Source: an uncultured Mediterranea sp.
GTDB lineage: Bacteria; Bacteroidota; Bacteroidia; Bacteroidales; Bacteroidaceae
Direction of reading: 5' to 3'
Assembly: GCA_945879145.1 (NCBI GenBank)
Contig: CAMCUZ010000004.1
Span: 1 to 64,000, forward strand
DNA length: 64,000 nt
The notes below the pieces were generated by a model. The model searched no databases and was not told the origin of the DNA. It worked only from the letters and a program-made list of their open reading frames with translations. How positions within the stretch are numbered: position 1 is the stretch's first letter; each line of letters opens with the position of its first letter. Both the position numbers and the translations under genes were made by a program. Shown piece by piece: positions 1-64,000 of the stretch.

Positions 1-1002
1 GGGCATAGCCTCTTCCATCGAAGGATACTTGGCAGCACGCTCTTCTTCGCTGATACCCTGAAGGGCAGCCCAACGGCGTGAGCCTTCGATGGTAATCTGC
101 TGCGGAGTGCGGATACCGGCAACCACGTCTTCACCCTGTGCATTTACCAGGTATTCACCGTTGAAGATATTCTCACCAGTAGCGGCGTCGCGGCTGAAGC
201 ATACACCCGTAGCCGACGTCTCACCCATGTTACCGAATACCATGGCCATAACTGAAACAGCCGTACCCCATTCGTCGGGAATTCCCTCCATCTTACGATA
301 GAGGATGGCACGCTCGTTCATCCAGCTGCGGAATACAGCACAGATGGCACCCCACAACTGAACCATCGGGTCGTTGGGGAAGTCGCTGCCAGTCTGTTCC
401 TTGATAGCTTTCTTGAAGCGAGCTACCAGGTCCTTCAGTTCATCTACAGAGAGGTCCTTATCAAGCTTCACGCCACGAATGGCCTTTACCTCTTCAATAA
501 TTGCCTCAAAAGGATCAATATCTTCCTTGTTGACGGGCTTCATGCCCAAAACGACGTCGCCATACATCTGTACGAAGCGGCGGTATGAGTCGTAAACGAA
601 GTGGGGGTTACCCGTCTTCTTGACCATGCCCTCGGCCACCTCATCATTCAGACCCAAGTTGAGGATGGTATCCATCATACCCGGCATAGAAGCGCGGGCA
701 CCCGAGCGAACAGAAACAAGCAGAGGATTCTCCAAACTGCCGAACTTGCAGTTCATCAGTTCTTCTACATGAGCCACAGCCTTGTTCACCTCATCCTGGA
801 GAATCTCAACAATCTTCTCCTGACCTACTTCGTAGTACTCATTACATACATCGGTCGTGATGGTGAATCCGGGAGGAACCGGCACACCGATGAGGTTCAT
901 TTCTGCAAGGTTGGCACCTTTACCACCAAGCTGCTCACGCATTTTTGCGTTACCTTCTGCCTGGCCATTACCAAAGGTATAAACTCTTTTTTTGTCCATC
1001 AT
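1..1002 (-). CDS. ppdK: Pyruvate, phosphate dikinase, N-terminal part (runs off window start)
   Basis: Reverse-strand reading from ATG near 1002 gives MMDKKRVYTFGNGQAEGNAKMREQLGGKGANLAEM...VPPGFTITTDVC...SVRSGARASMPGMMDTILNLGLND, typical of PPDK; no stop before the window edge, so absent from the ORF track. Confidence 0.93.
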   Translation of the reverse strand, partial: MMDKKRVYTFGNGQAEGNAKMREQLGGKGANLAEMNLIGVPVPPGFTITTDVCNEYYEVGQEKIVEILQDEVNKAVAHVEELMNCKFGSLENPLLVSVRSGARASMPGMMDTILNLGLNDEVAEGMVKKTGNPHFVYDSYRRFVQMYGDVVLGMKPVNKEDIDPFEAIIEEVKAIRGVKLDKDLSVDELKDLVARFKKAIKEQTGSDFPNDPMVQLWGAICAVFRSWMNERAILYRKMEGIPDEWGTAVSVMAMVFGNMGETSATGVCFSRDAATGENIFNGEYLVNAQGEDVVAGIRTPQQITIEGSRRWAALQGISEEERAAKYPSMEEAMP

Positions 1003-1231
1003 GTTATTTATTTAAGTTCAAAAAATGGTTTTTTCTCTCATTTCTATGTTGTGTTTGGCTGCAAAGCTATCAATAATTCTGAAAATATGAAAATTTTTTC
1101 GATAAAAAATCGACAAAAAGTTGAGAGAATGGAGCATTTCTGCTTATCGCCACAATATATTTTGTCTAAGCCATCTATTTTTAAAGAATAATACGTAAAT
1201 TTGCGGCAAATTTATTAGATTTGGTGTAAAA

Positions 1232-2650
1232 GTGGCAAGAAAGAGAAAAGAACTTCCCCTGTTGGAGAAGGTGACAATAACAGATGTGGCCGCCGAAGGA
1301 AAGGCCATCGCAAGAGTAGATGACATGGTTGTATTCGTGCCCTACGTGGTGCCAGGCGACGTGGTGGACCTGCAGGTCAAGCGGAAAAAGCACCATTATG
1401 CCGAGGCCGAAGCCGTCTATTTCCACAGCTATTCACCCGTTAGAGCGGTGCCCTTCTGTCAGCACTACGGTGTATGCGGCGGATGCAAATGGCAAATCCT
1501 GCCCTACGAGGAGCAAATTAAATACAAACAGAAGCAGGTGACGGATAACCTGACGCGTATCGGCAAGATTGAATTGCCGGAGATTTCGCCCATCTTAGGC
1601 TCGAAGAAAACACAATATTACCGCAACAAACTGGAGTACACCTTCTCCAACAAGCGCTGGCTCACGGCTGAAGAGGTGAAGCAGGAGGTGACCTACGATC
1701 AGATGAATGCTGTAGGTTTTCATATCCCTACGGCTTTTGACAAGGTGCTGGCCATCGAGAAGTGCTGGCTTCAGGACGATATCACCAACCGCCTGCGTAA
1801 CTCCATACGCGACTTTGCCTACGCCCACGGCTACTCCTTTCAGAACTTGCGCACCCACGAGGGCATGCTCCGCAACCTGATTGTACGCACCTCTTCTACG
1901 GGTGAGTTGATGGTGATTCTGGTCTGCAAGATTGAGTCGGACGAGGAGATGGAGCGCTATCGCGAGCTGCTGCAATTCGTGGCCGACACGTTCCCCGAAA
2001 TCACCTCCCTCTTATACATTATTAATAATAAAGTGAACGATACGATTACCGATCTGGAGGTACACACCTTCTGCGGCAAAGACCACATCTACGAGGAGAT
2101 GGAGGGACTACGCTTCAAAGTAGGACCCAAGTCGTTCTACCAGACTAACAGCGAGCAGGCCTACGAGCTCTACAAGGTAGCCCGCGAATTTGCCGGCTTG
2201 ACAGGCAACGAGCTGGTCTATGACCTCTACACAGGTACGGGAACGATTGCTAACTTCGTAGCTCGACAGGCTCGCCAGGTGGTAGGCATCGAGTATGTAC
2301 CCGAAGCCATTGAGGATGCCAAAGTCAATTCGAACATCAACGGCATTACCAACACCCTCTTCTACGCCGGCGACATGAAGGACCTGCTGACCGATGACTT
2401 TATCCAGGAGCACGGCCGGCCCGACGTCATCATTACCGACCCCCCACGGGCAGGCATGCACCAGGATGTGGTGGACGTCATCCTTCGGGCTGAACCGCAA
2501 CGCATCGTCTATGTGAGCTGCAACCCTGCCACCCAGGCACGCGACCTGCAACTGCTCGACGCCAAATACCGCGTTACGGCCGTACAACCAGTAGATATGT
2601 TTCCTCATACCCACCACGTAGAAAACGTAGTACGCTTAGAAAAAAGATAA
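1232..2650 (+). CDS. rlmD: 23S rRNA (uracil-5-)-methyltransferase, RlmD/RumA family (TRAM domain, CGGCKWQ cluster motif)
   Basis: 472-aa ORF (GTG start) with YGVCGGCKWQ, DLYTGTGTIANF and DPPRAGMH...YVSCNPATQARD motifs. Confidence 0.9.
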   Translation: MARKRKELPLLEKVTITDVAAEGKAIARVDDMVVFVPYVVPGDVVDLQVKRKKHHYAEAEAVYFHSYSPVRAVPFCQHYGVCGGCKWQILPYEEQIKYKQKQVTDNLTRIGKIELPEISPILGSKKTQYYRNKLEYTFSNKRWLTAEEVKQEVTYDQMNAVGFHIPTAFDKVLAIEKCWLQDDITNRLRNSIRDFAYAHGYSFQNLRTHEGMLRNLIVRTSSTGELMVILVCKIESDEEMERYRELLQFVADTFPEITSLLYIINNKVNDTITDLEVHTFCGKDHIYEEMEGLRFKVGPKSFYQTNSEQAYELYKVAREFAGLTGNELVYDLYTGTGTIANFVARQARQVVGIEYVPEAIEDAKVNSNINGITNTLFYAGDMKDLLTDDFIQEHGRPDVIITDPPRAGMHQDVVDVILRAEPQRIVYVSCNPATQARDLQLLDAKYRVTAVQPVDMFPHTHHVENVVRLEKR

Positions 2651-2681
2651 CACACTCCCCAATCTCCCCAGAACCAGAAAT

Positions 2682-3584
2682 ATGAAAGTAAAGACCAACG
2701 CCCGCGCCCGGGCACAATATACCAACTACAACGTAAAGGAGCCCATGGAACTGATGGAGTTCCTCTCATCCGTCATGCCTCAGGCCAGCCGGACCAAGAT
2801 TAAGTCGTTGCTAACCAAGCAGATTGTGCTGGTAGATAACGTCATTACCACCCAGTACAACTTCCCGCTCCAACCCGGAATGAAGGTGCAAATCAGCCGC
2901 GAAAAGGGGAAGCACGAGTTCAACCACAAGTTACTCAAGATTGTCTATGAGGATGCCTACCTCATCGTGGTGGAGAAGGCCGAAGGATTGTTGTCGGTCA
3001 GCACAGAGCGGCAAAAGGAGCGGACCGCCATCTCTATTTTGAACGACTACGTGAAGCGAAGCGGACAGCGTAGGCGTGTCTATGTAGTCCACCGACTGGA
3101 CCGCGACACCTCCGGGCTGATGATGTTTGCCAAGGACGAAAAGACGCAAAACACGCTCCGTGACCATTGGCACGACATCGTGTTCGACCGCCGCTACGTG
3201 GCCGTGGTAAGTGGTGAGATGGAGAAAGAGCAGGGTACCGTACACTCCTGGCTGACCGACCGCAAGCTCTACGTCTCCTCTTCACCCGTAGATGACGGCG
3301 GTAAGGAGGCGGTGACCCACTACCGCACCATCAAGCGAGGCAACGGTTACTCTCTCGTAGAACTGATGCTCGAGACAGGCCGCAAGAACCAAATTCGTGT
3401 ACACATGCAAGACCTCGGTCACCCCGTGGTGGGCGACGGCCGCTATGGTCTGGAGGAGGTGAACCCCTTGAACCGACTGGCGCTCCACGCCTTCAAGCTC
3501 TGCTTTGACCACCCTGTGACTGGCGAAGAGCTCCGCTTCGAGACCCCCTACCCTCCTGAATTCAAACGGCTCGTACAACCCTGA
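2682..3584 (+). CDS. RluA-family pseudouridine synthase
   Basis: S4-like N-terminus plus VHRLDRDTSGLMMFAKD and GRKNQIRVHMQDLGHPVVGD motifs. Confidence 0.9.
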   Translation: MKVKTNARARAQYTNYNVKEPMELMEFLSSVMPQASRTKIKSLLTKQIVLVDNVITTQYNFPLQPGMKVQISREKGKHEFNHKLLKIVYEDAYLIVVEKAEGLLSVSTERQKERTAISILNDYVKRSGQRRRVYVVHRLDRDTSGLMMFAKDEKTQNTLRDHWHDIVFDRRYVAVVSGEMEKEQGTVHSWLTDRKLYVSSSPVDDGGKEAVTHYRTIKRGNGYSLVELMLETGRKNQIRVHMQDLGHPVVGDGRYGLEEVNPLNRLALHAFKLCFDHPVTGEELRFETPYPPEFKRLVQP

Positions 3585-3597
3585 CGATAGTCCATCA

Positions 3598-4641
3598 TTA
3601 CTTCGTCAGCTTCTTAATCTGCTCCTTGCCTTTATCAAACAGGCGGCGGTTGGTCTGGGCGATATCCTCCACGATGGCGTCATTAATCTGCTTCAAGCCG
3701 TTGATATAGTCTTGTGCGCGTTGAAACACGTTGGGTACCAGCACATTCTTCTTTACCACAGAGGGCACGATCACCCGCAACTCCTTGGGTAGAATCTGCA
3801 CCTCCACCACCTCGCCGGCCATCATCGGGTCCCCATCAAAATGCACCACCCCAGGCTTCTTGCGCAAGATACGCAGCGAGCGGCAACGGAAGCTCTTCAC
3901 ATGACTATTCTGGTCGATGCTGCGATTGAAGAGCTGAAAGGCCAGCGAAGGTGCCTCAATCATGCTGAAAGGCTCGAGAATCGTCACATCCAGCAGTCCG
4001 TCGCTCAACGAAGCATGGGGCGCAATATAGGCGTTGTTGCCATACTGCGAGGCGTTGCCGCAGGCAATCACAAAGGCCTGGTAGTGGGATGAAATGCCAT
4101 CCATCTCCAGCTCATAGGTCTCAGGCTTGTAGCGCAGGCTCTCTTGCAGCATCTTCTCCAGATAAGTGAGCGGTCCACGCTTGCCCGCCTGCGAGAACTT
4201 CAGGCTGACGAAGGCGTCGAACCCCACGCCGCAAGTACAGAAGAAGGGCACCTCATTCATCTTGCCGTAATCAATCTCTGTCGTCTTCGCCCCGTTGATG
4301 ACCTGCAGAGCTCCCCTCACCTCCATCGGAATCTGCAGGTGGCGCGCCAGTCCGTTGCCCGATCCGCAAGGAATGATGCCGAGGGCTGTCTGCGTATGAA
4401 CCAGCGAACGGGCAATCTCGTTGATCGTACCGTCTCCGCCCACGGCCACCACGGCAAAATACCCCTTGTCAGCCCGTTCGGCCGCAATCTTCGTGGCATG
4501 TCCGGCATATTCCGTATAGACCACTTCCACATCAAAAATCTCCTTATCAATCAGTTCGCCCACCTGCCGAACGACAGCAGCCTTGCCCTGCGTTCCCGAG
4601 ATCGGGTTGATGACGAATGCGATACGTTTCTTTTCTTCCAT
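3598..4641 (-). CDS. Diacylglycerol/sphingoid-base kinase family (LCB5/YegS-like) lipid kinase
   Basis: ORF 3598..4818; likely start MEEKKRIAFVINPISG at 4641; VVAVGGDGTINEIARSL and GIIPCGSGNGLARHL motifs. Confidence 0.85.
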   Translation of the reverse strand: MEEKKRIAFVINPISGTQGKAAVVRQVGELIDKEIFDVEVVYTEYAGHATKIAAERADKGYFAVVAVGGDGTINEIARSLVHTQTALGIIPCGSGNGLARHLQIPMEVRGALQVINGAKTTEIDYGKMNEVPFFCTCGVGFDAFVSLKFSQAGKRGPLTYLEKMLQESLRYKPETYELEMDGISSHYQAFVIACGNASQYGNNAYIAPHASLSDGLLDVTILEPFSMIEAPSLAFQLFNRSIDQNSHVKSFRCRSLRILRKKPGVVHFDGDPMMAGEVVEVQILPKELRVIVPSVVKKNVLVPNVFQRAQDYINGLKQINDAIVEDIAQTNRRLFDKGKEQIKKLTK

Positions 4642-4797
4642 TTGATTACGTTGCGTTGTAGGTTTCAGCTTGCTATTTACTTTGAAATTGAAATGCAAAA
4701 GTAATATAAATAGCCGAAATAACGGCTTGTTTGTTGTTTTTTTATGTTTATAAGCAACTTTTTCGCAAAAAAGAGAGTGAAAGAAAACATTTTTCCC

Positions 4798-4805
4798 TAT
4801 CTTTG
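4798..4805 (+). promoter_or_regulatory. Bacteroidetes-type -7 element (TATCTTTG) upstream of spt
   Basis: TATCTTTG matches TAnnTTTG; ~80 nt before the spt start. Confidence 0.5.
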
Positions 4806-4883
4806 CACGCTGTATCAACCATGATACCCTCCCACATAACAGGGATAAACCGACGAGAAGTAATATAATATATAAGATAGTAA

Positions 4884-6071
4884 ATGAATTTACTCAAAGA
4901 AAAATTTGCGAAATACGACCTTCCGCAGCAATTTATGGCGAAAGGCGTCTATCCTTATTTCCGCACCATCGACTCGCACCAGGATACTGAAGTGCTGATG
5001 GACGGCAGAAAGGTGCTGATGTTCGGCTCGAACGCCTACATGGGCCTCACGTACGAAAAACGCATCATCGATGCAGCCATAGCAGCTACTGAGAAGTACG
5101 GCACAGGATGTGCCGGTTCGCGCCTGCTCAACGGGACGCTCGACATCCACGTGGAGCTCGAGAAGGAACTGGCCGAATTCGTAGGCAAGGACGACGCACT
5201 CTGTTTCTCTACCGGATTTACGGTTAACGAGGGTGTGATTCCGCAATTGGTAGGTCGAGGCGACTACATCATCTGCGACGATCGCGACCATGCCTCGATT
5301 GTGGACGGACGACGTCTATCTTTCGCTACCCAACTGAAATACAAGCACAACGACATGGAAGCCTTGGAAAAGGAACTCCAGAAATGTGAGCCCGAGGCGG
5401 TCAAGCTGATTGTAGTAGATGGCGTCTTCTCGATGGAAGGCGACCTGGCCAACCTGCCGGAAATTGTACGCCTCAAGAAAAAGTACAACGCAAGCATTTA
5501 CGTGGACGAAGCCCACGGCCTGGGCGTCTTCGGTAAGCAGGGCCGAGGCGTATGTGACCATTTTGGCGTGACTGATGACGTCGATTTGATCATGGGTACC
5601 TTCAGCAAGTCTCTCGCCTCAATCGGCGGCTTTGTTGCCGGCGACAAGGAGGTCATCAACTGGCTGCGCCACAACGCGCGCTCCTACATCTTCCAGGCCA
5701 GCAACACCCCAGCAGCCACAGCTGCAGCCCGCGAGGCACTTCATATCATCAAGAATTCACCTGAACGTATCAAGCAACTCTGGGAAATCACCAACTACGC
5801 CCTGAAGCGATTCCGCGAGGCAGGCTTTGAGATTGGCGAGACGGAATCACCCATCATCCCGCTCTACGTGCGTGATACAGAGAAGACTTTCGCAGTCACC
5901 AAGATGGCCTTCGACGAAGGCATCTTCATCAATCCCGTCATTCCGCCCGCCTGCGCTCCCCAAGACACCCTGGTACGTGTAGCCTTGATGGCTACCCATA
6001 CGCGCGAGCAAGTGGACTTTGCCGTGGAGAAGCTTACCAAGTGCTTCCGCCAGCTGGGCATAATTGAATAA
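4884..6071 (+). CDS. spt: Serine palmitoyltransferase (sphingolipid synthesis; AONS-family PLP enzyme)
   Basis: MNLLKEKFAKYDLPQQFMAKGVYPYFRTIDSHQDTEVLMDGRKVLMFGSNAYMGLT...VDEAHGLGVFGKQGRG...GTFSKSLASIGGFVAG. Confidence 0.88.
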   Translation: MNLLKEKFAKYDLPQQFMAKGVYPYFRTIDSHQDTEVLMDGRKVLMFGSNAYMGLTYEKRIIDAAIAATEKYGTGCAGSRLLNGTLDIHVELEKELAEFVGKDDALCFSTGFTVNEGVIPQLVGRGDYIICDDRDHASIVDGRRLSFATQLKYKHNDMEALEKELQKCEPEAVKLIVVDGVFSMEGDLANLPEIVRLKKKYNASIYVDEAHGLGVFGKQGRGVCDHFGVTDDVDLIMGTFSKSLASIGGFVAGDKEVINWLRHNARSYIFQASNTPAATAAAREALHIIKNSPERIKQLWEITNYALKRFREAGFEIGETESPIIPLYVRDTEKTFAVTKMAFDEGIFINPVIPPACAPQDTLVRVALMATHTREQVDFAVEKLTKCFRQLGIIE

Positions 6072-6199
6072 TCACACGTCCCCCCTGCTACCATATGGCA
6101 TAGATATTTGACATGGTAATTATCTATTTAAGTTGCGTCAAAAAGACTTTCTTGCTTTGCTTGAAAGTATTTTTGAATAAAAATTAACGTAGATGTGAA

Positions 6200-6230
6200 A
6201 GGCTTGCCTGTGAAGGTAGGCCTTTTTCTT
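6200..6230 (+). terminator. Rho-independent terminator downstream of spt
   Basis: AGGCTTGCCT-GTGA-AGGTAGGCCT 10-bp stem (two G-U pairs) followed by a T-rich run. Confidence 0.75.
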
Positions 6231-6347
6231 TACCTACCAATCCACGCGCGCGAACCTTAAAAATATAAACAGCAGGTTTATGGGCCAAGGATTTGGTGGT
6301 GCGGTTTTTTTTTGCGACCTTTGTGGCCTGATTAGATTGAAAGAATA

Positions 6348-7727
6348 ATGCATGACCTCAAGCTCCATACCAAGATCCTATTGCTGACATTCCTGCTGGC
6401 TATCTCTCAGCTACCAGCCCATGCTACAGCATCCCAACCTCAACCCCAACGTACGTTGGAGCACGAGGCCGACAGCATCTCCTTCTCTCTGATTACCTGC
6501 GGACAAGGAGACGAAATCTACTCCCTCTTCGGCCATACGGCCATACGCTACCGCAACCCCCTGCAGCAGGTAGATATCGTTTTCAACTATGGCGTATTCG
6601 ACTTCAACACCCCCCATTTTGCCCTCCGGTTTGCCTTGGGACAGACCGACTACCTACTGGGCGTAAACGACTTCAGCCGCTTCTGCGCCTCCTATACCTG
6701 GATGGGACGTAGCGTGAGCGAGCAGCTACTCAACCTCACCTCTGAGGAGAAGCTCCTGTTGCTCAGGCTCTTGGAGGAGAATTACAGCCCCGAGAACCGG
6801 ACCTACCGCTACAACTTCTTCTTTGACAACTGTGCCACACGCCCCCGCAACCTGATTGAACGGGCCATCACTTCGGGTACACTCCACTATGCCCAACCGA
6901 TGGACCAACCCTTGGGCGAGATTTCATTCCGTAGCTTGATTCATCGCTACAGCACGCACGCACGCTGGTCACGCCTGGGCATGGACCTCTGTCTGGGAAG
7001 CAAGGCCGACCGCCCCATCACCCGACGCGAGATGGAGTTCGTACCCTTCTGTCTGCGTGACGACCTGCGCCAAGCCACGATCATCGCCCCCGACGGGAGC
7101 AGCCGCCCCCTGGTCATCGAGGAGCGACGCTGGAACAGCCTGCCCGAGACTTACATGCCAAGCGCCACAGCAGAAAGCGCGAATGCCACCACGCCAGAAG
7201 AGGGTCCCACCACGAGGGTTGAAGTGCAGGAGCCTGGCTTTCAGCTGACCCACTTCCTCACACCCGAACGGGCCGCTTTGCTCCTCTTGTTGATGATCAT
7301 CGGAGCCACCCTCATGGGCACCCTGCGTCGCAGACAGACCCTCTGGATACTCGACCTCTTCTTGCTCGCTTCTGCAGGCCTTGCTGGCTGCATTCTGGCC
7401 TTTCTGGCCCTCATGTCCGAACACCCCTGCGTGGACAGCAACTGGCTGCTCCTGGCCCTCCACCCGCTCCACCTGGCCTGCCTGCCTTGTGCCCTCCGTC
7501 GCATCCGCAAAGGAGTCTTGAGCCGATACCAAGTGGCCAACCTGGGTGCATTAACATTATTTATCATTGTTTCCTGCCTAAAAATTCAGATAATTCCGCT
7601 AAGTGCCGTATATTTGGCACTTTGTTTGTTAGTTCGTGCTTTGGCCAACATCTGGCTGAGCCGACACATTAGGCCGACCGCCCCTGAAGAGAGGCGGCCT
7701 TTACATACGAGAAAGAAACAGAGATGA
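6348..7727 (+). CDS. DUF4105-like membrane protein
   Basis: Signal peptide, LITCGQGDEIYSLFGHTAIRY and NFFFDNCATRPRNLIE motifs, C-terminal TM helices. Confidence 0.75.
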   Translation: MHDLKLHTKILLLTFLLAISQLPAHATASQPQPQRTLEHEADSISFSLITCGQGDEIYSLFGHTAIRYRNPLQQVDIVFNYGVFDFNTPHFALRFALGQTDYLLGVNDFSRFCASYTWMGRSVSEQLLNLTSEEKLLLLRLLEENYSPENRTYRYNFFFDNCATRPRNLIERAITSGTLHYAQPMDQPLGEISFRSLIHRYSTHARWSRLGMDLCLGSKADRPITRREMEFVPFCLRDDLRQATIIAPDGSSRPLVIEERRWNSLPETYMPSATAESANATTPEEGPTTRVEVQEPGFQLTHFLTPERAALLLLLMIIGATLMGTLRRRQTLWILDLFLLASAGLAGCILAFLALMSEHPCVDSNWLLLALHPLHLACLPCALRRIRKGVLSRYQVANLGALTLFIIVSCLKIQIIPLSAVYLALCLLVRALANIWLSRHIRPTAPEERRPLHTRKKQR

Positions 7728-9307
7728 AGACGATACACAAAGATATCCTACTGGCCTCGCTCATAGCCATCGCGGCGGGAGGACTCAACGCCCAGACGTT
7801 GCCCTCTGCGCCCCGCCTTGTCGTGAGCTTGACCATCGACCAGTTGCGCACGGACTACATGGAGTACTTCGCGCCGCTCTATGGCGAACGCGGCTTCAAG
7901 CGGTTGCTGCGCGAGGGGAAAGTCTATACATACGCCGAAATGCCCTTTGCTGCCCCCGACCGTGCCTCGGCCATAGCTACACTCCAGACTGGAGCCGTAC
8001 CGTCACAACACGGCATCGTGGCAGAAAACTGGATGGACACGAAGACCCTTCGCCCCGTAAACTGCGTGGACGACGCCGCCTTCATGGGTAACTATACCGA
8101 TGAAAGCTCATCGGCCAACTCCCTGCTGGTCACGAATGTAGCCGATGAGCTACGCATAGCCACACGCAACAGGGCCTTGGTCTATAGCATCGCCCCCTTC
8201 CGCGATGCCGCCATCCTGAGTGCAGGCCATGCCGCCAACGGTGCCTTCTGGATCAACGAGGTCACAGGGAAGTGGTGCAGCACCACCTACTATGCCGACT
8301 TCCCCTGGTGGCTCAGTCAGTACAACGACCGCCACTCCGTGGACAACCGCATCAAGGAGCTGGTATGGACCCCCTCCTACCCCGTGGAGAGCTACCGTTA
8401 CCTGCCGGAATGGCGCGAAACCGCCTTCCGCTACAAGTTCGACGCCGAGCGCGAGAACAAGTACCGTCGGCTCATCACGAGCCCCTACGCCAACGACGAG
8501 GTGAACCAGCTCGTCGAGACCCTCTTCTCGAAGAGCACCATCGGTCAAGACCCCATCCCCGACCTGCTGGCCCTCACCTACTATGCGGGCAACTATAACC
8601 ACCTCTCCGCGACCGATGGGGCCATGGAGCTACAGGACACCTACGTGCGGCTCGACCAGAGCATAGCCCAGCTCATCGAGCTGATAGACCAAAAGATTGG
8701 CTTGGGCAACGTACTGGTTTGCATCTCCTCTACCGGCTACTCCGACGCCGAGATGCCCGATGCCGCCCTCTACCGTACACCGGGAGGCGAATTCCACATC
8801 GAGCGATGCGCCACCCTGCTCAACATGTACCTGATGGCCACCTACGGCGAAGGGCAATACGTAGAAGGCTACTACAACAACCAGATATACCTCAACGAGA
8901 AGCTGATAGAGAACAAGCAGCTCGACCTGAACGATATCGAGAGCAAGGCCGAAGCCTTCTTGGTGCAGTTTAGCGGCGTGGACCGCGTCTATGCCGGCCA
9001 TCGGATGCTACTCGGCACCTGGTCGCCCCAGCTGGAGAAGCTCAGCAACGGCTACCACCGCAAGCGCTCGGGCAACCTCACCCTCACCCTGCTACCTGGA
9101 TGGGTCAACGCCTCGCAACACAGCAAGGTGCAGCAACGCATCTCGCGCAACGCCTATCTGCCCTCTCCCCTCATATTGATGGGCAGCAGCATTCAGGCCC
9201 AACGTATCACGACCCCCGTATCGGCCCAACGCATCGCCCCCACCCTCAGCCGTGCGATGCGTATCCGCGCCCCCAACGCCAGTCAGTTGCCGCCGCTCGA
9301 CCTCTGA
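7724..9307 (+). CDS. Alkaline phosphatase-superfamily protein (PafA-like / nucleotide pyrophosphatase-like)
   Basis: Signal peptide; LVVSLTIDQLRTDYMEYFAPLYGERGFKRLL...ATLQTGAVPSQHGIVAENW; overlaps the preceding stop by 4 nt. Confidence 0.8.
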   Translation: MKTIHKDILLASLIAIAAGGLNAQTLPSAPRLVVSLTIDQLRTDYMEYFAPLYGERGFKRLLREGKVYTYAEMPFAAPDRASAIATLQTGAVPSQHGIVAENWMDTKTLRPVNCVDDAAFMGNYTDESSSANSLLVTNVADELRIATRNRALVYSIAPFRDAAILSAGHAANGAFWINEVTGKWCSTTYYADFPWWLSQYNDRHSVDNRIKELVWTPSYPVESYRYLPEWRETAFRYKFDAERENKYRRLITSPYANDEVNQLVETLFSKSTIGQDPIPDLLALTYYAGNYNHLSATDGAMELQDTYVRLDQSIAQLIELIDQKIGLGNVLVCISSTGYSDAEMPDAALYRTPGGEFHIERCATLLNMYLMATYGEGQYVEGYYNNQIYLNEKLIENKQLDLNDIESKAEAFLVQFSGVDRVYAGHRMLLGTWSPQLEKLSNGYHRKRSGNLTLTLLPGWVNASQHSKVQQRISRNAYLPSPLILMGSSIQAQRITTPVSAQRIAPTLSRAMRIRAPNASQLPPLDL

Positions 9308-9397
9308 GCAGCCCCCTTTATTTCTGGGAGAAATCCTGCGAAGCCAGAACAAAAAACATCATCCAACAGTTACGAAAAATAAAAAAGAAACAACAAT

Positions 9398-12793
<3,396 letters not shown>

Positions 12794-12819
12794 GCAGGAA
12801 TTTTCTTAACAAAAAAAGG

Positions 12820-13848
12820 ATGAAACGGATTAACCTACGTATGCTCTGGATGGCAGCAGCCGGAGTGAGCCTGCTGACGGCCTGCCAAACCATCGAGACC
12901 ATCTCCATGGACTACATGCTGCCGGCCGAAGTGAGCTTCCCCGAAGAGCTCAAGCGCGTAGCTGTGGTCAACAACAGCCCCGTCATCAAGCCCGAACAGA
13001 CTCTCATCGAAGAGAAGGGATCTGAAAAGAGCTTCTGGGGCGATAGCAAGCGGGCCACGGAGGCGCTCGCCAACGCCCTGGCCGAGGGGAATTACTTCGA
13101 CGAGGTCATCATCTGCGACTCGTTGCTTCGCGCTACCGACCCTCAGCCGGCTGCCCATCCGCTCACGCTGGAGGAGATCAATCAGCTGACGCATGCGCTC
13201 GACGTGGATTTCCTGATTTCGCTCGAAGGGTTGATTGTCAAGACCAAACGCGACCTGCAATACCTACCCGAGTGGAGGGTCAACTACGGTTCCATCGACG
13301 CCAAGGTCTATGCCACCACGCGCATCTACCTGCCCAACCGGGCCAACGCCATGGCTACCCTCCACTCCAACGACAGCATCTTCTGGGAAGAGAGCGCCCT
13401 CCACGAGAGCGACCTGCGCCGCCTACTGCCCGACGACGTAGAGGTGCAACGCCAGGCATCCGACTTTGCCGGGTCGCTCCCCGTACAGCAGCTCCTGCCC
13501 CATTGGAAGAGCGCACAACGCTACCTCTACGGCGGAAGTAGCGTGAACCTACGCGACGCCCTGGTCTATGTACGCGAGAACGATTGGACCCAGGCCATCG
13601 ACCTTTGGAAAAAGGAGTACGAGGTGAAGAACGTCAAGCGCAAGAAGGCCGCCGCCTACAACCTGAGCGTGGGCTACGAGATGCAAGACCAAATGGAGGA
13701 GGCCGTACGCTGGATCGGCCTGGCCCTGCAGCACACCCAGCCCGAGACCACGGAACAGCTCATGATGCAGCTCTACCAGCAGGAACTGAAGCAACGTCTT
13801 GGTGGCATGCAGCGTCTGCAGCTCCAGACCCGCCGACTCAACCCGTAG
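12820..13848 (+). CDS. Lipoprotein with TPR-like C-terminus (possibly DUF6340 family)
   Basis: Lipobox-like LLTACQT; YNLSVGYEMQDQMEEAVRWIGLALQH. Confidence 0.55.
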   Translation: MKRINLRMLWMAAAGVSLLTACQTIETISMDYMLPAEVSFPEELKRVAVVNNSPVIKPEQTLIEEKGSEKSFWGDSKRATEALANALAEGNYFDEVIICDSLLRATDPQPAAHPLTLEEINQLTHALDVDFLISLEGLIVKTKRDLQYLPEWRVNYGSIDAKVYATTRIYLPNRANAMATLHSNDSIFWEESALHESDLRRLLPDDVEVQRQASDFAGSLPVQQLLPHWKSAQRYLYGGSSVNLRDALVYVRENDWTQAIDLWKKEYEVKNVKRKKAAAYNLSVGYEMQDQMEEAVRWIGLALQHTQPETTEQLMMQLYQQELKQRLGGMQRLQLQTRRLNP

Positions 13849-13950
13849 AGAAAGCTGCTGCAAGCCCGGAATCCGAATCAAAAAAAGAAAAAATTGCTGC
13901 CTGATGAAAGATTTTTGGCCAAATACTTGCACGAATCAAACAAAAATAAC

Positions 13951-13958
13951 TACCTTTG
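13951..13958 (+). promoter_or_regulatory. -7 element TACCTTTG
   Basis: Matches TAnnTTTG; a TTG lies about 21 nt upstream; precedes the 13986 ORF. Confidence 0.5.
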
Positions 13959-13985
13959 AGGTGCAATTTTAATAAGCCCAACAAC

Positions 13986-14432
13986 ATGAAATTAAGTTCA
14001 TCTTCAACGAAGCTAATCGAACAGACCATCCGCAAGGCGCTCGAGCGCTATTGTCAGGCCGAGGAGAAAACGTATGTGACTGATATTCACCTGCAACCGA
14101 ATCAGACGTCCGGCGAGTTCTTCATCTATGATGATGATGACAACCTGCTGGCCGAGGCCGTTGTCGAAGAGTGGATGACCTACGCCGAAGACGACTTTAA
14201 CGAAGAGGTGGGTCGTCTGCTTGCCTCGCTGCTCGACAAGATGAACAAATCGGGCCAGCTGGCCAAGGTCAACATCATCAAGCCCTACTCCTTCGTTCTG
14301 GTTGACGAGGATAAAGAGGGCGTGAGCGAGCTGCTCCTGATGGACGACGACACCCTGTTGCTCAACGAAGAGTTGCTCAAAGGCCTGGACGAAGAGCTGG
14401 ACGCCTTCCTCAAGGATCTGCTTGAAAAGTAG
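13986..14432 (+). CDS. Conserved hypothetical acidic protein
   Basis: Likely start MKLSSSSTKLIEQTIRKALERYCQ within the ORF 13956..14432; good codon structure. Confidence 0.65.
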   Translation: MKLSSSSTKLIEQTIRKALERYCQAEEKTYVTDIHLQPNQTSGEFFIYDDDDNLLAEAVVEEWMTYAEDDFNEEVGRLLASLLDKMNKSGQLAKVNIIKPYSFVLVDEDKEGVSELLLMDDDTLLLNEELLKGLDEELDAFLKDLLEK

Positions 14433-14513
14433 AATATCACATCATAATCAAGGGGCAGACCTAGCCAAGGAGAAGGATAATCTTCCCACATTTGCTTAAA
14501 GGATTTAAAAATT

Positions 14514-14556
14514 AAAGGGCAGATACCTTCTTCAGGTCTCTGCCCCTTGACTTTTT
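14514..14556. terminator. Bidirectional terminator hairpin between convergent genes
   Basis: AAAGGGCAGATACCT-TCTTC-AGGTCTCTGCCCCTT with a downstream T run, between 14432(+) and 14573(-). Confidence 0.7.
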
Positions 14557-14572
14557 ATTCAGAGGTTGTCTC

Positions 14573-15541
14573 TTACTTGATTTCCCAGCCCAGGGCGCTG
14601 GCGCCCAGTACGGCGGCATCCGCATCCTTCAGCTCAGACATCAACAGTTTCGTCTTGCCCTTGTAGATGGTCAGGATATTCTCATCGATAGCCTTCTGGA
14701 TGGGCTTGAAGATGTATTCGCCCGACTTGGCCAGACCGCCAAAGAGGATGATGGCCTCGGGGCTTGAGAAGGCGATGAAGTCAGCAATAGCCTCGCCCAG
14801 TATCTGACCCGTAAATTCAAAGATGTCGAGGGCCAGCTTATCGCCCTTCACGGCTGCATCATACACGTCCTTCGAGGTGATGTTCTCAGCCGGGATGGCA
14901 CGCAGCAGGCTGGGCTCCGTGCTCGAGGTGAGGAACTCACGCGCCGAACGGGTGACGCCCGTAGCCGAGCAGTAGGTCTCCAGACAGCCCTTGCGTCCGC
15001 AGCCGCACTGGCGTCCGTCGCGACGGATAATCACGTGGCCCAGTTCGCCTGCAAAGCCGTCGTGGCCATACACCAGCTGACCGTTGATCACGATACCGCT
15101 ACCCACGCCTGTGCCCAGGGTAATCATGATGAAGTCCTTCATACCGCGTGCAGCGCCGTAGGTCATTTCGCCGATGGCAGCTGCGTTGGCATCGTTGGTG
15201 AGGGCGGTGGGGATGCCTAGGCGCTCTTCGAACATGGTTGCCAAGGGGATAACGCCCTTCCAGGGCAGGTTGGGTGCAAACTCGATGGTGCCGCTATAGA
15301 AGTTGCCGTTGGGGGCTCCGATGCCGATACCTTTCACTTTGTCCACGCCGCCGTTAGCCACGATGAGCGGAAGCAGGTTTTGGCAAACTGCATCCACATA
15401 CTCCTCAATCTCAGCATAGGCGCCAGTCTTGATCGAGCTGCTGGCTACAATCGTTCCGCGTGCGTCAACAATACCAAAGACGGTGTTTGTGCCGCCTATA
15501 TCTATGCCCACTACGTAGGGCTTTTCCATGTTAGTATTCAT
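14573..15541 (-). CDS. ROK-family sugar kinase (glucokinase-like)
   Basis: VGIDIGGTNTVFGIVD, GTGVGSGIVINGQLVYG and CGCGRKGCLETYCS zinc motif. Confidence 0.88.
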   Translation of the reverse strand: MNTNMEKPYVVGIDIGGTNTVFGIVDARGTIVASSSIKTGAYAEIEEYVDAVCQNLLPLIVANGGVDKVKGIGIGAPNGNFYSGTIEFAPNLPWKGVIPLATMFEERLGIPTALTNDANAAAIGEMTYGAARGMKDFIMITLGTGVGSGIVINGQLVYGHDGFAGELGHVIIRRDGRQCGCGRKGCLETYCSATGVTRSAREFLTSSTEPSLLRAIPAENITSKDVYDAAVKGDKLALDIFEFTGQILGEAIADFIAFSSPEAIILFGGLAKSGEYIFKPIQKAIDENILTIYKGKTKLLMSELKDADAAVLGASALGWEIK

Positions 15542-15758
15542 GATATCTACTCATTTTTATAGGTTAGTATTTATTTTACGCGAACAAAATTGGTGAACTT
15601 TTTTGAGATAACAAAACGTTTTTCAAAAAAAATGCGCTATACTTGCAACTTTTTCCTATCTATCAACGTCTGATAGAACAAAAATGGCACAAAACATACC
15701 TTTTTTAGAGAGTGAACCAACCAAAGTATAAACGCTTTTGTAATAAACGAACAAGATT

Positions 15759-16475
15759 GTGATAGATTTAAGAGAGATCAACAAGACCTACAACAACGGG
15801 GCTCCGCTGCATGTGCTCAAGGGCATCAACCTGCACATCGACCAGGGCGAGTTTGTCTCCATCATGGGAGCCTCGGGGTCAGGGAAGTCCACCTTATTAA
15901 ATATACTGGGCATCCTCGACACCTACGACACGGGCGAGTACCGCCTGGCCGGCACGCTCATCAAGAACCTGAGCGAGAACCGCGCCGCCGAACTGCGCAA
16001 CCGCACCATCGGATTCATCTTCCAGTCGTTCAACCTCATCAACTTCAAGAATGCCATGGAGAACGTGGCCCTGCCGCTCTTCTACCAGGGTGTGAGCCGC
16101 CGCAAGCGCAACGCCATCGCCATGGAGTACCTGGAGAAGCTGGGACTCAAGGAGTGGGCCTACCACATGCCCAACGAGATGAGCGGCGGACAGAAGCAAC
16201 GTGTGGCCATCGCGCGCGCCCTGATTGCCAAGCCCAAGATCATACTGGCCGACGAGCCTACAGGGGCCCTCGACAGCAAGACCTCGGTCGAGGTGATGCA
16301 AATCCTCAAGGAGCTCCACGCCGAGGGGATGACCATCGTGGTGGTGACCCACGAGAGTGGCGTGGCCAACCAGACCGACAAGATCATCCACATCAAGGAC
16401 GGCGTGATAGGCAGCATCGAAGAGAACATCGACCACAACGCCTCCCCCTTCGGAGTCAACGGCTGGATGAAATGA
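15759..16475 (+). CDS. ABC transporter ATP-binding protein (MacB/LolD-like)
   Basis: GASGSGKSTLLNILG (Walker A), MSGGQKQRVAIARAL signature, ILADEPTGALD; GTG start. Confidence 0.93.
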   Translation: MIDLREINKTYNNGAPLHVLKGINLHIDQGEFVSIMGASGSGKSTLLNILGILDTYDTGEYRLAGTLIKNLSENRAAELRNRTIGFIFQSFNLINFKNAMENVALPLFYQGVSRRKRNAIAMEYLEKLGLKEWAYHMPNEMSGGQKQRVAIARALIAKPKIILADEPTGALDSKTSVEVMQILKELHAEGMTIVVVTHESGVANQTDKIIHIKDGVIGSIEENIDHNASPFGVNGWMK

Positions 16476-16476
16476 G

Positions 16477-16587
16477 GATAAGGTTTAGGGATTAGGGATA
16501 AGGTTTAGGGATAAGGTTTAGGGTTTAGGGATTAGGGATAAGGGATAAGGTTTAGGGATTAGTGATTAATGTTTAATGTTTAGTGCT
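16477..16587. repeat. Telomere-like TTTAGGG/ATTAGGG/ATAAGGG tandem array
   Basis: ggataaggtttagggattagggataaggtttaggg... directly after the ATPase stop codon. Confidence 0.85.
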
Positions 16588-16591
16588 ACAA

Positions 16592-16748
16592 CTCGTAGCT
16601 CGTAGCTTGTAGCTCGTAGCTCGTAGCTCGTAGCTTGTAGCTTGTAGCTCGTAGCTTGTAGCTTGTAGCTCGTAGCTCGTAGCTTGTAGCTTGTAGCTCG
16701 TAGCTCGTAGCTCATAGCTCGTAGCTCGTAGCTTGTAGCTTGTAGCTG
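16592..16748. repeat. Heptameric (Y)GTAGCT tandem array, roughly 22 units
   Basis: cgtagct/tgtagct repeated head-to-tail; the minus-strand ORF reads it as a heptad ATSYELR/ATSYKLQ peptide. Confidence 0.9.
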
Positions 16749-16761
16749 TATAGAGAATTAT

Positions 16762-18024
16762 ATGTTTGACCTTTGGCAAGAAATTTATGGCACGATGAAG
16801 CGCAACAAGCTGCGCACGGCGCTCACGGGGTTTGCCGTGGCGTGGGGCATCTTCATGCTCATCGTGCTGCTCGGGGCAGGCAACGGATTGATCCATGCCT
16901 TTGAGCAGAGCTCCGGCGAACGGGCACTCAACGTCATTCGCGTCTATCCTGGATGGACCCTCCTGCCCTACGACGGACTGGCGGAAGGACGCTTTGTGGA
17001 GCTCGACAACCGCGACATGACCGAGACCGCGCGCCTCTTCCCCCAGGAGGTGATCGAGACGGGCGCACAGGTGACCCAGGGTGGCGTGACGCTGAGTTAC
17101 GGCACAGACTACGTCAGCACCACCCTGATGGGCGTGTCGCCCACGCAGATCAAGATCGAGGCCGTGAAGCTGGTTTCCGGACGCTTCGTCAACGAGATTG
17201 ACATCCAGCAGCAACGCAAAGTGATTGTGCTCCACAAGAACTCGGCCGAGACCATCTTTAAGCAGCTCCACACAGACCCCGTGGGAGAGTTCATCCACGT
17301 GGGGGCCTTCGCTTTCCAGGTGGTAGGTATCTACGGCGACATGGGCGATCAGGGGCAACGGGGTGCCTACGTGCCCTTCTCCACCCTTCAGACCATCTAT
17401 AAGCAGGGCAGCAACAAAATCAATACCTTGCTCTTCACCACCCGCGGACTCCACGATGAAGCGAGCAACCTCGACTTCGAGGAGCGCTACCGCCGCGTGC
17501 TGGCCGGACTCCACCGTTTCGACCCCGACGACACGGGGGCCGTATGGATCGGCAACCGCATGCGGCAGTATATCCAGTCGCAGCAGGCCATGGGCGTGAT
17601 GACTACCGCCATCTGGGTGATCGGTATCTTCACGCTGCTGAGCGGCATCGTGGGCGTGAGCAACATCATGCTCATCACGGTCAAGGAGCGCACCCACGAG
17701 TTCGGCATCCGCAAGGCCCTGGGTGCCAAGCCGCGCTCCATCTTGTGGCTCGTCATCTCAGAGAGCGTGGTCATCACCACCCTGTTTGGCTACATCGGCA
17801 TGGTGGCGGGCATCGGGGTGACGGAGTGGATGGACAGCTACTTCGGCGCCCAGACGATGGATGCGGGCTGGTTTCAGCAGACCATGTTTACCGACCCCAC
17901 GGTCGATCTGCGTATCGCCCTGCAAGCCACGCTCACGCTCATCATCGCGGGCACGCTGGCCGGCTTCTTCCCCGCCCGCAAGGCCACGCACATCCGCCCC
18001 ATCGAGGCGCTGAACGCCGTGTAG
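16762..18024 (+). CDS. ABC transporter permease (MacB/FtsX-like)
   Basis: MKRNKLRTALTGFAVAWGIFMLIVLLGAGNGL... and GIVGVSNIMLITVKERTHEFGIRKALGAKP. Confidence 0.9.
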   Translation: MFDLWQEIYGTMKRNKLRTALTGFAVAWGIFMLIVLLGAGNGLIHAFEQSSGERALNVIRVYPGWTLLPYDGLAEGRFVELDNRDMTETARLFPQEVIETGAQVTQGGVTLSYGTDYVSTTLMGVSPTQIKIEAVKLVSGRFVNEIDIQQQRKVIVLHKNSAETIFKQLHTDPVGEFIHVGAFAFQVVGIYGDMGDQGQRGAYVPFSTLQTIYKQGSNKINTLLFTTRGLHDEASNLDFEERYRRVLAGLHRFDPDDTGAVWIGNRMRQYIQSQQAMGVMTTAIWVIGIFTLLSGIVGVSNIMLITVKERTHEFGIRKALGAKPRSILWLVISESVVITTLFGYIGMVAGIGVTEWMDSYFGAQTMDAGWFQQTMFTDPTVDLRIALQATLTLIIAGTLAGFFPARKATHIRPIEALNAV

Positions 18025-18076
18025 CTCCGCGACCCTCATTTTCCGCCCATACAACAATATTAAAACGAAAAAGATA

Positions 18077-19321
18077 ATGAAACTTTACGACAGAGATACA
18101 TGGGAAGAGATTCTCGTGACGATTACGCGCAACCGCACGCGCAGCCTGCTGACGGCGTTTGGCGTCTTCTGGGGCATCTTCATGCTCGTCAGCCTGATTG
18201 GTGGCGGAAACGGCGTAGAAGAGACCATGAAGCGGCAGTTCGAGGGCTTTGCGCAAAACTCCGCCTTCGTGGTGGACCAGCCTACGAGCGAGGCCTACAA
18301 GGGCTTCCGCAAGGGGCGCTGGTGGTCCATCGAGCTGCAGGACGTGGAGCGCGTACGCAGCGTGGAGGGCGTGCAGCTGGTCACCCCCACATTCGCCCTC
18401 TGGGGGCGTAACGCCATCTACGGCGAGCATAAGTACAACTGTGCCGTCAAGGGGCTCTACCCCGACTATGAATACATCGAACACCAGCCGATGAAGTATG
18501 GCCGCTTCATCAACGAGGTGGATATCCGCGAGGCGCGCAAGGTGTGCGTCATCGGCAAGCGCATCTACGAGGCCCTCTTCACCAAGGGCGAAGACCCCTG
18601 CGGATGCGACATCCAGGTGGACGGCATCTACTACCGCATCATCGGCATGACCGACGGCGACAGCAACATGAACATCCAGGGGGCCGCCTCGGAGAGCGTG
18701 GTCCTGCCCTACAGCACCATGCAGCAGGCCTACAACATAGGCAAGACTGTGGACGTGCTCTGCTTCACGGTCAAGGAGGGCGTGCGCGTGACCGACGTGC
18801 AGCCTCAGGTGGAGAGCGTGCTCAAGCAGGCCCACCTCATCGCGCCGGACGACAAGCAGGCCGTGATGATGCTCAACGCCGAGGCGATGTTCTCCATGGT
18901 CGATAACCTGATGAAGGGCATCCGCGTGCTGATGTGGATGGTGGGTCTGGGCACCCTGCTGGCCGGCGCCATCGGGGTGAGCAACATCATGATGGTGACC
19001 GTCAAGGAGCGCACCACCGAGATAGGCATCCGCCGCGCCATAGGTGCGCGCCCCAGCGAGATTCTGCAGCAGATTCTCGCCGAGAGCATCGTGCTCACCT
19101 CGGTAGCCGGGATGAGCGGCATCACGTTTGGCGTCTTCGTGCTCCACGTGCTCGAGGCCGCCGTCAATCCCCCCGGCCAGATCGAGGTGAACTACCAGAT
19201 CTCCTTCGTGATGGCCCTGGGCACCTGTATGCTGCTGGCCGCCCTGGGCCTGCTGGCTGGCCTGGCCCCCGCCTACCGCGCCATGGCCATCAAGCCCATC
19301 GAGGCCATCCGCGATGAGTGA
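18077..19321 (+). CDS. ABC transporter permease (MacB/FtsX-like)
   Basis: ITRNRTRSLLTAFGVFWGIFMLVSLIGGGNG... and GVSNIMMVTVKERTTEIGIRRAIGARP. Confidence 0.9.
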   Translation: MKLYDRDTWEEILVTITRNRTRSLLTAFGVFWGIFMLVSLIGGGNGVEETMKRQFEGFAQNSAFVVDQPTSEAYKGFRKGRWWSIELQDVERVRSVEGVQLVTPTFALWGRNAIYGEHKYNCAVKGLYPDYEYIEHQPMKYGRFINEVDIREARKVCVIGKRIYEALFTKGEDPCGCDIQVDGIYYRIIGMTDGDSNMNIQGAASESVVLPYSTMQQAYNIGKTVDVLCFTVKEGVRVTDVQPQVESVLKQAHLIAPDDKQAVMMLNAEAMFSMVDNLMKGIRVLMWMVGLGTLLAGAIGVSNIMMVTVKERTTEIGIRRAIGARPSEILQQILAESIVLTSVAGMSGITFGVFVLHVLEAAVNPPGQIEVNYQISFVMALGTCMLLAALGLLAGLAPAYRAMAIKPIEAIRDE

Positions 19322-19358
19322 ACAGTTGAAATGAATACATAAATAATTTACAAACGAT

Positions 19359-20465
19359 ATGAAAGCAAGAAAATTCTTTAAAGCGGCCGGTCTTTGTGCC
19401 ATCGGACTGGTCTTTGTATGGACCTTTGTCTTCCTCTATCAGAAGTCGAAGCCCGAAGTGAAAGTCTATGAGCTGCATCAGCCCGAGGTGACCGACCTGG
19501 TGAAGAGTACCATCGCCACGGGCAAGGTGGAGCCGCGCGACGAGGTGCTCATCAAGCCCCAGATCTCGGGCATCATCGACGAGGTCTATAAAGAGGCGGG
19601 GCAAACCATCCGCAAGGGCGAGGTGATCGCCAAGGTCAAGGTGATCCCCGAGCTCGGCTCGCTCAACAGCGCCGAGAGCCGCGTGCGCCTGGCCGAGATC
19701 AGCGCCCGTCAGGCCGAGACCGACTTCGGCCGCATCAAGCAGCTCTACGAGCAGCAGCTCGTCAGCCGCGAAACGTATGAGAAGGAGGAGGTCAACGTCA
19801 GCAAGGCACGCGAAGAGCTGCAGACCGCCAAGGACAACCTCGAAATCATCAAGGAGGGCATCACCAAGAGCAGCGCCTCGTTCAGCAGCACGCTGATACG
19901 CAGCACCATCGACGGATTGATTCTCGACGTGCCCATCAAGGTGGGTAACTCGGTCATCATGTCGAACACCTTCAACGACGGCACCACCATCGCTACCGTG
20001 GCCAACATGAACGACCTCATCTTCCGCGGCAACGTGGATGAGACCGAGGTGGGCCGCCTGAGCGAAGGGATGCCCGTGAAGCTCACCATCGGCGCCCTGC
20101 AGGGTCTGACGTTCGACGCCACCCTGGAGTACATCTCGCCCAAGGGCGTGGAGAGCAACGGCGCCAACCAGTTTGAGATCAAGGCTGCCATCACCCCGCC
20201 CGAGGGTGTAACCATCCGTTCGGGCTACTCGGCCAACGCCGAGATTGTGCTGGAGCGGCAGGAGCAGGCCCTGGCCATCCCCGAGGGGTGCGTAGAATTT
20301 AGCGGCGACACCACCTTTGTCTATGTCCTGACCAAGTCCGAGCCCGAGCAGCAGTTTGAGCGCCGGCAGATTCAGATCGGCATGAGCGACGGCATCAAGA
20401 TAGCCATCAAGAGCGGCCTGAAGCAGGAAGAGCAAGTGCGCGGCGGCGAGCAGAAGAAGGGATGA
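19359..20465 (+). CDS. Periplasmic adaptor subunit (HlyD/MacA-like)
   Basis: TGKVEPRDEVLIKPQISGIIDEVYKEAGQTIRKGEVIAKVKV; membrane anchor at the N-terminus. Confidence 0.88.
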   Translation: MKARKFFKAAGLCAIGLVFVWTFVFLYQKSKPEVKVYELHQPEVTDLVKSTIATGKVEPRDEVLIKPQISGIIDEVYKEAGQTIRKGEVIAKVKVIPELGSLNSAESRVRLAEISARQAETDFGRIKQLYEQQLVSRETYEKEEVNVSKAREELQTAKDNLEIIKEGITKSSASFSSTLIRSTIDGLILDVPIKVGNSVIMSNTFNDGTTIATVANMNDLIFRGNVDETEVGRLSEGMPVKLTIGALQGLTFDATLEYISPKGVESNGANQFEIKAAITPPEGVTIRSGYSANAEIVLERQEQALAIPEGCVEFSGDTTFVYVLTKSEPEQQFERRQIQIGMSDGIKIAIKSGLKQEEQVRGGEQKKG

Positions 20466-20473
20466 GGGATGAG

Positions 20474-20514
20474 TGTTTAGTGTTTAGTGATTAGTGTTTA
20501 GTGTTTAGTGATTA
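20474..20514. repeat. TTTAGTG/ATTAGTG short tandem array
   Basis: gtgtttagtgtttagtgattagtgtttagtgtttagtgatta. Confidence 0.7.
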
Positions 20515-20518
20515 TCCA

Positions 20519-20622
20519 CCTGTAGGGGCGCAATATCTTGCGCCCTGAAAACCGCAACAAACACCGCAACAAACACCGCAATTGTGGCTGTCACTGGGCG
20601 GAAAATATTCCGCCCCTACAGG
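20519..20622. repeat. GTAGGGGCG dispersed palindromic element, copy A
   Basis: 12-bp terminal inverted repeats CCTGTAGGGGCG/CGCCCCTACAGG; internal hairpins GGGCGCAA-TATC-TTGCGCCC and GGGCGGAA-AATA-TTCCGCCC. Confidence 0.85.
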
Positions 20623-20647
20623 TTAATAATCCGTATAACCCGATTCC

Positions 20648-20825
20648 CGTTTTAAATTTTAAATTGAACATCGTTTTAAATTGATTCCCATCGCCGTTTT
20701 AAATTTTTAATTTTAAATTTTAAATTGAATATCGTTTTTAATTGAACACCCCCACCGTTTTAAATTTTAAATTTTAAATTTTTAATTGACTTACGTTTTA
20801 AATTGACTTACGTTTTAAATTGAAA
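20648..20825. repeat. CGTTTTAAATT-type AT-rich degenerate tandem array upstream of the tolC-like gene
   Basis: At least seven cgttttaaatt/cgtttttaatt blocks up to the start codon region. Confidence 0.75.
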
Positions 20826-22232
20826 AAAATGAACAAAACGTTATATACCGCCTTCGCCCTGCTGATGGGCACCCTGGCAACTACACCCGCCACTACAGCC
20901 GTGGCACAGCAGACCTCAGCCTCGGCGCAGCAGACCTCAGCCGTGGCAGATCAGGCTGCCGGCCAAACCTGGAGCCTGCGCCGATGCATCGACTATGCCA
21001 TCGACCACAACATCAACATCAAGCAGACGGCCAACGCCGCAGAGCAGGGCGCCGTAGAGGTCAACACCCGGCGCTGGGCACGACTGCCCAACCTCAACGC
21101 TTCGGCCGGACAAAACTGGAACTGGGGACGCACGCAGACCGCCATCAAGGACGAGGCCACGGGCGACTACTCCACCGTCTATGTCAACACCTCCAGCCAC
21201 GGCACCAACCTCTCCGTAGGCACCTCCGTACCCCTCTTTACCGGCATGCAGCTGCCCAACCAGCTGGCCTACGCCAAGCTCAACCTCAAGGCCGCCCTGG
21301 CCGACCTGCAGAAGGCCAAAGACGACATCGCCGTACAAATCGCCTCGACCTACCTGCAGACCCTCTACAAGCTCGAGACCTACCAGGTGGCCCAGGGACA
21401 GACCGACCTGAGCCGACAGCAGCTGGCCCGCATCGAGGCCCTGCAACGCCTGGGCAAGGCCTCGGCACAAGAAGTGGCCGATGCCCGCTCGCGCCTGGCG
21501 CAGGACGAGATGAACCAGGTGGAAGCCCACAACAGCTACCAGCTCGGCCTGCTCGACCTGAGCCAGCTCATCGAGCTCGACACGCCCGAAGGCTTCCAGC
21601 TGGAGCGCCCCGCCGTAGCACTCACCCTCCAGCCGCTCACCCCACCTGCCGAAGTGGCGCAGACCGCCCTGGCCACCAAGGCCAGCATCCAGGCCGCCAA
21701 GCATCGCCTCGATGCCAGCCGCCACGCCATCCGCATCGCCCAGAGCGCCTACTACCCCCAGCTCAGCCTTAACGGAAGCCTCGGCACCAGCTACTACTCC
21801 ACCATCAACCGCACCTTCAGCCAGCAGATGAGCGACAACTTCAACAAGTACGTAGGCTTCAGCCTGAGCGTGCCCCTCTTCAACCGCTTCACCACGCGCA
21901 ACCAGGTGCGCACCGCCCGCCTGCAGCAGCAGAACTACGCCCTGCAGCTCGAAGGCGCCAAAAAAAACCTTTACAAAGAGGTGCAGCAGGCCTGGTACAA
22001 CGCCACGGCCGCCCAGGCCAAATACGCCAGCAGCACGGCAGCCCTCCAGGCCAGCACCGAAGCCTTTCGGCTGATGACGCAGAAGTACGAGAGCGGCCAG
22101 GCCAACGCCGTAGAGTACCACGAGGCCAAGCAGAACCTGCTCCGCGCCCAGAGCGACGAGCTCTACGCCAAGTACAACTACCTCTTCAGCACCAAGATTC
22201 TCAACTTCTACAACGGCCAGCCGATAGAATAG
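20820..22232 (+). CDS. TolC-family outer-membrane efflux protein
   Basis: Signal peptide; WSLRRCIDYAIDHNINIKQ; coiled-coil repeats; LSLNGSLGTSYYSTINRTFSQQMSDNFNKYVGFSLSVPLFN. Confidence 0.9.
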   Translation: MKKMNKTLYTAFALLMGTLATTPATTAVAQQTSASAQQTSAVADQAAGQTWSLRRCIDYAIDHNINIKQTANAAEQGAVEVNTRRWARLPNLNASAGQNWNWGRTQTAIKDEATGDYSTVYVNTSSHGTNLSVGTSVPLFTGMQLPNQLAYAKLNLKAALADLQKAKDDIAVQIASTYLQTLYKLETYQVAQGQTDLSRQQLARIEALQRLGKASAQEVADARSRLAQDEMNQVEAHNSYQLGLLDLSQLIELDTPEGFQLERPAVALTLQPLTPPAEVAQTALATKASIQAAKHRLDASRHAIRIAQSAYYPQLSLNGSLGTSYYSTINRTFSQQMSDNFNKYVGFSLSVPLFNRFTTRNQVRTARLQQQNYALQLEGAKKNLYKEVQQAWYNATAAQAKYASSTAALQASTEAFRLMTQKYESGQANAVEYHEAKQNLLRAQSDELYAKYNYLFSTKILNFYNGQPIE

Positions 22233-22295
22233 CCGGCCAGCCATTCGCCCCACGTCCCCCCAGAGCAGGCCGAAGAGACGTATCCCCCCGTGACT

Positions 22296-22354
22296 CAGAG
22301 CAGACTGATGATGAGGATTCCGCCCCATCATCAGCCCGCTCTGGGCTTTTTTTT
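22296..22354 (+). terminator. Rho-independent terminator after the tolC-like gene
   Basis: CAGAGCagaCTGATGATG ... CATCATCAGcccGCTCTG followed by a T8 tract. Confidence 0.7.
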
Positions 22355-22473
22355 GCGCTCAAGATACCTCCAATTCCATTATTTTTATACATACTATTTA
22401 GATATTTCAGATTAAATACCGACATTCGCCGCAAAAAAATACCATCTGAAAACATCCAAATACCGAAAAAACG

Positions 22474-23637
22474 ATGAGCCTTTCACTATACGACAGCATA
22501 ATCTATGGCAACTTAAGAGAAGAAAAACTTAACGAACTGAAAACCACAAAAGATATTGGCCTGCTTAACCAAGAGATTTCTAAGCTGTGCTCGCAAAACA
22601 ATCTTCAACTCCATGAACTTGAAGAGCTTTTGGTGAATCTGATCGAAAAGGAGTATCTGGCCCTTTTATCGGATGACTATGAAAAAGACCGGAAGCTGCG
22701 TAAAGAGGCTGAGAAACAGCATAAAGCCTGTTACACGGCCTATAATGAATATCACATCTTCCGAGTGGACGCTCTGTTTGAAAGGAGCAGATATACCACT
22801 TGCTCAGACAGGCTATACAGCCTGCTCGGAATAGTGGACAACCTAAGAACCATGCTTCACTTAATCAAACTGGCTATTGCGGCAAAAAATGATGAAATCC
22901 TTCTAGGCGAAGTACGCAACGTGATGCTTCGAGTACTCCAATTGGCCGAATCTACAGAGATAAAGCGCATCAGAGAGTCGCTGATGATGCTCTACTTTAA
23001 CTTACTAGGTACTTTTTGGCACCTATTGCAATCGAATACCATGGGATTGTTTTACGAATTCTCAGAGACCTATCGTTTGTTTACCAATGAATATCCCCCC
23101 GAGGAGTTGGAGCGTGCATACCATAAGCTGATACAAAGCACATCGGATGCTCAGCGGAGTGCAGGGCAAACAGGACAACCCTCACAACCGGAGCCTCTGT
23201 CCGAGACGGGGGGAAACGAATGGGTTACGCGTTTCCTGACAGAAGCCAAAAAGTACCATTTTCAAGACCTGGAGAAAGTGAAAGCCCTGGATTCGGAGCA
23301 AAAGGTCAAGAAGCTGGTGGCCCGCATACTCGGTATGGATAGGTCCCTCGAACAGCCGGCGGCTTATGCGGCTGCGATTCTGGTATATCTGGGCTTCGAG
23401 AACTCGTTCAGTCTATATTATGATGGCCCGTTTACGCGAGCAAACTACGATAGATGGTGCGAACAAAACATCATGCGCTATCCCCCAGAGCGGGCCAAAG
23501 GGTGCGCCTTCAAGCACTACAGGCTCTCCGTACACCTGAATGCCAGAGAAGCCAGCGGCGGGAACTACAAATATAAAGGATGGTATTACTACGGTGGCAT
23601 AGTACAAAAAGAGTATCAAGAGATACTCAACGAATGA
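22474..23637 (+). CDS. Hypothetical protein, helical N-terminal region
   Basis: 387-aa ORF with coding-like composition; lower GC than neighbours; no family recognised with confidence. Confidence 0.6.
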   Translation: MSLSLYDSIIYGNLREEKLNELKTTKDIGLLNQEISKLCSQNNLQLHELEELLVNLIEKEYLALLSDDYEKDRKLRKEAEKQHKACYTAYNEYHIFRVDALFERSRYTTCSDRLYSLLGIVDNLRTMLHLIKLAIAAKNDEILLGEVRNVMLRVLQLAESTEIKRIRESLMMLYFNLLGTFWHLLQSNTMGLFYEFSETYRLFTNEYPPEELERAYHKLIQSTSDAQRSAGQTGQPSQPEPLSETGGNEWVTRFLTEAKKYHFQDLEKVKALDSEQKVKKLVARILGMDRSLEQPAAYAAAILVYLGFENSFSLYYDGPFTRANYDRWCEQNIMRYPPERAKGCAFKHYRLSVHLNAREASGGNYKYKGWYYYGGIVQKEYQEILNE

Positions 23638-23670
23638 TGAGCAAACGCTACGAATAGCGAAAAAACCTTA

Positions 23671-23736
23671 AAAGACCGCGAAAGACCAAAGACCAGAAAA
23701 AGACCAGAATCCACCGTCAGAAGACCAAAAAAGACC
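23671..23736. repeat. Iteron-like AAAGACC direct repeats (5 perfect + 1 GAAGACC)
   Basis: AAAGACC at 23671, 23681, 23688, 23699, 23730 and GAAGACC at 23720, just upstream of the 23788 CDS. Confidence 0.75.
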
Positions 23737-23787
23737 ATACATCTTTGCGTCACGGTTAGTTCCTCACATGGAATAACCATGACATTT

Positions 23788-24288
23788 ATGAACAATAAAA
23801 ATTCAAACAAGATGGCAGGGCAGAAAGAACAGTATCGCCCGAGCCGCGTAAGAGAGATTTTCACCGAGTATGTGAACAATAGTCAGGATGACGGTTTCCA
23901 CAAGCTCTTCGCCAACACAGAGCCGTGCATTACGCTCAAGTTCATCACCCGCAACCCGGGACGACTGGCCGAGGGCGAGTACCTCGCAGGCACCATCCTG
24001 CGCGATGGCCAGGAGCACTACACCTTCATCGAAGACATCGACAACCTGCCAGCCGCCGCATCGGCCACCTGCCCAGTGAAGGCTATCCAACCGCTGCGTA
24101 ACCCTATCATCTACCGCGGCAAGTACATCAACATCCACCGTGCGAAGGATGGCACCCTCTATCCCACCTTCTGCCGACCGCTGCTGAATGACGGATTCAC
24201 CATCGCGGACTTCTGCCGCGAAGCCGCCTGCGAGCTGTTCGCCATAGCAGGCCACGTAGAGAAGTTGATGCCTGGCATGAGCGCCTAA
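23788..24288 (+). CDS. Hypothetical protein of the primase-associated cluster
   Basis: ORF 23779..24288, likely start MNNKNSNKMAGQKEQYRPSRVREIF; same strand as the downstream primase genes. Confidence 0.6.
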   Translation: MNNKNSNKMAGQKEQYRPSRVREIFTEYVNNSQDDGFHKLFANTEPCITLKFITRNPGRLAEGEYLAGTILRDGQEHYTFIEDIDNLPAAASATCPVKAIQPLRNPIIYRGKYINIHRAKDGTLYPTFCRPLLNDGFTIADFCREAACELFAIAGHVEKLMPGMSA

Positions 24289-24302
24289 TACCGGCTGCAC
24301 AA

Positions 24303-24461
24303 CAGTCTCAGAGTCTCAGTCTCAGTTCAAAATTAAGTCACAATTCACATCTCAAACCCCTCTTATATCACTTATAACTAATTAATAATTAAATAGTTAT
24401 ATAATATAGAGAGGATGATGACCCACCTTAAAAACGAACTGAGACTCTGAGACTGAGACTG
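24303..24461. repeat. AT-rich segment bracketed by ~26-bp CTCAGAGTCTCAG-type imperfect inverted repeats
   Basis: cagtctcagagtctcagtctcagttc (24303-24328) vs gaactgagactctgagactgagactg (24436-24461); inner CCTCTTATAT (24359-24368)/AATATAGAGAGG (24403-24414). Confidence 0.75.
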
Positions 24462-24511
24462 CGGCCAACCTCTACAAACCCCAAAATAAACATCTAATTC
24501 CCTATAATGCA

Positions 24512-25849
24512 ATGAAATACGATATCTTTAGCAACACCGCTCCGCAGATGCCACGACCCGGTAAAGGCACCGAAATCTGCAAACTTATCCTCTCACAGAT
24601 TTCCAAAGACATGCGCGACCCCCTCATTCCGATGGTGATTCCGGCATTAGCGTCCCACTTATCCGAGGTGGAGTTCATGTACTCCGACAACGTTTTCTAC
24701 GAACTTTGTGGCCAAATGGGCCACTTGATAGGCCCTTCGGGCATCGGAAAACAGCAATTGACGCGTCTCATAGAGGCCGTTTGCCGCTCTTTTCGACAGC
24801 ATGATGAGACTGAGTTCGCGAAACTGGTGGATTGGCAACGGCAAATCAAGACCCGAGGGGCCAACAAGGAGAAGCCGGAACGGCCAGACGTGAGCTTCTG
24901 GTTCCCACCGGCCGACATGACCAATCCCGCCTTCCTGCAGAACGCCATGGCGTGCGAGAAGCTGGGCGCACGCACGCAGTACATCAACCTGCCTGAGGTG
25001 GAGATGGCCAACCGCATGTGCGGCGGACACAGCCAGGTGAGTCAGACCATCCGCAACATCTACGACCGGCAGCGGGCAGGAGCCCTGCGTGCCACAGCCG
25101 ACGGCGTGACTGGAAACCCCCTGCTACGGGTCAACATCACCTTCACCTCCACACCCGATGCGGCACGCCTCTTCTACCGCAAGGACCTGACCAACGGATT
25201 CTTCGGTCGAATCCCCTTCGCCTACAAGGCACGCGGCGAACGCAGCCCACGCATCCCCCGCCAAGGGCGGTACGAAGAGACCTTCCTCAAGAAGCTCGAC
25301 GCCTACCTCATCCGGCTGGACAACTGCAAGGGCAACTTCGTGGTGCCACAGCTCAACAAACTGGCTGACGACCTAGCCGCCGAGATGGCCCGCCTGGGTG
25401 ACCTGACAGACGATGATATGCTCTTTGAGCTCTCCCACCGCTGCATCTTCTCCGCCTGGAAGAAGGGGGCTACGCTCTGGATTCTCAACGACCAGACCTG
25501 GACACGCTCCATCGGTGAGTTCGTGGAGTGGTTCTGCTACTACGACCTCTGGAGCAAGATCATGGTCTTCGGCGACCTCTTCAAATTGGAGGATATTCCG
25601 TCAGCCGGCGGAAAGCAAAGCGGCCCGCAGAACATGCTGAACAACCTCGAAGACTCCTTCAACGAACAGCAACTGGAAGCCCTCCGCCTGAGTTTGGGCA
25701 AGGAGGTGACCAAGACCAAGCATCAGCTCAACGTCTGGAAAAACCGTGGCTTCATCACCTACTGCCCCCAGACGGGACTCTACAGCAAGACCCAGGAGTA
25801 CCTCAAGGGCTGCTCCAACAGGTGCAACAAAATCGAACAACCTAAATAA
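24512..25849 (+). CDS. DUF3987-like P-loop protein (putative primase-associated helicase/ATPase)
   Basis: GHLIGPSGIGKQQLTRLIEAVCRSF Walker A-like region; NITFTSTPDAARLFYRKDLTNGFFGRIPFAYKARG; adjacent to a CHC2 primase. Confidence 0.6.
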   Translation: MKYDIFSNTAPQMPRPGKGTEICKLILSQISKDMRDPLIPMVIPALASHLSEVEFMYSDNVFYELCGQMGHLIGPSGIGKQQLTRLIEAVCRSFRQHDETEFAKLVDWQRQIKTRGANKEKPERPDVSFWFPPADMTNPAFLQNAMACEKLGARTQYINLPEVEMANRMCGGHSQVSQTIRNIYDRQRAGALRATADGVTGNPLLRVNITFTSTPDAARLFYRKDLTNGFFGRIPFAYKARGERSPRIPRQGRYEETFLKKLDAYLIRLDNCKGNFVVPQLNKLADDLAAEMARLGDLTDDDMLFELSHRCIFSAWKKGATLWILNDQTWTRSIGEFVEWFCYYDLWSKIMVFGDLFKLEDIPSAGGKQSGPQNMLNNLEDSFNEQQLEALRLSLGKEVTKTKHQLNVWKNRGFITYCPQTGLYSKTQEYLKGCSNRCNKIEQPK

Positions 25850-25857
25850 CAAACGAT

Positions 25858-26808
25858 ATGATAGACCGTTTCCTTCTCCAAAGGCTGCGCTACCTCCCCA
25901 TCGAGGAGGTGGCCCAGCGCCTGGGGCTCACCGTGAAGCAGCACAAGAGCCTCTGCCCTTTCCACGACGACCAGCACCCTTCGCTCAGCTTCAGCATCCA
26001 GCGCAACACGTACCGATGCTTCGTATGCGGCGCACATGGAGGCACCATCGACCTCACCATGCACCTCCTGGGTAAAGACTTCACCCAAGCCTGCTACTGG
26101 CTGGCCGATGAAAACTGCATTCCTGAAAGACCCTCTCAATCCCCTTTAAAGGGGGAGGAAATGAAGCAGGCCCAGCCTCTCTTCGACCCCGTGCGCTATG
26201 CACGCCTCTTCGAACACCCCACGCTGAGCCCGGAGGCCTGCCGCTTCCTCTACGGGGAGCGACACATCGACCCCCGCGTAGTGAGCTGGTGCCGCCTGGG
26301 CAGCTGGCGCGACCGCAAGGGCATCAACTGGCTCCAAATCCCCTACTTCGACCCTAAGGGCCAACTCATCGGCATACAGAACCGCAACCTCGACAACCAA
26401 AGCCCCCGTTTCCGCTTCCCGCGTGGCAGCCGATGCAACTGCTACAACCTGCAGGTGATACGCCTGCTCCGACAGGGCGAACCGCTCTACATCACGGAGG
26501 GGTGCTCCGACTGCTGGGCCATGCTCTCGTCGGGCCGCAAAGCCATCGCCATCCCCAGCGCCTCCCTGCTCAACACCGAAGCGCTGCTCCAGGCCCTGGC
26601 CCAACTGCCGCCACACATCAGCACCAAGCTCACCCTCCACATGTACCCCGACCGCGACCTGCCCGGCGAGCGCCTCTTCCTGCAGCTGCAAGCCCTGCTC
26701 CCCACCCTGCAGCACCACCAGCTCCCCCCAGGATGTAAAGACTTCGGCGAAGCCTGGACCCAACAGCTGGCTCCACGCATCACCCCATCCCATGCTATTT
26801 CATCCTAA
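25858..26808 (+). CDS. DnaG-like DNA primase (CHC2 zinc finger + TOPRIM)
   Basis: CPFHDDQHPSLSFSIQRNTYRCFVCGAHGGTIDL (CHC2); LYITEGCSDCWAML and MYPDRDLPGERLFL (TOPRIM E and DxD). Confidence 0.85.
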   Translation: MIDRFLLQRLRYLPIEEVAQRLGLTVKQHKSLCPFHDDQHPSLSFSIQRNTYRCFVCGAHGGTIDLTMHLLGKDFTQACYWLADENCIPERPSQSPLKGEEMKQAQPLFDPVRYARLFEHPTLSPEACRFLYGERHIDPRVVSWCRLGSWRDRKGINWLQIPYFDPKGQLIGIQNRNLDNQSPRFRFPRGSRCNCYNLQVIRLLRQGEPLYITEGCSDCWAMLSSGRKAIAIPSASLLNTEALLQALAQLPPHISTKLTLHMYPDRDLPGERLFLQLQALLPTLQHHQLPPGCKDFGEAWTQQLAPRITPSHAISS

Positions 26809-26828
26809 AAAAAACCAAAGAGAACGAT

Positions 26829-27053
26829 ATGGAACAAACATTCACACAACGGGCCTACGCCAAACATGAGCTGGCCCTACGCTACTTCCCCCACTCCAGG
26901 ACCAAACGTGCGGCCGTGGCCCACTTCATGGAGATGATTCATCAGACCCGCGACCTCTATCCCGCCCTGCTCGCCCAGGGCTACAACAAGTACGCCAAGT
27001 GGTTCACCCCCAAAGAGGTACAGCTCATCACCCACTACCTCGGCGAGCCCTGA
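26829..27053 (+). CDS. DUF4248-like small protein
   Basis: 74 aa: MEQTFTQRAYAKHELALRYFPHSRTKRAAVAHFMEMI...GYNKYAKWFTPKEVQLITHYLGEP. Confidence 0.75.
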   Translation: MEQTFTQRAYAKHELALRYFPHSRTKRAAVAHFMEMIHQTRDLYPALLAQGYNKYAKWFTPKEVQLITHYLGEP

Positions 27054-27176
27054 CCCTGCCCCGAGCCCATACACGTTGCGGCAAATCGGACAGCGTACGC
27101 AAGAAAAAAAGGCCCGAAAAGTAACGGAAAACGCAGCCAAAGCAAGGCAACGACAGGGCGCGTCGGCAGAACGCAT

Positions 27177-27184
27177 TAACTTTG
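27177..27184 (+). promoter_or_regulatory. -7 element TAACTTTG upstream of the 27310 CDS
   Basis: Matches TAnnTTTG; no clear -33 TTTG seen. Confidence 0.4.
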
Positions 27185-27309
27185 CACCTGTGAAGAAAGG
27201 AGAAAAGCGCGCACCTCCTGCGGTACCCGAAGACATCCCGATGTCATCCCGAAGGCCATCGCTCCACACAGCTAACCCATTTGTTTAACAATTTAACCAT
27301 CAGCAAACT

Positions 27310-27792
27310 ATGGCAAGAATTACCCCCATCGATGTTATCAAGGGCATCAGCGGCAAGTACGGAAGCGGTTCGAACGACTACTTTGCCACCAACACCTCGA
27401 GTAACCGCATTCGCCTGGCCAAGTACGCCAACCCCTACCAGGGTCCCGCCACCGAGAAGCAGTTGGCCCAGCAAACCCGGTTTGCCACCCGTCAGGCTGT
27501 GGTAACCGCCTGGCTCAACGCCAACAAGCCCACCGCCGAAAACGGCACCAAGGGCACCGAGGCCTACCAGTACGTACAGAAGCTCAAGCGCCAGTACAAC
27601 CTGAGCAACATCTCGCAAGTGCTCTACAAGTACATGACCGACGAAAACGTCATCCAGCTGCCCGCCGCCAGCGGCGACACCAGCACCCCCGGTAGCGGCG
27701 GAAGCTCCGGAAGCGGCGGCAACCCCGGAAGCGGCGGCAACCCCGGAAGCGGCGGAAGCGATAGCGGCGGCGGCGATGCCGACATCGAGTGA
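27310..27792 (+). CDS. Uncharacterised protein with Gly/Ser-rich repeat tail (GSGGNP)
   Basis: MARITPIDVIKGISGKYGSGSNDYFATNTSSNRIRLAKYANPY...; tail GSGGSSGSGGNPGSGGNPGSGGSDSGGG. Confidence 0.7.
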   Translation: MARITPIDVIKGISGKYGSGSNDYFATNTSSNRIRLAKYANPYQGPATEKQLAQQTRFATRQAVVTAWLNANKPTAENGTKGTEAYQYVQKLKRQYNLSNISQVLYKYMTDENVIQLPAASGDTSTPGSGGSSGSGGNPGSGGNPGSGGSDSGGGDADIE

Positions 27793-27869
27793 CCATCAGG
27801 AACCGCAGAAGGCAATTCAATTTAAAATTTAAAATGAAGTGGATCTCTGCGGTTCCTAATCACTAAACA

Positions 27870-27955
27870 AGCTACAAGCTACAAGCTACGAGTGACGAGC
27901 TACGAGCTACGAGCTACAAGCTACAAGCTACAAGCTACGAGTGACGAGTTGTAGC
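27870..27955. repeat. Heptameric AGCTACR array (inverse orientation of 16592-16748)
   Basis: caagctacaagctacaagctacgagtgacgagctacgagctacgagctacaag... Confidence 0.85.
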
Positions 27956-28001
27956 CCTAATCCCTAATCCCTAATCCCTTATCCCTTATCCCTAATCCCT
28001 C
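27955..28001. repeat. CCCTAAT/CCCTTAT array (inverse of the TTTAGGG-type array)
   Basis: ccctaatccctaatccctaatcccttatcccttatccctaatccct. Confidence 0.85.
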
Positions 28002-28006
28002 CCCCC

Positions 28007-28111
28007 ATGACAGAAGAAAACAAAAAGAAATTGATCAAGTTCCTTTGGAATTTCATCACCTCGCTCATGACTGCCATTGGCACCGCCCTGGGCGTAAGCA
28101 GCTGTTTCTGA
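28007..28111 (+). CDS. 34-aa smalltalk-like small protein (missed by the ORF track)
   Basis: Direct translation: MTEENKKKLIKFLWNFITSLMTAIGTALGVSSCF*; resembles the tiny smalltalk proteins of this Bacteroidales gene neighbourhood. Confidence 0.75.
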   Translation: MTEENKKKLIKFLWNFITSLMTAIGTALGVSSCF

Positions 28112-28120
28112 ATTCACCCA

Positions 28121-28241
28121 CTTGTAGGGGCGCAATATCTTGCGCCCGGATGCACCCACCGTTTACACTCATACCGTTATAGGGTACACGTTGCTGTACA
28201 CGTTGCGGCACACAGGGCGGAAAATAGTCCGCCCCTACAAG
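28121..28241. repeat. GTAGGGGCG dispersed element, copy B
   Basis: CTTGTAGGGGCG ... CGCCCCTACAAG terminal inverted repeats; GGGCGCAATATCTTGCGCCC and GGGCGGAAAATAGTCCGCCC inside. Confidence 0.85.
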
Positions 28242-28286
28242 TAAGTAAACCTTATCCCTAATCCCTTATCCCTTATCCCTAATCCC

Positions 28287-28709
28287 ATGCTCCTCACACT
28301 TCAACGCACCATGCGGACCGACCGCTACACCATGGGCACCCTCGCCATCGACGGCACGCCCTTTTGCCACACGCTCGAACCCGTTGACCGGCAGCTCACG
28401 GCCGCCACCATCACACTCCAGCAGAAGGTGGTCGGGCAGACCGCCATCCCCACGGGTACCTACCCCATCCTGCTCAGCTACTCGCCCCGCTTCAAGCGCA
28501 CGCTGCCCCAGCTCTTCAGCGTGCCCTGCTTCGCGGGCATCCGCATCCACGCGGGCAACACCGTGGCCGACACCTCGGGGTGCATTCTGGTGGGTCGGTA
28601 CCTCTCCCCGGGACACCTCTGCGACAGCCGCGCCACGCTAGCCCAACTCATCAAACGCCTCTCCAGCTGCACTTCGGACAACCTCCCCTCCATCGAAGTA
28701 CGGGCATAA
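28287..28709 (+). CDS. DUF5675-like protein
   Basis: MLLTLQRTMRTDRYTMGTLAIDGTPFCHTLEPVDR...PTGTYPILLSYSPRFKRTLPQLFSVPCFAGIRIHAGNTVADTSGCILVG. Confidence 0.7.
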   Translation: MLLTLQRTMRTDRYTMGTLAIDGTPFCHTLEPVDRQLTAATITLQQKVVGQTAIPTGTYPILLSYSPRFKRTLPQLFSVPCFAGIRIHAGNTVADTSGCILVGRYLSPGHLCDSRATLAQLIKRLSSCTSDNLPSIEVRA

Positions 28710-28740
28710 GCGTAGGCCATTTTAGGATGAGGTTTATCCA

Positions 28741-28880
28741 CCTGTAGGGGCGCACTATCTTGCGCCCGGATGCACCCACGTTCACCACATACCCAGTTGC
28801 GGCATTCAGGGCGGAAAATATTAGCTTCGCTCAAAACATCTTATAAATTATTTCACTAAGGTATAGTCCGCCCCTACAAG
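28741..28880. repeat. GTAGGGGCG dispersed element, copy C, carrying a 45-bp insertion
   Basis: CCTGTAGGGGCG ... GTCCGCCCCTACAAG; relative to copy B the right hairpin is split by 45 nt at 28821-28865. Confidence 0.85.
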
Positions 28881-28885
28881 TAAGT

Positions 28886-28955
28886 AAACCTTATCCCTTA
28901 TCCCTAATCCCTTATCCCTAATCCCTTATCCCTTATCCCTTATCCCTAATCACTA
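28886..28955. repeat. CCCTAAT/CCCTTAT array
   Basis: aaccttatcccttatccctaatcccttatccctaatccctta... Confidence 0.8.
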
Positions 28956-29342
28956 CTCCATCTGGCTCCAGGCGGAACGGCCGTTGTAGCGAATCTGCAA
29001 CACAGCCCACCAGATGGCGATGTTGAACAGCGATGCGACCGACTGCACGGGATGATAATCGAGCAGGAGTAAGCACACCACCAACTCAGCCAGCGCAGAA
29101 GCCACAAACAGGTAGAAACCCAGCTTGCGCCAGCGCATCAGCAGCAGCGAAGCCACCACATTACAGCTGGCCAGCAGCACAAGTAACACCACCGTCCACA
29201 CGGGATATACCGGCTCCTCTGGATCAAGCAAGTTAATCACTTGCATCAGCACACTACCAGCATTTACCAGCAGCACTAGCCAAAGCCAAAACGTAACGCA
29301 ACCATGTCGTTGCTTCAAATCATTGTTTGTCATTTGATTCAA
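28953..29342 (-). CDS. Small multi-helix membrane protein
   Basis: 129 aa with about four hydrophobic segments: CVTFWLWLVLLVNAGSVLMQVI, VWTVVLLVLLASCNVVASLLL, LGFYLFVASALAELVVCLLLL. Confidence 0.6.
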   Translation of the reverse strand: MNQMTNNDLKQRHGCVTFWLWLVLLVNAGSVLMQVINLLDPEEPVYPVWTVVLLVLLASCNVVASLLLMRWRKLGFYLFVASALAELVVCLLLLDYHPVQSVASLFNIAIWWAVLQIRYNGRSAWSQME

Positions 29343-29358
29343 TTTAAAATTAAAAATT

Positions 29359-29403
29359 AAAGCACGCTTTTATTTTGTATTCCACTCGGCTTGCACTATC
29401 TTT
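29359..29403. repeat. 45-bp direct repeat, copy 1
   Basis: aaagcacgcttttattttgtattccactcggcttgcactatcttt, identical to copy 2. Confidence 0.9.
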
Positions 29404-29437
29404 TCATAACATAGGCTGCGCCTCGGGAATAAAAATA

Positions 29438-29482
29438 AAAGCACGCTTTTATTTTGTATTCCACTCGGCTTGCACTATCTTT
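29438..29482. repeat. 45-bp direct repeat, copy 2, containing a promoter
   Basis: Same 45 nt; adds TTTG (29453-29456)-N19-TATCTTTG (29476-29483). Confidence 0.9.
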
Positions 29483-29515
29483 GTCCCCCACAGAAATTAG
29501 TTATTTAGGAGGATA

Positions 29516-30886
29516 ATGGCTCAAAAATTCATTATCGGCGCCGATGGCGTATTACGGTTCGGCTCCGTCTATCTACACAAGGAGCTGCTGGCCCCCGGCG
29601 AGTCGTGGTGCTACGGCGGAGGCTTTTGGCAAATCGACCATGCACGTGCAGCCGTGGCACTCTACGGACGGTCGTTTGACTTCGGCCTGCCCGGCTTCGA
29701 CCACCTGCAACGTATCGACTGGTCCGGCCTAGGCGGACAACCCCACACCCTCTTCTATTACCCCCAATGGCCCGACCAATCCATGGTCCGACCTATCACG
29801 GTACCTCGCCCACATCAACCGCAACACATCTCATCAAGCGAGACACGAAACGAATACGCCCCCACCCCCCATCATTGCAACCAGGATGAACCGGACAAAC
29901 AGACTGCACCTGTAGGGGCGGAATATCTTCCGCCCTGCAAACCGCAACAAAGCCCGCAGCAAGCGCCACAACCCAGCCTTCAACCCCGCCGTATCGTGGT
30001 GACGGGCGGTAGCGGATTCCTGGGGAGCAGGGTGGCCTGGTATCTGGAGCAGGTCTGCGGCTACACGGTCTTTGCTCCTTCGCATGCAGAAATGGATCTG
30101 ACCGATGCCGATTCCTGCCGCCGCTACCTGGCCGCCACCCGTCCCGACGCCGTGGTCCATACGGCAGCCATCAGCTCAACGGGCTTCTGCCAAGAGCACC
30201 CCGAGACCTCGTGGGCCGTCAACGTAGAGGGTACACTCCACCTGCTGCAAGCTGCCCTCCAGCAAACCGAACAACAGCAAGCCGCCAGCAACCAGCAATT
30301 GGCCAGCAACAACCAGCCTCCCCTCCGCTTCATCTATATGAGCTCAGACCAGGTGTACCAGAACGACACCAACCTCTGGACGGAGACCTTCGGCGAGGAG
30401 GCTACGGATGACTACCTCAACCACCCTCCACGCAGCATCTACGGACGCCATAAGCTGGAGATGGAACAGCGTGCACAGGCTCTCTGCCCTGAGGCCATCG
30501 GCCTGCGCCTTACCTGGCTCTACGACAGCCGCCATGACCCCGCCATCCCCCAGGCACCCGAACGGCTGCGGCAAGACCACGGCCTGATAGCCAACCTGCA
30601 ACGGGCCAGCCGCGAGGGTACCCCCCTCAAGGCCTGCACCCGCGAGCGGCGCGGAGTGACCAACGTATGGAAGGTGGTGCAGGTCATCGCCGCCCTCCTC
30701 GAAAAGCCCCATGCCCCGGGAGGCATCTACAACTGCGGCGAAGAGTGCGTATGGAACAGCTACAAGCTCTATCAGGTGATGGCCATTACCGAAGGCCTCG
30801 ACCCCGCGCTCATCCTGCCCGACGACTCGTGGGCCCGCTCGCTGGCCATGGACACGACGAAGCTCAGAGCTTTACTCTCTTCTTGA
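29516..30886 (+). CDS. NAD-dependent epimerase/RmlD-like SDR with an extra ~100-aa N-terminal domain and a low-complexity linker
   Basis: RIVVTGGSGFLGSRVAWYLEQ, VHTAAISSTGFCQEHPETSWAVNVEGT and IYGRHKLEMEQ; AGGAGG upstream of ATG. Confidence 0.8.
   Translation: MAQKFIIGADGVLRFGSVYLHKELLAPGESWCYGGGFWQIDHARAAVALYGRSFDFGLPGFDHLQRIDWSGLGGQPHTLFYYPQWPDQSMVRPITVPRPHQPQHISSSETRNEYAPTPHHCNQDEPDKQTAPVGAEYLPPCKPQQSPQQAPQPSLQPRRIVVTGGSGFLGSRVAWYLEQVCGYTVFAPSHAEMDLTDADSCRRYLAATRPDAVVHTAAISSTGFCQEHPETSWAVNVEGTLHLLQAALQQTEQQQAASNQQLASNNQPPLRFIYMSSDQVYQNDTNLWTETFGEEATDDYLNHPPRSIYGRHKLEMEQRAQALCPEAIGLRLTWLYDSRHDPAIPQAPERLRQDHGLIANLQRASREGTPLKACTRERRGVTNVWKVVQVIAALLEKPHAPGGIYNCGEECVWNSYKLYQVMAITEGLDPALILPDDSWARSLAMDTTKLRALLSS
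29909..29953. repeat. GTAGGGGCG dispersed element, copy D (left half, inside a CDS)
   Basis: CCTGTAGGGGCGGAATATCTTCCGCCCTGCAAACCGCAACAA, closely matching the left half of copy A; read in frame as APVGAEYLPPCKPQQ. Confidence 0.8.
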
Positions 30887-32393
30887 CCGACTTCGACTCG
30901 TTGTGGAGCCGGTCGAGCGCCGTCACCACATAGACGCACTTGGTGCGGCCATCGCGGTAGGGCAGCTTGTAGAAGGTGTGGGGCGTGACGCACACCAGGT
31001 GTGAGGCATCGTTCAGGTCCACCTTCTCCCCCTTCTCGAAGCGATAGACGGCATAGTTCACGGCGCGATCCATCTCCGTGCGGTACTTGGGCGCGGTCCA
31101 GAAGAGCACGTAGCCATCCTCCATCCAGAGGGGCTTGAGGTGCTTCACCTTGCCGGGCGCCTCGTGGTCGATAAAGTCAAACGTAGGCACCAGGGCCGGA
31201 TAGCGATGGTACTCCGTGCGCAGCAGGTCGGCATAGTGGCCGGCATTCTCTACCACAGCCGAGGCGGGCCATTGGCAGCTTCCGCCGATACTCTGGTAGG
31301 CACGTTGCAGCCGCATCTTGGCCGCCATCTGATGCTGCTCGGGGCGAGCCGGATCGGCATGCTGCACGGTATTCATCACGCTCTGGCCGATGAAGAGCGG
31401 ACGCCCCTCGGTATGCTTGGCCCACCAGTCCACCAGCTCGGCATAGTCGGCGGCAGGGTGTCCTATCTGCCAGTATATCTGCGGGATATTGTAGTCAATC
31501 CACCCTTCGCGCGCCCAGAGCAGGACGTCGGCATAGAGGTCGTCGTAGTTCTGCAGACCGTTGGTCTTGCTGCCCAGGGGGTCGCTCTTCTCGTTGCGGT
31601 AGATGCCGAAGGGCGACACGCCGAATTTCACCCAGGGCTTGATGCTACGCACGGTCTCGTGAATCATCTTGATGAGCAGGTTCACGTTGCTGCGGCGCCA
31701 GTCGGCCCGGTTGTCAAACCCTCCGCCATAGCGCGCAAAGCTCTCATCGTCGGGAAACTCCTGCCCCTTCTGCGGATAGGGGTAGAAGTAGTCGTCCATG
31801 TGGATGGCATCCACGTCATAGCGCGTCAGGATATCGGTAATGACCATGCAGATGTGGCGTCGGCTCTCGGGCAGGGCGGGGTCGAAGAAGAGCTGATTGC
31901 CGTAGGTCACGAACCACTCGGGATGGAGGCGGTAGATGTGGCTGGGCGCCAGCTCGTTGGCCAGCGAGGTCTTCACGCGGTAGGGGTTGATCCAGGCGTG
32001 AAACTCCATGGCGCGCTTGTGGCACTCGTCAATCATAAACTGCATGGGGTCCCACAACGGAGTGGGCGCCACTCCCTGCTGCCCCGTAAGGAAGCGACTC
32101 CAGGGCTCAAGCTGCGAGGCATAGAGCGCATCGGCCTCGGGACGCACCTGGAAGATGATGGCGTTGATGCCGGCCCGCTGCAAGGCGTCGAGCTGGCTCA
32201 CCAGTTGGCGGCGCATGACCTCGGGCTGGAGGCCCTTGAACTGACCGTTGACACTCTGAATCCAAGCCGCCCGAAATTCGCGCTTGGGATAGCGTTGGCT
32301 GTTATCCTGAGCCATCACACCCCTGCACCACGCCAGGCAGAGGCCCACACAAAAGAGATAGAATAGATGTTTTTTCATTCTGATATATGTCAC
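30864..32393 (-). CDS. Family 10-like glycosyl hydrolase (GHL10/DUF187-type) lipoprotein/secreted protein
   Basis: REFRAAWIQSVNGQFKGL, INAIIFQVRPEADALYAS, MEFHAWINPYRV and VDAIHMDDYFYPYP. Confidence 0.85.
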   Translation of the reverse strand: MTYIRMKKHLFYLFCVGLCLAWCRGVMAQDNSQRYPKREFRAAWIQSVNGQFKGLQPEVMRRQLVSQLDALQRAGINAIIFQVRPEADALYASQLEPWSRFLTGQQGVAPTPLWDPMQFMIDECHKRAMEFHAWINPYRVKTSLANELAPSHIYRLHPEWFVTYGNQLFFDPALPESRRHICMVITDILTRYDVDAIHMDDYFYPYPQKGQEFPDDESFARYGGGFDNRADWRRSNVNLLIKMIHETVRSIKPWVKFGVSPFGIYRNEKSDPLGSKTNGLQNYDDLYADVLLWAREGWIDYNIPQIYWQIGHPAADYAELVDWWAKHTEGRPLFIGQSVMNTVQHADPARPEQHQMAAKMRLQRAYQSIGGSCQWPASAVVENAGHYADLLRTEYHRYPALVPTFDFIDHEAPGKVKHLKPLWMEDGYVLFWTAPKYRTEMDRAVNYAVYRFEKGEKVDLNDASHLVCVTPHTFYKLPYRDGRTKCVYVVTALDRLHNESKSVKKRVKL

Positions 32394-32619
32394 ATTTTTT
32401 TAAGTTAAGTTTCACCTGTAATGCGGCCCCCAGCTGACCATGACCTGTGCAGGACGGAACATACCTCCCCCCGAAGGAGCCACAAAAATACAATCCTCGG
32501 GCTGAATAGCGAAATAATAGGCCAATAATTTTAGTTAAAAGCAGAAAATCACTATTTTTGCGGCACGAACCATACGGTAACATGAACCAAACATTAAATA
32601 GATTAAATACATTAAATAT

Positions 32620-33903
32620 GTGAGGAGTATGATTATGAAGAAGAACCCCCTTTATCGCGTGATGATAAGCGCCGCCGCCCTGGCCACCACCTGTCTAGCT
32701 ACCAGCAGCTGTACCCCGCGCACGCAATCAGCCACCTCGACTGCCCAGGAGGATGAACAGCTGATGCTGGTGGGCACCTACACGGATGCGGGCGCGGAAG
32801 GCATCTACAGCCTGCGCTTCAACCAGCAGGACGCCTCGTGGCAACTGCTCGACTCGGCCCAGCTGAGCAACCCCTCCTTCCTGGCGATCGACTCGCGCCG
32901 CAACCTGATCTACGCCGTGAGTGAAAACGGCGGACCGACCGACGCCCTCAACCTGCTCTCACTCACCCCCGCGACAGGCGCCATGCAGCTCCTCGTCAGC
33001 CAGCTCACCCAGAGTGCAGCCCCCTGCTACGTCAGCTTCGGCCCCAGCAACACGGCTACAAACCCCAGCAGCCCGGCAGCTGAGACCTCTTGCGGCCCAG
33101 CAACCGAGACCCCGCGAATGGCGGTAACGGCAAATTATACCGGCGGTTCGCTCAGCCTCTTCCCCCTGGATGAGCAGGGCTACCCCCAGCCGCTCGACAC
33201 GCTCTTCATGGGCCAAACCAACCTACACGACCCCGTACGCCAGGAGGCTCCCCACGTACATTGTGCCCACTTCGCACCCGACGGACGCTACCTCTTCGCT
33301 ACCGACTTTAGTAGCGACCGCCTGCTGCGCTTTCGAGTGCAAATCGAGCCCCAGGCTGCAAGCCCAAAGGCCGAGACCTGCAAACCCAGCCGCCTGCTGA
33401 GTAATCCCGAAGTGGCGGCCACCCTGCCCGAAGGAAGCGGTCCGCGCCATCTCACCTTCTCGCCCGACGCACGCCACGCCTACCTGATTACCGAGTTAAG
33501 CGGAATGGTTCACGTATTTGATTATCAACCCGAAAGCGGAACGCTCACCCTAAAGCAGACCATCGAGACCGACTCGGTACACGCCCGCGGGAGTGCCCAC
33601 ATACAGCTCAGTCCCGACGGACGATTCCTCTACGCTACCAACCGCCTGGAGCACGAGGGAGTAGCCCTCTTCGCCGTCAACCCCGACAACGGACTGCTCA
33701 CCCCCGCAGGCTATCAGCTCACAGGCCGCCATCCGCGTCACTTCAATCTCACGCCCAACGGCCGCTACCTGCTCGTGGCCTGTCGCGACAGCCACGCTAT
33801 CGAGATTTACCTGCGCAACCCCGATACCGGTGCCCTGACCCCCACAGGAAAGTCCATCCCCCTGAGCAAACCCGTCTATGTAGGCTGGTACAACCAGGAA
33901 TAG
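32620..33903 (+). CDS. Lactonase-family (6-phosphogluconolactonase-like, seven-bladed propeller) lipoprotein
   Basis: LMLVGTYTDAGAEGIYSLRFNQQ, GPRHLTFSPDARHAYL and HPRHFNLTPNGRYLLVACRDSHAIEIY; lipobox-like SSCT. Confidence 0.82.
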   Translation: MRSMIMKKNPLYRVMISAAALATTCLATSSCTPRTQSATSTAQEDEQLMLVGTYTDAGAEGIYSLRFNQQDASWQLLDSAQLSNPSFLAIDSRRNLIYAVSENGGPTDALNLLSLTPATGAMQLLVSQLTQSAAPCYVSFGPSNTATNPSSPAAETSCGPATETPRMAVTANYTGGSLSLFPLDEQGYPQPLDTLFMGQTNLHDPVRQEAPHVHCAHFAPDGRYLFATDFSSDRLLRFRVQIEPQAASPKAETCKPSRLLSNPEVAATLPEGSGPRHLTFSPDARHAYLITELSGMVHVFDYQPESGTLTLKQTIETDSVHARGSAHIQLSPDGRFLYATNRLEHEGVALFAVNPDNGLLTPAGYQLTGRHPRHFNLTPNGRYLLVACRDSHAIEIYLRNPDTGALTPTGKSIPLSKPVYVGWYNQE

Positions 33904-33976
33904 CGACACAGGCAGCGCCTCTACAGAAAGCGCTTTACATTTTTGATTCTCTAACGATTCTAGTAAATAAAAAGAA

Positions 33977-35089
33977 ATGAACAACAAACAGCACTCAACT
34001 GATACGAGTTATACGAGGAAATGCCTGCTGGCAGCAGGTCTGACCCTCATGATAATCCCCACTACGGCCTTGGCACAGACCGAGGTAACCGTAGGCGTGA
34101 TGCGCGGCAAAGAGTATGGCGTGACCTACATGCTGCCCCGCACAGAAATTGAAATACTGCTACAAGTCACCCGCCACCACTACACCCCGGGCGAGTACAT
34201 GAAGTATGCCGAGCAATACCTCCACTTGGGCAACGTGAAGCCCCAAGAGAACCTGACCTACTCGCTCGACAAGGTCACCATGCGCCCCATCGGCGTGCCC
34301 GACAAGGAGCACACCTACTTCGTGCGCCTGCGCGACAAATCTACCGCCCCCCTCATGGAGCTGACCGAAGAGGGCATCGTGCGCTCCATCAACATGCCCT
34401 TTAGCGGCACGCCCAAGGCCGACAGCCCAGCCACCACCCAGCCCCTCGACCCAGCCACGCAGCCCCTCGACCCCCGCAGCTTGATGACCGAAGAGATACT
34501 CATGGCCAACTCCAACGCCAAGCGGGCTGAGCTCGTGGCCAAGGAGATCTACGACATCCGCGACAGCCGCAACGCCCTGCTGCGCGGCGAAGCCGACAAC
34601 ATGCCGAAAGATGGCACCCAACTCAAGCTGATGCTCGACAACCTCAACCGCCAGGAACAGGCTCTGACCGAACTCTTTACCGGCCACGTGGAGCAGCAGA
34701 CGCAACTCATCCCCCTGCGTATCGAGCTGAAAGAGAGCACGAGCCAGGTGGCCTTCCGCTTCTCGCGTCTGCTCGGACTGCTGGACAGCCAAAACCTGGC
34801 CGGCGAACCCTACACGCTGGTGGTGACCAACCTCACCCCTGAGCTGGGCGCCCCACTCACGCCCGAGGAGGAGAAGAAGCAGCTGGATGGCGTGGCCTAC
34901 AACGTACCGGGACGTGCACGGGTGCAGCTCATCCATGGCGGACAGATGCTCTACGACAAGGAGATCCCTGTAGCTCAATTTGGCTCCAAGGAGTACCTGG
35001 CCCCAGTCCTCTTCAACAAGAATGCCACCACCAAGGTGCTATTTGATGTGAACACAGGAGCCATCCTCAAGGTAGATCGCGGCGAATAA
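33977..35089 (+). CDS. DUF4831-like protein
   Basis: Signal peptide; TYMLPRTEIEILLQVTRHHYTPGEYMKYAEQYL. Confidence 0.7.
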   Translation: MNNKQHSTDTSYTRKCLLAAGLTLMIIPTTALAQTEVTVGVMRGKEYGVTYMLPRTEIEILLQVTRHHYTPGEYMKYAEQYLHLGNVKPQENLTYSLDKVTMRPIGVPDKEHTYFVRLRDKSTAPLMELTEEGIVRSINMPFSGTPKADSPATTQPLDPATQPLDPRSLMTEEILMANSNAKRAELVAKEIYDIRDSRNALLRGEADNMPKDGTQLKLMLDNLNRQEQALTELFTGHVEQQTQLIPLRIELKESTSQVAFRFSRLLGLLDSQNLAGEPYTLVVTNLTPELGAPLTPEEEKKQLDGVAYNVPGRARVQLIHGGQMLYDKEIPVAQFGSKEYLAPVLFNKNATTKVLFDVNTGAILKVDRGE

Positions 35090-35094
35090 AAATG

Positions 35095-35126
35095 CTGTAG
35101 GGGCGGAAAATTTTCCGCCCCTACAG
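35095..35126. terminator. 32-bp perfect palindrome (GTAGGGGCG element, copy E); probable bidirectional terminator
   Basis: CTGTAGGGGCGGAAAATTTTCCGCCCCTACAG, 5 nt after the stop of 33977..35089 and before the convergent pgi. Confidence 0.75.
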
Positions 35127-35163
35127 GTGATTATCGATTATAAATAATACCTTATCAATTTTA

Positions 35164-36501
35164 TTACAGGCGGGCACGGATGGCTTTGCTGGCCTCCTCG
35201 TAGCCGGGCTTGTTGAGCAGGGCGAACATGTTCTTCTTGTACGCCTCTACGCCGGGCTGATTGAAGGGGTTCACGCCAAGCAGGTAACCGCTAATACCGC
35301 ATGCACGCTCGAAGAAGTACATCAACGAACCGATAGCCTCCTCCGTCAGGGCGGGAATGACTACGCGCATGTTGGGCACTCCGCCATCCACGTGAGCCAG
35401 CTGCGTGCCGAGTTCAGCCATCTTGTTGACCTCGTCCACGTGCTTGCCGGCCAGGAAGTTCAAGCCGTCCAAGTTCTCCGCATCACTCGGAACCGTCAGG
35501 CTGTGGTTCACCTTCTCTACCGAGATAACCGTCTCGTATATGGTGCGCTCTCCCTCCTGGATCCATTGACCCATGGAGTGCAGGTCGGTCGAGAAGTCAA
35601 CAGCTGCGGGGAAGATACCCTTGCCGTCCTTACCCTCTGACTCGCCGTAGAGCTGCTTCCACCACTCGCTTACGTAGTGCAGTTTGGGGTTGAAGTTAAC
35701 CAGAATCTCAATCTTCTTACCCTGCTTGTAGAGCTCGTTGCGCGTAGCGGCGTAGATGGCAGCAGGATTCTGCTCGAAGGGCACGTCGGCTCCACACTTC
35801 TGCTCCATGGCAGCTGCTCCAGCCACCAGGGCACGGATGTCGTAGCCGGCCACGGCGATGGGCAACAGACCTACCGGGGTCAATACAGAGAATCGGCCAC
35901 CCACGTTGTCGGGGATGACGAAGGTCTTGTAGCCCTCCTTGTCGGCCGTTACGCGAGCTGCACCCTTCTTGGCGTCGGTCACAGCCACGATTACCCGACG
36001 TGCCTCCTCCTTACCACGCTGGCGTTCACATTGTTCGCGCAGCAAGCGGAAGGCCAGAGCCGTCTCGGTAGTCGTACCCGACTTGGAGATATTGATGATA
36101 CCAAATTTCTTATCCTTCAGGTAGTCGGTCAGTTCATACAGATAGTCCTCGCCGATGTTGTGACCTGCGAAGAGAATGACCGGACCATCCTTCTTTTCCC
36201 GCAGCCAGGCAAAGCTATCGCTCAAGGCCTCAATCACGGCGCGTGCGCCCAGGTAGCTACCGCCGATACCGGCCACTACAACGGCCTCGCAATTTTCACG
36301 CAACACTTGCGCCGTAGCCACAAGGTCGTCGAGGTGTTCCTTGGTGATAGACGAAGGCAGGTGGAGCCAGCCCAAGAAATCGTTGCCCAGACCCGTTCCA
36401 TTCTCTAATGCTTCTTGAGCAGCCTTAACCTGCTCTTTATAAGCCTCCAAGCTCTCCTTACCGATAAAGCTCAGGCTTTTTTCAATGTTCAACTGTACCA
36501 T
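35164..36501 (-). CDS. pgi: Glucose-6-phosphate isomerase
   Basis: [53 protein letters not shown]. Confidence 0.95.
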
Positions 36502-36587
36502 ATTTATATGAGTTAATAACTTGTGTTTCTGTCTTTTTGCTCCTCGTAAAAAACGCCAACTACATGTTCTTAAGGTTTTATGCAGAT

Positions 36588-37583
36588 TTACCGGAATGAG
36601 TCGGTCAGCAGTTTGATCTCGATGGTAGGCGAAATGCGCTCGTAGAGGATGTTATAGACCGCATCTACGATGGGCATGTTGACGTGGTAGTGCTTGTTGA
36701 TCTCCTTGATACACTTGGTGCCGTAATAGCCCTCAGCAATCATTTCCATCTCAATCTGCGCACTCTTCACGCTATAGCCCTTACCAATCATGGTGCCAAA
36801 CGTGCGGTTACGGCTGAAGTTGCTGTAGCCCGTCACGAGCAGGTCGCCCAGATAGACCGACTCGGCCACGTGGCGCTCCAAGGGATGCACGGTTTGCAAG
36901 AAGCGGTTCATCTCTTGAATGGCGTTACTCATCAGTACGGCCTGGAAATTGTCGCCATACTTCAGTCCGCTACAGATACCTGCCGCGATGGCATAGACGT
37001 TCTTCAATACCGAACTGTACTCGATACCGGCCACATCGTTGCTGATCGAAGTCTTGATGTAGGCCCCCGAGAGGTGGCGTGCCACAGCGGCAGCCTTCTC
37101 GGTATCGATACAGCCTATGGTGAGGTACGAAAGGCGTTCCAAGGCCACCTCCTCAGCATGACAGGGTCCAGCCACCACGGCGATATTCTCGGGCGGTACG
37201 CCGTACTCCTTGGTGAAGTAGTCTGACACGATCACGTTGTCGTCGGGCACGATACCCTTGATGGCCGTAATGATGAATTTGTCCTTAATCTTGGTACGCA
37301 GTTTCTTGAGGTGCGACTTAAGGTAAGGCGACGGGGTGACAAATATCAAGGTATCAGATTGTTTCACCACTTCGTTGATGTTGGAGTTGAAGTTGATACG
37401 TTTCACGTCGAACTTCACACTCGTAAGGTAAGCGGGGTTGTGCCCCAGCCGCTTGAAGTCGGCAATCCGGTCGTCGCGACGCATATACCAGTTGATGGAT
37501 TCGGATTTACCCAGAACCATCTTGGCTATGGCCGTAGCCCAGCTGCCTCCTCCCATTATGGCTATCTTTCCCGGTACTTTCAT
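36588..37583 (-). CDS. gpsA: Glycerol-3-phosphate dehydrogenase [NAD(P)+]
   Basis: [53 protein letters not shown]. Confidence 0.93.
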
Positions 37584-39304
37584 ATCTTATTGATCCATTC
37601 CTCTACCTCTTTCACGGTGGGGTTGGTGAGTTCAAGCTTGTATTTCTTATTGATGCCGCAAATGTCCATGTGTACCTTCTGCGGGTTAACGCCCTCCATG
37701 TCGGCCACCAGGTTGTAGCCAGCCTTCTGAATCACAGGCACCCACTCTTCGGGGATGCCGAGTGCTACGTAGCGTGAGGCGGGGTCCTTGGGCGGAGTCT
37801 GCTCAGGACGCATCTGCGGGAAGAAGAGTACCTCCTGGATGAAGGGCTTGCCCGTCATGAGCATGGTCAAGCGGTCGATACCGATACCGATACCCGAGGT
37901 GGGAGGCATACCATACTGCAGGGCCTTGAGGAAGTCCTGGTCGATGAACATGGCCTCGTCGTCGCCCTTCTCACTCAGGCGGAGCTGCTCCTTGAAGCGT
38001 TCCTCCTGGTCGATGGGATCGTTGAGCTCGCTATAGGCGTTGGCCAGCTCCTTGCCGTTGACCATCAGCTCGAAGCGCTCGGTCAGTCCGGGCTTGCTGC
38101 GATGGGCCTTGGTCAGGGGGCTCATCTCTACGGGATAGTCGGTAATGAAGGTGGGCTGGATGTAGGTGCCCTCGCAGAACTCGCCGAAGATTTCGTCAAT
38201 CAGCTTGCCCTTGCCCATGGTGTCGTCAATCTCCATCTTGAGTTCCTTGCAGATCTGGCGGATTTCCTCTTCACTCTTATCGCTCAGGTCGTAGCCGGTC
38301 TTCTCCTGGATGGCCTCGAGGATAGGCAGGCGACGGAAGGGGGCCTTGAAGCTGATGGTCTTACCATCGATTTCCACGTCGGTAGAGCCGTTCACCTCTA
38401 GGGCGATACGCTCCAGCAGCTTCTCGGTAAAGCTCATCATCCAGTTATAATCCTTGTATTGTACGTAGAGCTCCATGCAGGTGAACTCAGGGTTGTGGTT
38501 CTTGTCCATACCCTCGTTGCGGAAGTTCTTGCCGATTTCATATACGCCCTCAAAGCCACCCACGATGAGCCGCTTGAGGTAGAGCTCGGTAGCGATACGG
38601 AGGTAGAGGTCGATGTCGAGCGAGTTGTGGTGGGTGATGAAGGGGCGTGCGCTGGCTCCGCCGGGAATGGATTGCAGGATAGGGGTCTCGACCTCGGTAT
38701 AGCCGGCTTCGTCAAACACGGCACGCATGGTCTTGATGACCTTTGAGCGCTTCAGGAAGGTCTCCTTCACGCCGTCGTTCACAATCAGGTCCACATAGCG
38801 TTGGCGGTAGCGCAGCTCGGGGTCGTCGAACTTGTCATAGGCCACACCATCCTTATACTTCACGATGGGCAGGGGGCGCAGGCTTTTGGCCAGCACGGTC
38901 AGTTTCTTGGCGTGAACGCTGATTTCACCGGTCTGGGTACGGAAGACAAATCCCTCCACGCCCACGATGTCGCCCAGGTCGAGCAGGCGCTTGAAGACGG
39001 TATTGTACATCTCCTTATCGTCGCCGGGGCAGATGTCATCGCGCGTCACATAGACCTGCACACGTCCCTTGGAGTCTTGCAGCTCCATGAACGAGGCCTT
39101 TCCCATGACGCGTCGGCACATGATACGGCCCGCAATCGATACCTGGCGAGGCTCGGCATCGTCGTTGAATTCAGCTTTTATATCAGTAGAAAAAGCGTTG
39201 GTTACATACTCTGCTGCAGGGTATGGCTCGATACCCATGGCACGCAATTCATTCAGGCTATTGCGCCGAATGATTTCCTGTTCACTAAGTTCCAGTACGT
39301 TCAT
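37580..39304 (-). CDS. lysS: Lysyl-tRNA synthetase (class II)
   Basis: [51 protein letters not shown]. Confidence 0.96.
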
Positions 39305-39497
39305 TTCGTTTATTCTGAATCAAATTTGGGGACAAATTTAGAAAAGATTTTTTAGATTCCCCACATTTTTTGCTAAATAATCACTAGAACAGACCATACA
39401 CCTATTTAATATGCGAAAGAAAGAGCAAACAATGTTCGATTTTTACCCAAAATAGGCCCATATACGAACTTTGCGAGCAATTTTGCAAAACAATTCC

Positions 39498-39505
39498 TAC
39501 CTTTG
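39498..39505 (+). promoter_or_regulatory. -7 element TACCTTTG
   Basis: Matches TAnnTTTG; upstream of the 39635 CDS. Confidence 0.5.
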
Positions 39506-39530
39506 CGGCGTTGAAATAAAGCTATAGTGA

Positions 39531-39622
39531 GTAACCCGTGGCTAGTAGCTAGTAGCTGGTAGCTAGTAGCTGAGAACTGGTAGCTAATAACCCGTAGCTA
39601 GTAGCTGGTAGCTAGTAGCTGA
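39531..39622. repeat. GTAGCTN heptameric array (A/G variant)
   Basis: ggctagtagctagtagctggtagctagtagctgagaactggtagctaataacccgtagctagtagctggtagctagtagctg. Confidence 0.85.
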
Positions 39623-39634
39623 AAACTAAAAAAG

Positions 39635-40600
39635 ATGAAGAAGATGATGAGACACTTGATGGCAAGCATGCTGCTGGTACTGAGTGCAGCAGCTTCGGCC
39701 CAAGAGCAGTTTGTACCGCTAAAATATGGCGACATGGAACAATGGGTAGTGCGCACCATACACGAATCGAGCGTGATTGGAGGTGCCGACAAAACCCTCT
39801 TCGAAATAGGCCCCAACCAATCCATCGCAGGCAACCAACCCTATACCAACCGGGGTGGCTCACCCTGGGGTACATCCAACGTCATGGCCAAGGTGATGGG
39901 TATCGTGAAGACCAACAATACCGTTTATCGCGATGTGCACCCCGACGGGGGCTTCTGCGCACGCATGGAGACTCACATCGAAAAGGTGAAAGTGCTCGGC
40001 ATGATGAACATCAGCGTGCTGGCTGCCGGATCCATCTTCCTGGGCGACATGAAGGAACCCATTACCGGAACCAAGGAGGGCGTGCAAGCCATGAACTGGG
40101 GCATCCCCTACACCCAGCGCCCCTACGCCCTGCGCTACGACTACTGTGTGCGAAGCAGCGGAGAGCCCAGCCGCATCAAGCTGACCGGATTCAGCAAACG
40201 CGGCGTGGTGAGCGGACCCGATAAGGCCATCACGGTACTGCTGCTACAAAAGCGCACAGAGGATGCCCAAGGCAACATTACCGCCCGACGAGTGGGTACG
40301 CTGGTCGTTACCTACGAGAAATCCACCAACGGCTGGGTGAACAAAGCCTCCTACCCCATCCTCTATGGCAACATCACCAGCCACCCCGACTACAACGCCG
40401 AGCTGATGGGCCTGCGCCAATCCGACTATGCCCGCAACAGCAAAGGCGAAATGGTGCCCGTCAAGGAGATTGGCTGGGCCACGGATAAGGAGACCCCTAC
40501 CCACCTACTGCTGCAATTCTCCTCCAGCCACGGAGGAGCCTACGTAGGCACCCCGGGGAATACGTTCTGGGTGGACAACGTGGGATTAGTCATGAAATAA
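39635..40600 (+). CDS. Secreted protein, probable PCMD (putative carbohydrate metabolism) domain
   Basis: Signal peptide; FVPLKYGDMEQWVVR...; LLLQFSSSHGGAYVGTPGNTFWVDNVGLV C-terminal motif. Confidence 0.7.
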   Translation: MKKMMRHLMASMLLVLSAAASAQEQFVPLKYGDMEQWVVRTIHESSVIGGADKTLFEIGPNQSIAGNQPYTNRGGSPWGTSNVMAKVMGIVKTNNTVYRDVHPDGGFCARMETHIEKVKVLGMMNISVLAAGSIFLGDMKEPITGTKEGVQAMNWGIPYTQRPYALRYDYCVRSSGEPSRIKLTGFSKRGVVSGPDKAITVLLLQKRTEDAQGNITARRVGTLVVTYEKSTNGWVNKASYPILYGNITSHPDYNAELMGLRQSDYARNSKGEMVPVKEIGWATDKETPTHLLLQFSSSHGGAYVGTPGNTFWVDNVGLVMK

Positions 40601-40604
40601 ACTT

Positions 40605-41801
40605 TTGATTATGAAGAAGCTGACTATACTTTTCAGTATCGCCCTGCTATGGAGCATACCCCACCTGCAGGCTCAGGACACAACGCCAACTACCGACCTG
40701 CAGGCTACTACCACACCTGCGTCCGTACCCGCCGACAGCACCAAGCGTATCGGATGGTTCAACCGCTTCTTGAACTATTTTAATGACGCCAACAAGGAGA
40801 AGCCCCAACGTAAGTTCGACTTCAGCATCATAGGCGGTCCGCACTACAGTACCGACACCAAGCTGGGTATCGGCCTGGTGGCTGCTGGACTCTACCGTAC
40901 CGACCGGAATGACTCCATCCTACCGCCCTCGAATATCTCACTCTTCGGCGACTTCTCCTCCGTGGGATTCTACCTGCTCGGCATACGCGGTACGCACCTC
41001 TTCCCACACGACCGCTACCGGCTAGACTACACCCTCTATGGCTTCTACTTCCCCAGCAAGGTGTGGGGTATAGGCTACGACGAGGGCAACCTGGACGCCA
41101 ACGAGTCGGAGATGAAGCGCTGGCAAGCCCGCATCAAGGTGGATTTCCTCTTCCGTCTGGCCCCTCGCTTCTACATGGGACCAACCGCCTCATACGACTT
41201 TGTGCTGGCCAAAGAGGTGGAGCGACCGGAACTGCTCCACGGTATGGACCGACGTACCTCTAACCTGGGTGTAGGCTTGACCATGGTCTATGACTCGCGC
41301 GACGTGATGACCAACCCCCATCGCGGCATCTACGCTTCACTCAGTCAACATTTCCGCCCCGCTTTCCTAGGCAACGACTACACCTTCTGCACTACCGACT
41401 GGCGCTTGAACCTCTACCGCAAGGTGTGGAAAGGCGGATTGATCGCGACCGACTTTCGCGGCACGCTCAACTTTGGTGACCCGTCGTGGGGTATGATGGC
41501 CCTGCTGGGAAGTTCGAACACCATGCGTGGTTACTACGAAGGACGCTACCGCGACAAGCATAAGATGGAGGGAACCATCGAGTTGCGTCAACACGTGTGG
41601 AAACGCAACGGCCTCGTGGTGTGGGCTGGAGCAGGCACGGTCTTCCCCAAGTTCAGCGCCCTCCGCTTCCGCAAGATTCTACCCAACTACGGCCTGGGCT
41701 ACCGATGGGAGTTCAAGAAAAATGTCAACGTGCGCCTGGACTACGGCTTCGGCAAGAATGGGCAGTCTGGCTTTCTGTTTAATATCAACGAAGCATTCTG
41801 A
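40605..41801 (+). CDS. BamA/TamA-family outer-membrane beta-barrel protein
   Basis: GLTMVYDSRDVMTNPHRGIYASLSQ and MRGYYEGRYRDKHKMEGTIELRQH; C-terminal aromatic residue. Confidence 0.82.
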   Translation: MIMKKLTILFSIALLWSIPHLQAQDTTPTTDLQATTTPASVPADSTKRIGWFNRFLNYFNDANKEKPQRKFDFSIIGGPHYSTDTKLGIGLVAAGLYRTDRNDSILPPSNISLFGDFSSVGFYLLGIRGTHLFPHDRYRLDYTLYGFYFPSKVWGIGYDEGNLDANESEMKRWQARIKVDFLFRLAPRFYMGPTASYDFVLAKEVERPELLHGMDRRTSNLGVGLTMVYDSRDVMTNPHRGIYASLSQHFRPAFLGNDYTFCTTDWRLNLYRKVWKGGLIATDFRGTLNFGDPSWGMMALLGSSNTMRGYYEGRYRDKHKMEGTIELRQHVWKRNGLVVWAGAGTVFPKFSALRFRKILPNYGLGYRWEFKKNVNVRLDYGFGKNGQSGFLFNINEAF

Positions 41802-41859
41802 TTCATATCAACGAAGCGTTCTGACCCCGCCCAAAACCCCTCAATTTCTCTAATCGAAA

Positions 41860-43569
41860 ATGAATTATCCTAACACATTTCATCATCTGCTGGCACGCTG
41901 CTGCCGCCCCCAGCTACTCTACTTTTACTACCTCATCGCCCTGTTGCTGCCCAATATCGGCCTCACGATAACCGAGCCTATGGAACCGATGGCCCGCATC
42001 AGCAACCTGCTGCTACCTGCTGCTCTCTACGCCCTGCTGCTCACGCTCAGCCCCAAGCCGGGTAAGATGATCTGGATACTCTTTCCACTTGTCTTCATCG
42101 CAGCCTTCCAGCTGGTGCTGCTCTACCTCTTCGGTCGATCGGTCATCGCCGTGGATATGTTCCTCAACGTGGTCACCACCAATCCAGGCGAAGCGATGGA
42201 GCTACTCGACAACCTCATCCCTGGCGTGGCCGGCGTCTTTATCGTCTATCTGCCCGCACTCATTCTAGGCCTCTGCTCCCTACGCCTAGGAGAGCCGCTA
42301 CAGCCCGCCTTCATCTTGATGGCCCGCAAGCGGTCGGCCGTAGCCCTCGGGGCGGGATTGCTCTGCTTGGGCGCCACCTACCTGACCGAGCCCCACTACG
42401 CCGCTCGCAAGGAGCTCTATCCGCTCAACGCCTGCTACAACCTCTATCTGGCCGTGGAACGAGCCAACAAACAGATACACTATGCTGAGACGTCGCGCCA
42501 CTTCAGCTTCAAGGCACACTCTACCCGACCTGAGGAACGCGAGACCTACGTGCTCTTTATCGGCGAAACGGCCCGCGCCTGCAACTTCAGCCTCTATGGT
42601 TATGCACGCGACACCAACCCACAGCTGAGTCAACTCGAGGGCCTGGTGACCTTCCGCGATGCGCTAACGCAATCCAACACCACACACAAAAGCGTGCCCA
42701 TGCTGCTCTCAAGCGCCTCGGCTGAGGATTTCGACCGTATCTATGGGGAAAAGAGCCTGATTACAGCCTTCCGCGAAGCGGGCTTCCACACCCTCTTCCT
42801 CTCCAACCAACGGCCCAACCACTCGTTCATCGACTTCTTTGGCATGGAGGCCGACGAGTACCACTTCTTGCAAGAGGAGCAGCCAGGCGAGGAGATTCCC
42901 TCGGACGCCGACCTGCTAAAGGGCGTAGAACAAGCCCTCCAGAAGGAATATCCCAAGTTGCTCATCGTGCTCCACGCCTACGGCTCGCACTTCAACTACC
43001 ACGAACGCTATCCCCGCTCGATGGCCTACTTTACCCCTGACGACCAGACCGATGCAAAGTTCAAGAACCGGGCCTCGCTCGTCAACGCATACGATAACTC
43101 GCTCCGCTTTACCGATGCTATCCTGGGGCAGCTCACCTCACTCCTCGAAGCTCGTGGAGGTACGGCAGCCTGGATCTACACCTCCGACCATGGCGAGGAC
43201 CTGTTTGACGACAGCCGCCGCTGCTTTCTCCACGCCTCGCCCGTACCCACCTATTATCAGATTCACGTTCCGCTTTGGGTATGGCTCTCAACCGACTACC
43301 GCACCCGCTATCCTGTAGCCGCCGAAGCTCTCGCCGCCCATTCAAAGAAGCCTGTAGCCACCAGCCTCTCGCTCTTCCACACCCTACTGCAACTGGGCGG
43401 ACTTAGCACCCCGATGGTGACCGACACGCTCTCGCTCTGCTCTCCGCACTACCACGCTACGCCACGTTATTACCTCGACGACCACAATCGCCCTGTCCCC
43501 CTGAAGGAGCTGGGCCTGACCGACGAAGATATCGCTCAATTCCATCGTCATGACTTAGCATTCGAGTGA
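41860..43569 (+). CDS. Phosphoethanolamine transferase, EptA-like (sulfatase superfamily, inner membrane)
   Basis: N-terminal TM helices; VLFIGETARACNFSLYGYARDTNP, TQSNTTHKSVPMLLS, YTSDHGEDLFDD. Confidence 0.88.
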   Translation: MNYPNTFHHLLARCCRPQLLYFYYLIALLLPNIGLTITEPMEPMARISNLLLPAALYALLLTLSPKPGKMIWILFPLVFIAAFQLVLLYLFGRSVIAVDMFLNVVTTNPGEAMELLDNLIPGVAGVFIVYLPALILGLCSLRLGEPLQPAFILMARKRSAVALGAGLLCLGATYLTEPHYAARKELYPLNACYNLYLAVERANKQIHYAETSRHFSFKAHSTRPEERETYVLFIGETARACNFSLYGYARDTNPQLSQLEGLVTFRDALTQSNTTHKSVPMLLSSASAEDFDRIYGEKSLITAFREAGFHTLFLSNQRPNHSFIDFFGMEADEYHFLQEEQPGEEIPSDADLLKGVEQALQKEYPKLLIVLHAYGSHFNYHERYPRSMAYFTPDDQTDAKFKNRASLVNAYDNSLRFTDAILGQLTSLLEARGGTAAWIYTSDHGEDLFDDSRRCFLHASPVPTYYQIHVPLWVWLSTDYRTRYPVAAEALAAHSKKPVATSLSLFHTLLQLGGLSTPMVTDTLSLCSPHYHATPRYYLDDHNRPVPLKELGLTDEDIAQFHRHDLAFE

Positions 43570-43596
43570 AAGCAATCAAGTCCTGTAAAGAATACG

Positions 43597-43680
43597 CCTT
43601 CTATGGGAGGTTAATAGGCCTTCTGCAGGAGATTAATATGCTTTCGGCAGGAGGTTAATATGCCTTCTGCAGGAGCTTCT
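43597..43680. repeat. 22-bp tandem repeat, about 4 units (GCCTTCTGCAGGAGRTTAATAT)
   Basis: gccttctgcaggagattaatat / gctttcggcaggaggttaatat / gccttctgcaggagcttctt, with a degenerate leading unit. Confidence 0.75.
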
Positions 43681-43847
43681 TCATCTTAGTTAAATAGAGT
43701 CTCGTCTTTTGTAGGGGCAGAATAGACCTTCAACGAAATTAGTGAAGAATCACGATATACAAAAAGAAAAGAGGCAGCTACGTTTCACAACGCAACTACC
43801 CCTGCAAACTTAAAACAACCAACAAAAGAAATAGATTATACTCTTAA

Positions 43848-46037
43848 TTATCTGATAAACAGCAATTCACGATATTTAGGAAGTGTCCACATCTGATTGT
43901 CAACAATCAGTTCGAGCTTGTCGATGTGGTAGCGAATCTCCTCCATGGCCGGAACAATCGTGTCGTGGTAGGCAATAGCCTTTTCGCGCTCTGACTCAAT
44001 CTTGTTGGCCACCTTGCGAGCCTCAATCATGGCATCTACATGCTCCTTGATGAAGGCGGTACGATCGGCAATCTCCTCAATCAGCTCCAGGTTCTTGGCT
44101 GAGAGCTTGGCAGCCTTTTCAGCCGGGAAGAGCTCCTTCATCTTATAGACGTTGTCAATCAACTCGCTCTGATACTGGGTAGCGACAGGGATGATATGGT
44201 TCATGGCCAGGTCGCCCAGCACGCGGGCCTCAATCTGAATCTTCTTGGTGTACATCTCCCACTTCACCTCGTTGCGGGCTTCAAGTTCCTTATGGGTCAT
44301 GACGCCGGTCTTCTCAAACATGGCCACACTTTCGGCTTTGAGATAGTTGTCGAAGATGACGGGTACACTCGTCTCGCAATCCAGACCGCGACGAGCAGCC
44401 TCGGCCTTCCATTCATCGCTATAGCCGTTGCCGTCAAAGTGGATAGGCTTACAGATCTTGATGTACTTACGGATGACATCCAGAATGGCCGTAATCTTTG
44501 GTTCACCTTTCTCAATCAAGGCATCGACCTCTTGCTTGAATTCAGCCAGCTGCTCGGCCAAGGCGGCGTTGAGAGCAATCATGGCGCTGGCGCAGTTGGC
44601 CTCGCTACCTACGGCACGGAACTCAAAGCGGTTGCCCGTGAAGGCGAAGGGGCTGGTGCGGTTGCGGTCGGTATTGTCAATCATCAGTTCAGGAATCTGC
44701 GGGATATCGAGCTTCATGCCCTGCTTGCCGCTGAGAGCGATCAATTCGTCGGTCGTACTCTCTTCAATATGATCCAGCACCTGGCTCAGCTGCTTACCCA
44801 AGAACGACGAAATGATGGCAGGGGGTGCCTCGTTGGCTCCCAGACGATGGGCATTCGTGGCACTCGAGATGGAGGCTTTCAGCAGGCCGTTGTGGCGATA
44901 AACCGCCATCAACGTGTTGACCACAAAGGTGATGAAGCGGAGGTTCTCTTCGGGCGTCTTGCCCGGAGCATGGAGCAGCACACCCGTATCGGTACCCAGC
45001 GACCAGTTGTTGTGCTTACCGCTACCGTTCACGCCCTTAAAGGGTTTTTCGTGCAACAACACGCGGAAACCATGGTTGCGAGCAATCTTACGCATCAAGC
45101 CCATGATGAGCATGTTGTGATCCACGGCCAGGTTGCACTCCTCGAAGATGGGAGCCAGTTCAAACTGGTTAGGAGCCACCTCGTTGTGGCGTGTCTTAAC
45201 AGGAATACCCAGCTTGAGCGCCTCAATTTCCAGGTCCTTCATGAAGGCAGCCACACGCGGGGGGATGGCGCCAAAATAGTGGTCTTCCAGCTGCTGGTTC
45301 TTGGCAGAATCGTGTCCAGTCAGGGTGCGACCCGTCATCAGCAGGTCAGGACGTGCAGCATAGAGACCTTCGTCCACCAAGAAATACTCCTGCTCCCAGC
45401 CCAGGTAGGCAAATACCTTCTTCACCTCGGGATCAAAATAGTGGCAAACCTCTACAGCAGCCTTATCCACCGCACGGAGGGCTTTGAGGAGTGGTGCCTT
45501 GTAGTCGAGTGACTCACCCGTATAAGCCACGAAGATGGTGGGGATGCAGAGTGTATCATCTACGATAAAGGCAGGCGACGAAGGATCCCAGGCAGAATAG
45601 CCACGTGCCTCGAAGGTGTTGCGGATACCGCCGTTGGGGAAGCTGGAAGCATCGGGCTCCTGCTGAACGAGCAGTTTTCCGGTAAATTCTTCCATCATAC
45701 CGCCCTTGCCGTCGTGCTCCACAAAGGCATCGTGTTTCTCGGCCGTACCCTCTGTCAAGGGGTGGAACCAGTGGGTATAGTGTGTAGCGCCCATCTCTAT
45801 GGCCCATTTCTTCATACCAGCAGCCACCTCATCGGCGATGCTGCGGTCCAGCGGAGCTCCGTTGTCGATTACGTCAATCAGCTTAGCATACACCTTACTG
45901 GGCAGGTAGCGGAACATCTTTTCCTTGTTGAACACGTACTTGGCAAAGTACTCCGAAGGACGTTCTTTAGGTACCGTCACTTCTAATGCGCGTTTCTTAA
46001 ACGCAGTCTCAACGACTCTGAATCTTAATTTAGACAT
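43848..46037 (-). CDS. glnN: Glutamine synthetase type III
   Basis: 729 aa; THYTHWFHPLTEGTAEKHDAF, GLMRKIARNHGFRVLLHEKPFKGVNGSGKHNNWSL, EFRAVGSEANCASAM. Confidence 0.95.
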   Translation of the reverse strand: MSKLRFRVVETAFKKRALEVTVPKERPSEYFAKYVFNKEKMFRYLPSKVYAKLIDVIDNGAPLDRSIADEVAAGMKKWAIEMGATHYTHWFHPLTEGTAEKHDAFVEHDGKGGMMEEFTGKLLVQQEPDASSFPNGGIRNTFEARGYSAWDPSSPAFIVDDTLCIPTIFVAYTGESLDYKAPLLKALRAVDKAAVEVCHYFDPEVKKVFAYLGWEQEYFLVDEGLYAARPDLLMTGRTLTGHDSAKNQQLEDHYFGAIPPRVAAFMKDLEIEALKLGIPVKTRHNEVAPNQFELAPIFEECNLAVDHNMLIMGLMRKIARNHGFRVLLHEKPFKGVNGSGKHNNWSLGTDTGVLLHAPGKTPEENLRFITFVVNTLMAVYRHNGLLKASISSATNAHRLGANEAPPAIISSFLGKQLSQVLDHIEESTTDELIALSGKQGMKLDIPQIPELMIDNTDRNRTSPFAFTGNRFEFRAVGSEANCASAMIALNAALAEQLAEFKQEVDALIEKGEPKITAILDVIRKYIKICKPIHFDGNGYSDEWKAEAARRGLDCETSVPVIFDNYLKAESVAMFEKTGVMTHKELEARNEVKWEMYTKKIQIEARVLGDLAMNHIIPVATQYQSELIDNVYKMKELFPAEKAAKLSAKNLELIEEIADRTAFIKEHVDAMIEARKVANKIESEREKAIAYHDTIVPAMEEIRYHIDKLELIVDNQMWTLPKYRELLFIR

Positions 46038-46090
46038 ACTGTTTTAAGTTTTTGAGTTTATAAGATAGAAATTTCAAAGTTCAAAACAAA

Positions 46091-46143
46091 TTACTCGTAG
46101 CTCGTTACTCGTAGCTCGTAGCTCGTTACTAGTAACTCATAGC
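46091..46143. repeat. CTCGTAGCTCGTTA heptamer-type array
   Basis: ttactcgtagctcgttactcgtagctcgtagctcgttactagtaactcatagc. Confidence 0.75.
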
Positions 46144-47409
46144 TTAATTATTATACGTACCCTCTCCGTGCTCATAGATGTCAAGGCCCTCTTCTTCGAT
46201 GCGCTGTGGCACGCGCAGGCCATGAATCTTATCGAGCGACTTGAAGATGATAAATCCCATGCCAGCTGCCCAAGCACCTACTACGATGGCGCCAAAGAGC
46301 TGAGCTCCGAAGAATCCCCAACCATGACCATAGAACAAGCCTTCGCTCGTGGAGAAGAGACCGGTCAGGATCGTTCCCATGAATCCGCAGACACCATGTA
46401 CTGAGGAGGCACCTACGGGGTCGTCAATCTTGAGTACCTTGTCAATAAAATCTACGGCAAAAATCATCAGCACGCCACAGATGGCTCCAATCAAGGCAGC
46501 CCCAGCATCAGATACGCAGTCGCAACCAGCCGTGATACCTACCAAGCCAGCCAAGATACCGTTGAGTGTGAGGGAGAGTGAAGGTTTACCATACTTCAGC
46601 CAGCTGACCGCCAAGGCGAAGAAACCGCCTGCACAGGCAGCCAGGTTGGTGGTAAGGAAGACGTGCGAGATGGCAATCTGATCATCGGTCGTGGCAGCAG
46701 CCAGCTGTGAACCGGGGTTGAAGCCGAACCAGCCAAACCAGAGGATAAAGACACCCAGGGCAGCAATAGTCAAGTTATGACCAGGGATAGCGCGCGACTT
46801 GCCATCCTTGCCATACTTACCGATACGGGGACCCAGAATGGCAGCACCAACCAAGGCAATCCAGCCACCCACGCTATGCACAATCGTCGAACCGGCAAAG
46901 TCGTGGAACGTAGCGCCAAACGTTTCCGTCATGAACGAACCTTCATCGCCATTCATCAGCCAGCCACCACCCCAGGTCCAATGGCCACTAACGGGATAGA
47001 TCAGCACGCTAATGAAAATGGTATATACTAGATACATCGAGAATCTCGTACGCTCGGCCATAGCGCCACTCACGATGGTGGCTGCGGTAGCGCAGAACAC
47101 GGTCTGGAATATCAAGAACCCCTCGTTAGGCAAGTTGCCGCTATCGTAGAAGCTGCTGTCGAAGAGGCTGGGCAAGCCTACGAAATCGCCAGCACCAAAC
47201 ATCAGGCCAAAGCCGATGAACCAGAAGAGCAACGAGCCAAACATGAAATCGACGAAGTTCTTCATCAAGATGTTGGCCGTATTTTTTGAGCGGGTAAAAC
47301 CTGCCTCTACCAGCGCAAAGCCGGGTTGCATAAAGAAGACGAGCATGGCCGCCAAGAGCATCCATACGGTATTGATGCCATCAGCCAGTTGTATTGTAGT
47401 GGTATCCAT
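46144..47409 (-). CDS. amtB: Ammonium transporter
   Basis: MQPGFALVEAGFTRSKNTANILMKNFVDF, DFAGSTIVHSVGGW, ILWFGWFGFNPGS. Confidence 0.95.
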   Translation of the reverse strand: MDTTTIQLADGINTVWMLLAAMLVFFMQPGFALVEAGFTRSKNTANILMKNFVDFMFGSLLFWFIGFGLMFGAGDFVGLPSLFDSSFYDSGNLPNEGFLIFQTVFCATAATIVSGAMAERTRFSMYLVYTIFISVLIYPVSGHWTWGGGWLMNGDEGSFMTETFGATFHDFAGSTIVHSVGGWIALVGAAILGPRIGKYGKDGKSRAIPGHNLTIAALGVFILWFGWFGFNPGSQLAAATTDDQIAISHVFLTTNLAACAGGFFALAVSWLKYGKPSLSLTLNGILAGLVGITAGCDCVSDAGAALIGAICGVLMIFAVDFIDKVLKIDDPVGASSVHGVCGFMGTILTGLFSTSEGLFYGHGWGFFGAQLFGAIVVGAWAAGMGFIIFKSLDKIHGLRVPQRIEEEGLDIYEHGEGTYNN

Positions 47410-47478
47410 AATCTTTGTATTTGTTTAGTTTGATATGTGAGAATATTTCAATATGTAGTAGTGGTTTGTGCTACGCAG

Positions 47479-47835
47479 TTATCGCTCCTGTTCGGCATTA
47501 TAGAGGGCGATGTCGCCCCGCTCTCCTGTACGAATACGGATGGCATCTTCAATGGGGATGACGAAAATTCGTCCGTCGCCTATTTCACCCGTCTGTGCAG
47601 CCTGCAGGATAGCTTGTACCGTCTTCTCCGCATTCTTGTCGCGTACGACAATCGAAATGAGGATGCGCTCAATCGAGCTGGTATCGTACATCACTCCGCG
47701 GTAGATGCGCGCCTGGCGAGACTTGCCGATGCCGCGCACTTCGTAGTAAGAGAACCACTCGATGTCGGCCTCCAAGAGGGCATCTTTAACCTCCTCAAAC
47801 TTCGTTTTCCTGATAATTGCTTCAATCTTTTTCAT
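47479..47835 (-). CDS. glnK: P-II family nitrogen regulator
   Basis: MKKIEAIIRKTKFEEVKDALLEADIEWFSYYEVRGIGKS...YRGVMY...GEIGDGRIFVIPIEDAIRIRTGERG. Confidence 0.93.
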   Translation of the reverse strand: MKKIEAIIRKTKFEEVKDALLEADIEWFSYYEVRGIGKSRQARIYRGVMYDTSSIERILISIVVRDKNAEKTVQAILQAAQTGEIGDGRIFVIPIEDAIRIRTGERGDIALYNAEQER

Positions 47836-47856
47836 ACTCTATTACCTATTATATGA

Positions 47857-47952
47857 TTAAAAACTCATTCCAAATACAAAATAGGCCCCTTCCGAACGAG
47901 GATTCCAAATAGCCTTGGCCGAGACGGGCAGGGAGAAGCTGTCAAGTTGTAC
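47857..47952 (-). pseudogene. C-terminal remnant of an outer-membrane protein, possibly a TorF-type porin
   Basis: Reverse-strand reading gives VQLDSFSLPVSAKAIWNPRSEGAYFVFGMSF*; upstream the frame hits TAG and shows no barrel sequence. Confidence 0.6.
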
Positions 47953-48117
47953 AAATAAATTAACTCGTTGTATTTGCTCTAACTTATCCTAATTAACCTA
48001 TTAAAAAAAACTCCTTTTCTTCCTGATCATCTTGACCCTCTCTTCAAGATCTATTTGAACTGTACTGAACTACTTTTTCACTCTCCAAACTCCATTTCTC
48101 TTTTCCTCTTTTACATT

Positions 48118-49350
48118 TTAAATTAGCCAGCGCTGAAGCCGCTTCATGGCCTCCTGACAATCTTCGTGACTACCAAAGGCGGTCAAGCGAATGTACCCTT
48201 CGCCGCTGGGTCCGAAGCCCACGCCCGGGGTACCTACCACGTTGGCTTCGTAAAGCATCTGTTCGAAGAACTTCCAGGACCCCATCCCATCGGGCGTCTT
48301 GAGCCAGATGTATGGAGAATTTACCCCGCCGAATACCTTCAGGCCAGCCGCTTCAAGTCCCTTCTTCATCGTACGGGCATTCTCCATGTAGTAGTTGATG
48401 TTGTCACGTACCTGCTGTTTTCCTTCAGGTGAGTAGATTGCCTCCGCAGCACGCTGGGTGATGTAGCTGGCCCCATTGAACTTGGTACATTGGCGACGGT
48501 TCCAAAGCTTACCCAGGGGGATGCGGTCGCCCGTTAAGGTAGCAGCCGTCAGCTCCTTAGGCACCACGGTATAACCGCAACGCACGCCGGTAAATCCTGC
48601 CGTCTTAGAGAAGCTGCGAAACTCGATGGCACACTTCTTAGCGCCCTTGATTTCGTAGATGCTATGAGGTACGTTATCTTCTTGAATGAACGCCTCGTAG
48701 GCCGCATCAAAGAGAATGAGCGTATCGTTGGCCAGAGCGTAATCCACCCACTTCTTGAGCTGGTCTTTGGTGAGCGTGGTGCCTGTAGGATTGTTGGGAT
48801 AGCAGAGATAGACAATATCAATCCGCTTATCGGGGATGGCAGGGATGAAGTGGTTTTCTGCCGTACAAGGCATGTAGGTCACGTTACTCCACTTGCCATC
48901 GGGTTCGAGTACTCCGGCCCGTCCGCACATCACGTTGCTGTCGATATAAACCGGATAGATGGGGTCGGTCACACCCACGCTGTTGTCGTGACGAAGAATG
49001 TCGCCGATGTTACCCGTATCACTCTTGGCTCCGTCATTCACAAAGACTTCGCTCGGCGTGAGGTGAATACCCCGCGGCTGGAAGTCATTCTTGATGATGG
49101 CATCAATCAGGAAGTCATATCCCTGCTCAGGTCCATAGCCGCGAAAAGTCTTCTCGCTGGCCAATTCATCCACCGCCTTGTGCATGGCCTCGATGCAGGC
49201 CTGAGGGAGGGGACGCGTCACGTCGCCAATACCCAGTCTGATCAACGACTGCTTGGGGTGAGTAATCTTGAAACTATTGACTTTTTTTGCAATATCAGAG
49301 AAGAGATAACTTCCCGGTAACTTAAGGAAATGTTCGTTGACCAATGCCAT
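48118..49350 (-). CDS. dapL: LL-diaminopimelate aminotransferase
   Basis: MALVNEHFLKLPGSYLFSDIAKKVNSFKITHPKQSLIRLGIGDVTRPL; FRSFSKTAGFTGVRCGYTVVPKEL. Confidence 0.95.
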   Translation of the reverse strand: MALVNEHFLKLPGSYLFSDIAKKVNSFKITHPKQSLIRLGIGDVTRPLPQACIEAMHKAVDELASEKTFRGYGPEQGYDFLIDAIIKNDFQPRGIHLTPSEVFVNDGAKSDTGNIGDILRHDNSVGVTDPIYPVYIDSNVMCGRAGVLEPDGKWSNVTYMPCTAENHFIPAIPDKRIDIVYLCYPNNPTGTTLTKDQLKKWVDYALANDTLILFDAAYEAFIQEDNVPHSIYEIKGAKKCAIEFRSFSKTAGFTGVRCGYTVVPKELTAATLTGDRIPLGKLWNRRQCTKFNGASYITQRAAEAIYSPEGKQQVRDNINYYMENARTMKKGLEAAGLKVFGGVNSPYIWLKTPDGMGSWKFFEQMLYEANVVGTPGVGFGPSGEGYIRLTAFGSHEDCQEAMKRLQRWLI

Positions 49351-49386
49351 ATCTTTTGTTGTTTTATTGTTGTTAGTTGTTATTGT

Positions 49387-50250
49387 TTATTCTCTTATTT
49401 CTATTTTCCCATCAAAGACGATGGTAGCTGGGCCTGTCATCATCACATGACCCGTCGCTTCGTCCCAGGTGATTTCGAGTGTGCCACCATCCATCACGAT
49501 GCGTGAGTGGCGTGGACACCGGCCCGTCAAGGCAGCAGCTACAGCCGTAGCACAAGCACCTGTCCCGCAGGCCTGGGTGATACCTGATCCTCGCTCCCAC
49601 ACCCTCATGCGGAGGCCCCCGTCAGGCTGAGGCTCAACAAACTCTACGTTGATGCGGCCCGGGAAGAGCGGGTGATGTTCCAGCAATGGACCATCTTGGG
49701 TCAAATCGATATCAGCCAGATGCTCCACAAAAAGGACCAGGTGTGGATTACCCATAGAGACCGTAGTCCCTACATAGCGATGAGCTCCCGCAAAGATGGG
49801 CTGTTCACGCATGGGCTTCGCCCCCTGGCCGTCATAATCTGCCGGTTCATCTGCTGGGAGACCCATATCTACAGTTACGGATTGCACTTTATTCCTTTCG
49901 TTGAGATGCAGATTGAGCATTTTAATACCCGACAAGGTATCCAGCGCAATGCTGGTTTTGTCTGTTAGTCCATATTCATAGACATACTTTCCGATGCAAC
50001 GCGAGGCATTTCCACACATCATGGCTTCTGATCCGTCGGCGTTGAAGATGCGCATCGAGAAGTCAGCCTTGTCTGATGGACCGATCAGCACGAGGCCATC
50101 ACTACCAATACCCGTATGATACTTACTCCACTCCACAGCCAGCCGCTCTGGGTCAGATATCGGGAAGCGCTTGGTATCTACGTAGATGTAGTCGTTACCA
50201 GCTCCATGCATCTTTGTGAATTCGATTATCCTTGTCATTTTGTTCATCAA
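49387..50250 (-). CDS. dapF: Diaminopimelate epimerase
   Basis: [49 protein letters not shown]. Confidence 0.95.
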
Positions 50251-50518
50251 TCTTTGTTGGTTTTATCCTTTTGCCTTAAAACGCTGCAAAGATACGACAT
50301 TTTGTTTTCCAACAAACATAATCTACTATCTTTTTTCTATAAAAAAGTATAATTAATTTCTATTCGATAGCAGAAGCAATATTCAAATTACAAATTGAAA
50401 GTATATTCATCTTGATAATTACAATATGATAATTGAATTTGATAAATTCAGATGATATGTCAATTCATCCTCTCCTTATACCTATTATATATAAGAGTGA
50501 CCTCCAACAAGTGGATAT

Positions 50519-50554
50519 AAAAAAGCCCAAGGCTATGGATCAACCTTGGGCTTA
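50519..50554 (-). terminator. Rho-independent terminator for the peptidase operon (minus strand)
   Basis: AAGCCCAAGG...CCTTGGGCTT perfect 10-bp stem; on the minus strand followed by TTTTTT. Confidence 0.8.
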
Positions 50555-50595
50555 CTATACACGAATTACTAATCACTAATCACTTCAAAACGCAC

Positions 50596-52821
50596 TCATC
50601 GACCTCCAGCCGGCAGGTTGCGTAGCCAGAAATCGGCCATGGTGCGGCGCAAGTGGAGGGTGGTTCCTTGCCGTTCGCTGATACTGTGACTGCGCATGGG
50701 ATAAGAAACCTGATAGAACACCTTACCCAGACGCACCAGTTCGTTGACCATCATCTCGCAACTCTGGTAATGGACATTATCGTCACCTGTACCGTGAATC
50801 AGCAGCAGGTTGCCCTTCAACCCTTCCGCAAAATGGATGGGAGAACCTTTGCGATACCCCTCAGGATTGCGTTGCGGGGTGTCCATATAGCGCTCTTGAT
50901 AGATGGTGTCGTAGAGACGTTGGTCGGCCACAAAGGCCACGGCAATACCGGTATGGAATACGTCGGGGTAGCGGAACATGCAGTTCAACGTCTGACTGCC
51001 TCCTCCACTCCATCCGGTTATTCCCACTCGGCTCAAGTCGATATAGCTGTACTGACGGCCCAGGTCTTGGATACCCTGTGCCTGATCCCGGCTGGCCAGC
51101 ACACCCACTTCTCCATAGATGCATTTACGCCAAGCCCGTCCACGTGGAGTATTGGCACCACGGTTCTCGATGCTCACCACGATATAGCCCTGGTTGGCCA
51201 GATATTGGTGCCAAAGGCTTCCACCCTGCCAGACATCCTGCACGGTAGCGCTGGCGGGCTCACCATAGACATCGATAATGACGGGGTAGCGACGTGTAGA
51301 GTCGAAGTCAGCCGGTTTGATCATCCAGGCATCCAGCCAGAGGCTGTCGCTTTTGACTTTGACGAACTCTTTATCCTTGAGGCCAAGCGAAGCCCATTGC
51401 TCTTGGGCTCGGCTGTTGTCGGTAATCAGCTCCACCCGGCGATGCGACGGGAGAGCGATGCGGTCCACAACGGGTGGCATGGCCGCGTTGCTGAAGGTGT
51501 GAACAGCCCATCGTCCTCCTGGAGCCATGCTGTAGTGATGCTGTCCGCTCTGATCGGCAGGAGTGAGGCGACGCACCTCTCCCTTGCCAAAGAGCTTCGC
51601 CTCGTAGAGGTAACGCTGGGTGTAGTTATCGGGTGAGGCTATGAAATAGACCACACCCCGCTTGAGGTCCATGCCCAGCTCATCCACCACGTCGAAGTTT
51701 CCGCGCGTGATGGGCACCATCTGGCGTCCATCGCGGCTGATGCGGTAGATGTGTCGCCATCCATCGCGTTCACTCTGCCAGGTGAACCATTGGTTTCCTT
51801 TGAGCCAGGTCACCTGGTCGTTGGTCTCCAGCCAGGCGGCATCCGTATCGGTAAAGATGTTTTCTGCCTTACGTTCTCCTACGCGGGCAATCCATACTCG
51901 GTTGGTATTCTGCTGGCGGTTCATCTGCTGGATGAAGAGCTCCTGCGTACCGGGAATGAAGTCCATGCGGGGGATGTAGTTTTCGCGAGGGTCGCCGGGG
52001 AGTTCAATCCAAGTGGTCGCTCCGCCATCAGCCGACACGGTTCCTACCTTGACAGCCGCGTTGCGCGTACCCGCTTTGGGATAAGGGAAGCGCTGGATGG
52101 TGGGATAGATTGAATCGACATTATTGATGATATCAAACCATCCCGTACCGCTCGTATCACTCTGCCAATAGGCAATCGAGGTTCCATCGGGACTCCAGCG
52201 GAAGCCATCGCGGCAGCCAAACTCCTCCTCATAGACCCAGTCGAAGGTGCCGTTTACACACTCGGCGTTGCCATCGCTGGTCAGGGCCACCCGCTGGCCG
52301 TCGGCCAGGCGCTCCACGTAGATGTTGTTGCCACTCACGTAAGCGACGCGATCGGCCTGCGGAGCGAATTTGGCAAACATGAGCGAGGCCTCTGGCAGGC
52401 CTTTACCCAATTGTTGCAACCGTCCGTCGGCCAAGCGGAGCACCCAGTAGTCACCACGGGTGTCATAGCGCCACACCCTGCGGGTATTGGTATAGATCAA
52501 GACCTGCTCTTCCTTTTCATCCAGCTGGAAGCTGCGCACACGCAGCTGCTTGCCTGTAGCAGGATTGATCAACTGCTCAGCGGGGATGATGACCTGCCGT
52601 TGACCATCCTTGGCCTGGTAGGCCACCACCTCAAAGAGGCCATCCTTGCGGCGCTCCATCTGCGTGTAGCGCTCGCCGTCGGCCATCCAGCGTACCGAGC
52701 GTCCCCATTCTGTTTGAATCAAGTTTCCTCTCACAGCCTCTTCGAGCGTAGGCACATGTTGTGCCTGAACGGTCCAGGCCAATACAGCTCCCCAGAGAGC
52801 TGCAAGTAGTTTCCATTTCAT
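50596..52821 (-). CDS. S9 prolyl oligopeptidase family protein (dipeptidyl peptidase IV-like)
   Basis: Likely start MKWKLLAALWGAVLAWTVQAQ; GITGWSGGGSQTLNCMFRYPDVF, HGTGDDNVHYQ. Confidence 0.9.
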   Translation of the reverse strand: MKWKLLAALWGAVLAWTVQAQHVPTLEEAVRGNLIQTEWGRSVRWMADGERYTQMERRKDGLFEVVAYQAKDGQRQVIIPAEQLINPATGKQLRVRSFQLDEKEEQVLIYTNTRRVWRYDTRGDYWVLRLADGRLQQLGKGLPEASLMFAKFAPQADRVAYVSGNNIYVERLADGQRVALTSDGNAECVNGTFDWVYEEEFGCRDGFRWSPDGTSIAYWQSDTSGTGWFDIINNVDSIYPTIQRFPYPKAGTRNAAVKVGTVSADGGATTWIELPGDPRENYIPRMDFIPGTQELFIQQMNRQQNTNRVWIARVGERKAENIFTDTDAAWLETNDQVTWLKGNQWFTWQSERDGWRHIYRISRDGRQMVPITRGNFDVVDELGMDLKRGVVYFIASPDNYTQRYLYEAKLFGKGEVRRLTPADQSGQHHYSMAPGGRWAVHTFSNAAMPPVVDRIALPSHRRVELITDNSRAQEQWASLGLKDKEFVKVKSDSLWLDAWMIKPADFDSTRRYPVIIDVYGEPASATVQDVWQGGSLWHQYLANQGYIVVSIENRGANTPRGRAWRKCIYGEVGVLASRDQAQGIQDLGRQYSYIDLSRVGITGWSGGGSQTLNCMFRYPDVFHTGIAVAFVADQRLYDTIYQERYMDTPQRNPEGYRKGSPIHFAEGLKGNLLLIHGTGDDNVHYQSCEMMVNELVRLGKVFYQVSYPMRSHSISERQGTTLHLRRTMADFWLRNLPAGGR

Positions 52822-52843
52822 AGGTGCGTAAATGTTATAAATT

Positions 52844-54448
52844 TTAGAATCCAAAGCGGGCGCTATTCCAAAAGTCGGCAGCCATCTCGTCCCAGCTCAG
52901 GATGGTAGCTCCGATAAAGTCGCGGGTATATCCGTTGAGATAATTGCGTGCAGCCTCCTCACCCTCCTCCTGGAGGATGGCCTGGTAACGGGCCTCCACC
53001 ATGGGGAGTTCCATCTGGCCCTTCTGCTCAAAGTGGAGCAGCTGCTGCTCGATAGGCTTACGCCAGGTGCCCCAGCGCAAGGCGGCCAGCTTGTTGGCCT
53101 CGCGGTAGTGCCACAGGGCAGCATCCTTGCGGTAGCGGTGGTTGCCGCAGATGCCATAGAGCGCAGGCAACTTGGTCACCCCGCTGAAGATAGGCACACG
53201 CGGACTCTGCCCGGGGTTATCCATGGAGAACCAAACGACGCCTCCCACGGCATCTGGCAGCCACGAACGCAGTTGGATGACCGTAGAGTAGGCACATTGG
53301 GGCACAGAGACGTTGCGCACATTCTTCACCGCTCCCTCGTGAAGGGCATTCAGCAGTTTCTGCTCATCGGCCCGCATCCACGGGTTGGCCTTGGGGCTGA
53401 CGAGGGTATCCACTTGGCCATCTTTCCGCTTGACCGTGACCTTCAGATTGCGCGTCATGTCGAGGTCGGTACCCTCGTAGGTCTCACGCAGCAAGGCCAT
53501 CACCTGGGTCACATCCACCTGCTGCTCTGGCTTCACGCTGAAGGGTAGCTCCTCGGCGTTGATGTCGAGTTGAAGCGAAGGGGCCAGGGCGTTGAGGATG
53601 AACCATTCGCGCACGCTGAACGACTTCTTCTCGCCAAAGTAGTTGCCTCCGCTGTAGGCTTTCCAGAACTTAAAGGGTTCCTTTCCGTCCCAGTAGCCCA
53701 GTCGGCGAGCCACGTCAAACACGTTGTCCGAGGCCATGAAGTGATCCTTGTCCTTCAGGTTAAGGGTGGAGATGCGCGATATGTTGGCCGAGACACCCAC
53801 GTGGTCGTCAGGAATACGCTGGGCGGCCCATACGCCCCCTATGTTCTCCTTGCCTTCGCCGAAGACCTCAAACTGCCACACCTCCTGCGGGTCGGCCACA
53901 GTCAGGCACTCGCCGCTGTCGGCATAGCCGTACTGCTTGATGAGCTGTCCCATCAGCTGGATGGCCTCGCGGGCCGTGGTGCAGCGCTCCAGGGCGATGC
54001 GTTGCAGCTCCTCAATCATGAACATGCCCTTGGGATTCCGCAGCTCCTTGCGTCCGCTGATGGTGGTCTCGCCCATGCCCAGTTGCTTCTCGTTCAGGCA
54101 GGGATAGGAGGTGTTGAGGAAAGCGTAAGTATGGCGCACCTGAGGGATTTCGCCCTTCACCTTGACGCCTGTGCGGTCGGCCGGGAATTCAGTATGCATC
54201 AGTCCGTCGTAGATGGCGGTCACGGTGTCGCGCTCATAGTCCTGGGCGGCTGGGATGTTAACCCAGGTACGATACCAGCTGTCGCAGGTGTGACTGGTAA
54301 TGACAGAACCGTCGGCACTGGCCTTGCGCCCCACCATGATGCTGGTACAGCTCTCTGGGTCGCGCGGATGGGCCGTCTGGGCCTGAGCAGTAATCCCCAT
54401 CTGAGCCAGGCCCATCACCAAGAGGAGAAAAGATTGGATTGTTTTCAT
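52844..54448 (-). CDS. C69-family dipeptidase
   Basis: Likely start MKTIQSFLLL; PESCTSIMVGRKASADGSVITSHTCDSW nucleophile-Cys region. Confidence 0.9.
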   Translation of the reverse strand: MKTIQSFLLLVMGLAQMGITAQAQTAHPRDPESCTSIMVGRKASADGSVITSHTCDSWYRTWVNIPAAQDYERDTVTAIYDGLMHTEFPADRTGVKVKGEIPQVRHTYAFLNTSYPCLNEKQLGMGETTISGRKELRNPKGMFMIEELQRIALERCTTAREAIQLMGQLIKQYGYADSGECLTVADPQEVWQFEVFGEGKENIGGVWAAQRIPDDHVGVSANISRISTLNLKDKDHFMASDNVFDVARRLGYWDGKEPFKFWKAYSGGNYFGEKKSFSVREWFILNALAPSLQLDINAEELPFSVKPEQQVDVTQVMALLRETYEGTDLDMTRNLKVTVKRKDGQVDTLVSPKANPWMRADEQKLLNALHEGAVKNVRNVSVPQCAYSTVIQLRSWLPDAVGGVVWFSMDNPGQSPRVPIFSGVTKLPALYGICGNHRYRKDAALWHYREANKLAALRWGTWRKPIEQQLLHFEQKGQMELPMVEARYQAILQEEGEEAARNYLNGYTRDFIGATILSWDEMAADFWNSARFGF

Positions 54449-54488
54449 TCGATGATATGCTATAGTTCTTGGATATACCAATTACGAA

Positions 54489-55673
54489 TCACTTAAAGAG
54501 TTTCTTGCGGATCTCTTTGGGGAGGGCGTCCTTGTGTACCATGATGTAGATGGTCTTGGCACGCACATAGCTGGTGGACATGTTAAGGTAACCACCAAAG
54601 CGGTTGCGATCCGTACCCCAGGAGTTCTTGGTGATGTAGTAGCGGGTACTGTTCTGGTCGGTAACGATACCGGTAATGTGCATCAAGTGGTCATCGGTTG
54701 TGACAAACTTCTGGTAGCCCTCTTGACGCACCTCGGGAGTTACCTCCACCTCGGGACAAGGATGCTCAAAGCGGTAGGCCTCCTCCAGCATGTCGCGCTG
54801 CTCCTGACCAGAGAGCTGTTCGAAGCGCTCACGATCGGTAGTCGATAGGTCGCTGGCCGTCCGCTTTTTCGGGTTGATGGCTACACCGTTCTTGTGACTG
54901 AAACCGCGCTCGCTCACGTCGCCATCCCAGCAGACCGTATAGCCGTTGGTCAAGGCGTGGTCCATCACCTGCATCAGCTCATCCAGCGGCAGGTTGTACA
55001 TCAGCTGATGCTCCCAGTTGTCGGGCACCTCGGGAGCAAACTGCTGGTAGTAGGGCTTGTGGGTGAAACTGGTCAGCTCTACATAGTCCTCCATGTTGAG
55101 ACCCAGGCTGGCCGCAAAGCTCTGCGGCGTGTAGTTCTTGCCCTGGTAAGTGAACTGCTCAGGCAGCGGGCCCAGGTAGGTATCCATCAGCGCATTTACC
55201 AACTGATTGTACTGCGGCGAACGAGCCTTCAGCTTGACCGAGGCATCGGCCAGGGCCCTGACGTAAGTAGCCAACTCCTGGTGGTCATGGCGGTCCGAAG
55301 CGTAGTTGATGCCGTGATAGACCTCTTCGGGCACGATACCCACCTGCTTGAATGCGTTCACCCAGGTGTGCGACAGGCTGCCTTGACCTACGTTGCCCTG
55401 TCCGCGACGGTAGTAGTTGTCCTCCATCTGATTGAGATACTTCTGACGCACAATAAACATCTCCGAGAGGTCATACTCCCCCTTGCCCATGCGGAGCAGT
55501 TCTGCCTCCATGAACGAGGTGGTGGCAAAACACCAGCAGGTGCCCGTTGCAGCTTGGTTCTTCACTGATGTGACCGGCACGGAGACCACATTCGTAAATT
55601 GATACCCACTCTCCTGAGCGGTAGCGGCCATGGCGCAAAACAGCAAGGCCATCATTTCAAATCTTACATTCAT
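54489..55673 (-). CDS. C1B-type cysteine peptidase (bleomycin hydrolase/aminopeptidase C-like)
   Basis: Likely start MNVRFEMMALLFCAMAATAQE; SVKNQAATGTCWCFATTSFMEAEL, MHITGIVTDQNSTRYYITKNSWGTDR. Confidence 0.9.
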   Translation of the reverse strand: MNVRFEMMALLFCAMAATAQESGYQFTNVVSVPVTSVKNQAATGTCWCFATTSFMEAELLRMGKGEYDLSEMFIVRQKYLNQMEDNYYRRGQGNVGQGSLSHTWVNAFKQVGIVPEEVYHGINYASDRHDHQELATYVRALADASVKLKARSPQYNQLVNALMDTYLGPLPEQFTYQGKNYTPQSFAASLGLNMEDYVELTSFTHKPYYQQFAPEVPDNWEHQLMYNLPLDELMQVMDHALTNGYTVCWDGDVSERGFSHKNGVAINPKKRTASDLSTTDRERFEQLSGQEQRDMLEEAYRFEHPCPEVEVTPEVRQEGYQKFVTTDDHLMHITGIVTDQNSTRYYITKNSWGTDRNRFGGYLNMSTSYVRAKTIYIMVHKDALPKEIRKKLFK

Positions 55674-55879
55674 AGTAAATTCGATATAAATTGTTACAGT
55701 TGAATTGAATTCGCTAGATTTTGCTGTAAAGGTAGGCATTCTTTTTGGCACCTCCAAATAATAAAGGGAGAAAAAGATGGCAGAGTATAGAACAGATAAA
55801 AGAATAATTTCAAGGAATCATTTGGACATTCAATAGAAATCGCTTACTTTTGCCTCATGAAAAAACAAAGTGCAAGACT

Positions 55880-56860
55880 ATGGAAGGAAACAATAAATAC
55901 ATCCGTTTTGACTGGGCCATGAAGCGACTGCTTCGCAACAAGGCCAATTTCGCCGTTCTTGAGGGATTAATGACCACGTTGCTCAACGAAAAAATCACGA
56001 TCGTCAAGCTGCTGGAGAGCGAAAGCAACCAAGAGAGCGAGTTTGACAAGTACAACCGTGTGGACCTGCTGGCCGAAGACAGCCAAGGGCGACTCATCCT
56101 GTTTGAGATACAGAACAACAACGAATATGCCTACTTCCAGCGCATGCTGTTCGGCACCTCCAAGCTCGTGACGGAATACATCAACCGTGGTGAAGGCTAC
56201 GAGAATGTACGCAAGGTATTCAGCATCAACATTGTCTATTTCGCCTTGGGCAGCGGAAGCGACTACGTCTATCATGGCAAAACCGAGTTCCGCGGACTGC
56301 ATAACAACGAGCTACTCAACCTCACCCCCTTCCAGCAGCAGACTTTCCGGGTAGATACGGTCAGTCAGCTCTATCCGGAGTACTACATCCTGCGCGTAAA
56401 CGACTTCAACAAATGGTCGGTAGTGCCCATAGACCAATGGATCTACTTCCTCAACACGGGCGAGATTCCCGACGAGGCCAACGCTCCCGGTCTGCCCGAA
56501 GCCCGCGAACGCCTCCAACTCGACCACCTGACCAAGGCCGAACTCGAAGCCTATTACCGCCACCTAGACAACGTAATCATCCTGCGCGACAACATCAACA
56601 CCGAACGAGCCGAAGGACGAGCTGAGGGACGGGCCGAAGGACGAGCTGAGGGACGAGCCGAAGGACGAGCCGAAGGAATGAAAGAAGGACGGGCCGAAGG
56701 AATGAAAGAAGGACTAGCCGAAGGAATGAAAGAGGGCCTCGCCAAAGGACGTGCTGAAGAAAAGCGAGAAAACGCGCGCAATTTTAAGAAACTCGGGTTA
56801 TCCGTAGAGCTGATTGCCCAAGCTACCGGTCTGGATATCGAGGAGATTAACAAATTATAA
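55880..56860 (+). CDS. Rpn-family PD-(D/E)XK nuclease / putative transposase-like protein
   Basis: MEGNNKYIRFDWAMKRLLRNKANFAVLEGLMTTLL; VDLLAEDSQGRLILFEIQNNNEYAYFQRMLFGTSKLV; C-terminal RAEG/MKEG repeats. Confidence 0.88.
   Translation: MEGNNKYIRFDWAMKRLLRNKANFAVLEGLMTTLLNEKITIVKLLESESNQESEFDKYNRVDLLAEDSQGRLILFEIQNNNEYAYFQRMLFGTSKLVTEYINRGEGYENVRKVFSINIVYFALGSGSDYVYHGKTEFRGLHNNELLNLTPFQQQTFRVDTVSQLYPEYYILRVNDFNKWSVVPIDQWIYFLNTGEIPDEANAPGLPEARERLQLDHLTKAELEAYYRHLDNVIILRDNINTERAEGRAEGRAEGRAEGRAEGRAEGMKEGRAEGMKEGLAEGMKEGLAKGRAEEKRENARNFKKLGLSVELIAQATGLDIEEINKL
56609..56764 (+). repeat. In-frame 12-bp/24-bp tandem repeats coding (RAEG)n(MKEGRAEG)n
   Basis: gccgaaggacga/gctgagggacgg units, then gccgaaggaatgaaagaaggac 24-nt units. 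Confidence 0.9.
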
Positions 56861-56874
56861 AACTCATAATACCC

Positions 56875-58431
56875 ATGAAAAATCACTTATTTCTACTTTC
56901 TTGCCTCTCCGCTGGAGTAGGTCAGCTGATAGCAACCCCGGCTCAGGCCGAAGAGGGAAAAGGAAAAAAAACGCAATCCCAAACGCCCAACGTCATCGTT
57001 ATCCTGGCCGATGACCTGGGCTATGGCGACCTGCAATGTTACGGAGCAAAAAATGTGGAGACACCCAACGTCAACCGCTTGGCGGCTCAGGGCATCCGCT
57101 TTACCAACACCCACGCCGTGGCGGCAACCAGTACCCCCTCACGCTACTCCCTCCTCACGGGAGAGTATGCCTGGCGGCGACCCGATACCGACGTGGCTGC
57201 GGGCAATGCGGGCATGATTATCCGTCCCGAGCAGTACACCATGGCTGATATGTTCAAGGCAGCGGGCTACCGCACGGCGGCTTTCGGCAAATGGCACCTG
57301 GGCCTGGGTGATAAGACTGGAACGCAGGACTGGAACGCGCCACTCCCCTGCGGATTGGCGGATATCGGCTTTGACGAACACTATATCATGGCCGCTACGG
57401 CCGACCGCGTGCCCTGTGTATTCATCCAGAACGGACAGGTAGCGAACTACGACCCCTCAGCCCCCATCGAAGTCAACTACCAAAAGAACTTCCCCGGCGA
57501 GCCTACAGGCAGAGAGAATCCCGAACTGCTCTACAACCTCCGCTCCAGCCATGGACACGACTTCTCCATCGTGAACGGCATCGGTCGCATCGGCTACATG
57601 AAGGGAGGCGGCAAGGCGCTGTGGAAAGATGAAGATATCGCCGACTCCATCACCTCGCACGCTATCGACTTCATCCGCCGCAATCAGGATGAGCCCTTCT
57701 TTATCTACTTCTGCACTAACGACATCCACGTACCCCGCTTCCCCCATCCCCGCTTCCGCGGCAAGACGAACATGGGGCTGCGTGGGGATGCCATCGCCCA
57801 GTTTGACTGGTGCGTGGGAGCACTCATGCAGGCGCTCGACGAGATGAAACTGGCCGACAACACCTTGATTATCCTGTCGAGCGACAACGGCCCCGTGGTG
57901 GATGACGGCTACGACGACCAGGCCGAAGAGCTGCTCCACGGCCATCAGCCTGCCGGACCGTGGCGCGGAAACAAGTACAGCGCCTTCGAGGGTGGCACCG
58001 CCGTACCTGCCATTGTGCGTTGGCCGGCTCAGATCAAAGGCGGACAAGAGTCGGACGTGCTGATGTCACACATCGACTGGATGGCCTCGCTGGGCAGTCT
58101 GCTCCACGCCCGTCTGCCCAAAGGCTCAGCCCCCGACAGCCAGAACCGCCTGGGCAACCTGCTGGGAACAGATGCTACCGACCGACCTTGGATTATCGAA
58201 CAGGCCTCAAGCCACGTCCTCTCCGTGCGCAGCAAGGAGTGGAAATACATCGAGCCCAGCGATGGTCCGGCGATGATTCCCTGGGGACCGAAAATCGAGA
58301 CGGGCAACCTGAGCACCCCTCAGCTCTACCACATCAGCCAGGAACAGGACGAGCACACCAACGTAGCCGCTGAACACCTTGACATCCTTTTCGAAATGCA
58401 GAACATCCTGCGTCGCGAACGAGCAAAATAG
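56875..58431 (+). CDS. S1-family sulfatase, serine-type
   Basis: NVIVILADDLGYGDLQCYGA; STPSRYSLLTG catalytic motif with Ser at the FGly position; GKWHLG. Confidence 0.92.
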   Translation: MKNHLFLLSCLSAGVGQLIATPAQAEEGKGKKTQSQTPNVIVILADDLGYGDLQCYGAKNVETPNVNRLAAQGIRFTNTHAVAATSTPSRYSLLTGEYAWRRPDTDVAAGNAGMIIRPEQYTMADMFKAAGYRTAAFGKWHLGLGDKTGTQDWNAPLPCGLADIGFDEHYIMAATADRVPCVFIQNGQVANYDPSAPIEVNYQKNFPGEPTGRENPELLYNLRSSHGHDFSIVNGIGRIGYMKGGGKALWKDEDIADSITSHAIDFIRRNQDEPFFIYFCTNDIHVPRFPHPRFRGKTNMGLRGDAIAQFDWCVGALMQALDEMKLADNTLIILSSDNGPVVDDGYDDQAEELLHGHQPAGPWRGNKYSAFEGGTAVPAIVRWPAQIKGGQESDVLMSHIDWMASLGSLLHARLPKGSAPDSQNRLGNLLGTDATDRPWIIEQASSHVLSVRSKEWKYIEPSDGPAMIPWGPKIETGNLSTPQLYHISQEQDEHTNVAAEHLDILFEMQNILRRERAK

Positions 58432-58442
58432 AGGTGCAAATT

Positions 58443-58665
58443 GTAACGCTTTATTTCACCATAACACCTTATAAATAAGGCCAATAGGAGAAGTAAAGCG
58501 TTACATTACAGTTATTACAGAAGTTTTTTTATTGGATGCTATATTTCTCTTCTTTCTATATCTATCTATATATATCTATCTATATATTAATAAGTTATAT
58601 ATATATAGAGAGAGAGGGATATCACATACGCAAAAAAATAAGCTGTAACAACTGTAATGTAACGC
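58443..58665. repeat. Nested inverted-repeat element with AT/CT microsatellite core
   Basis: GTAACGCTTTA (58443-58453)/TAAAGCGTTAC (58494-58504); GCGTTACATTACAGTTATTACAG (58498-58520) vs CTGTAACAACTGTAATGTAACGC (58643-58665), one mismatch. Confidence 0.8.
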
Positions 58666-59015
58666 CAATAAAAAGATAACATTCAGTCAATCAACATATT
58701 AATTTGCCACAGGCGTTATTTTCCCTACGAGGCTACACCCTAATTAGCAAGCCAGACGGCTATAGTTTACCATATTTACCACAAATGAAGAGCGATACAG
58801 GGCGAATCATCCTGCTCAACGGTGTAAAATCGGATGAATTCCTTGCCATAAAAATTGCATCCGAAAGCAAACAGGAGGCATCTCGAAACCTGAAAGAAGG
58901 TCACAGGCCTCCCATTTGTTGAAGAATCCATCATTAGAGAACAAAGTGGACATCCGCCCTGCCTACCCCCCCCTGGTGAGAGGGTAGGCATTCACTACTC
59001 CACGCTACCCAAGCC

Positions 59016-59717
59016 TCAATTCTTCAGATAGTAATTCACGGTGGTCACCACGCGTATGCTCTTGACGTAGGGCGTGTTGCTGTCGCGATCTTCAATCACG
59101 AACTGACCTTGCGAGGCATTACGTATCTTGCCCAGACGGCTATCGCTATCCTTGGCAAACTTCTCGGCAGCAGCACGGGCGTTGCGTGTGGCCTCCTCTA
59201 TCATGCGGGGCTTTATGTCGTTGAGCTTCGTGAAACTGTAGGTTACGTTGTAGCGGTAGTCGCCACCCGTGATGGCGATGCCCTGCTTGAGCAGCTCGGC
59301 CTGCTCACTCATCAGCTGGCGCACAGCCTCCACACGACCCGAAGTGACAGTAATGACCGATGTGGCGTTGTAGCGGTAATTCACCTGCTGCGCCCCGTAG
59401 CGCTCCGCCTCCATGTCGATAATCTCGGGAGCGGCTATACTGATCTCCTCCTCCTGAATGCCACGGCTCTTGAGGAAGGCCACGATGGCTTGATTCTTCT
59501 TGTTGATGTTGGCATAAATAAGGGCAGGGTCGTTGCCAATATCCTTGAACATCAGCGGCCACACCACCTTATCGGCCGGCACTTCCATCTCAGCCAGCCC
59601 CTTGACCGTCACGATACGGTCCTTCGCGATAAATTCAGAGATTCCGTTTCTCACTTGATTGCCCAGCAGCAGCAACCCTATGGCGATAATGATCGCCTCC
59701 CATTTTAGACTTTTCAT
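59016..59717 (-). CDS. SIMPL-domain (DUF541) protein
   Basis: RIVTVKGLAEMEVPADKVVWPLMF; membrane anchor at the N-terminus. Confidence 0.85.
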   Translation of the reverse strand: MKSLKWEAIIIAIGLLLLGNQVRNGISEFIAKDRIVTVKGLAEMEVPADKVVWPLMFKDIGNDPALIYANINKKNQAIVAFLKSRGIQEEEISIAAPEIIDMEAERYGAQQVNYRYNATSVITVTSGRVEAVRQLMSEQAELLKQGIAITGGDYRYNVTYSFTKLNDIKPRMIEEATRNARAAAEKFAKDSDSRLGKIRNASQGQFVIEDRDSNTPYVKSIRVVTTVNYYLKN

Positions 59718-59920
59718 GTGCTATATACATTTTGTTCAAGCACAAAAATAACGCATTGTCTGCAGTTTCTGTTCATAGCCCAGAAGAAATCTGAATCCAT
59801 TTAATATACCGACATGATTTTTTAGTGTATTTAATTAAAAAAAGCAGAGAGAAACGATAAATGGTATGGGAAAATTCACTAACTTTGTCGGTCGAAAATG
59901 TAACTAATCCCTAGATCCTT

Positions 59921-61087
59921 ATGTTGACTCAACTTATCAATGCAAAAATTCTCACCCCCCAAGGGTGGCTGAAAGATGGCTCTGTACTGATCAGAGACGG
60001 TAAAATACTTGAAGTAACCAACTGCGACCTGGCCGTAATCGGCGCACAGCTGATTGACGTGAAAGGCATGTACGTACTGCCTGGAGGCGTGGAAATCCAT
60101 GCCCATGGCGGCGGCGGACGCGACTTTATGGAGGGCACCGAGGATGCGTTCCGCAAAGCAGCTGCCACCCACATGCAGTATGGTACCACCTCCATCTTCC
60201 CCACCCTCTCGTCGAGCACCGTACCCATGATTGAAGCAGCCGCCGAGACCTGCACCAAACTGATGGCCGAACCCGACAGCCCCATCCTGGGCCTCCACCT
60301 CGAAGGCCACTACTTCAACATGAAGATGGCTGGCGGACAGATGCCCGAAAACATCAAGGATCCCGACCCCAACGAATACATCCCCATCGTGGAAAAGTGG
60401 AACTGCATCAAGCGCTGGGATGCCGCTCCTGAGCTGCCCGGCGCCCTGCAGTTTGGTAAATACATCACCGGCAAGGGCATTCTGGCCTCGGTAGGCCACA
60501 CACAAGCTGAATACGAAGACATCCACGCCGCCTTCGAGGCCGGATACAGCCACGCCACCCACTTCTACAACGCCATGCCGGGATTCCACAAGCGTCGCGA
60601 ATATAAATATGAAGGAACCGTGGAGAGCATCTACCTGATGGACGATATGACCGTAGAGGTGGTGGCCGACGGTATCCACGTGCCCCCCACCATCCTCCGC
60701 CTGGTCTATCGCATCAAGGGCGTAGAGCGCACCTGCCTGATTACCGACGCCCTGGCCTGCGCAGCCAGCGACAGCAAGGAGGCCTTCGACCCACGCGTCA
60801 TCATCGAAGATGGTGTCTGCAAGCTGGCCGACCGCTCGGCGCTGGCCGGTAGTGTAGCCACCATGGACCGTCTGATCCGCACCATGGTGCAGAAGGCCGA
60901 AATTCCTCTGGCCGACGCGGTACGCATGGCCAGCGAAACGCCCGCACGCATCATGGGCGTAAGCGACCGCAAAGGCTCGCTCCAGAAGGATAAGGATGCC
61001 GACATCCTCGTCATGGACGAAGAACTCAACGTACGCGCCGTATGGGCTATGGGCAAACTGGTCGTGGACAAATTGGCTAATAACTAA
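59921..61087 (+). CDS. nagA: N-acetylglucosamine-6-phosphate deacetylase
   Basis: PGGVEIHAHGGGGRDF, LHLEGHYF, SVGHTQAEY, HATHFYNAM, ITDAL metal/catalytic positions. Confidence 0.88.
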   Translation: MLTQLINAKILTPQGWLKDGSVLIRDGKILEVTNCDLAVIGAQLIDVKGMYVLPGGVEIHAHGGGGRDFMEGTEDAFRKAAATHMQYGTTSIFPTLSSSTVPMIEAAAETCTKLMAEPDSPILGLHLEGHYFNMKMAGGQMPENIKDPDPNEYIPIVEKWNCIKRWDAAPELPGALQFGKYITGKGILASVGHTQAEYEDIHAAFEAGYSHATHFYNAMPGFHKRREYKYEGTVESIYLMDDMTVEVVADGIHVPPTILRLVYRIKGVERTCLITDALACAASDSKEAFDPRVIIEDGVCKLADRSALAGSVATMDRLIRTMVQKAEIPLADAVRMASETPARIMGVSDRKGSLQKDKDADILVMDEELNVRAVWAMGKLVVDKLANN

Positions 61088-61102
61088 AAACAACAACGGA
61101 AT

Positions 61103-63094
61103 ATGAGAACAAATCTTAGCTCACAAATTACACTCAATAGGGTTTCAACCCGCTATTACCGCCCCGAAAACGCCTTTGAGCGCTCGGTGCTGACCCGACT
61201 GGAAAAGGTGCCTACCGAGATTTATGAGTCGGCCGAGGAGGGTGCCGGACAAATTGCACTCGACATTGCCCAGCTCATCCGCGACAAGCAGAAGGCCGGA
61301 CGCTTCTGCGTACTGGCCCTGGCCGGAGGAGCATCGCCCCGCAGCGTCTATGCCCAGCTCGTACGTATGCACCAGGAGGAGGGACTGAGCTTCCGCAACG
61401 TCATCGTATTTAACCTCTATGAATACTACCCCTTGACGGCCGATGCCGTAAACAGCAACCTCAACCAGCTGCGCGAAATGCTGCTCGACCATGTGGATAT
61501 CGACCGGCAGAATATCTTCAGCCCCGACAGCACCATCGCCAAAGACGCCATCTTTGAATACTGCCGCCTCTACGAACAACGCATCGAGAGCTACGGAGGT
61601 ATCGACATGGCCATCCTGGGCATCGGACGTGTGGGCAACATCGGCTTCAACGAACCGGGTTCGCGCATCAACTCCACCACACGACTTATCCTGCTCGACA
61701 ACGCCTCGCGCAACGATGCGGCCAAGATTTTTGGCTCCATCGACAATACCCCTGTCAGCTCCATCACGATGGGTGTACAGACCATCCTCAACGCCCGCAA
61801 GGTCTATCTGCTGGCCTGGGGTGAGGAGAAGGCACAGATGATCAAGGCCTGCGTGGAGGGCAACATCACAGACACTATCCCCGCCTCGTTCCTGCAGACC
61901 CACAACAACGCCCACATCGCTATCGACCTGAGCGCAGCCAGCAACCTGACGCGCATCCAGCGCCCCTGGCTCGTCACCTCGTGCGAGTGGAACGACAAAC
62001 TCATCCGCAGCGCCATCGTATGGCTCTGCCAGCTGACTGGCAAGCCCATCCTCAAGCTGACCAACAAGGACTACAACGAAAACGGCCTGAGTGAACTGCT
62101 GGCCCTCTTTGGTTCAGCATACAACGCCAACATCAAGATTTTCAACGACCTGCAGCACACCATCACGGGATGGCCAGGCGGGAAGCCGAATGCGGATGAT
62201 ACCTACCGTCCGGAACGGGCCAACCCCTATCCCAAGCGCGTAGTGGTCTTCTCGCCCCACCCCGACGACGACGTTATCTCTATGGGCGGCACCATCCGCC
62301 GATTGGTGGAACAGAAGCACGACGTCCACGTGGCCTACCAGACGAGCGGTAACATCGCCGTGGGCGATGAAGAGGTTGTTCGCTTCCTCCACTTTATCAA
62401 CGGCTTCAACCAGCTCTTCAACCAAAGCGCCGACCAGGTCATCAACGAGAAATATGCCGAAATCCGGAAGTTCCTGGCCCAGAAGAAGGATGGCGACATG
62501 GATACGCGCGACATCCTGACCATCAAGGGTCTGATACGCCGTGGCGAGGCCCGTACTGCCTGCACCTACAACAACATCCCCCTGGATCATTGCCACTTCC
62601 TTGACCTTCCCTTCTACGAGACAGGCAAGATTCAGAAGAACCCCATCAGCGAAGCCGACGTGGAGATTGTACGCAACCTGCTGCGCCAGGTAGCACCGCA
62701 CCAGATCTTCGTGGCCGGCGACCTAGCCGACCCCCACGGTACACACCGTGTCTGCACAGACGCTGTCTTTGCAGCCATCGACCTGGAGAAAGAGGCCGGA
62801 GCAGAATGGCTGAAAGATTGCCGCATCTGGATGTACCGCGGAGCCTGGGCTGAATGGGAAATTGAGAACATCGAGATGGCTGTACCCATCAGCCCTGAAG
62901 AGCTGAGAGCCAAGCGCAACTCCATCCTCAAACATCAAAGCCAGATGGAGAGCGCACCCTTCCTGGGCAACGACGAACGCCTCTTCTGGCAACGCAGCGA
63001 AGACCGCAACCGCGGTACCGCCTCACTCTACGACAAGTTGGGCCTGGCCTCATACGAAGCCATGGAGGCCTTTGTAGAGTACAAGCCCCTGTAA
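61103..63094 (+). CDS. NagB-like (glucosamine-6-phosphate deaminase-type) domain fused to a PIG-L/LmbE deacetylase-like domain
   Basis: N-terminal FNLYEYYPL...GIGRVGNIGFNEPGSRINSTTR; C-terminal VVVFSPHPDDDVISMGGTIRRL. Confidence 0.88.
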   Translation: MRTNLSSQITLNRVSTRYYRPENAFERSVLTRLEKVPTEIYESAEEGAGQIALDIAQLIRDKQKAGRFCVLALAGGASPRSVYAQLVRMHQEEGLSFRNVIVFNLYEYYPLTADAVNSNLNQLREMLLDHVDIDRQNIFSPDSTIAKDAIFEYCRLYEQRIESYGGIDMAILGIGRVGNIGFNEPGSRINSTTRLILLDNASRNDAAKIFGSIDNTPVSSITMGVQTILNARKVYLLAWGEEKAQMIKACVEGNITDTIPASFLQTHNNAHIAIDLSAASNLTRIQRPWLVTSCEWNDKLIRSAIVWLCQLTGKPILKLTNKDYNENGLSELLALFGSAYNANIKIFNDLQHTITGWPGGKPNADDTYRPERANPYPKRVVVFSPHPDDDVISMGGTIRRLVEQKHDVHVAYQTSGNIAVGDEEVVRFLHFINGFNQLFNQSADQVINEKYAEIRKFLAQKKDGDMDTRDILTIKGLIRRGEARTACTYNNIPLDHCHFLDLPFYETGKIQKNPISEADVEIVRNLLRQVAPHQIFVAGDLADPHGTHRVCTDAVFAAIDLEKEAGAEWLKDCRIWMYRGAWAEWEIENIEMAVPISPEELRAKRNSILKHQSQMESAPFLGNDERLFWQRSEDRNRGTASLYDKLGLASYEAMEAFVEYKPL

Positions 63095-63171
63095 GGAGTG
63101 AATGCCCTCCGCAAAGCAGGTTCCAGAACAGCTGGCCCTAAAGAGAGTGGCATCCCCCATCCATAATCCAA

Positions 63172-63222
63172 CGCCCTGAAACACAGATGATATAAATCAT
63201 GACGTGTTTCAGGGCGATTTTT
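63172..63222 (+). terminator. Rho-independent terminator after the nagB-like gene
   Basis: CGCCCTGAAACAC...GTGTTTCAGGGCG perfect 13-bp stem followed by ATTTTT. Confidence 0.82.
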
Positions 63223-63318
63223 CGCCCATGGACCACAGAGAGGACAAGATGTACAGCGCATGATTAGCCAGAAGGCGAATACACTCATCACTAAACACTC
63301 ATCACTAAACACTAAAAA

Positions 63319-64000
63319 ATGAAGATACTCCCCCTCACCCTACTCCTGCTCGCTACCTGCACACAGGCTGCCCTGGCACAGACGGTGGAGCAAACCGTAA
63401 GCCAACGGCTCACGGACTACTTCGCCACTTACACCACCACCGATGCGGAGATCAACCGGTGCCAGCTCGACAGTAGTACCATCGACTTTAATCGCCGCAC
63501 CCTCACCATCTATGCCAACGACGCCTTTGGTTATCAGCCCTTCCGTCCCGAAAAGGTGAAGCAGATTTACGAAGAGATTCGCAGGTTGCTTCCAGGCCCT
63601 GTGAACTACTTCAACCTCTCCATCCGAACCGGCGACTACGCCATCGAAGCGCTGGTGCCCAACTACTACCGTTCCAAGCGCAAGGAAGAGGAGAAGGCAC
63701 GCCTTTATACCGGCATCAAGGAGCGGCATGCGGCCCCCTGGGTGAGCTGCACCTCTACGCCCTACCGCATCAGCAAGGGACTGGCCGGCCGCCACATTTC
63801 CCTCTGGCAAAGCCATGGCCGTTACTTCGTGAACCGCGAAGGAGAGTGGGGCTGGCAACGGCCACGCCTCTTCTGTACCACCGAGGACCTGTTCACGCAG
63901 TCATTCATTCTTCCCTACCTCATCCCCATGTTGGAGCAGGCCGGGGCGGTGGTCTATACCCCACGCGAACGCGACACACAACGCCACGAAGTGATTGTGG
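63319..64000 (+). CDS. Secreted protein, N-terminal part (possibly xanthan lyase/golvesin-like family); runs off window end
   Basis: Open frame from ATG 63319: MKILPLTLLLLATCTQAALAQTVEQTVSQRLTDYFATYTTTDAEINRCQLDSSTIDFNRRTLTIYANDAFGYQPFRPEKVKQIYEEI, no stop to 64000. Confidence 0.6.
   Translation, partial: MKILPLTLLLLATCTQAALAQTVEQTVSQRLTDYFATYTTTDAEINRCQLDSSTIDFNRRTLTIYANDAFGYQPFRPEKVKQIYEEIRRLLPGPVNYFNLSIRTGDYAIEALVPNYYRSKRKEEEKARLYTGIKERHAAPWVSCTSTPYRISKGLAGRHISLWQSHGRYFVNREGEWGWQRPRLFCTTEDLFTQSFILPYLIPMLEQAGAVVYTPRERDTQRHEVIV

Follow-up and report, generated by a model that had tools for sequence, protein, structure and literature searches.

A putative chromosomal replication cassette with an origin-like element and a co-varying predicted initiator in an uncultured Mediterranea species

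The window, a 64,000-nucleotide stretch of DNA from an uncultured Mediterranea sp., carries a module of co-oriented genes which is held, with moderate confidence, to be a chromosomal replication cassette of the PICI/SaPI or SCC kind. The 445-residue protein H445 would be its initiator, and a tailed protein would dock on a predicted partner shared with other proteins of the genome. A sequence-only reading had proposed a replicon-like module without mobility genes; this agrees with the presence of an origin-like element, a predicted initiator that co-varies with it and a primase, and with the absence of a tyrosine integrase from the 86-kb contig. H445 has counterparts at over 40 named loci, and the unit around it is found again in more than 40 loci of Prevotellaceae and Bacteroidaceae; consequently, it is neither a chance assembly nor a decaying fragment, and the decayed-fragment alternative raised beforehand gives way to a conserved unit.

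Gene layout

The open reading frames from 23779 to 28709 are real and all lie on the plus strand (Table 1). The primase, DUF4248 and DUF5675 genes were all correctly named in the sequence-only reading. The primase is conserved 3' of H445 in 38 loci.

Table 1. Features of the module and its surroundings (positions in the window)
Feature	Position	Strand	Remarks
387-aa protein, family unassigned	22474..23637	+	directly upstream of module; variable accessory slot
AAAGACC cluster	23671..23736	+	5 exact copies in 66 bp
U169, 169 aa	23779..24288	+	small conserved protein 5' of origin-like element
Left iteron set	24306..24324	+	TCTCA x3 at 24306, 24314, 24320
AT-rich core (CTTATAACTAATTAATAATTAAATAGTTATATAATATA)	24361..24416	.	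presumed unwinding element; kept in relatives
Right inverted iteron set	24440..24458	-	TGAGA x3 at 24440, 24448, 24454
H445, 445 aa	24512..25849	+	P-loop (GPSGIGKQQ) and C-terminal winged-helix-like segment
H445 predicted recognition helix, residues 403-414 (KHQLNVWKNRGF)	25718..25753	+	co-variation with iterons
CHC2/TOPRIM primase, DnaG type, 316 aa	25858..26808	+	PF01807 6e-15; phrog_47 DNA primase 2e-26
DUF4248 protein	26829..27053	+	PF14053 2e-23
Tailed protein, 160 aa, outside known families	27310..27792	+	sits in usual HU-HIG slot
Gly/Ser tail of 27310 product	27667..27789	+	DADIE tag = 27775-27789
Smalltalk-like hydrophobic peptide, 34 aa	28007..28111	+	NF033879 19.3 bits, cut-off 24.7
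MITE-like element, copy 1	28113..28249	.	
DUF5675 protein	28287..28709	+	PF18925 4e-30
MITE-like element, copy 2	28733..28888	.	with copy 1 brackets DUF5675 gene

Origin-like element

The sequence from 24303 to 24461, an inverted repeat, is organised like an origin, with three iterons followed by an AT-rich core and three inverted iterons. The inverted repeats with an AT-rich segment between them, picked out in the sequence-only reading, are real, and relatives conserve them. Of 64 homologous loci, 54 have a 3+3 arrangement of inverted TNNCA iterons upstream of H445; no such arrangement arose in 1280 shuffles. Iterons within one locus vary together (TCTCA, TCACA, TTTCA, TTCCA, TTACA, TGTCA, TGACA or TAACA). 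The right-arm iteron string has no match in IMG/VR.

A different repeat, AAAGACC, had been taken as iteron-like. The cluster is real, with 14 copies in the window against 7.2 expected, but it is not conserved in relatives; what they have kept are the TCTCA/TGAGA iterons. AAAGACC was rejected as a replication iteron, being linked instead to the type of upstream gene. Homologues of the 387-aa upstream protein, which has no Pfam, NCBIfam or PHROG match, occupy the same position in two loci only (L176 and L177), and other uncharacterised genes are found there elsewhere. Both loci have GGTCT repeats, part of the AAAGACC reverse complement, where the AAAGACC cluster stands here. The cluster is probably regulatory.

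The small protein U169 is present in about 37 homologous loci at a near-constant distance. Its AF2 model has a C-terminal beta-beta-beta-alpha domain (pLDDT about 88-97); this domain has no significant fold match in the PDB, and weak, non-significant ones to integrase arm-type domains. U169 is possibly a DNA-binding accessory protein. It was rejected as the iteron binder: unlike in H445, no clear residue pattern follows the iteron class.

H445 and its predicted iteron code

H445 had been called DUF3987-like. Pfam gives no DUF3987 (PF13148) match for it, and no PDB entry matches its sequence. Proteins of about 780 aa align with it over part of their length at about 30%, and one of these matches DUF3987 below the cut-off; for these reasons the label survives only as a remote relation. 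As far as sequence goes, no helicase family is more than remotely similar to H445.

Four residues of H445 (H404, Q405, V408 and N411) follow the iteron sequence. Wherever iteron base 2 is C (41 loci), residue 404 is histidine; the 18 assigned loci where base 2 is not C never have histidine there. All intact TCTCA loci have Q405 together with V408, a pair missing from all ten TCACA loci; residue 408 is lysine in 5/5 TTCCA loci. When independent pairs are drawn from a tree built without the recognition helix, base 3 agrees with residues 405/408 in 5.6 of 6 pairs (median p 0.03, range 0.03-0.22); at base 2, only two independent switches are countable. Iteron recognition by the H445 winged helix is strongly supported by this co-variation, and H445 is very probably an origin-binding initiator helicase. 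The predicted base-to-residue code pairs residue 404 with iteron base 2 and residues 405/408 with base 3.

Tailed protein and C-terminal tag

HU-HIG proteins (PF18291) consist of an HU domain fused to a wHTH, Ig or Gly-rich motif. An HU-HIG or other tailed protein fills the slot of the 27310 product in 24/26 loci. The 27310 product itself has no significant family match outside its low-complexity tail; Pfam finds no HU domain in it, and its AF2 model is poor. Three homologues (67-68%) are found in other genera. Membership of DUF6266 (PF19781) is suggestive only: for the N-terminal 60 residues, hhalign gives an E value of 0.006 and a probability of 7%. A DUF6266 profile that was extended automatically came to match HU tails, and its hits in the loci are HU-HIG-like.

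The 27310 product ends in DADIE. Its genome encodes four Gly-tailed HU-HIG proteins, each with this same ending, and further tailed proteins that also have it. The suggestion that another gene fills the HU position here was right. Other species have other endings (EDPLG, ENPLG, EDPxA, KDPTA), and the tag goes with the genome, not with the protein family. For divergent HU-HIG pairs (N-domains less than 45% identical), identity over the final six residues is 91% when both proteins come from one genome and 26% when they come from different genomes (0/5000 permutations). In a census based on patterns and the PF18291 family, 34 of 36 Gly-tailed HU-HIG proteins from four genomes, chosen by N-domain alone, carry the tag of their own genome; DUF6266 proteins also carry the tag of the HU-HIG proteins of their genome. 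The codons of the tag differ at synonymous sites (among 15 tag sequences of genome G144, 13 are distinct), which points to selection on the protein level.

Since the tag is uniform at the protein level and specific to each lineage, it suggests a genome-encoded partner which reads it. The tag is also found on HU-HIG proteins without replication genes nearby; tag and replicon may therefore be two separate stories which meet here. A wider proposal, offered tentatively, is that Bacteroidaceae have a genome-wide C-terminal address system: unrelated small proteins, most of them HU-HIG proteins that pack DNA, would carry a species-specific tag read by a single predicted partner, and the cassette would join a domesticated PICI-like chromosomal replicon to that partner. 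Under such an address system, the partner could be an export, compartment or anchoring machine, for example, and amplified DNA could be stored, released or destroyed. The literature searched contains no description of a lineage-specific terminal tag or of its sharing with DUF6266 proteins, and that on smalltalk, DUF4248, DUF3987 and HU tails has nothing on the cassette or the tag.

Accessory genes

Lysis had been seen as part of the module. It is not a core feature, because the smalltalk and wall-hydrolase genes are accessory, occurring in only a minority of relatives, and the DUF5675 gene lies between MITE-like repeats. The smalltalk-like peptide scores below the model cut-off, but near-identical 34-aa peptides stand behind two other tagged genes of the same genome. 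Its positional context fits smalltalk. The DUF5675 product is a possible wall hydrolase.

Proposed mechanism and alternatives

In the proposed mechanism, the C-terminal winged helix of H445 would bind the six TCTCA iterons between 24306 and 24458. Judging from architecture and families, H445 would then open the AT-rich core and load as helicase, and the 25858 product would prime DNA synthesis. The new DNA, or the origin itself, would be handled by the tailed protein, which is the 27310 product here and an HU-HIG protein in most loci; its tag would dock on a partner that has one gene per genome and is common to all tagged proteins. The smalltalk and wall-hydrolase genes would provide accessory outputs. 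The probable ancestor of the cassette is a phage satellite or integrative element which lost its mobility genes and was retained by the host.

That the module is a now functionless remnant of a phage satellite, IME or prophage, with replication genes kept by chance, is unlikely. DUF3987 is a predicted helicase of mobile elements, in which primases with DUF3987-type helicases are typical (PMC5862659); the PICI-like origin organisation, stop codons in some copies and a primase relative (53%) located terminally on a predicted viral contig also fit a remnant. However, the origin-like element and the recognition helix co-evolve and are intact across dozens of species, and reading frames are mostly open, which argues that selection has maintained them. 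In addition to the absence of a tyrosine integrase from the contig, H445 has no match in IMG/VR, INPHARED or PLSDB (viral-contig, phage and plasmid collections), and a phage origin of the H445 unit was rejected on this ground; none of the eight proteins tested matches a structural PHROG. There is a slim chance that 24303-24461 is instead an operator or RNA attenuator of the operon and H445 an autoregulating regulator or ATPase with no replicative role. The arms are capable of pairing, and the H445 gene follows directly downstream of the element. Against this, direct repeats inside one arm change together and follow the protein helix, which favours binding of duplex DNA over RNA pairing; the element has no Rfam match, and the AT-rich core and neighbouring primase fit an origin.

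A role in defence or abortive infection, in which local DNA amplification, a tagged DNA-binding protein and a lytic peptide would act against invaders, is also improbable. At some loci the module has variable uncharacterised genes and methylases in its vicinity, and the primase matches the PADLOC RTasDnaG (DRT) model PDLC03800 (1e-52). Burroughs and colleagues are said to have proposed, in 2017, a conflict role for HU-HIG expansions, which would also fit. However, no reverse transcriptase or known effector was identified among the eight proteins tested, none of which apart from the primase has a convincing defence model, and lytic genes are missing from most loci. As for the tag, it is doubtful that its uniformity reflects repeated gene conversion between paralogues of one genome, with no docking signal. 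Repetitive tails favour recombination, paralogues are many, and old events are still compatible with the codon differences; the high synonymous variety within a genome and the presence of one tag on domains without detectable homology (HU-HIG, DUF6266 and 27310 types) speak against it.

Significance

The replication-cassette reading makes a recurrent, so far unexplained neighbourhood of Bacteroidales genes testable, with a specific origin-like element, a specific predicted initiator and a base-to-residue code; the code predicts which iteron and residue swaps should alter specificity. A PICI-type iteron layout in conserved chromosomal loci, with no integrase on the contig here, points to satellites, domesticated or so far unrecognised, among abundant bacteria of the gut and rumen. 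A species-specific C-terminal tag on non-homologous proteins predicts a receptor new to biology, which could be fished for directly.

Comparison with known systems

PICI origins have an AT-rich region between two iteron sets, an arrangement termed unique to PICIs (PMC6092414). The module resembles them, as sequence organisation, in its two iteron sets around an AT-rich region and its adjacent primase. SaPI Rep and SCC Cch2 bind iterons by a C-terminal domain (PMC7581432), and H445 would read its iterons in the same way. There are several differences. The origin lies 3' of the initiator gene in PICIs, while the origin-like element here lies 5' of the H445 gene; SaPIbov1 and SaPI5 have an AEP-type primase in place of the CHC2/TOPRIM enzyme. 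PICI/SaPI helicases have no detectable sequence relation to H445, no phage-interference or packaging gene is recognised here, and the integrase that is a PICI feature has no tyrosine-type counterpart on the contig.

With SCC elements the module shares iterons of 5 nt (AAGTG in the case of Cch2), an operon with a small protein and a priming enzyme, and a helicase, predicted here, of initiator type that binds DNA by a C-terminal domain (PMC7581432). In contrast to the two opposed iteron sets here, SCC has three direct repeats; the helicase and primase families differ, and no ccr recombinases are recognised. DUF3987/VirE primase-helicase proteins are remotely related through the partial alignment with H445, which differs in being a stand-alone protein below Pfam detection, with a separate primase and its own origin-like element. 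Finally, the 27310 product differs from HU-HIG proteins in having no detectable HU domain, but shares with them a Gly-rich tail and the slot that they occupy in most loci.

Conserved and accessory genes of the block

The sequence-only reading had proposed a replication/lysis-like module of co-oriented genes, and seven ORFs in one shared orientation were confirmed in the window. An 86-kb contig (C4) carries the window; it contains no tyrosine integrase and is part of a 2.5-Mb genome, placed in the GTDB family Bacteroidaceae by the relatives found. Profile searches recognised a DnaG-type primase (PF01807), DUF4248 and DUF5675 in the block; the small peptide matched smalltalk (NF033879) below the cut-off. 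Family profile searches gave no match for U169, H445 or the 160-aa product; the sole NCBIfam and PHROGs scores of the last fell mostly on its low-complexity tail.

Named genomes contain 46 good relatives of H445 and one marginal match, nearly all from Prevotellaceae or Bacteroidaceae of rumen and gut; Segatella copri iA622 has two copies. Searches of plasmid, phage and viral-contig sequences returned no H445 match. The gene order U169, H445, primase is constant across loci, and DUF4248 is next in half of them. Where the sequence extends far enough (26 loci), 24 have an HU-HIG (PF18291) or other tailed protein downstream. Synteny thus bears out co-occurrence of the block genes elsewhere, whose absence would have refuted the sequence-only reading. 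The lysis-like genes are accessory to the unit: only 3 of these 26 loci have a convincing smalltalk peptide, and about seven carry a wall-hydrolase-type gene (DUF5675 matches included).

Several unknown protein families (280-400 aa, one of them in 11 loci) occupy the slot 5' of U169 in loci L158-L203 of the comparison, and in some loci the slot holds EcoRI-type adenine and C5 DNA methylases.

Coordinates of the features discussed (window positions unless a contig is named)
Feature	Position	Strand
Seven-ORF block	23779-28709	
U169 (169-aa product)	23779-24288	+
Origin-like element	24303-24461	
H445 (445-aa P-loop product)	24512-25849	+
160-aa product	27310-27792	+
Tandem repeats of short degenerate units (ACAAGCT/ACGAGCT; CCTTATCCCTAATCCC)	27867-27955, 28224-28286, 28863-28960	
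MITE-like repeat, inverted ends TTGTAGGGGCG...CGCCCCTACAAG	28113-28249, 28733-28888; C4:85857	
53-nt direct repeats (two, 98% identical)	29351-29403, 29430-29482	
L330 (second cassette-like region)	C4:70000-86086	
L334 (apparently broken tagged gene)	C14:428	

Origin-like element and its probable recognition

The U169-H445 intergenic region contains a conserved element: three TCTCA iterons at set spacing, an AT-rich core and three inverted copies. Words of the form TNNCA are arrayed 3+3 in 54 of 64 homologous loci, compared with 0 of 1280 shuffled sequences. The word varies among loci; copies inside any one locus agree.

Iteron differences track residues of one short helix close to the H445 C-terminus (LEALRLSLGKEVTKTKHQLNVWKNRGFITY), which reads as belonging to a winged helix. 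Residue 404 is His with C at base 2, and otherwise Arg, Lys, Gly, Ser, Asn or Ala. At base 3, T goes with Val408 (every intact TCTCA locus and, with a single exception, the TTTCA loci), C with Lys408, and A (TCACA loci) with small residues or Leu405 plus Tyr411. Independence was tested on a tree of H445 residues 1-385 only. For base 3 and residues 405/408, six independent pairs had support and 5.6 of them were concordant (median p 0.03, with values up to 0.22 depending on the pairing). For base 2 and residue 404 there were only two independent pairs, both concordant. U169 and the primase, checked for residues tracking the word, had no comparably clear ones. Since the iteron words co-vary with this helix and not comparably with U169 or the primase, sequence comparison supports H445 well as the probable protein recognising the element. 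The architecture suggests that H445 would start replication there; its P-loop and remote similarity predict a helicase.

C-terminal tags

The 160-aa product, whose fold was not resolved by structure prediction, has a Gly/Ser tail and a terminal DADIE. DADIE-stop was found at eight places in the genome (reversed control, zero). Four of these are in HU-HIG proteins; the others are in the window protein, a 152-aa relative of it, a 324-aa protein and a probable fragment. The 152-aa relative lies 58 kb further on, at L330, with a smalltalk-like peptide; a 752-aa H445 relative is on the minus strand there. At L334, close to a contig end, DADIE ends the apparently broken gene. Among 15 further genomes from the genus just one has a DADIE match, and the closest relatives of the window protein (67-68%, other genera) end differently.

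Other genomes of the genus have endings of their own. Five genomes have 18, 14, 12, 10 and 7 occurrences of [ED][DN]PLG-stop and the remaining ones 0-3 (controls, at most two per genome); the related endings EDPxA and KDPTA are seen in others. As pattern searches fix residues, proteins were also selected by N-domain alone. By our count in four genomes, 34 of 36 Gly-tailed HU-HIG proteins carry their genome's own tag, the exceptions being slight variants (GGSPLG, EEHPLG); wHTH-type HU-HIG proteins do not. For HU-HIG pairs whose N-domain identity is below 45%, agreement over the last six residues is 91% within versus 26% between genomes, a contrast reached in 0 of 5000 permutations (88% versus 40% with the near-identical-species cluster left out). 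Tags differ between near-identical orthologues of different species. Third codon positions of the tag vary freely, so uniformity is apparently kept at the level of protein, not DNA. DUF6266 (PF19781) proteins bear the same tag. The simplest reading is that a putative partner encoded once per genome reads the C-terminus.

Exchangeable parts

Two more DUF4248 loci are present in the window's genome, and each of the three follows a different replication set: U169-origin-H445-primase; a Lin1244_N protein with a Toprim/DnaB-like protein; or a PriCT_2/DUF3987 protein. The 324-aa DADIE protein sits behind the third DUF4248. Either HU-HIG or other domains, all sharing one ending, fill the tailed slot, and smalltalk-like peptides stand behind three of the tagged genes. 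The plan stays constant while parts exchange, which points to the cassette as a functional unit.

At two tagged loci a MITE-like copy lies behind the smalltalk-like gene, and copies flank the window's DUF5675 gene on both sides. The degenerate tandem repeats are intergenic, around the small-peptide and DUF5675 genes. The 53-nt pair, directly 5' of the 29516 gene, is possibly a duplicated promoter or leader.

Most tagged genes are remote from any replication cassette; the tag is therefore probably a wider system which the cassette would employ. It is new relative to the literature searched; a 2017 paper on the HU/IHF superfamily reportedly described HU-HIG expansions with Gly-rich tails and proposed a role in conflict.
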